Part shown: one piece after another, positions 1 to 21,731 of the stretch | Layout of the letters: every line of letters starts with the position of its first letter | How positions within the stretch are numbered: the first letter of the stretch is position 1 | IMG/VR virus record: IMGVR_UViG_3300042924_001318 | Coordinates: 1-21,731 of that record | From: a virus | DNA length: 21,731 nt | Strand: one strand, 5' to 3' | Notes under the pieces: model-generated | Told to the model about the DNA's origin: nothing | The model's input: the letters and a program-made list of their open reading frames with translations, nothing else | Database searches by the model: none | Position numbers and translations under genes: made by a program

Positions 1-535
1 CGCCACGGCAATACAAACCGTAGTTGCAGTTCTCAATAAAGACGTTACGCAACACCCAGCGCCCATAGTTGGTCGCTCGAAGGCCGTTGACGTTACCGAC
101 GCTGTTGCCGTCAATCTCAAGGTCAGAAATTTCGCTGTACGGCTCCAACATGGACGCGATGCCCGAGAAGTCCAGCACAGGCGTGGCGTCAGAGCCAAAC
201 TTGCGAAGGACAGTGGATCGCTTGCCGCTGCCCTTAATGTTGACCGTAATCGGGTTCGTCCAGTTGCGGACGATCGAGGTCACGCGGTAAGTGCCGGGCG
301 GAAAGTACACCGTACCGCCGCCCGCACCGTACACGTAGTCAATCGCAGCCTGAATAGCCGCCGTGTCGTTGGTCGTACCGTCGCCTGTAGCGCCATACGC
401 CTTGACCGACACCATCTCGCCCAACTGGGCAATGGTTGCCTTCTTGGTTACGCCGCCATCAACGATGGGCACCACAGCGCCATCAGATACCGGATTGGTT
501 GCAGCGGGTAACTGGGAAATCTTAATGGTGGACAT
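1..535 (-). CDS. Tailspike / pectin-lyase-fold receptor-binding protein (3' end beyond left edge)
   Basis: The reading frame starts at ATG 535 and stays open to the left edge, giving 178 residues of an incomplete protein. It opens with an anchor-like stretch (KISQLP at residues 5-10). From about residue 48 comes the classic start of a Pectate_lyase_3 parallel beta-helix: AYGATGDGTTNDTAAIQAAI, then GGGTVYFPPGTYRV, followed by short strand-turn repeats (SDLEIDGNS, VLRNVFIENCNYG). Such domains form trimeric phage tailspikes that bind or cut surface polysaccharide. It is the last gene seen in the leftward virion operon, 3 bases after the 96-residue gene. The catalytic part and C-terminal trimer domain lie outside the window, so enzyme activity cannot be judged. 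The family call is strong; the receptor is unknown. Confidence 0.85.
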   Translation of the reverse strand, partial: MSTIKISQLPAATNPVSDGAVVPIVDGGVTKKATIAQLGEMVSVKAYGATGDGTTNDTAAIQAAIDYVYGAGGGTVYFPPGTYRVTSIVRNWTNPITVNIKGSGKRSTVLRKFGSDATPVLDFSGIASMLEPYSEISDLEIDGNSVGNVNGLRATNYGRWVLRNVFIENCNYGLYCRG

Positions 536-538
536 GTT

Positions 539-829
539 TTACTCCGCCCAAGGCAGTGCAACAGGTACAGATTCGTCTTTCGGCGGCTGAACGGAATTGG
601 CCAACTCAGCCGCTTTTTGTTCCCACGCTTTCTTGTGCGTTAGGTTCCACACCCAGTTCAGCACAATCTCTTCGGTGAGATTAGCCAGCGGGATGAAGTC
701 GCCAGAAGGCCGGGTCAAGCGTGTCACTTGGTTGAGCGGGCCAAGGCTCCACTCAACGAAAGCCACGACGTTCTCATGCTCGTCTACTTTGGGCAGAACC
801 CGCAGACCTTCGACCTTCCAGTTAGCCAT
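539..829 (-). CDS. Small conserved phage protein, paralogue of the 121-residue gene at 972-1337
   Basis: This encodes 96 residues from ATG 829, whose A is also the last base of the preceding stop (TAATG). It begins with a W-K-V strand, has a middle stretch FVEWSLGPL, a helical part LTEEIVLNWVWNLTHKKAWEQ, and ends in VPVALPWAE. The protein at 972-1337 has the same order: W-K-V start, VTEAQVVQW helix, QQQIDNQK, and ending VRLPWAP. The two are therefore diverged paralogues flanking a 48-residue gene. The position between fibre and tailspike suggests an accessory virion protein or a fibre assembly helper, which is inference from context only. I do not recognise a characterised function. Confidence 0.75.
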   Translation of the reverse strand: MANWKVEGLRVLPKVDEHENVVAFVEWSLGPLNQVTRLTRPSGDFIPLANLTEEIVLNWVWNLTHKKAWEQKAAELANSVQPPKDESVPVALPWAE

Positions 830-975
830 TATTCTTCCTCAGACTGTTTAGCCTGTGCTTCGGCTTGCTCTTTAACCTTTACCAGCAACGGCCATGCACC
901 ACTGCTTGTCGGCAACTGCCCAAGCACTTGCAGGATCGCATTCACTTCTTCGACAGACAGTTCGAGTTTGATCAC
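829..975 (-). CDS. 48-residue conserved phage helical protein (GTG start)
   Basis: The GTG start at 975-973 overlaps the stop of the upstream 121-residue gene (GTGA), and the stop TAA at 831-829 shares a base with the next ATG. The product begins MIKLELSVEEVNAILQVLGQ, continues LPTSSGAWPLLVKVKEQAEA and ends in acidic EEE. The pattern of a short strand, a helix, a Gly/Pro turn and a second helix is one I know from small proteins in tail regions of many phages, but no function is known to me. The double overlap with both neighbours is strong support that it is translated. Its place between two paralogues suggests that the three act together. Confidence 0.75.
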   Translation of the reverse strand: MIKLELSVEEVNAILQVLGQLPTSSGAWPLLVKVKEQAEAQAKQSEEE

Positions 976-1337
976 GCCGCCTCCGGCTCTGATTTCTCTT
1001 CAGTCTTTTCCTCTTCAACCGGAGCCCACGGCAGACGAACCGTCTTAGGCTGCGCGACCTTCTGGTTGTCGATCTGCTGCTGCGCCATGCCTTCAAAGCG
1101 AGCCACGCCGTCAGCGCCGAGCGCATCTTTCGTCCATTGGACAACCTGTGCTTCGGTCACATCGGCTAATTGGGTGAAACTCTGAGCATCCGGCGGGAGC
1201 AACTTAACGTCGCCCTGCACAAAGCCCTTCAGCCCATCCTCGTCTGCGTCAATGTTAAAACAGGCCGTAACAACGATGTTCTGCATCCCGTTATTGGACA
1301 AACACTCGATCTGTCGTACCTTCCATACGGCGTTCAT
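972..1337 (-). CDS. Small conserved phage protein with acidic tail, paralogue of 539-829
   Basis: The product has 121 residues from ATG 1337, which shares a base with the stop of the S74 fibre (TAATG). Residues about 5-40 are beta-rich (VWKVRQIECL, NIVVTACFNI). Then comes a helical part (DVTEAQVVQWTKDALG, FEGMAQQQIDNQK), the VRLPWAP motif also found near the end of the 96-residue paralogue, and an extra Glu/Lys-rich tail ending EPEAA. The conserved LPWA motif and matching helix make common descent by duplication very likely. No catalytic residues stand out. A role with the neighbouring fibre or tailspike is inferred only from gene order. Confidence 0.75.
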   Translation of the reverse strand: MNAVWKVRQIECLSNNGMQNIVVTACFNIDADEDGLKGFVQGDVKLLPPDAQSFTQLADVTEAQVVQWTKDALGADGVARFEGMAQQQIDNQKVAQPKTVRLPWAPVEEEKTEEKSEPEAA

Positions 1338-3235
1338 TATTTAGCCTCCAGTTCAGCGACACGCGATGTCAGTTCTTTAATCGCTGCAACAAGTAGCGGA
1401 ATAACGTCGGTATATGCCAAGCCAAGAGTTCCCTGCTCATCGCTTTGAACAGTTACCGCTTCCGGCAAAATTTTTTGTACGTCTTGGGCAATTAAAAATG
1501 CACGGCTAACGCTTTCTTCATCATGCTTAAAACGTCCAGTAACAGCACGCAATGTCGCTACTTTGCTTGCGGCATTTTCAATTGGCCGCAAATCTGTTTT
1601 TGTGCGCTCGTCAGATGTTCCAGTCCAAGAAGTTGCGCCGTCCGTTAAATAAACGCCGGTTCCCCCTTGGTTAAGAATGTAAAAAACGTTGTTTGAATCT
1701 ATTGCAAGCCGCCAATACTTACCAGAAGCAGCGTTGGCATAACGCAACGTAATTAAATCTGCTTCGTTTTGGGCAGATTCAATGTTTAATCTAGCACCGG
1801 CTCCAAGGTCGGCAGTTGTCCCTATAAGTGTATTGCCCGCAAAATAATTCTGCGCCGTCCCCGCTGCATAGAAGTTCCAGCGGTTAGAGCCAGAGGCGAT
1901 GTTGCTGAAGAAGCCGTAGTTGTTGGTGGCTCCGGTAAGAGTTGCATCAGCAATAAAACCATATTGATTTGTAATTGCAGAACCAGAACCCAATGAAACT
2001 TGAGCAGCAAGATAATGGGTCATTGAGGTTAAAGTAAATGACGCCGCTGCGGTATTTGTTGCGCTTACATACCCATAAGCATTGTTTGTGGTTCCGCTTG
2101 GAATTGTTCCATTTGCATAAAAATTGACAGAAACATTGCTAGATGTTGGCAAAGTTCCTTTTGTTTCTACTTTTGTATCTGCACGCGCCGTCCCGCCGAT
2201 CCCGACGTTGCCGGAGGAGTCAATACGCATCCGTTCGGTAGGTGTTACATCCGTTCCTACTGACGCAGTAGCAGCCGAGTCTGTGTAAAACGTAATTGCG
2301 CCCGACGCAACGCCTAAACCAAGCGCCGTTTTTGCCCATGACGATCCATAACTTGATGCAAAACCATTTGCGGTTGCGCTACGTTTGTATCCATTTGAAA
2401 CAACCGTTGCAGCAGAACTTGCCTGCCGAAACATATTTACAATTGATTCGGTCGAACTTTGTTCCCATGACAAATTAAAAGTTTGGCTTAAAGAAAGACC
2501 AGCCGTTCCAAGATTAGTCGTCCCAATACCGACGTTGCCGCCCGCTTCGTTAAGCGTAATGTTATAAGCCGTTGCGGTGTCAGCGCGTTGGGCTTGCAGC
2601 CACACACGACCATCTACCGCACTTACGCCGACGCCAAGACCATACGCAGGATCGATATTGCTAATGAAAGTCGGGTAGTTAGTAACATTGCCCAAAACAG
2701 GGGCGTTGACGCTTGCGCCTGACGCCACACGGAAACGCGCCAATCCCGTCGTTGTGCCAATACCGACGTTGCCCGACGTATCTATCCTGACCCTCTCGCT
2801 GCCTCCGGTGTTGAAGGTCATCGGTAAATAAGTGCCAGTGCCGCGAATGCCAGCATTTATGCGAGCCGATAGTACGCCATCCACGCCAATTTGCATTGTC
2901 GCGGCATTTGTTGGATCGCTGCCGTTGTTAGCCTCAAAAAACGCGCCGGTTGCGGTGCCATTTGGCAAAGCATGAACAACCGTACTTCCGTTCGTCGTAC
3001 TAGTTTGAAACGCTAAACGACTAGCAACCGTCGCATTGCTCATGTCGCCCGTAATGCGCTGGGCGGTGCTGGAGAACGTGAGGTTGCCGGTGGTGATCGT
3101 CGTCGCAGGCATCGAGGCTGCGATGTTCGTCAGCGTCAGTTTGTAGTTAGCGCCGGATCGAGCAACAACGTACTCGTCGCCAGCCTGTGCCGGGGCGCCA
3201 GACGCTAACTGGGAAATCTTTTTGTCAACGGCCAT
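1337..3235 (-). CDS. Tail fibre with C-terminal intramolecular chaperone (Peptidase_S74)
   Basis: The protein has 632 residues. The N-terminus (KISQL at 6-10) resembles the start of the tailspike. The middle is a Gly/Ser/Thr/Asn-rich beta-fibre with repeated RIDTSGNVGIGTT-type units near residues 149-161 and again further on (GNVGIGTTNLG, RIDSSGNVGIGG). The last ~92 residues are the S74 chaperone of endosialidase: the expected self-cleavage Ser is in TSDERTKTDLRPI near residue 541, followed by FLIAQDVQKILPEAV and a final helix EVALELEAK-like heptad (LTSRVAELEAK). In this family the domain drives trimer folding and then cuts itself off. Base composition alternates between GC- and AT-richer blocks, as in domain-shuffled fibres. 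Coupled by TAATG to the next gene; receptor unknown. Confidence 0.93.
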   Translation of the reverse strand: MAVDKKISQLASGAPAQAGDEYVVARSGANYKLTLTNIAASMPATTITTGNLTFSSTAQRITGDMSNATVASRLAFQTSTTNGSTVVHALPNGTATGAFFEANNGSDPTNAATMQIGVDGVLSARINAGIRGTGTYLPMTFNTGGSERVRIDTSGNVGIGTTTGLARFRVASGASVNAPVLGNVTNYPTFISNIDPAYGLGVGVSAVDGRVWLQAQRADTATAYNITLNEAGGNVGIGTTNLGTAGLSLSQTFNLSWEQSSTESIVNMFRQASSAATVVSNGYKRSATANGFASSYGSSWAKTALGLGVASGAITFYTDSAATASVGTDVTPTERMRIDSSGNVGIGGTARADTKVETKGTLPTSSNVSVNFYANGTIPSGTTNNAYGYVSATNTAAASFTLTSMTHYLAAQVSLGSGSAITNQYGFIADATLTGATNNYGFFSNIASGSNRWNFYAAGTAQNYFAGNTLIGTTADLGAGARLNIESAQNEADLITLRYANAASGKYWRLAIDSNNVFYILNQGGTGVYLTDGATSWTGTSDERTKTDLRPIENAASKVATLRAVTGRFKHDEESVSRAFLIAQDVQKILPEAVTVQSDEQGTLGLAYTDVIPLLVAAIKELTSRVAELEAK

Positions 3236-3236
3236 G

Positions 3237-3551
3237 TTATGCCCAACCCCTCACCGGGTTTGCCGGTGGCTCAAGTAAAATTTCTGCGATTTTATTAACA
3301 TCAAAATCGCTCATGTTAATGACACGCAAATTAGCGTGGAAACCGTCAAGCGGTTTCATCTCCGGCACTTCGCCGTCGTCGGTTTGCAATACCTTGCCGG
3401 TCGGCTTGTAGATCGCGCCAATCACATCCAGAGCGTACTTATGGCCGTCCGTGACCTGCCAGCCTTGGTCGCCCTCGGTTACAACGCCTGCCGCCTCTAA
3501 TACGTCGTACAAGGCTGTGGCGTCGGCTGCTTTAAGATAGTAGTCGTTCAT
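3237..3551 (-). CDS. Conserved phage protein of unknown function in the fibre region
   Basis: This encodes 104 residues from ATG 3551, which overlaps the stop of the lectin-like fibre gene (ATGA, 3548-3551). It starts MNDYYLKAADATALYDVLEAAGVV, has a central beta-rich part (YALDVIGAIYKPTGKVL, FHANLRVINMS) and ends EILLEPPANPVRGWA. The layout looks like a compact alpha/beta virion or fibre-associated domain that recurs as a separate gene between phage fibre genes, but I cannot assign a role. It is followed one base later by the S74 fibre gene, so the two are probably made together. No signal peptide or membrane segment. Confidence 0.75.
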   Translation of the reverse strand: MNDYYLKAADATALYDVLEAAGVVTEGDQGWQVTDGHKYALDVIGAIYKPTGKVLQTDDGEVPEMKPLDGFHANLRVINMSDFDVNKIAEILLEPPANPVRGWA

Positions 3552-5428
3552 GCCGTGAGTGCCTGCAAAGTGCTGTTAGGTAGGCGCGTGGGGTAGTAAG
3601 CGATGCGACGGATGGTGCCGCTTGCTGGCGTTGATCCCGGTCCGTCTCCAATAGCCAATCGCGTTACTATTGGCAACGATGCAACCGGAGTAATTCCAGT
3701 AAACAGCGTTCCGTTATTTGCCGATTGTTGATCGCCCGCTTTAAATGCGGCAATCATTTTGTTAAGGCCGGTATTTGAGCCAGATAACAAATTAGCATCA
3801 ATACTACCGGCTGAAGACACAAATCTAAAATTTGCTGTTCCTGCGACAAGCGACCTTCTCAAAATGATTCTATTGTTTGTGGTTACATCATCAATTGATA
3901 CTAACGCTGCCGGAGCAAGCCCCCCAACCCCTTGTAATTGCGCTTCCACATACAACGTCCCCTCACTCGCGTTGTACCACGACGAGAAATTCGTCCCCGT
4001 CATGCTCGCCACATCTGCGTTGCGAGTCAGAGCGGTGGTGGTGGTGGGGATCACGCTCGTTGCAAATGCACCAAGTTCTAACTGCGGCAGGCCAATGCGG
4101 AGGGTGATGTCAATGGCTGCGCCGGAGGCACAAAGAATAGTAACAAATTGCGTTACAAAACCCGTAGAAGCGTTATTCAATGCGCGAGTCGCTGAATATC
4201 GTTGCGTGCTTAACGCTGCGCTAGTCGGAGTAAAAGGCGTTGATGTTGATTCGGTTTGCGTCGTAATTGGATTAGTTGCGTCTCGCCCTGAAACGGTTGA
4301 ATTGATAGACGTAATGTTTGCAAGCGATCCTGCGACAAGTTTTACATAAGAAGATGCTGTCCAAGTTTGACCAGAACTCGCAACAATATTGTTAGCAACT
4401 TCTGTTGCTACTAATACAAACGTACTAGTAGTTGTGCCGAACAACCGTAAATCAATATAGTTAATCCCATTTTCCGTTCCAGTGCTAACAACTGTTTGAG
4501 AAAGACCGCTTAATGTAGTCCCCCAATTCGTCGGCAACGTCCCCGGCGTACCCGCTACCGCGCCCACCATCGTGTTGTTACGGATGCTGTTGGTACGCTG
4601 CTCCTCAATCAGCAAGCCGAGCGGCTGTAGCGTAGAGGGGTTGTAGTCAAAGCGAGCGGCGTAGTAGGCCGCAGTCGTCGTCGGGTAATACGTCGTCAGC
4701 GATGAGGTGACGCCGCCTTCCATGTTGGCGATGTTGAGTTGGGCGCCCCAGATAAAGAAGCCAGAAGTGCCGTTGCCGGTGTAAATGTCTGTACCATTTG
4801 CCGTTGCCGTTCTTATATTAACGTTAGCACCACCAGCCGAACTAGCAACAGTCGTTGCCGACACCGAACATCTATACCAACCATTTCCAACAGAAGTAAT
4901 TGCTGCGGTTGCGCCAGTTCCAGATACCGTCCCAACAGTGCCAGTTGACAAATCAAAATATGCAGTAAAAAACGACGTGCCGTCTGACAAAATCAAACGA
5001 CCAAAATTTCTTCCTGCCGCTTTTAAGTAAACGCTGAAAGTATATGCACTAACCGCAGTCGTTAAATTTTGGGAAATAAAGTGAGTATTTGACGCGGTCG
5101 TATCTTCAACTAACTTATCACTTGTCAGCGTTCCATCTGGCGCAACGGTGGCGTCAGCACTAATGCTTGACCTAGTTACCGTCCAAGTTGTTTGAAACGT
5201 CTGCGACTGCAAAACCAAATTATGTTTTGCGTATTTCAGCGTACCCGTGGAGTCAAACAGCGTAGCCTGACTGCCGCGAGAGAAGGTCACTCGGGAATCG
5301 AGTGTCTGGTTGTCTATAAAATCAAGGTTAAGCGCGGGGTAAGGGTTGACCAAAGGCGGCAACCCCAAAGAGAGAATAGAGGGCAACCCTAACGGCAGCC
5401 CGTTCGGATCATTCGCCCCGTAACTCAT
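3548..5428 (-). CDS. Large virion/fibre protein with lectin-like (jelly-roll and LamG-type) domains
   Basis: I place the start at ATG 5428 (MSYGANDPNG), because it overlaps the upstream stop as ATGA; the frame is open 22 codons further, but that part would lie wholly inside the preceding gene. The 626-residue product has a Pro/Leu-rich linker (residues ~8-40), the motif LDSRVTFSRGSQATLFDSTG common at the head of phage fibre carbohydrate-binding modules, a jelly-roll-like domain ending near LLIEEQRTN, a second similar domain, and a C-terminal LamG/concanavalin-like domain closing with IRRIAYYPTRLPNSTLQALTA. It probably binds host or environmental glycans on the virion surface. No enzyme motif is seen. 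AT-richer blocks alternate with GC-richer ones inside the gene. Confidence 0.85.
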   Translation of the reverse strand: MSYGANDPNGLPLGLPSILSLGLPPLVNPYPALNLDFIDNQTLDSRVTFSRGSQATLFDSTGTLKYAKHNLVLQSQTFQTTWTVTRSSISADATVAPDGTLTSDKLVEDTTASNTHFISQNLTTAVSAYTFSVYLKAAGRNFGRLILSDGTSFFTAYFDLSTGTVGTVSGTGATAAITSVGNGWYRCSVSATTVASSAGGANVNIRTATANGTDIYTGNGTSGFFIWGAQLNIANMEGGVTSSLTTYYPTTTAAYYAARFDYNPSTLQPLGLLIEEQRTNSIRNNTMVGAVAGTPGTLPTNWGTTLSGLSQTVVSTGTENGINYIDLRLFGTTTSTFVLVATEVANNIVASSGQTWTASSYVKLVAGSLANITSINSTVSGRDATNPITTQTESTSTPFTPTSAALSTQRYSATRALNNASTGFVTQFVTILCASGAAIDITLRIGLPQLELGAFATSVIPTTTTALTRNADVASMTGTNFSSWYNASEGTLYVEAQLQGVGGLAPAALVSIDDVTTNNRIILRRSLVAGTANFRFVSSAGSIDANLLSGSNTGLNKMIAAFKAGDQQSANNGTLFTGITPVASLPIVTRLAIGDGPGSTPASGTIRRIAYYPTRLPNSTLQALTA

Positions 5429-5727
5429 TGCGCGTTGATAGGCTTTGCGTAGACCGTGCCGCCAGCGACAACCTGAATAGCGCTGACGCGCCAAGGAGCG
5501 CCCGTACCGTTTGGCACCTTAAACGCAATCGGCACGCCAGCCGGGATCGGTGTATCGGCAGTCGTAGCCGTCACACCTTCGCCTACGCGCACATACGCGT
5601 TAGTCGTTGCCCAGATGACAACGCCCTGCGCTCCGGCAGGCCAAGCGTCAGTCGAGCCAGCAGTGCCGGTATAGGAAGCCGTGCGGGCCGTATAAAGCGC
5701 ATCAACAAGGGGGTTGAGAAGTTCCAA
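5425..5727 (-). CDS. Small beta-rich virion-associated protein (TTG start)
   Basis: This encodes 100 residues. The start is TTG at 5727-5725: an in-frame stop lies just upstream (TAG), no ATG is available, and a GAGG ribosome site sits 8 bases before it. The sequence is beta-rich and low in charge (VVIWATTNAYVRVGEGVTAT, IPAGVPIAFKVPNGTGAPWRVSAIQV), typical of a small structural, decoration-like or fibre-base domain. It follows the DUF5856-like gene by 10 bases and overlaps the lectin-like fibre gene, so it belongs to the virion operon. The structural role is inferred from composition and context; no family with known function is recognised. Confidence 0.75.
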   Translation of the reverse strand: MELLNPLVDALYTARTASYTGTAGSTDAWPAGAQGVVIWATTNAYVRVGEGVTATTADTPIPAGVPIAFKVPNGTGAPWRVSAIQVVAGGTVYAKPINAQ

Positions 5728-5737
5728 TGTCGTTACC

Positions 5738-6100
5738 TCACGCTAAAAAGCGTAACTTGTAAATCGTAGACAAGTACAAGCCAAAAATGGCGTCTAACAG
5801 GTTTTGCAGCGTTGTGTCGTCTTTACTGACGACTTTATACCGCATTTCCTCAAGTTCCTTAAGTTCCTTTTCCAGAAAGTCAAGTACGTTGTTGGACTTC
5901 TGGGCAGAGGCTAGGGCAATCGGGCCGATTAGCCCGTGCCGCCCCTGATAGGCTTCCGCGAAGTCGTCTGCGAGGGGAATAATGCCCTCGTAGAACTTCT
6001 GTAGTGCCTTGTGTTTAGCGTAGTTACGGGTATTCAGGTGCGTGGAATGGGTCACATCCCGCGCTAAAAATAGCCGTCCGATAAAGACTTCGCAGGTCAT
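5738..6100 (-). CDS. DUF5856-like helical phage protein
   Basis: The product has 120 residues from ATG 6100, overlapping the portal stop (ATGA). The sequence pattern (FIGRLFLARDVTHSTHLNTR, YAKHKALQKFYEGIIPLADD, FAEAYQGRHGLIG) matches what I remember of DUF5856 proteins of tailed phages, a small all-helical family. The His/Glu/Asp spacing recalls ferritin-like four-helix proteins, but no metal site can be established here. Position directly after the portal and before the fibres suggests a virion or assembly role, which is inference. The family name is from memory and not checked by a profile search. Confidence 0.8.
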   Translation of the reverse strand: MTCEVFIGRLFLARDVTHSTHLNTRNYAKHKALQKFYEGIIPLADDFAEAYQGRHGLIGPIALASAQKSNNVLDFLEKELKELEEMRYKVVSKDDTTLQNLLDAIFGLYLSTIYKLRFLA

Positions 6101-8280
6101 TGCGGCGGTAACTCCATCGGCATTTGCGGTGGCATTTCCATCGGCATTTCAGCCTCTCTAGGGGCCGGGGCTACAAGGTCGTTGGCGGACAGCATCCCGC
6201 TAATCGTGCCCATTACGATGTCTTGAATCTGCTCTTCGGACATGCCCGCCTGAACCGCGCTGATACGCTTGGTCTCGGCGTCATACGCCTTAATCTGCGC
6301 TTCCTGCTCCTTGATACGCAGTTCCGTCGCTTCCATAGACTGCGAGACATTTCGGAGCATCTGGAACATCTGATCCATTTCAGCGCCCATCGCCTCAATC
6401 TGCTGGTTAGCAGCCTGCAACGCTGGGTCTTCGTCAGGATCGGATAGCAACTTCGGATCAATAGTCTTGGAAAGACGCTTGGCGATTTCCTGCGCCCCCG
6501 GCCAATCCATGTTCTTGACGAACAGGTCGCCTGCCACGCCCCAAAGGTTCGGGTTGGCTTGCAGGATTTGCGACATCGCGTCCATCGCCTCTTGACGCTT
6601 GGTCATGTAGGACGGGCCGGTCGTGACGGCTACGTCGTACTTACCAACGGACGGGTTGTAGATTTTTTCAATGACAACGCCAGCCTGATCCATCAACTTA
6701 CGGACAGGCTCTTGCTGCATCGGGTCGATACGCACCGTCGAGGTTTCCCCGTCGATACCGATGATGCGAGCGATACGCTGGGTATCGTAAATCTTCGGAA
6801 TCAAGTCAACGAGTTGACGCGTAACGTAGCGGATAGCGCGGGCAAGGTTATCTACGTAATGATATGACCCCGTATCGCCCTGACGTTCACGCGCCAATAT
6901 GGCCCGACCCGAGCGCTCGTTCGACGTGGCGCCAAGGCTAGAGTCATAGTAGCCCGTCGTAGACTTAATGTCGTCCGACGCGCCCATCTTAGCCTGAATA
7001 AGCCCCGTTTGTGCAAGGGGTGGGGCGGCACGTTGGGGCAGCGGCAGCATGTTGCCAGCGCCGTCCGTAACGTCAGGATTGACCTCCAAATACGGCCAGT
7101 TTTGGGTATTGGCGGTCTTCCACTGATGCTCGTATCCCTCGAACTGCCCACCGTAGCCGATAAACGGCGCTTTGGGGGCCAAGGCGAGCATTTCCGCCTC
7201 TTGGGATACCCAGTAGTTGTACATGCGCTGCGCGTCTTTAGCGTTACGCACGAGGCCGCTGATATAGATACGGCCTTCTACTTCGTATTCGTTGCCGACC
7301 ACGCGGACAACCGGAATCGACTTACCCGGCCACTCCTGCTCTTCTAGCACCTCGTAGCCGTTTGTCTTCATCCACTTGATCTTGCGGATGTCTACGTCAC
7401 GGGTGCGAACAGGGGCAAGGCCCATAACCTCCATCTGCGCGGCTTCGGGCGAGTCAGCGTAGGCGGTCATACCGCCCGGATACAGGTTTAACTTCGCTTT
7501 TTCATAGTAAGCGTAGAAGTATTCCGCAATCCGTACTGAATCGTCGGTAATCCACTGCGCCAGATTCTCGTCACCAATACCACGGCTCTGGATCGACGAG
7601 ATGGGTTCGGCGTCAGGAAAATGACGCTCAAACTCCTCACGGGGCATGTCCTCGGTTATGAAACACCATTCTGCATCGGCTCCGCACGGGTCTTGGATGT
7701 GCGGGTCCATATATACCGAGAACGAGTTACGAACGCGAGCGATACGGATGTCTTGGTCAAACGAATCCGGGTCGCAATACTCGGTCAGGATGCGGATATA
7801 GCCTTCGCCGTACGTGACCTGATTCTCACAGGCGGTGTCGTAGGCAACGTCGGCATCCGAGATGTACTCGATATGCCGGACGATACCGTCAAACACCTCG
7901 GCGACTTCAATGTCTGCCTTGTCATCAACCGGGATGACTTTGCCCGCAGGGCGGTTCTGGCGTTGGTCGTTCGTGACCTGCCGAACGTGTTGAGGCAGTT
8001 TGTTGATGGTCAAGCAGGGACGAGCGTTAATCGTCTGGCCCTGCACTGCGCCACGGGTGGCTAAGACTTCCTGCGGCCACTGCCAGCGGTTATCTGGCGA
8101 ACCCGCCATAAAGCGCAGGTCGTCCAGTTCGCTGTCCCGAGACTCGCTATAAGCCGTCAGGGACAACTGCATCCGGGTACGCGCTTGGGCGAGGATATCG
8201 CCCGTACTACGCGCACGGCGACTCTGGGGCGTATTAGCCACCTGAGCCGCGCCCTTCATCCCTGTCGGGTCTTTAGCCAT
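6097..8280 (-). CDS. Portal protein, P22 type
   Basis: The protein has 727 residues, close to P22 portal size, and sits downstream of the terminase genes as expected. Recognisable family segments are DDLRFMAGSPDNRWQWP, RPCLTINKLPQHVRQVTNDQ, VFDGIVRHIEYISDADVAYD, GEGYIRILTEY and the dense RVRNSFSVYMDPH. Portal proteins form the dodecameric ring for DNA entry at one capsid vertex. Near residues 620-690 there is a long helical, coiled-coil-prone region (QQIEAMGAEMDQMFQMLRNV), followed by a Met/Pro tail of two copies of MPMExPPQ. Start ATG 8280 shares a base with the preceding stop (TAATG). No scaffold or coat gene follows, unlike P22. Confidence 0.95.
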   Translation of the reverse strand: MAKDPTGMKGAAQVANTPQSRRARSTGDILAQARTRMQLSLTAYSESRDSELDDLRFMAGSPDNRWQWPQEVLATRGAVQGQTINARPCLTINKLPQHVRQVTNDQRQNRPAGKVIPVDDKADIEVAEVFDGIVRHIEYISDADVAYDTACENQVTYGEGYIRILTEYCDPDSFDQDIRIARVRNSFSVYMDPHIQDPCGADAEWCFITEDMPREEFERHFPDAEPISSIQSRGIGDENLAQWITDDSVRIAEYFYAYYEKAKLNLYPGGMTAYADSPEAAQMEVMGLAPVRTRDVDIRKIKWMKTNGYEVLEEQEWPGKSIPVVRVVGNEYEVEGRIYISGLVRNAKDAQRMYNYWVSQEAEMLALAPKAPFIGYGGQFEGYEHQWKTANTQNWPYLEVNPDVTDGAGNMLPLPQRAAPPLAQTGLIQAKMGASDDIKSTTGYYDSSLGATSNERSGRAILARERQGDTGSYHYVDNLARAIRYVTRQLVDLIPKIYDTQRIARIIGIDGETSTVRIDPMQQEPVRKLMDQAGVVIEKIYNPSVGKYDVAVTTGPSYMTKRQEAMDAMSQILQANPNLWGVAGDLFVKNMDWPGAQEIAKRLSKTIDPKLLSDPDEDPALQAANQQIEAMGAEMDQMFQMLRNVSQSMEATELRIKEQEAQIKAYDAETKRISAVQAGMSEEQIQDIVMGTISGMLSANDLVAPAPREAEMPMEMPPQMPMELPPQ
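6100..6147 (-). repeat. Two tandem 24-bp repeats in the end of the portal gene
   Basis: Positions 6100-6123 and 6124-6147 match at 20 of 24 bases and encode the two MPMExPPQ units at the portal C-terminus. This looks like slippage duplication that preserves the frame. The resulting Met/Pro tail is unusual for a portal and probably disordered. Confidence 0.75.
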
Positions 8281-8417
8281 TACTTGCCCTTCTTACCGGC
8301 TTTACGCTTAACCGAATACGCGATGGCAACGGCTTGCTTAACAGGCTTGCCAGCCTTCACTTCAGCGCGAATGTTCTTACGAAAAGCCCCCTTAGAGGCG
8401 GACTTTACGAGAGGCAT
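8280..8417 (-). CDS. 45-residue basic protein, DUF6496-like
   Basis: ATG 8417 shares a base with the preceding stop and the TAA at 8282-8280 shares a base with the portal ATG, so TAATG couplings exist on both sides. The product (starts [20 protein letters not shown], then [23 protein letters not shown]) is very lysine-rich. The [15 protein letters not shown] core is a motif I know from many small phage and bacterial proteins grouped as DUF6496. Function is unknown; the charge suggests nucleic-acid contact. It is one of four tiny genes between terminase and portal. The tight overlaps on both sides make it a convincing gene despite its size. Confidence 0.8.
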
Positions 8418-8605
8418 TAACGCATACCCCGTTTCATCGGAGTCGGTCGGAAATCAACCGTCGTGCGGATCATTTCCTCGTTAACGCGCTTCGGCATACG
8501 CGGAGCAGGCATCCGGGGTTTCTGCATCCGGCTGTTTTGGATCATGTCACCGACTGTTGCGCCGGGGGACACGCCGATTGGACCGGGGTTTTTCTTTCCG
8601 TACAT
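8417..8605 (-). CDS. 62-residue Pro/Met/Arg-rich phage protein
   Basis: The frame starts at ATG 8605 ([15 protein letters not shown]) and its TAA shares a base with the next ATG (TAATG). The protein is rich in Pro, Met and Arg, with repeats of the type [12 protein letters not shown], and ends [11 protein letters not shown]. It is strongly basic and probably disordered. I recognise no domain. It lies 5 bases downstream of the 57-residue gene in the terminase-to-portal block of tiny proteins, so it is likely expressed with the packaging genes. A DNA-packaging or virion-associated role is only a guess from place and charge. Confidence 0.7.
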
Positions 8606-8610
8606 GTTTC

Positions 8611-8784
8611 TTAGCCTTTTTTGGAGGATTTGGCGGGTTTTCGGGCAGTTCGGGCGGATTTTCGGAAAGCGGCAGCCGTTGGAGCGCCTTTAGAACCCGG
8701 TTTACGCATTTTCTCGCCCGATCCCGCAGCGATTCGAGCGCGTTTTTCATGAATTCGAGCATATAGTCCCTTTTTAGCAGCCAT
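8611..8784 (-). CDS. 57-residue basic conserved phage protein (GSGEKMRKPGSKGAP family)
   Basis: ATG 8784 begins one base after the stop of the 85-residue gene. The product starts MAAKKGLYARIHEKRARIAA, continues GSGEKMRKPGSKGAPTAAAF and ends in K/R/A-rich KSARTARKPAKSSKKG. The KKGLYxxIHxKRxRIxAGSGEKMRKPGxKGAP pattern is one I know from many tailed-phage genomes near the terminase. A longer open frame overlaps this region on the same strand (8547-8798), but it lacks this conserved pattern and would overlap the flanking genes, so I take it as a shadow. Function unknown; the strong positive charge fits DNA or RNA contact. Confidence 0.82.
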   Translation of the reverse strand: MAAKKGLYARIHEKRARIAAGSGEKMRKPGSKGAPTAAAFRKSARTARKPAKSSKKG

Positions 8785-8785
8785 T

Positions 8786-9043
8786 TCAGCACTTCCATCG
8801 TTTCAAGGATGCCTTGGCACGCTCGCCATTTTTGGCGTTGCGGGCTACTGCGCCCATGCGTTTACAGAAAGATCGTTTACGAGCAGCGTCCTTTTCCGTT
8901 TTAGGGTTAGGCGCAGGCGGTTTCAACTTAGAACCCGTCGCCCGATTGTACCGAGCGCGGCCTTTGGCGGTCAATCCAGCCCCTCTTGACACCGGCAACT
9001 TTTCTCCTCTCTTAATTGAGAGGCTAACCGACTTGCGTGCCAT
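8786..9043 (-). CDS. 85-residue basic protein, DUF6321-like
   Basis: ATG 9043 directly abuts the TerL stop (9046-9044). The core KLPVSRGAGLTAKGRARYNRATG, KLKPPAPNPKTEKDAARKRSFCKRMG and terminal SLKRWKC matches the common phage family DUF6321 as I remember it, which is found beside packaging and portal genes. Two Cys residues and many Lys/Arg are present. The function is not known. Abutment with TerL and a one-base gap to the next gene show it is part of the packaging operon. A 6-bp inverted repeat (9006-9023) lies in its first codons and could form a weak hairpin. Confidence 0.85.
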   Translation of the reverse strand: MARKSVSLSIKRGEKLPVSRGAGLTAKGRARYNRATGSKLKPPAPNPKTEKDAARKRSFCKRMGAVARNAKNGERAKASLKRWKC

Positions 9044-10573
9044 TTATGCTCCCATCCAAGTGTTGATCATGCCGCTCTCGCGACTTGTAGTAATCGTGCG
9101 GGGACGCTCTCGGTATTCGCGGTGCGCTACGGGATACGCAAACGTGACGGCGATGGCGTCAGCAGCGTCAGGCGATGCAAGGCCACGCGCCTTCATGTCT
9201 TTCTTCGACTCCAGCAAGATGGAGCCAGAGGAATTAATTTTCTGTTTTGGTCCTGTCAGGTCAGCCTTTAACTGCCTATCATTGGGTAGTGCAGCGTCTT
9301 TCAGCCACGCTTTCATTTCGCCCCACAACTCTGCACGCTTGTTCTGCCACATAGCCGGGGTCTTGGACTTCCATCCGAAGTTAACGCCACGCACTACCTT
9401 ATAGCGCTGCTCTTTCAAGCGATCAAGGATGCCGTAGCCTAATCCGCCTTCGTCGAGGACGACGAGTGTGGGTTGGTACTCTTCAATCGCGTCGATAACT
9501 CGGCCAACAATCTCCATCGTGTCTTCGCCTTTAAAGCGCTTGATGGCGATGATGTCTCGACCTTTGCGGACGGCGATAACGGTTGAGTCCGCTCCGCTGC
9601 GAGCCGGATCGACTCCAATAACAATAGGCGCCGTCTCATCCTTGTACTTGCTACGCGACATCGCCAAATCCACAAGGCTTGGCGGTATGAATTGATCGTC
9701 TCCTTCAGACGGAAACTCGCCATAGACTTCCACCTTGGCTTGCGGTGAGTCGATGCCGTATTCGTCGATGATCTGTTGATACACCGACTTGTCGGTTTCT
9801 TCAACGGTGCGAGCGTCAATGTTGCGGGTGTTCCAGAACGCACGCTTAGAGTGGAACGCCTCGAAGAAGTAGCCCTCGTTACGACGGGGGTTGCTAAACG
9901 ACATCCAAAAACGGTGCGGGGTGTTTTCCGTAAAGAAGCCTGCCGTCACCGACCAGATGGGGTCAGGGATACCGCTGGCTTCGTCGAAAATCACCATAAC
10001 GCCATCAAAGTTGTGGACACCAGCATATGAGTCGGGGTTCTCTTCCGACCACAAGCGACCTTCGACGGACCAGTAGCGAGTACCTTTCTTGAGGTCACGT
10101 TCAACCAGTTCGGCGAGCCACTTAGCGGGCATCACGCGGGTGGCGCTAATCTCAAACCAATGCGAGTTGATGAGGAGCGCTGCCCACTTAGTAATTTCTG
10201 CCCATGTGATCGAGCGTAACTGCGCTTCCGAGTTAGCCGACACAATGGTCGTTGAACCTATGCGGGTACTCAACATCCAGAGGATGAGCCACGACACCAG
10301 AGCAGACTTACCGATACCGCGACCAGAAGCCGTTGCCATACGCAGGACTTCGTAGGAGGTTGCGGTCTTATTCTTCGCAACATGTGCGGCGATGTCGCGC
10401 AGGATTTCCCGCTGCCACTTACGCGGACCCTTGAAGTGTTCTAAAGGCGTGCCTTTCTGGCCCCAAGGGAAAGCGAGTAGCACGAAGGCCTCTGGGTCGT
10501 CCTTGATGACGGGCGACCAGAGTTTGCTCATCAGCAACTCTTCTTCTTCGGGGCTATAGATCGGCTGTTGCAC
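9044..10573 (-). CDS. terL: Terminase large subunit (ATPase/nuclease)
   Basis: The product has 509 residues from a GTG start at 10573, with AAGGA six bases upstream; it overlaps the TerS gene by 20 bases. The ATPase half shows a Walker A motif ASGRGIGKSA (residues 82-91) and a Walker B motif VMVIFDEAS (192-200). The RNase H-like nuclease half carries the acidic residues D322 (IGVDPARSGADST), D374 (VVLDEGG) and D469/D472 (ASPDAADA). The enzyme pumps phage DNA into the prohead through the portal and cuts the concatemer. All key residues are intact. The Walker A form with GRGIGKS and the partner P22-type portal point to a P22-like packaging machine, but headful versus site-specific cutting cannot be read from the sequence. 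Confidence 0.97.
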   Translation of the reverse strand: MQQPIYSPEEEELLMSKLWSPVIKDDPEAFVLLAFPWGQKGTPLEHFKGPRKWQREILRDIAAHVAKNKTATSYEVLRMATASGRGIGKSALVSWLILWMLSTRIGSTTIVSANSEAQLRSITWAEITKWAALLINSHWFEISATRVMPAKWLAELVERDLKKGTRYWSVEGRLWSEENPDSYAGVHNFDGVMVIFDEASGIPDPIWSVTAGFFTENTPHRFWMSFSNPRRNEGYFFEAFHSKRAFWNTRNIDARTVEETDKSVYQQIIDEYGIDSPQAKVEVYGEFPSEGDDQFIPPSLVDLAMSRSKYKDETAPIVIGVDPARSGADSTVIAVRKGRDIIAIKRFKGEDTMEIVGRVIDAIEEYQPTLVVLDEGGLGYGILDRLKEQRYKVVRGVNFGWKSKTPAMWQNKRAELWGEMKAWLKDAALPNDRQLKADLTGPKQKINSSGSILLESKKDMKARGLASPDAADAIAVTFAYPVAHREYRERPRTITTSRESGMINTWMGA

Positions 10574-11042
10574 GTTCGTCCTTTAGGGTTAGCGGCTCAG
10601 TAGCCTCATGCGCTAATTGATCCGGCGTAGCGTCATATACGCGGCCCGCCAAGACGCGAGATTCTGCCTCTTGCAGCGCGGCGACAATACTAATCTGGGA
10701 TTTGATATCAACTTGGACTTGCTGTTTAGCCACCCAACCATGAAGGTTTTGGAGCAGGGCAAGCGCGGCTTTGGTGTCCCCATTAATCGCGCCTTCTCGC
10801 AAGGCCGACGCTGCCTCAACCTCAGAGTCCGCACGACCTTTCCCCTCGGCGACCGCAGCCGCGTTATCTAACTGGCAGAGTCTACGGTACTCAACGGGCA
10901 ACAACCCTGCCGCAAAGGCCAAGGCATCACCCTTTAGCCCGAGTTTGGCGGCATCGTAAATCTTTTGCAGAACCTCCGGCGATGCCTTCAGTTCACGAGG
11001 CGCAAAAGGAATGGACTTAAAGGATTCTGTTACGAGGTTCAT
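10554..11042 (-). CDS. terS: Terminase small subunit (DNA recognition), probable
   Basis: I choose ATG 11042 (MNLVTESFKSIPFAPREL), 162 residues; the frame is open 28 codons further, but that would overlap most of the upstream Cys-rich gene. Residues ~20-60 form a helix-turn-helix-like region (EVLQKIYDAAKLGLKGDALA FAAGLLPVEYRRL). Then comes a helical oligomerisation-type part (AAVAEGKGRADSEVEAASAL, NGDTKAALALLQNLHGW) and a C-terminal tail. Its place directly before TerL, overlapping it by 20 bases, and the HTH-plus-helical layout support TerS, which binds the packaging start site and feeds TerL. The identification rests partly on context. Confidence 0.82.
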   Translation of the reverse strand: MNLVTESFKSIPFAPRELKASPEVLQKIYDAAKLGLKGDALAFAAGLLPVEYRRLCQLDNAAAVAEGKGRADSEVEAASALREGAINGDTKAALALLQNLHGWVAKQQVQVDIKSQISIVAALQEAESRVLAGRVYDATPDQLAHEATEPLTLKDERATADL

Positions 11043-11220
11043 ACCGGAACTCTTTGCCAGAACAGGCGGGAACGTCAGACATCCATCCGTGGTGGGTGGC
11101 ATGGGCACACCAGACCTTCTCAGCAACCTTAGTCACCTCAGCAGCCCAGAAGCAAGAGCGGCATACCAGAGACTTGGCAGCAAACTCTGCCCACTCCAAC
11201 TCCGACATACGTATCGACAT
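11017..11220 (-). CDS. Cys4 zinc-ribbon-like small phage protein
   Basis: The product has 67 residues from ATG 11220 (MSIRMSELEWAEFAAKSLVC); an alternative TTG start lies at 11262 and another ATG at 11208. Four cysteines at residues 20, 23, 38 and 53 are arranged C-x2-C-x14-C-x14-C, with His residues near the third (CAHATHHGW), suggesting a bound zinc. The end overlaps the TerS start by 26 bases, so it is the first gene of the leftward late operon. None of the starts has a convincing ribosome site. Function unknown; a DNA-binding or HNH-like cofactor role for packaging is possible, but no catalytic His-Asn pair is visible. Confidence 0.65.
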   Translation of the reverse strand: MSIRMSELEWAEFAAKSLVCRSCFWAAEVTKVAEKVWCAHATHHGWMSDVPACSGKEFRYEPRNRIL

Positions 11221-11419
11221 AAGCGGACTGTAACAGAAGGTTTGGCAGGGAAGGAAGAGCAACGTGCAGGGTGATCCTGCCGGGAGGCCGCGATCTCCAA
11301 CAACCGTGGAGCCTGTGTGCCGAGGCGGAAGCGTCTAGGGATACGTTTAGTGCCTTAGATGATGGAATCCTTTCCTTCAGTTACCTCTCGGTCGCTACCA
11401 GCGCATCTGGTCAGACGTT

Positions 11420-11453
11420 GCTAATAAAGGATAACGGTAAAAGGTTTATTAGC
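11420..11453. repeat. Perfect 9-bp inverted repeat, AT-rich
   Basis: GCTAATAAA at 11420-11428 is matched by TTTATTAGC at 11445-11453, with 16 bases between. It is followed by an A-rich run (11465-11483). It may be a protein-binding dyad upstream of the late operon; as an RNA hairpin it would be weak. Confidence 0.6.
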
Positions 11454-11536
11454 GAAGAGCGTTAATAAAAAAAATTAAAAAGTTTTTGTGAGGGCATCGT
11501 AATCGTGACCGGTCAACGCCATGCCCTACCCCCCCC

Positions 11537-11716
11537 TGTTGTTTTGCCGCAACACCCTGTTGTGCGTGTACCACAACCCTAGACGCGAATGGTTATCGTT
11601 ATGCGTAAGAGAATCGTTTGCAATACGTTATGTTGCGTAGATGCAACACGTTGCGTTTATGCAACATGGCTATGTTGTGGCGTAGATGCAACAGTTAGTG
11701 TTGCGTAGGTGCAACA
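11537..11716. repeat. Cluster of five 18-bp dyads, consensus TGTTGC-N6-GCAACA, plus one relative
   Basis: Copies: 11537-11554 (TGTTGT/GCAACA), 11631-11648 (perfect), 11649-11666 (CGTTGC/GCAACA, directly abutting), 11676-11693 (TGTGGC/GCAACA), and 11699-11716 (perfect). A related GTTGTG-N7-CACAAC lies at 11559-11577. Spacers of three copies are nearly the same (GTAGAT, GTAGAT, GTAGGT), so the sites arose by duplication and are conserved beyond the arms. Such 18-bp dyads are the size expected for an HTH dimer. Candidate roles are an operator array for the phage regulator or iterons of an origin. Confidence 0.85.
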
Positions 11717-11756
11717 CGATCAGGTGTCGGTAACCCGTAGCAGCGTTAGTGCTTCC

Positions 11757-11800
11757 GTAGTCAAAACGACTACTAACAAAAACCCTATGCAGAACATAGG
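11757..11800. repeat. Two neighbouring inverted repeats
   Basis: GTAGTC-AAAAC-GACTAC occupies 11757-11773 and CCTATG-CAGAA-CATAGG occupies 11784-11800, the latter extendable with one mismatch. Both could form small hairpins in single-stranded DNA or RNA. They sit at the border between the dyad cluster and the AT-rich tract. No U-run follows, so they are not typical terminators. Confidence 0.55.
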
Positions 11801-12022
11801 TTTAAGTCTCTGTAGTAAAAATCAGTAGGTTTTCTCCATATTTGTTTTTATGTCATAACTTTTTTTGCAACTTCACTTCTCTCTATCTTTTTTACTAACA
11901 ATACGTTTTTCCCCATGATTTTCAATAGTTTAGGTGTTAGTAACTTTTACCCTAACTTCTGAATAGTGCTACTACGCTTACTGACGCAACAGATACCTGG
12001 CGTTTTGTGTATGTAACTTGTG

Positions 12023-12051
12023 TTGACACGATAGGCAAGACATGGTGTAAT
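12023..12051 (+). promoter_or_regulatory. Strong sigma70-like promoter for the rightward small-gene operon
   Basis: A consensus -35 TTGACA (12023-12028), a 17-base spacer and a -10 TGTAAT (12046-12051) predict a start of transcription near 12058, about 30 bases before the first gene. A GGAG ribosome site lies 9 bases ahead of ATG 12088. The 9 bases GTGTTGACA around the -35 are identical to those of the leftward promoter at 19681-19711. A second GTTGACAAC follows at 12059-12067 and could be an operator half-site. Confidence 0.8.
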
Positions 12052-12087
12052 GGAATCGTTGACAACATAAACACGGAGTAACTAGCA

Positions 12088-12333
12088 ATGCTTTCATCGT
12101 TCACCAACGAGTCAACCAACATGATGTCAAAGGTTCAATATGTAAACCTTCCGTTTCGTAAAGACCTTAGCAACTGCTACAAAGTCACGTTGCACGATCT
12201 CGACTCCGATAACTACGTCGGAGTGTCTCGACACTTCGCAACGCTCGACCTCGCAGAAGCGTATGCCAAAAAGTTGGTATTTCCGAAAGGCGGAAAGATC
12301 GCCTCTCCGACCTTTCTGCCAGTGATCAAATAA
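12088..12333 (+). CDS. First small gene of the rightward operon, unknown function
   Basis: The product has 81 residues from ATG 12088 with GGAG 9 bases upstream. It begins MLSSFTNESTNMMSKVQYVN, has a beta-alpha-like middle (CYKVTLHDLDSDNYVGVSRH, FATLDLAEAYAKKL) and ends in a strand-rich FLPVIK. The segment with a strand, then 'FATLDLAEAYAKKL', resembles the short domains in which a strand precedes a helix marked by 'A..YA'. I know no named family. As the promoter-proximal gene it is probably expressed early and strongly, which is typical of host-interaction proteins. TAATG overlap with the next gene. Confidence 0.75.
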   Translation: MLSSFTNESTNMMSKVQYVNLPFRKDLSNCYKVTLHDLDSDNYVGVSRHFATLDLAEAYAKKLVFPKGGKIASPTFLPVIK

Positions 12334-12479
12334 TGAAACTCTTTACAGTTTACTTTCGCGGCACTAGCAACGTAGCAGCGGAGCGCATCTGCGCTTCGTC
12401 TGCTCGTGCAGCGGTAAACCTTGCCGCCACGCTTGCTAACTGCTCACCCGTCTACTTAACTGCGAGGATCGCAAAATGA
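12333..12479 (+). CDS. 48-residue small protein of the rightward operon
   Basis: ATG 12333 shares a base with the previous stop (TAATG) and the stop TGA overlaps the following ATG (ATGA at 12476-12479). The product starts MKLFTVYFRGTSNVAAERIC, continues ASSARAAVNLAATLANCSPV and ends YLTARIAK: a strand, an Ala-rich helix and a final strand. This beta-alpha-beta layout is like that of the other small proteins in this operon (65 and 61 residues, below), but identity is low. Two Cys residues are present. Function unknown; coupling to both neighbours supports translation. Confidence 0.7.
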   Translation: MKLFTVYFRGTSNVAAERICASSARAAVNLAATLANCSPVYLTARIAK

Positions 12480-12616
12480 CTCGTTTCCTTAACTCTCTGG
12501 TGTTCGTAGGCTTCACCCTCGCTTGTGTTGCCTTTGTCATAGATTCCTTTACACTCGGAGCCGGTGGCATCACCGCCGCCGGTATCGCTGCCTTGATCGA
12601 CTACTGCCGCAACTAA
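12476..12616 (+). CDS. 46-residue small membrane protein
   Basis: ATG 12476 overlaps the preceding stop (ATGA). After a short N-terminus (MTRFLNS) comes a hydrophobic stretch LVFVGFTLACVAFVI (residues 8-22), a turn with Asp, then a second mild hydrophobic segment LGAGGITAAGIAALI (27-41) and a charged end DYCRN. It probably inserts in the host inner membrane with one or two helices. It may be a small holin-like, antiholin or superinfection-exclusion protein; the size fits, but no endolysin is nearby and no family is recognised. The position in an early operon speaks somewhat against a lysis role. Confidence 0.65.
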   Translation: MTRFLNSLVFVGFTLACVAFVIDSFTLGAGGITAAGIAALIDYCRN

Positions 12617-12632
12617 CTCGGAGAACCTAACA

Positions 12633-12854
12633 ATGTTTAGCATTTCATTCTTTAACACCGTCGATCAGGCCATGGAATACCGATACACCAATGGCACAGG
12701 CGGATGGATATTCGCACCAGAGACTCCGGTAGACGGATCGAAGCATTGGACAGAATGCGCCAAGGTTTTACTGTTTCCGCCTGATTTCACTCCGTCGTTA
12801 ATCATCACGCATCCGCTGACTCGTGGTCAGTCTGGAAAACTTATCTCTCAATAG
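12633..12854 (+). CDS. 73-residue protein of unknown function
   Basis: ATG 12633 has a CGGAG ribosome site (cggagaacctaacaATG), repeated almost exactly ahead of the genes at 12088 and 12930. The product has a beta-rich, aromatic composition (MFSISFFNTVDQAMEYRYTN, GTGGWIFAPETPVDGSKHW) and a final strand-rich part (KVLLFPPDFTPSLIITH). No domain is recognised. It is separated from both neighbours by short spacers instead of overlaps, so its translation is independent. Confidence 0.65.
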   Translation: MFSISFFNTVDQAMEYRYTNGTGGWIFAPETPVDGSKHWTECAKVLLFPPDFTPSLIITHPLTRGQSGKLISQ

Positions 12855-12860
12855 GTCGAA

Positions 12861-12897
12861 ACGCCGTGAGGCGTCAGGCGGTAGTGCCGCCTCTGAC
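12861..12897 (+). other. Two adjacent RNA hairpins between genes
   Basis: ACGCC-GTGA-GGCGT (12861-12874) overlaps a longer stem in which GTC-AGGCGG (12873-12881) pairs with CCGCCT-GAC (12887-12897, with a two-base bulge) around a TAGTG loop. The two are mutually exclusive by two bases. No U-run follows, so this is not a standard terminator. It could be an RNA-processing, stability or attenuation element before the 12930 gene. Confidence 0.55.
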
Positions 12898-12929
12898 GAG
12901 ACCAAACTACAAACACGGAGAAATCAATC

Positions 12930-13229
12930 ATGGGTTACACAATCAACGACACCGACAGCCGTCACAACGGTTGGACTAACTACGCCACTTGGCGCGTTAA
13001 TCTGGAGATATTCGACGGCTTCGACCCCTCTGACTACTTTTCACGCTTTGACGCTGACGATATCGACGCATTGGCTGATGGCCTGTCTGACTACGCTGAC
13101 CAAGTGCTATTTGAGTGCGCTACCGTCGAGGGGTTAGCCGCTGACTACGCTCGCGCTTTCCTGTCTGATGTTAATTGGCGAGAGATTGCCGAGCATATGT
13201 TGGACGCCATCAAGCAGGAGGCCGCATGA
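12930..13229 (+). CDS. Conserved phage protein with NGWTNYATW motif
   Basis: The product has 99 residues from ATG 12930 with ACGGAG upstream. The segment NGWTNYATWRVNLEIF (residues ~13-28) is a widespread motif of small phage proteins (I recall it as DUF7249, unchecked). It is followed by an acidic helical part (DADDIDALADGLSDYADQVL) and LSDVNWREIAEHMLDAIKQE. The protein is strongly acidic, which would suit a DNA mimic, but this is speculation. It ends in EAA encoded by the 13-bp repeat shared with other junctions here, and its stop overlaps the next ATG (13226-13229). Confidence 0.8.
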   Translation: MGYTINDTDSRHNGWTNYATWRVNLEIFDGFDPSDYFSRFDADDIDALADGLSDYADQVLFECATVEGLAADYARAFLSDVNWREIAEHMLDAIKQEAA

Positions 13230-13519
13230 TTGCCACAAGCCCTGCCCCGTGGGTTATCGGGAGCAATGGCGCAAGCGTTAAGGTCGTCGATTCCGAGGGC
13301 AAAGCCGTCTGTATGCTCACCCCTCGCCGCGACCAGTTTAACGGCGATCTAATCGCCGCCGCGCCTGATTTATTGGAAGCCATAATCACTCTGCTAAATG
13401 TAGAGAGCGCGGCATTACATGGGGCGCGTTCAAGTGCCGCGAATAATGGTTTAGACGTTGCCTATCATTTCAACAAGGCACGAGCAGCAATCGCAAAAGC
13501 CACAGGGGAAAACACATGA
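13226..13519 (+). CDS. Small phage protein with LIAAAPDLLEA motif
   Basis: I choose ATG 13226 (MIATSPAPWVIGSNG), which overlaps the previous stop as ATGA and has GGAGG just upstream; the frame is open 17 codons further. The 97-residue product has a beta part (SPAPWVIGSNG, VKVVDSEGKAVCML), the motif GDLIAAAPDLLEAIITLL (residues ~46-63) and the ending KARAAIAKATGENT. This APW...LIAAAPDLLEAL...AIAKA layout is common in small phage accessory proteins of unknown function. The protein at 13901 is a shorter relative. Confidence 0.78.
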   Translation: MIATSPAPWVIGSNGASVKVVDSEGKAVCMLTPRRDQFNGDLIAAAPDLLEAIITLLNVESAALHGARSSAANNGLDVAYHFNKARAAIAKATGENT

Positions 13520-13713
13520 GCCGCTTTACGGTCACGCTCTGCCGTGTAGAGCATCACGCCTATCAATTAGAAGTCGAAGCCGCTACAGCCGAGGAAGCCC
13601 ACGAGATAGCGGTGGAAACGTGGGACGACGACGACGAGTCGTTCGACCATCTCGGGGTGGTACACGCTGAAGACTTCATCGAAGACGTTAAAAAGAAAAC
13701 GGAGGCCGCATGA
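13516..13713 (+). CDS. 65-residue small beta-alpha-beta protein
   Basis: ATG 13516 overlaps the previous stop (ATGA). The sequence MSRFTVTLCRVEHHAYQLEV, then EAATAEEAHEIAVETWDDDD and HAEDFIEDVKKKTEAA is a strand-strand-helix pattern with the recurring 'VEAxTxEEAxEIA' motif known from small phage/plasmid domains of the DpnD/PcfM-like sort. The protein at 14104 has the same shape. The C-terminus is acidic. Function unknown. The end is encoded by the 13-bp junction repeat. Confidence 0.75.
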   Translation: MSRFTVTLCRVEHHAYQLEVEAATAEEAHEIAVETWDDDDESFDHLGVVHAEDFIEDVKKKTEAA

Positions 13714-13904
13714 ACCGCGAACAAATGATAGAGGCTTTGACGCTCGAAGCCGTCCAATACATCTACGAGGCCGCTCTGCGAGGCGATACAGGCTTGCTCG
13801 GCGACTACCTGCAATTTGGCTTTGTTGGCTTTGACAACATGAGCGATTCTGACTTGCTGCTTGAATACGAGACCACTATCGGCGACGCGCAGGAGGCCGC
13901 ATGA
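13710..13904 (+). CDS. 64-residue acidic helical protein
   Basis: ATG 13710 overlaps the previous stop within the junction repeat. The product (MNREQMIEALTLEAVQYIYE, ALRGDTGLLGDYLQFGFVGF, DNMSDSDLLLEYETTIGDAQ) is acidic and mainly helical. It lacks a recognised family. It sits between the two copies of the apparently duplicated two-gene module. The end EAA comes from the next copy of the repeat. Confidence 0.72.
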   Translation: MNREQMIEALTLEAVQYIYEAALRGDTGLLGDYLQFGFVGFDNMSDSDLLLEYETTIGDAQEAA

Positions 13905-14107
13905 AAATCGAAGTCATTGGAGCGCGTGGTAAGTACACGGGCGACCTACTCTCTGCCGCGCCAGACCTTCTGGACGCTTGCCGCTGTGCGCTTGCCGACC
14001 TTGAGGGGTTGGCCGAGGCCGAGTGCTTTTCGTTGGGCGATCCCGCGCACCTAACCATCAAAGAGTTACGTGCTGCCATCGTCAAAGCCACCGGGGAGGC
14101 CGCATGA
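13901..14107 (+). CDS. Small phage protein with LLSAAPDLLDA motif, relative of 13226-13519
   Basis: The product has 68 residues from ATG 13901, coupled by ATGA with GGAGG upstream. The segment GDLLSAAPDLLDACRCAL matches GDLIAAAPDLLEAIITLL of the 97-residue gene, and the ending LRAAIVKATGEAA matches ARAAIAKATGENT. It lacks the N-terminal APW strand part of that relative, so it is either a shortened duplicate or an independent family member. Function unknown. Confidence 0.75.
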   Translation: MKIEVIGARGKYTGDLLSAAPDLLDACRCALADLEGLAEAECFSLGDPAHLTIKELRAAIVKATGEAA

Positions 14108-14289
14108 GAACGTATGACGTGGTGCTCTTTACCTCCATCCAAGAGATTGTGAGCGTAGAAGCCAGAGACGAAGACGACGCTGCCGAGATCGCGCTTCAAA
14201 TCGTAAAGGCGGGCTATACCGTCCACAGCGAATTGGATTGGGACGTTGAGGAAGTCAACATTGGAGACCCCGCCGATGTCACAGAATGA
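14104..14289 (+). CDS. 61-residue small beta-alpha-beta protein, relative of 13516-13713
   Basis: I choose ATG 14104 (MRTYDVVLFTSIQEIVSVEA), overlapping the previous stop inside the junction repeat; the frame is open upstream, but only as an overlap with the previous gene. The strand-helix pattern with VSVEARDEDDAAEIALQIV parallels LEVEAATAEEAHEIAVETW in the 65-residue gene. The end is acidic (DWDVEEVNIGDPADVTE). It overlaps the next gene by 14 bases. Function unknown. Confidence 0.75.
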   Translation: MRTYDVVLFTSIQEIVSVEARDEDDAAEIALQIVKAGYTVHSELDWDVEEVNIGDPADVTE

Positions 14290-14485
14290 CCAGATACGCG
14301 CCGCCCTGATTTTAGGGCGGTCGCTTACCCCGCTTGATGCTCTGCAAGATTATGGATGCTTCAGGCTTGCTGCCCGTATCGCAGACCTTCGCCGTGAGGG
14401 TATGGACATAGAGTGCATTAACGAAACGAAGAACGGCAAGCGATACGCTCGCTATCAACTGCGGAGGCCGTATGCGTCTGCATAA
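14276..14485 (+). CDS. Helix-turn-helix domain protein
   Basis: I choose ATG 14276 (MSQNDQIRAALILGRSLTPL), 69 residues, over an upstream start wholly inside the previous gene. The pattern LGRSLTPLDALQDYGCFRLAARIADLRREG is a winged HTH of the type often found as stand-alone phage proteins (helix-turn-helix domain, HTH_39-like), followed by a wing INETKNGKRYARYQL. It may regulate phage or host genes. It overlaps the next gene by 14 bases. Confidence 0.82.
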   Translation: MSQNDQIRAALILGRSLTPLDALQDYGCFRLAARIADLRREGMDIECINETKNGKRYARYQLRRPYASA

Positions 14486-14594
14486 ACTCTGGCAACTAGG
14501 GTACTGGTACGCTCGCGGCCACGATTGGCGACACGTACCGACCCCGAATTGGCGCTGTAGCCGTCGTATTAACTCCCTTTCTGTTTACTGGTGA
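14472..14594 (+). CDS. 40-residue Trp/Arg-rich protein
   Basis: ATG 14472 follows a GGAGG ribosome site 5-6 bases upstream (a degenerate copy of the junction repeat) and overlaps the end of the HTH gene by 14 bases. The product (MRLHKLWQLGYWYARGHDWR, HVPTPNWRCSRRINSLSVYW) has six Trp and many basic residues, which is unusual. No domain is recognised. The strong ribosome site and the dense packing of the operon support translation. Confidence 0.6.
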   Translation: MRLHKLWQLGYWYARGHDWRHVPTPNWRCSRRINSLSVYW

Positions 14595-14597
14595 CTT

Positions 14598-14807
14598 ATG
14601 GAAAAGCCACACATACCCACCCTGCAAGAACTAGAGGCTATGTTTGCCGACGACGATACACCCCTGACCTACCGCGCACCCCCCGACCCTGCGCGGCTCC
14701 AAACGGCTGTGCGGGCGTTTATCAGCGCATGGGATGACGACTTGACGGTTAGGGAACTCGCGCCTTTCGTCGAGGAAGTGCGTCGAGCATTGGAGGGTAG
14801 GCCGTGA
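14598..14807 (+). CDS. 69-residue acidic protein of unknown function
   Basis: ATG 14598 lies 3 bases after the previous stop. The sequence MEKPHIPTLQELEAMFADDD, TPLTYRAPPDPARLQTAVRA and FISAWDDDLTVRELAPFVEE is acidic, with a short disordered N-terminus and two helices. It ends with a GTGA overlap into the next gene. No family recognised. Confidence 0.68.
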   Translation: MEKPHIPTLQELEAMFADDDTPLTYRAPPDPARLQTAVRAFISAWDDDLTVRELAPFVEEVRRALEGRP

Positions 14808-14938
14808 CGGAGTTCCACGAACGATGGGGCTTGCAGCCTACCTACCCACGGCTGACCCGCTGCACCCGTCGATATTGGGTGACATATCTGGGCAGGTGTA
14901 TCGACACGGCGAGGGCGACACTATGGCGGGATTCCTGA
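14804..14938 (+). CDS. 44-residue basic protein (GTG start)
   Basis: GTG 14804 overlaps the previous stop (GTGA), preceded by an AGGGTAGG ribosome-site-like stretch. The product (MTEFHERWGLQPTYPRLTRC, TRRYWVTYLGRCIDTARATL, WRDS) is Arg/Trp/Tyr-rich. It resembles the 40-residue Trp/Arg-rich protein in composition but not clearly in sequence. Its last 16 bases overlap the next mini-gene. Function unknown and support moderate. Confidence 0.5.
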   Translation: MTEFHERWGLQPTYPRLTRCTRRYWVTYLGRCIDTARATLWRDS

Positions 14939-14985
14939 TAGCCGTCGCCTTGACGGTACTTGCGTCGATATTGTTCGACGATTAA
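14923..14985 (+). CDS. 20-residue membrane mini-protein
   Basis: ATG 14923 has GAGG eight bases upstream. The product MAGFLIAVALTVLASILFDD is a single hydrophobic helix with a two-Asp end. It closes the rightward operon, just before a GC-rich hairpin. A micro-membrane protein of this kind may modulate a host membrane complex, but random chance cannot be excluded at this length. Confidence 0.45.
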   Translation: MAGFLIAVALTVLASILFDD

Positions 14986-14987
14986 CG

Positions 14988-15008
14988 GAGGGGGCTACGC
15001 GCCCCCTC
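14988..15008. terminator. GC-rich hairpin between convergent operons
   Basis: GAGGGGGC (14988-14995), loop TACGC, GCCCCCTC (15001-15008) is a perfect 8-bp stem. It lies 2 bases after the rightward operon and 2 bases before the end of the leftward primase-helicase gene. The following bases (TCTCATTTTA) are only partly T-rich, so it may act as a weak or bidirectional terminator. Confidence 0.65.
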
Positions 15009-15010
15009 TC

Positions 15011-16336
15011 TCATTTTACGGCCTGAAGGTCAGGCTTACCCTCGACCATCGCCCGGATGTCTGACTTGCTGCGGTCTGCCAACTCGGGAGCCACCCAGAG
15101 GTGTTTCGGGGTCTGATATTCGCGGCTCATCACCCGGCCAATATCCTTCCAGCCGCTCTCCCGTAGGGCGACGAATAACGTCTCACGAGAGGGCTTATGG
15201 CCGTCCGTACCTGCGGCAATACCAGATAGCACCTCTGACCACGGAGAGCCTATAACGCCTCTGGCGAAGACTCCGCGACGTTGCCGCACCATGTCCGCGA
15301 TAAACGCCTCGCCGCCGCTCATGCCAAGATCGACCATCGCCAACTTCGCATCGGTTAACGGCGGTACGGCTCCGGGGTTGAACGCGCTAACGTCTCGCGC
15401 ATCGAGGTAACCCGCCACAGCCTCAAACCCGCCTTTGCCGTACCAATCCCACAGCCGTGCGGCTTCGTCGTCCGGTAGGCGTGGCGCTTGCGACCAGATG
15501 ACGAACCAGCGTCGGTCGTCAGCCGGAATCGTAATGGGCGCTCGGTCGTTGCTAAACGCCAACACGAAAATCCTATTCACCACATAGTACGGGTGCTGTT
15601 GCTTCTTGTTGACTAGCAGCAACTCGGGCGGCGCAGCGATCACGGGCTTCAGGTTGTTCTCCATCGCCCTACGGTCATCGCCCTTGCGGTATCGAATCTC
15701 GTTTAGCACGATCACCTCGGACTCGTAGGTATAGCCCCACGAGCCAGCGACCTCTTCAGCCCTAGCCACGGCTATGTTCTTGAGCGACCCGCCGCCAATA
15801 GACCACAGGAAAGGCGCCCAGAGCGTGTCCTTACCGCCACCCGGTAAACCCGTGTGCAGCACGGCGTGATTGATCTTGCGCTGCGGGTTCTGGCGCTTAT
15901 AGGCCATCACGTTCAGCACATGCTCGCGCTCGAAGTCGGTCGGGATCATGCGGTGCAGGTGGTTCAGCCACAGCGACACATCCGCGCTCTGTGCGGCTGG
16001 CCGTGAGTCTTTCCACTTGTTGACGTAGCCCACCCCGGCCTTCTTTAGCAACTCAGTTTCGCCCGGCGCGTAAGTCAGGGCGTTAGCGACGTAACTACCC
16101 ATCGCAGCCCGGTTCTCATCGAAGAACGTGGCCGCCTCAATGCGCCTAGCCTTGTTGTGTACGGAGTAGCACGGCGTACCCCGAAACAAGGCGTTAAACG
16201 TCTGCCGGGAATAGTCCTGATGCGTCTTTACATCGAAAAACAGGTCGCCCTCGGCAACGTAAACGAATCGTTTAAACCAGTCAGCCGGTGCCAACTGGGA
16301 TACATCACCATCCGCGAGACTTTCGTATTCATCCAT
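15011..16336 (-). CDS. Primase-helicase, SF3/D5-like (DUF5906 type)
   Basis: I prefer ATG 16336 (MDEYESLADGDVSQLAPADW; 441 residues), with GGGG seven bases upstream; a GTG at 16366 in the same frame would add 10 residues. The central region shows the P-loop HTGLPGGGKDTLWAPF (about 155-170), then VIVLNEIRYRKGDDRRAMEN and a family-typical VNRIFVLAFSNDRAPITIPADDRRWFVIWS segment (sensor/arginine-finger region). This is the DUF5906/D5-type superfamily 3 helicase of phage replication; a dedicated primase catalytic domain is not obvious, so it may be helicase-only. It is the last gene of the leftward replication operon. The leader is structured (see 16364-16389), pointing to translational control. 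Confidence 0.9.
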   Translation of the reverse strand: MDEYESLADGDVSQLAPADWFKRFVYVAEGDLFFDVKTHQDYSRQTFNALFRGTPCYSVHNKARRIEAATFFDENRAAMGSYVANALTYAPGETELLKKAGVGYVNKWKDSRPAAQSADVSLWLNHLHRMIPTDFEREHVLNVMAYKRQNPQRKINHAVLHTGLPGGGKDTLWAPFLWSIGGGSLKNIAVARAEEVAGSWGYTYESEVIVLNEIRYRKGDDRRAMENNLKPVIAAPPELLLVNKKQQHPYYVVNRIFVLAFSNDRAPITIPADDRRWFVIWSQAPRLPDDEAARLWDWYGKGGFEAVAGYLDARDVSAFNPGAVPPLTDAKLAMVDLGMSGGEAFIADMVRQRRGVFARGVIGSPWSEVLSGIAAGTDGHKPSRETLFVALRESGWKDIGRVMSREYQTPKHLWVAPELADRSKSDIRAMVEGKPDLQAVK

Positions 16337-16373
16337 TGCATAACCCCACTGTTCTGCTATTCTCACGGAGCAT
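16329..16373 (-). CDS. Possible 14-codon leader peptide before the primase-helicase
   Basis: ATG 16373 has the best ribosome site in the leader (CGGAG nine bases upstream) and opens a short frame (MLREN SRTVGLCNG) ending TGA at 16331-16329. The stop overlaps the start ATG (16336) region of the primase-helicase, as ATGGATGA, in a different frame. A translating ribosome would thus end exactly at the next start. Coding is not proven; it may be a coupling device. Confidence 0.35.
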   Translation of the reverse strand: MLRENSRTVGLCNG

Positions 16374-16389
16374 TGCGATTTTCTCCGTG
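16364..16389 (-). promoter_or_regulatory. Hairpin that pairs the ribosome site with the start region of the primase-helicase leader
   Basis: On the message, CACGGAG (16389-16383) pairs perfectly with CTCCGTG (16370-16364) across a 12-base loop. The left arm contains the GGAG ribosome site. The loop holds ATG 16373, and the right arm ends in the alternative GTG start 16366-16364. Folding would hide the site; this looks like a translational switch. Whether a protein or the ribosome opens it is unknown. Confidence 0.65.
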
Positions 16390-16410
16390 TAATTCTCCTA
16401 GAGAGTCCTT

Positions 16411-16436
16411 AGCCCCACTTCGGTGGGGCTTTTTTT
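16411..16436 (+). terminator. Rho-independent terminator on the plus strand
   Basis: AGCCCCAC (16411-16418), the extra-stable loop TTCG closed by C-G, GTGGGGCT (16423-16430) and a run of seven T (16430-16436) form a textbook terminator for plus-strand transcription. Both neighbouring genes are on the minus strand. In the minus direction the stem is preceded by A and not followed by U, so it should not stop the replication operon. It could end antisense transcription coming from the rightward operon. Confidence 0.85.
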
Positions 16437-16755
16437 ATGGACTGCCCATTCGTCGGTTGGCCGAGATGGTGCGCCAAGTGTCGAGGACGATACGCTCTGT
16501 CTCGCGCTTGTTCGCCATCTTCGAGTACAGCGCCACAGCCGCGCAGTATCGCTCATGCGCTTCTTTGGTGGCGTGGTGGGTCGCGGCAATTGCTTGCCGC
16601 TCCGCCACCGTACCCTCGGCATGAGTGAAGACGGCCTCACGGGTCGCCTTCCATCCATACTCGGCACGCTCCATCTCAGCCTTTGCCAGCGCACACGGCT
16701 CGTCTGTATCGACAAGATACCGTAGCGCTTTCTCGGCTCTCTCTTCGCTGATCAT
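16435..16755 (-). CDS. Conserved helical phage protein near the exonuclease
   Basis: The product has 106 residues from ATG 16755, which shares a base with the preceding stop (TAATG). The sequence is helical throughout (MISEERAEKALRYLVDTDEP, LAKAEMERAEYGWKATREAV, GTVAERQAIAATHHATKEAH) and has the 'YLVDTDEPxAxAKAxxER' start I know from proteins beside phage recombination genes. Function unknown. Its stop codon lies in the T-run of the plus-strand terminator. It is followed by the structured leader of the primase-helicase. Confidence 0.8.
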   Translation of the reverse strand: MISEERAEKALRYLVDTDEPCALAKAEMERAEYGWKATREAVFTHAEGTVAERQAIAATHHATKEAHERYCAAVALYSKMANKRETERIVLDTWRTISANRRMGSP

Positions 16756-17027
16756 TAGAAGCCCAACGGATCGTTAAGGTCAGCCTTCGCCCAGTTGTCC
16801 TCGGTCAATCCCGCAGCAGGCGCAGGCTTCTGCGGCCTTTGCTGGCCTTCCTTCAACTGGACGCTAATGGACAAAAAATTGTTACCCGCCTTTGAGGCTT
16901 TCTTCCACGCAGACAGTTTGTACTCCGTGCCGCCCACGTTTAGGTCGCCAGTAAAGTCCGGGCGCTTTTCGTTGCCCTTTTTGTCGTTCGGGAACAGCAC
17001 GCCACGATTGGTATTGTCATAGTTCAC
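16755..17027 (-). CDS. SSB-like protein with acidic C-terminal tip
   Basis: The product has 90 residues from ATG 17027, overlapping the exonuclease stop (ATGA). The N-terminal two thirds read like a small OB-type beta barrel (NTNRGVLFPNDKKGNEKRPD, FTGDLNVGGTEYKLSAWKKA, NNFLSISVQLK), a pattern seen in small phage proteins next to recombination genes. The C-terminal linker is Pro/Ala-rich and ends in acidic ADLNDPLGF, reminiscent of the acidic SSB tip that ends in Phe. It probably binds single-stranded DNA and contacts the replication or recombination proteins beside it. A profile or structure search would decide. Confidence 0.72.
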   Translation of the reverse strand: MNYDNTNRGVLFPNDKKGNEKRPDFTGDLNVGGTEYKLSAWKKASKAGNNFLSISVQLKEGQQRPQKPAPAAGLTEDNWAKADLNDPLGF

Positions 17028-17635
17028 AGGGTCATCTCCTTTAGTTTAGAAACTTTAGCATCCAACTCAGCCAAAAAATCAAATACCTCTTTCTCTAAGA
17101 GGGTGATGCAGTCTGTATCCCGTGGGATACGCACGACCAGCAGTTGTAACTCCTCGGGCATCCTCGGATCGTATGAAACCCAATCGCACCAGTCCGTACC
17201 CGTGCAGGCCATCTGCCATTGCATCTGATAAAAATATTTTTGTGGCGGGTCACGCTCAAAGAGATACTCGATGTGCGTAGCCGTGGACGGACACTTGATC
17301 TCGACGCAGCCGTTCACGCCAACCAGTCCATCAGGGCTGGCACCTGCCATCTCGATTGCAGGGTGGTTGATAAAGCCTACCTCGGTGACGAGTTCGCCCA
17401 CCTTGGCGCTGTAGGCGTCACGGGCTGCGCCTTCCTGCTCGACGCCCCACTCCATCGCGGCGCTGCTGAATCCTTCAGTCGGCTTGCCGGTTAAGCGTTC
17501 GCATACCAACTGCGCCATATAGTTTGCGCGAGTAGCGGCATAGCCACTCTTCGTGCGTGCCACTACGTCAGACACCTTCGAGGCAGTCACCTTGCCCAGA
17601 CGGGCGGTGTGCCATTCTGTTGTTCTTTGCTCCAT
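17024..17635 (-). CDS. YqaJ/lambda-type recombination exonuclease
   Basis: I prefer ATG 17635 (GGGAG six bases upstream; 203 residues) over a GTG one codon earlier that overlaps the preceding stop. The YqaJ domain shows RTTEWHTARLGKVTASK, the glutamates of WGVEQEGAARDAY, ASPDG with catalytic Asp (about residue 102), the E-x-K motif VEIKCPS (Glu 112, Lys 114) and QMQWQMACTG. These are the expected PD-(D/E)xK residues; all are present. The enzyme chews one strand 5' to 3' from ends, giving a single strand for the annealing protein Erf from the same operon. Coupled to its neighbours by overlaps on both sides. Confidence 0.95.
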   Translation of the reverse strand: MEQRTTEWHTARLGKVTASKVSDVVARTKSGYAATRANYMAQLVCERLTGKPTEGFSSAAMEWGVEQEGAARDAYSAKVGELVTEVGFINHPAIEMAGASPDGLVGVNGCVEIKCPSTATHIEYLFERDPPQKYFYQMQWQMACTGTDWCDWVSYDPRMPEELQLLVVRIPRDTDCITLLEKEVFDFLAELDAKVSKLKEMTL

Positions 17636-17910
17636 CACACTCTCCCTAATATTTTTTTACGGCCATCACGGGTCATGCACAACGACTGCAACTTGTTGTA
17701 GTCAAAGTCGAGCATGTCGCAAATCCAGCGCATCGACCCGGCGTCATCACGACGGGAAAAAATCCAGTGAAACGCAGCGCCTCGGCCATCGGCGTTGTCT
17801 GCGTCTTTAATCGCCTGCCATAGCACGGCAGACCACAGTCGGCGGTAACCCGAGTCATCTGTTGATGGCCGATCTACATCGCTTGGGCGTTTGGCGAGAT
17901 GACTAATCAT
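17635..17910 (-). CDS. Conserved helical phage protein (91 residues)
   Basis: I choose ATG 17910 (MISHLAKRPSDVDRPSTDDS), overlapping the previous stop as ATGA; the open frame runs 30 codons further inside the upstream gene. The core YRRLWSAVLWQAIKDADN, HWIFSRRDDAGSMRWICDMLDFD and KLQSLCMTRDGRKKILGRV is a pattern of small phage proteins that combine an LWxAVLxQAxxD helix with GSxxWICDxLxxD, sometimes noted near replication genes. A DNA-binding HTH-like end is plausible but unproven. The last codons carry the GGGAG ribosome site of the exonuclease. Confidence 0.8.
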   Translation of the reverse strand: MISHLAKRPSDVDRPSTDDSGYRRLWSAVLWQAIKDADNADGRGAAFHWIFSRRDDAGSMRWICDMLDFDYNKLQSLCMTRDGRKKILGRV

Positions 17911-18131
17911 TGCAACTCTCCTTGCTTCCAGAGCAGGTAATCGTATTGTTTTATGCCACGGTGTAGTGCAGAAGCCATAAGCATGGGGTTCATTCCCCAT
18001 TCCTGCGCCAACGGTTTGTAGTTGATGCGCTTCTTGTTGGCCTTGGCATCGGCTCTACGCTCGCGCAGCACCTTGTACTGCTCAAACGTAATGCGTGGGT
18101 TGTAACGCGATCTTTTGGTATACGTTTTCAT
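17907..18131 (-). CDS. 74-residue basic protein, HTH-like
   Basis: I choose ATG 18131 (MKTYTKRSRYNPRITFEQYK), 4 bases after the previous gene; the longer frame upstream would overlap that gene almost wholly out of frame. The basic N-terminus is followed by KVLRERRADAKANKKRINYK and PLAQEWGMNPMLMASALHRG, which looks like an HTH (PLAQEWGM-NPMLMASALHRG), then a Tyr/Trp end. It may be a small DNA-binding regulator or recombination accessory factor. Confidence 0.72.
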   Translation of the reverse strand: MKTYTKRSRYNPRITFEQYKVLRERRADAKANKKRINYKPLAQEWGMNPMLMASALHRGIKQYDYLLWKQGELQ

Positions 18132-18135
18132 AACT

Positions 18136-18630
18136 TCACGGATACTTTTCCAATCGTAGGTGTTGAGGGGAAATAACTCGTGTGGTTTCTGAATAGTCGG
18201 AAGGTGTCGCCTTCTCCCATGCCAAGTCATGCGGTAACCAGCCAAGAATCTCCACGGCTCGTATCTCCGGCATGACGGGCTTGGCGACGAACAACACCAA
18301 GCCTTTACCGATCTGGTGTTGGCGCACAGCGGCAGTGTTACTGGTTCGCACGCGACGAACCTCAATGTTCCTGCCAACGTCAGGCCAATCCTTATAGAGT
18401 TGGTGATCGCGGGCGTCCCACACATGTGCGTGCCAATAGCGGTTGGTGTACTTGGCTACGGCCAACTCTGCTGCACACGCAGCCACCTGCGCCGTGCGGT
18501 CGTCTTCCATGCGCTTCGGGTCGTAGTGCAAGGCGTCTTGGCTATCCCACCTTGCCGAGCAGCGTCGAGCGCCGACAAGGTTTACCAAGTCATACTCCCA
18601 CCGTTCTAGTTCAATAATGGGATAAGTCAT
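18136..18630 (-). CDS. Phage protein, possible PD-(D/E)xK nuclease-like
   Basis: The product has 164 residues from ATG 18630, overlapping the preceding stop (ATGA). The middle shows AAELAVAKYTNRYW (Glu at ~54), WPDVGRNIEVRRV (Asp ~83, Glu ~89) and a strand pair LVLFVAKPVM, RAVEILGWLPHDLAW. This spacing of a helix Glu, Asp-Val-Gly and (E/Q)VR resembles phage proteins related to PD-(D/E)xK nucleases, but the Lys of E-x-K is replaced by Arg (EVRRV), so activity is uncertain. It lies within the recombination operon, which suits a nuclease or its inactive relative. Alternative: a non-catalytic DNA-binding fold. Confidence 0.7.
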   Translation of the reverse strand: MTYPIIELERWEYDLVNLVGARRCSARWDSQDALHYDPKRMEDDRTAQVAACAAELAVAKYTNRYWHAHVWDARDHQLYKDWPDVGRNIEVRRVRTSNTAAVRQHQIGKGLVLFVAKPVMPEIRAVEILGWLPHDLAWEKATPSDYSETTRVISPQHLRLEKYP

Positions 18631-18842
18631 GCGCTCGGCACCTTATACCAAGACAAGACAATCTCAGCCGCATCACGATGATCTTTCAGCAAGCGCAGGT
18701 CTTTGGCCTTGTTCTTCTCAAACACGCCGTTTGGATACGCACCAGACTTACGCTCTTCGATCATCTGCTCCATCATCTCAACGGTATTGGTCAGCGACCA
18801 TGCCACGATGTATGACTCAACATCACTTACTATTTCTTTCAC
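18627..18842 (-). CDS. 71-residue helical protein between Erf and the nuclease-like gene (GTG start)
   Basis: I choose GTG 18842, since AAAGGAG lies 9 bases upstream and immediately follows the Erf stop; an ATG at 18938 would overlap the Erf gene by 82 bases. The product (KEIVSDVESYIVAWSLTNTV, EMMEQMIEERKSGAYPNGVF, KDLRLLKDHRDAAEIVLSWY) is helical and mixed-charge. No domain recognised. It ends with an ATGA overlap into the nuclease-like gene, so it probably belongs functionally to the recombination set. Confidence 0.72.
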   Translation of the reverse strand: MKEIVSDVESYIVAWSLTNTVEMMEQMIEERKSGAYPNGVFEKNKAKDLRLLKDHRDAAEIVLSWYKVPSA

Positions 18843-18856
18843 TAGCCTCTGCTCCT

Positions 18857-19438
18857 TTAGGCCGAGGCCAACTTGCTTTTCTTTTCGCTGAACAGGCTCA
18901 GATGCGCCTTTCGCTCGCTTGCGTTTAGGCTTTTCCATATTCCGTTTAACTCCTCGATGGTGGCTGCTAATTGCACGGCTGCTTCTACGGCAGGGTCGGT
19001 AGTGGCTGCGGCGACTTCATGCGTCTGCGAGTCGGCGTCGTTATCGCCCTCGGTCGGGATGCAGAACGCTTGGAAGGCGGCATACTTGTAGGCGGCAGAC
19101 ATGGCTTTGTTACTGGCCTTATCGCCCGAGTCCATCGCCTCGCCTACGGTGATGACCGTATGCTTGCTGCCGTCTTCGGCGGCTACGAAGTCAAACTCCA
19201 CAGTCAGCGTGACGTAGAACAGCGCCGTGCCTTGGCGGTTCTGGCGCTCGATAACCTGTCGGTCGGTGACGCGAGGCAGGATGCACAGACCGTGCTTTGA
19301 CAGCAGCGGCGAGAGCGCACCGTACACAGCGTCGATGCCACGGAAAGCGTAGCCCTGCGACTGGTTCTTGCTGTCTTTGCTGATGCCGATCTTGGATAGT
19401 TCGGCGGTGACGGCAGCAATCTTCTCGTAGACCTTCAT
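18857..19438 (-). CDS. erf: ERF-family single-strand annealing recombinase
   Basis: The product has 193 residues from ATG 19438, overlapping the preceding stop (ATGA). The ERF domain (residues ~5-130) shows FRGIDAVYGALSPLLSKHGL, a beta part, TVGEAMDSGDKASNKAMSAA and YKYAAFQAFCIPTEGDNDAD, the family signature. Erf-type proteins form rings that anneal complementary single strands, in P22 for circularising the genome. The C-terminal part after ~140 is an Ala-rich linker plus a small helical end (LNGIWKSLNASERKAHLSLF). The partner exonuclease and SSB-like protein are in the same operon. Confidence 0.95.
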   Translation of the reverse strand: MKVYEKIAAVTAELSKIGISKDSKNQSQGYAFRGIDAVYGALSPLLSKHGLCILPRVTDRQVIERQNRQGTALFYVTLTVEFDFVAAEDGSKHTVITVGEAMDSGDKASNKAMSAAYKYAAFQAFCIPTEGDNDADSQTHEVAAATTDPAVEAAVQLAATIEELNGIWKSLNASERKAHLSLFSEKKSKLASA

Positions 19439-19647
19439 TGCGGGTTCCTCAGTTTGGCGGATGCAGCGTCAATCGCAGCAATGCACTCGGCAAACGCTTG
19501 GCGCAGTTTAAAAACGCCTTCGGCTTCGATGCGGTTGAGTTCGTTTAAGCCTTCGATGACGTTGAAGGCGGCGTGTTCGGCGCGGCAGTGCAACTCCATG
19601 AGTCGGTCACGTTCCTGCTCGGCCAAGATGCGGTAATCGTCTTCCAT
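19435..19647 (-). CDS. 70-residue helical protein, first gene of the leftward recombination operon
   Basis: I choose ATG 19647 (MEDDYRILAEQERDRLMELH), which has GGAG six bases upstream; ATGs at 19659 and 19668 lack one and would lie within the leader hairpin. The product is wholly helical (CRAEHAAFNVIEGLNELNRI, LRQAFAECIAAIDAASAKL), with heptad-like Leu/Ile/Ala. No family recognised. As the promoter-proximal gene, ending with an overlap into Erf, it may be a small Erf or recombination partner. Confidence 0.75.
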   Translation of the reverse strand: MEDDYRILAEQERDRLMELHCRAEHAAFNVIEGLNELNRIEAEGVFKLRQAFAECIAAIDAASAKLRNPQ

Positions 19648-19659
19648 TGCTTTCTCCAT

Positions 19660-19674
19660 CGGGGCCAATCCCCG
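19660..19674 (-). promoter_or_regulatory. 5' leader hairpin of the recombination operon
   Basis: CGGGG-CCAAT-CCCCG (19660-19674) is a 5-bp GC stem positioned exactly at the predicted 5' end of the leftward message. Terminal stems like this often protect RNA from 5'-end decay. Confidence 0.5.
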
Positions 19675-19680
19675 AAGTGC

Positions 19681-19708
19681 AGTATACTCCCGTTGACGAT
19701 CATGTCAA
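19681..19708 (-). promoter_or_regulatory. Strong leftward sigma70-like promoter for the recombination/replication operon
   Basis: On the minus strand the -35 is TTGACA (19708-19703), a 16-base spacer follows, and the -10 is TATACT (19686-19681). Transcription would start near 19674, about 27 bases before the ATG at 19647. The -35 lies inside the operator dyad 19692-19709, so repression by the adjacent Cro-like protein is likely. Confidence 0.85.
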
Positions 19709-19709
19709 C
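19692..19709. promoter_or_regulatory. Perfect 18-bp operator dyad GTTGAC-GATCAT-GTCAAC
   Basis: The arms GTTGAC and GTCAAC are exact inverse complements with a 6-base spacer, the same size as the TGTTGC-N6-GCAACA sites at 11537-11716. It covers the leftward -35 and the ATG at 19702 of the Cro-like gene, so binding would block the leftward promoter and feed back on the regulator. A weaker GTTAC-TGT-GCAAC follows at 19714-19726. Confidence 0.75.
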
Positions 19710-19721
19710 ACCTGTTACTGT
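19693..19721 (+). promoter_or_regulatory. Possible rightward promoter for the Cro-like gene
   Basis: TTGACG (19693-19698), 17 bases, then TACTGT (19716-19721). The -10 is weak (three matches). If used, RNA would begin at about the ATG at 19729, giving a leaderless message. It overlaps the operator dyad. Confidence 0.4.
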
Positions 19722-19887
19722 GCAACCTATGACACCGAAACAACTACTGAAGATTTATGGCTCCCAGAGCGAGATCGCTCGGGCGTTGGGCGTAACCCGG
19801 CAGGCTGTGCTGCGCTGGTTCAAGGAAGACAAGATTCCTGCGTTGCGCTTGTACCAAATTCAATGCGTGCTGAAGGTCAATGAATAA
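19702..19887 (+). CDS. Cro-like HTH regulator (P22 Cro type)
   Basis: The product has 61 residues from ATG 19702, or 52 from ATG 19729 (MTPKQLLKIYGSQSEIARAL), which leaves the operator dyad wholly upstream; no Shine-Dalgarno site precedes either. The HTH is KIYGSQSEIARALGVTRQAVLRWFKEDKIP, followed by LRLYQIQCVLK, the layout of P22 Cro-like proteins (helix, GSQ, ARALGVTRQAV recognition helix, then IPxLRxYQ). It should bind 18-bp dyads as a dimer. The adjacent perfect dyad over the leftward promoter is the obvious target. Overlaps the next gene by 8 bases. Confidence 0.85.
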   Translation: MSTPVTVQPMTPKQLLKIYGSQSEIARALGVTRQAVLRWFKEDKIPALRLYQIQCVLKVNE

Positions 19888-20194
19888 TCCAGTCACAAAT
19901 AGCACCGACATATCGTGGGCGTCACAGGCCAACGTGCGGTATTGGGAAAGCGTCAAGCACACGCCGTTTGGCAAACTGCGGTTAGCCGATGCGTACCTTG
20001 CTCGGATCGGCGTAGGCGACTGGCAGCAGCGTGCAGAGCGCACCTCGTGGCTGAAGAACTACGTAGGCGACATCCTGCGCTCGCTGGACGATGCGACTGA
20101 GGCATATGGCGACCCGCACGTTCGAGGGATGGTGCGGGAACTGTGGGGCGAACCCGGCGTGACCAAGTTGAAGGCTAGGTGCAAATCGGCATAA
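19880..20194 (+). CDS. 104-residue conserved phage protein of unknown function
   Basis: ATG 19880 overlaps the end of the Cro-like gene by 8 bases; GAAGG lies just before it. The sequence ISWASQANVRYWESVKHTPF, GKLRLADAYLARIGVGDWQQ, RAERTSWLKNYVGDILRSLD and MVRELWGEPGV is mostly helical and basic. No domain is recognised. Position between the regulator and the VRR-NUC gene suggests a role in early control or replication. Confidence 0.72.
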   Translation: MNNPVTNSTDISWASQANVRYWESVKHTPFGKLRLADAYLARIGVGDWQQRAERTSWLKNYVGDILRSLDDATEAYGDPHVRGMVRELWGEPGVTKLKARCKSA

Positions 20195-20195
20195 T
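20168..20195 (+). promoter_or_regulatory. Possible promoter giving a leaderless message for the VRR-NUC gene
   Basis: TTGAAG (20168-20173), 16 bases, then CATAAT (20190-20195), ending 6 bases before ATG 20202. No ribosome site precedes that ATG. Confidence 0.4.
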
Positions 20196-20201
20196 CGGCG
20201 T

Positions 20202-20510
20202 ATGCGCTACGCCAAACGTCGAGACAACAACCACACCGACATCGTAGAAGCCTTACGTAAGGCCAACTTCGAGGTCATCGACTACGCCTCGGCAGGGCAC
20301 GACATCCCTGACCTGTTGGCCGTCAAGCCAATGCACGACGGTATGGCGTGGATTTGCTGGATAGAGGTCAAGGCCAAGGGTGGGCGGCTGTCAGAGGGAC
20401 AGAAACGCTTTCAGGGGCTATTCCAGCCAAGGGGCGAGTGGTACGAAGCCCGTGACCCGGACGACACCGTATGCGCCCTACAGGCGCTTTACTTGCAGCG
20501 CCTTAAATAA
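20202..20510 (+). CDS. VRR-NUC-type nuclease
   Basis: The product has 102 residues from ATG 20202. It shows the short VRR-NUC/PD-(D/E)xK core: a helix (NNHTDIVEALRKANFEVIDY), SAGHDIPDLLAV with Asp 37, WICWIEVKAKGGRLSEGQKR with Glu 55 and Lys 57, and the closing strand GEWYEARDPDDTV. All catalytic positions are intact. Such stand-alone phage enzymes resolve Holliday or flap structures during replication and recombination. No Shine-Dalgarno site is visible; a -10-like box ends 6 bases upstream. Confidence 0.9.
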   Translation: MRYAKRRDNNHTDIVEALRKANFEVIDYASAGHDIPDLLAVKPMHDGMAWICWIEVKAKGGRLSEGQKRFQGLFQPRGEWYEARDPDDTVCALQALYLQRLK

Positions 20511-20522
20511 TTCATTTACAAT
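20493..20522 (+). promoter_or_regulatory. Possible promoter giving a leaderless message for the 20529 gene
   Basis: TTGCAG (20493-20498), 18 bases, then TACAAT (20517-20522), ending 6 bases before ATG 20529. The stretch from -10 to ATG (ACAATACGGCCATG) resembles ATAATCGGCGTATG ahead of the VRR-NUC gene. Confidence 0.45.
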
Positions 20523-20528
20523 ACGGCC

Positions 20529-20759
20529 ATGAAGAACTGGCGCGTATTGAACCAAAACCTGAATCTGTTTAACGAGGCCGAGGTCAAGGCGCTCTTGGAC
20601 GAGGAGATTGCCGGTCAACGGCGTTCCACGTTCCTCAAGCGCCTGCACCAGCGGTACTGCACCCTGCGTGCAAACCGCGAACGGGCTGAGATATTCAGCG
20701 CCGCCGCAAGTATGTCAGGTAGTCAGCCCCTTCCTCCGGGTCCCAAAACGCCTTTATAA
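20529..20759 (+). CDS. Small conserved helical phage protein
   Basis: The product has 76 residues from ATG 20529, without a Shine-Dalgarno site. MKNWRVLNQNLNLFNEAEVK, ALLDEEIAGQRRSTFLKRLH and QRYCTLRANRERAEIFSAAA follow a pattern (LNxNLNxLxExEVxxLLDEE...RLHQRYxTLRxxRER) that I know from short phage proteins of unknown function. The last ~21 codons (SMSGSQPLPPG...) overlap the end of the convergent metallophosphoesterase gene by 65 bases. The conserved part ends before the overlap, so the tail is probably drift. Confidence 0.78.
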   Translation: MKNWRVLNQNLNLFNEAEVKALLDEEIAGQRRSTFLKRLHQRYCTLRANRERAEIFSAAASMSGSQPLPPGPKTPL

Positions 20760-21731
20760 GATCTGGATGGTCAGACGGTAGCGCAGGGTTAATCGTCGTT
20801 AGCGCACAGGGCGACAGGCAGTTGTCCCTGAACCCGCGCTCCTTGGCGTAGCGGTCGTAAATCTTGTACGACGCAACCTTCATCGCGTGCATTGTGATGC
20901 CGCTGATCGCGTCCTTCAGAACGCTATAAGCCGACTCGTGCTTATGACCGGCCACGTATAGGTGGTCACGGGTTCCCATCAGCGCAGCCTTCATCGGGCC
21001 GTGTGCCGGGTTCCAAATGCTAGAGCCGCTGTGGTCGTGCCGGGCGTTGACCCGCACCTCTAGGCCGCTCGGGAACCGAAGCGCTATACGGGCTTCTGAG
21101 GACTTATAGAGCGAGTTCTGGTGCTTGGCTATCCAGCGTAGCGGGTCGCCTGAGCCTGACCACAGGTCGTGGTTGCCGCCGATCATGTAGAGCCAGTCGC
21201 AGCGATTAACAAACCACTCGGCTATCTTCCAAGCCTGCGCGGCAGATGTTGCCTGCTCGCCGTAAAGTTTTGCGAGGCGCCCGACCCAGTTGTTTGTGGT
21301 GTCGCCTACGTTCGCTGCAAACAGCCCCTCAGTGCGGTTCACAAGGTCGGTGTGGCGCTCAATGGCTTCTATGTCGCAACCGTCGTCGTCTACGTGCGGG
21401 TCGCCAAAGTGCAGGATGCCGATAGCACCGGCCATCTTCACTTTGATGGGAATGAGTTTGCTGGCTTCTTCGTGTTCCCGTTTGTGCTGGAACTTGCGCT
21501 TGCGCTGGGCAATCAGTTCCTCGATGGGAACGTCGTCGTCGGGCAGCGCGGTGAACTCGTAGTCGCCCTTGTCTACCACTTGGCGTCCGGGCTGGTAGGT
21601 GGACTCAGGGATAATGTACCCCTTGTCCTTCATCTTTTTTAGCCGCATCTGCAAAGTCCGCTCGTTCATTTTGAACTTTGCAGCGACTATTGCCCGTATG
21701 CCGTTTGCTTCCTGTAGCGACTTTAATATCT
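20695..21731 (-). CDS. Calcineurin-like metallophosphoesterase with N-terminal HTH (5' end beyond right edge)
   Basis: The frame has no stop up to the right edge. An ATG at 21669 would give 324 residues, but the codons upstream continue into a helix-turn-helix (EANGIRAIVAAKFKMNERTL QMRLKKMKDKGY), so the gene begins outside the window. The phosphoesterase domain is complete: GILHFGDPHVDDDG, NVGDTTNNW, GGNHDLW, VNARHDHSG and VAGHKHE supply the two-metal Asp/His/Asn ligands. The HTH may tether it to DNA, as in phage-encoded DNA-repair-type phosphoesterases. Substrate unknown. It is convergent to the 20529 gene. Confidence 0.9.
   Translation of the reverse strand, partial: ILKSLQEANGIRAIVAAKFKMNERTLQMRLKKMKDKGYIIPESTYQPGRQVVDKGDYEFTALPDDDVPIEELIAQRKRKFQHKREHEEASKLIPIKVKMAGAIGILHFGDPHVDDDGCDIEAIERHTDLVNRTEGLFAANVGDTTNNWVGRLAKLYGEQATSAAQAWKIAEWFVNRCDWLYMIGGNHDLWSGSGDPLRWIAKHQNSLYKSSEARIALRFPSGLEVRVNARHDHSGSSIWNPAHGPMKAALMGTRDHLYVAGHKHESAYSVLKDAISGITMHAMKVASYKIYDRYAKERGFRDNCLSPCALTTINPALPSDHPDLIKAFWDPEEGADYLTYLRRR

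Follow-up and report, generated by a model that had tools for sequence, protein, structure and literature searches.

Clustered operators and iterons are both known kinds of phage control site. In P4 and satellite-type origins, short iterons are read by the C-terminal domain of the replicative helicase itself. Phage repressors can act through dispersed or multiple operators, as P1 c1 does and as the stoperators of phage L5 illustrate, while the sites of lambda CII have the form TTGC-N6-TTGC at the -35. The array described here, built of the dyad TGTTGC-N6-GCAACA and located in the non-coding hub of a podovirus, is nearest in anatomy to the lambda origin, in which four 19-bp imperfect inverted-repeat iterons lie next to an AT-rich tract (PMC7466680): the hub likewise has about four imperfect inverted repeats of 18-19 bp beside AT-rich DNA. 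Unlike the lambda iterons, which lie inside the initiator gene, the array is placed between operons, its spacing is irregular (18, 27, 23), a separate family of 9-mers follows the helicase, and a copy of the dyad sits on a late promoter. No O or P homologue was recognised, and no O family was found among the window proteins searched. Because the helicase-linked repeats are separate and a promoter copy exists, we argue that the dyads are mainly regulatory rather than lambda-like iterons. The likeness to P4-type origins fits the neighbouring 9-mers, which surround AT-rich DNA in both orientations and change with the D5/DUF5906-like helicase, and not the dyads. As in the P1 c1 and L5 systems, one dyad-type site is repeated at a control hub and present again at a distant promoter, but here the sites are concentrated in one array, which has no known repressor homologue as reader. 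The dyad also resembles CII sites in its TTGC half-sites, its 6-base spacing and its position at a -35, yet its half-sites are inverted whereas those of CII are direct, and no CII homologue was found.

The window, by which we mean the whole stretch of 21,731 nucleotides analysed, is an entire IMG/VR fragment (IMGVR_UViG_3300042924_001318) of a freshwater podovirus with a P22-like portal. Its late genes (terminase, portal and tail genes) run leftward on the minus strand, and the early genes begin on the right-hand side of the non-coding hub, which measures about 0.8-1 kb (Table 1). A consensus promoter scan did not report the candidate early promoter listed there. The hub had no DnaA boxes (one occurs elsewhere in the window), showed no clear GC-skew switch, and gave no match to named phages in blastn. 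Several smaller elements surround the array. A module of A-tract, GACCGG and C-run at 11466-11536 is kept in array-positive and in several array-free phages; read leftward, it has TACGAT in the window and TATAAT in two divergent relatives (L120 and G016) as the possible -10 of a late promoter, with no clear -35. A leftward terminator-like hairpin followed by a T-run lies at 11784-11800 (minus strand) between the AT-rich region and the dyads. A conserved Cys/His-rich open reading frame of 81 aa (11017-11262, minus strand) overlaps the start of terS in another frame and is present in most array phages, and in G001 an HNH/homing-endonuclease-like gene (14859-15215; family assigned by eye) stands between terS and the array, adjoining the structured RNA described below.

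Table 1. Coordinates of the dyads, the neighbouring repeats and the candidate regulators in the window.
Feature	Position	Strand	Remarks
Dyad S1, TGTTGT-N6-GCAACA	11537-11554	+	One mismatch; adjoins the C-run of the conserved module
Dyad S2, GTTGTG-N7-CACAAC	11559-11577	+	Sixth, looser dyad with 7-base spacer; kept in relatives
Dyad S3, TGTTGC-GTAGAT-GCAACA	11631-11648	+	Perfect
Dyad S4, CGTTGC-GTTTAT-GCAACA	11649-11666	+	One mismatch; abuts S3
Dyad S5, TGTGGC-GTAGAT-GCAACA	11676-11693	+	One mismatch
Dyad S6, TGTTGC-GTAGGT-GCAACA	11699-11716	+	Perfect
200-bp stretch of lowest stability in the window, 70% A+T	11767-11966		Probable DNA-unwinding region of the origin
9-mer CTACTAACA, one mismatch to TTACTAACA	11770-11778	-	Helicase-allele-specific repeat
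9-mer TTACTAACA, exact	11892-11900	-	Helicase-allele-specific repeat
9-mer TGTTAGTAA, exact, inverted relative to the 11892 copy	11935-11943	+	Helicase-allele-specific repeat
Candidate rightward early promoter, TTGACA-N17-TGTAAT	12023-12052	+	Read from the sequence; -35 conserved in relatives
HTH_39 (PF14090) winged-helix protein, 68 aa	14279-14485	+	Leading candidate for dyad reader
DUF5906 replicative helicase, 451 aa, allele A	15011-16366	-	Without primase domain; tracks the 9-mers, not the dyads
Cro operator, GTTGAC-N6-GTCAAC	19692-19709	+	Separate operator, kept with Cro in relatives
P22-Cro-like repressor gene	19705-19887	+	Excluded as reader of the dyads

The five dyads of the original prediction, two perfect and three with one mismatch within 11537-11716 and two of them abutting, are where it had placed them, and their clustering is far beyond chance. 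A scan of the whole window allowing up to two mismatches gave 8 matches against 1.36 expected, a number reached by none of 100 dinucleotide shuffles; dyads of any 6-N6-6 type with at least five of six pairs occupy 11 sites in the 300 bp around the array, compared with 1.3 on average and at most 7 in 2000 shuffles. S2, which the prediction lacked, is possibly a relaxed copy of the array dyad. The supposed near-conservation of the spacers applies to four copies (GTAGAT, GTTTAT, GTAGAT and GTAGGT) and fails for the first (TTTGCC), while the adjacency to AT-rich DNA is borne out, the window's least stable 200 bp beginning at about 11767. The aberrant left-arm G of S5 is itself retained in most relatives.

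A terS search yielded 80 loci, among which relatives with terS at least 85% identical were taken as close. TGTTGC-N6-GCAACA, which it had been proposed to look for in the hub of related phages, is neither absent nor scattered there: dyads stand at the same place in 33 of 33 close relatives examined that have this hub, mostly with the spacing of 18, 27 and 23 bp. Intermediate relatives (terS about 64-77%), found by pattern search, carry them too; sister phages with terS of 60-72% identity, and those with a large terminase about 77% identical, are without them, and two loci (L063 and L065) have degenerate sites only. The 128 dyads of 34 hubs comprise 30 distinct sequences, in which the right arm GCAAC never changes, the left arm hardly ever does, and the two central spacer bases are variable; the spacer orientation G6/T11 is seen in 22 of the 30 and its reverse in none. 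L120 and G016 have the entire array turned round with respect to terS, which argues that the dyads are an element at the level of DNA. Among the matches listed in a pattern search of the whole collection, the clusters of at least three dyads belong, on a check of shared genes, to this phage group, and the others are mostly single dyads in unrelated contigs, as chance predicts. Prophage relatives in named bacterial genomes proved to be terL relatives only, with neither a dyad cluster nor an HTH_39 match.

Between terS and the array, at 11258-11423 on the plus strand, lies what appears from covariation to be an undescribed structured RNA of about 165 nt (range about 150-190), also seen at 5705-5865 in L254 and at 3148-3298 in L289. 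In ten diverse sequences, 15 of its 52 predicted pairs show compensatory changes, and the plus strand is the only one on which several fixed G-U pairs can form. The motif occurs in 171 fetched loci, some of which are overlapping pieces of the same contig; it is on the strand opposite to terS in all 161 loci where terS was found, at a median distance of 160 bp, and in L289 it is complete and neighbours a different kind of terminase. Rfam gave nothing at its gathering thresholds, for this RNA included, and weak miRNA-like Rfam hits over the dyads were set aside as chance. The RNA merits a study of its own.

To the right of the dyads the hub contains a second family of repeats, the 9-mers, which the original prediction did not mention. 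The DUF5906 helicase of dyad phages has two main alleles: compared with the window, A is at about 87-100% and B at about 53%. B is nearer to the helicases of dyad-free phages (72%) than to allele A (64%), in the core as well as in the C-terminal domain. The dyads are the same with either allele, which rules out the helicase C-terminal domain as their reader, whereas the 9-mers co-vary with it: the AT-rich part of the hub in the window clade has TGTTAGTAA with helicase A and TAGGTCA with helicase B. TAGGTCA occurs in 8 of 8 phages with B and in 0 of 19 with A; TTAGTA, conversely, in 18 of 19 with A and in none of the 8 with B. The helicase allele changes seven times on the terS tree, at least three of these changes being forced, and the small genes between hub and helicase are common to both alleles, so that simple linkage of the 9-mers to the helicase is a weak explanation. 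In two loci (L033 and L035), helicase A and TTAGTAA repeats occur alongside a right half of the dyad array otherwise found with helicase B; the break therefore falls between the two repeat families. Since the 9-mers in the least stable DNA follow the helicase allele and the dyads do not, we place the probable replication origin to the right of the dyads, at about 11767-11966. In five of the six dyad phages checked (the window, G001, G002, G003 and G016), the genome's least stable 200 bp fall in this region. In dyad-free sister phages the same hub has tandem 9-mers, TTTGGGTCA or TGTGGGCAA, in both orientations around AT-rich DNA; six such hubs (L051, L053, L061, L064, L069 and L081), where 9-mer iterons of either orientation surround an AT-rich palindrome, look like a textbook origin layout, and these phages have a longer helicase, of about 770 aa in complete copies.

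Exact copies of GTTGC-N6-GCAAC outside the hub are rare in near-complete relatives, and in G001, G005 and G006 they are single copies about 13 kb away, on the -35 of the scaffold/capsid promoter, 74 bp before the ATG. The window ends before the scaffold gene, and this copy is known from its relatives alone. Aligned on a 5' hairpin that is conserved, the promoter has the form TTGCRC-N17-TAAAGT (the hexamers are our own reading), and the dyad spans the -35 and the upstream half of the promoter spacer. Ten genomes with a visible array include seven with an exact promoter dyad, two with one mismatch and one (G004) with none, its promoter having been replaced; two more genomes whose hubs are cut off (G038 and G039) also have an exact copy, as against 0 of 7 dyad-free phages. 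The contrast of 9/10 with 0/7 has a hypergeometric P of about 4e-4, calculated by hand and ignoring kinship. The seven exact copies have six different spacers (ACATAC, GCTGAC, ACGGAA, ACGAAA, GCTGAA and GCCTGA) between fixed arms. In the relatives of the window the same dyad is thus found at more than one control region, hub and scaffold promoter, and it is the promoter copy that makes a transcription regulator the best reading of the dyads. Upstream of the scaffold gene in G001-G014 (e.g. about 13286-13320 in L204), a 5'-terminal RNA hairpin, CTGGTGCGGTTCACCAG, lies just before the ribosome-binding site, with the compensatory variants CTGATG..CATCAG and CTGGCC..GACCAG.

The most likely reader of the dyads, as a lead from gene content and a structural model, would be the HTH_39 protein. 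It is encoded in 22 of 22 array genomes and in 0 of 14 others, has an invariant helix GCFRLAAR, and is predicted with confidence to be a winged helix (pLDDT 89.8) that weakly resembles ArsR/MarR-type folds (best PDB E-value 0.026); the libraries searched give no function for the family. Co-occurrence does not single it out, because the early module is inherited whole and SSB, exonuclease, Erf, Cro and others share its distribution. The Cro-like protein can be set apart. It had been suggested that one regulator serves both the hub and the operator at 19692, the arm size and spacer being equal at the two places. The geometry does agree, and Cro is found together with the array, but the arms have different letters and the register is off by one base. 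In L022 and L158, moreover, an unrelated Cro with an operator ATACCAG...CTGGTAT replaces the old pair while the hub dyads stay GTTGC; the array does not change together with Cro, as the 19692 operator does, which rules Cro out as dyad reader, and the notion of a shared Cro-like regulator is already contradicted and hardly tenable.

The alternative of origin iterons, to which an O-like initiator (HTH_39 or another early protein) would bind, opening the AT-rich DNA and handing over the helicase as in lambda, is possible though rather unlikely. The four main 18-bp dyads adjoin the least stable DNA in the window, G001, G002, G003 and G016, the anatomy is comparable to that of the four lambda iterons (PMC7466680), and a new initiator binding the dyads would fit the loss of functions in these phages: the helicase of the array phages has no primase domain, and no phage DNA polymerase was found in the near-complete G001. 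However, a large non-coding hub would be AT-rich in any case, it is the 9-mers that are helicase-specific, L120 and G016 carry the dyads together with a separate GTGGGTGGT array around AT-rich DNA, and a dyad also occurs alone on the capsid promoter. The original choice between operator array and origin iterons was the right pair of options, and the separate 9-mers and the promoter copy incline the evidence to the operator; an accessory role of the dyads at the origin stays conceivable. What is odd for simple operators is that four of the hub dyads are some 300 bp distant from the early promoter, and none of these four overlaps a recognisable promoter.

Dimeric regulators of bacteria commonly have dyads of this geometry as their sites, and a phage binder is a candidate only; still, binding by a host transcription factor or nucleoid protein is improbable, given that sister phages with a large terminase about 77% identical, which lack the dyads, differ by the whole early gene module. 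A shade less credible is a packaging site (pac or cosB-like) for the small terminase. The array does lie about 400-600 bp upstream of terS and its type follows the terS tree, both of them uninformative about packaging, but the distance varies by more than 400 bp, a homing endonuclease-like gene intervenes in one genome, a capsid-promoter copy has no packaging meaning, and the terS of array-positive L159 and L197 is no nearer to that of the window than is the terS of array-free phages (64-67%). Hairpins in a transcript, acting as attenuator or leader, are disfavoured and very improbable: the fixed spacer bases G6 and T11 would add a G-U pair on the plus strand and the hub copies are all oriented one way (22 against 0), yet G016 and L120 have the array the other way round with respect to terS, the transcript of the capsid promoter probably starts downstream of the copy there, and the dyad is defined by its invariant arms alone.

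On these comparisons of sequence, we give a probability of about one half to the reading of the dyads as a multi-site operator array for a dimeric, clade-specific regulator of late genes, most likely HTH_39, separate from the probable origin. The candidate HTH_39, presumably as a dimer, would bind the dyads of the hub, which separates the late from the early operons, and the same regulator would bind the copy overlapping the -35 of the capsid/scaffold promoter, thereby controlling late gene expression. Repression is the simplest guess at its effect, since the dyad covers the -35. The array would lie beside, and apart from, the AT-rich stretch with its helicase-matched 9-mers that is probably the origin. 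A more doubtful extension is that the origin-side array and the capsid promoter share one reader, a winged-helix phage protein, and that replication of the hub titrates this protein and so switches on the capsid genes 13 kb away.

Podoviruses of this kind are common in freshwater metagenomes; we found no description of their regulation, and a literature search for a GTTGC/GCAAC operator gave nothing. The comparison separates two interleaved repeat systems within one hub, one going with the helicase allele and the other with the late promoter, and it names a 68-residue HTH_39 protein, from a family without stated function, as the reader to test. If titration is true, it would be a late switch coupled to copy number, acquired as these phages lost a primase and polymerase of their own.
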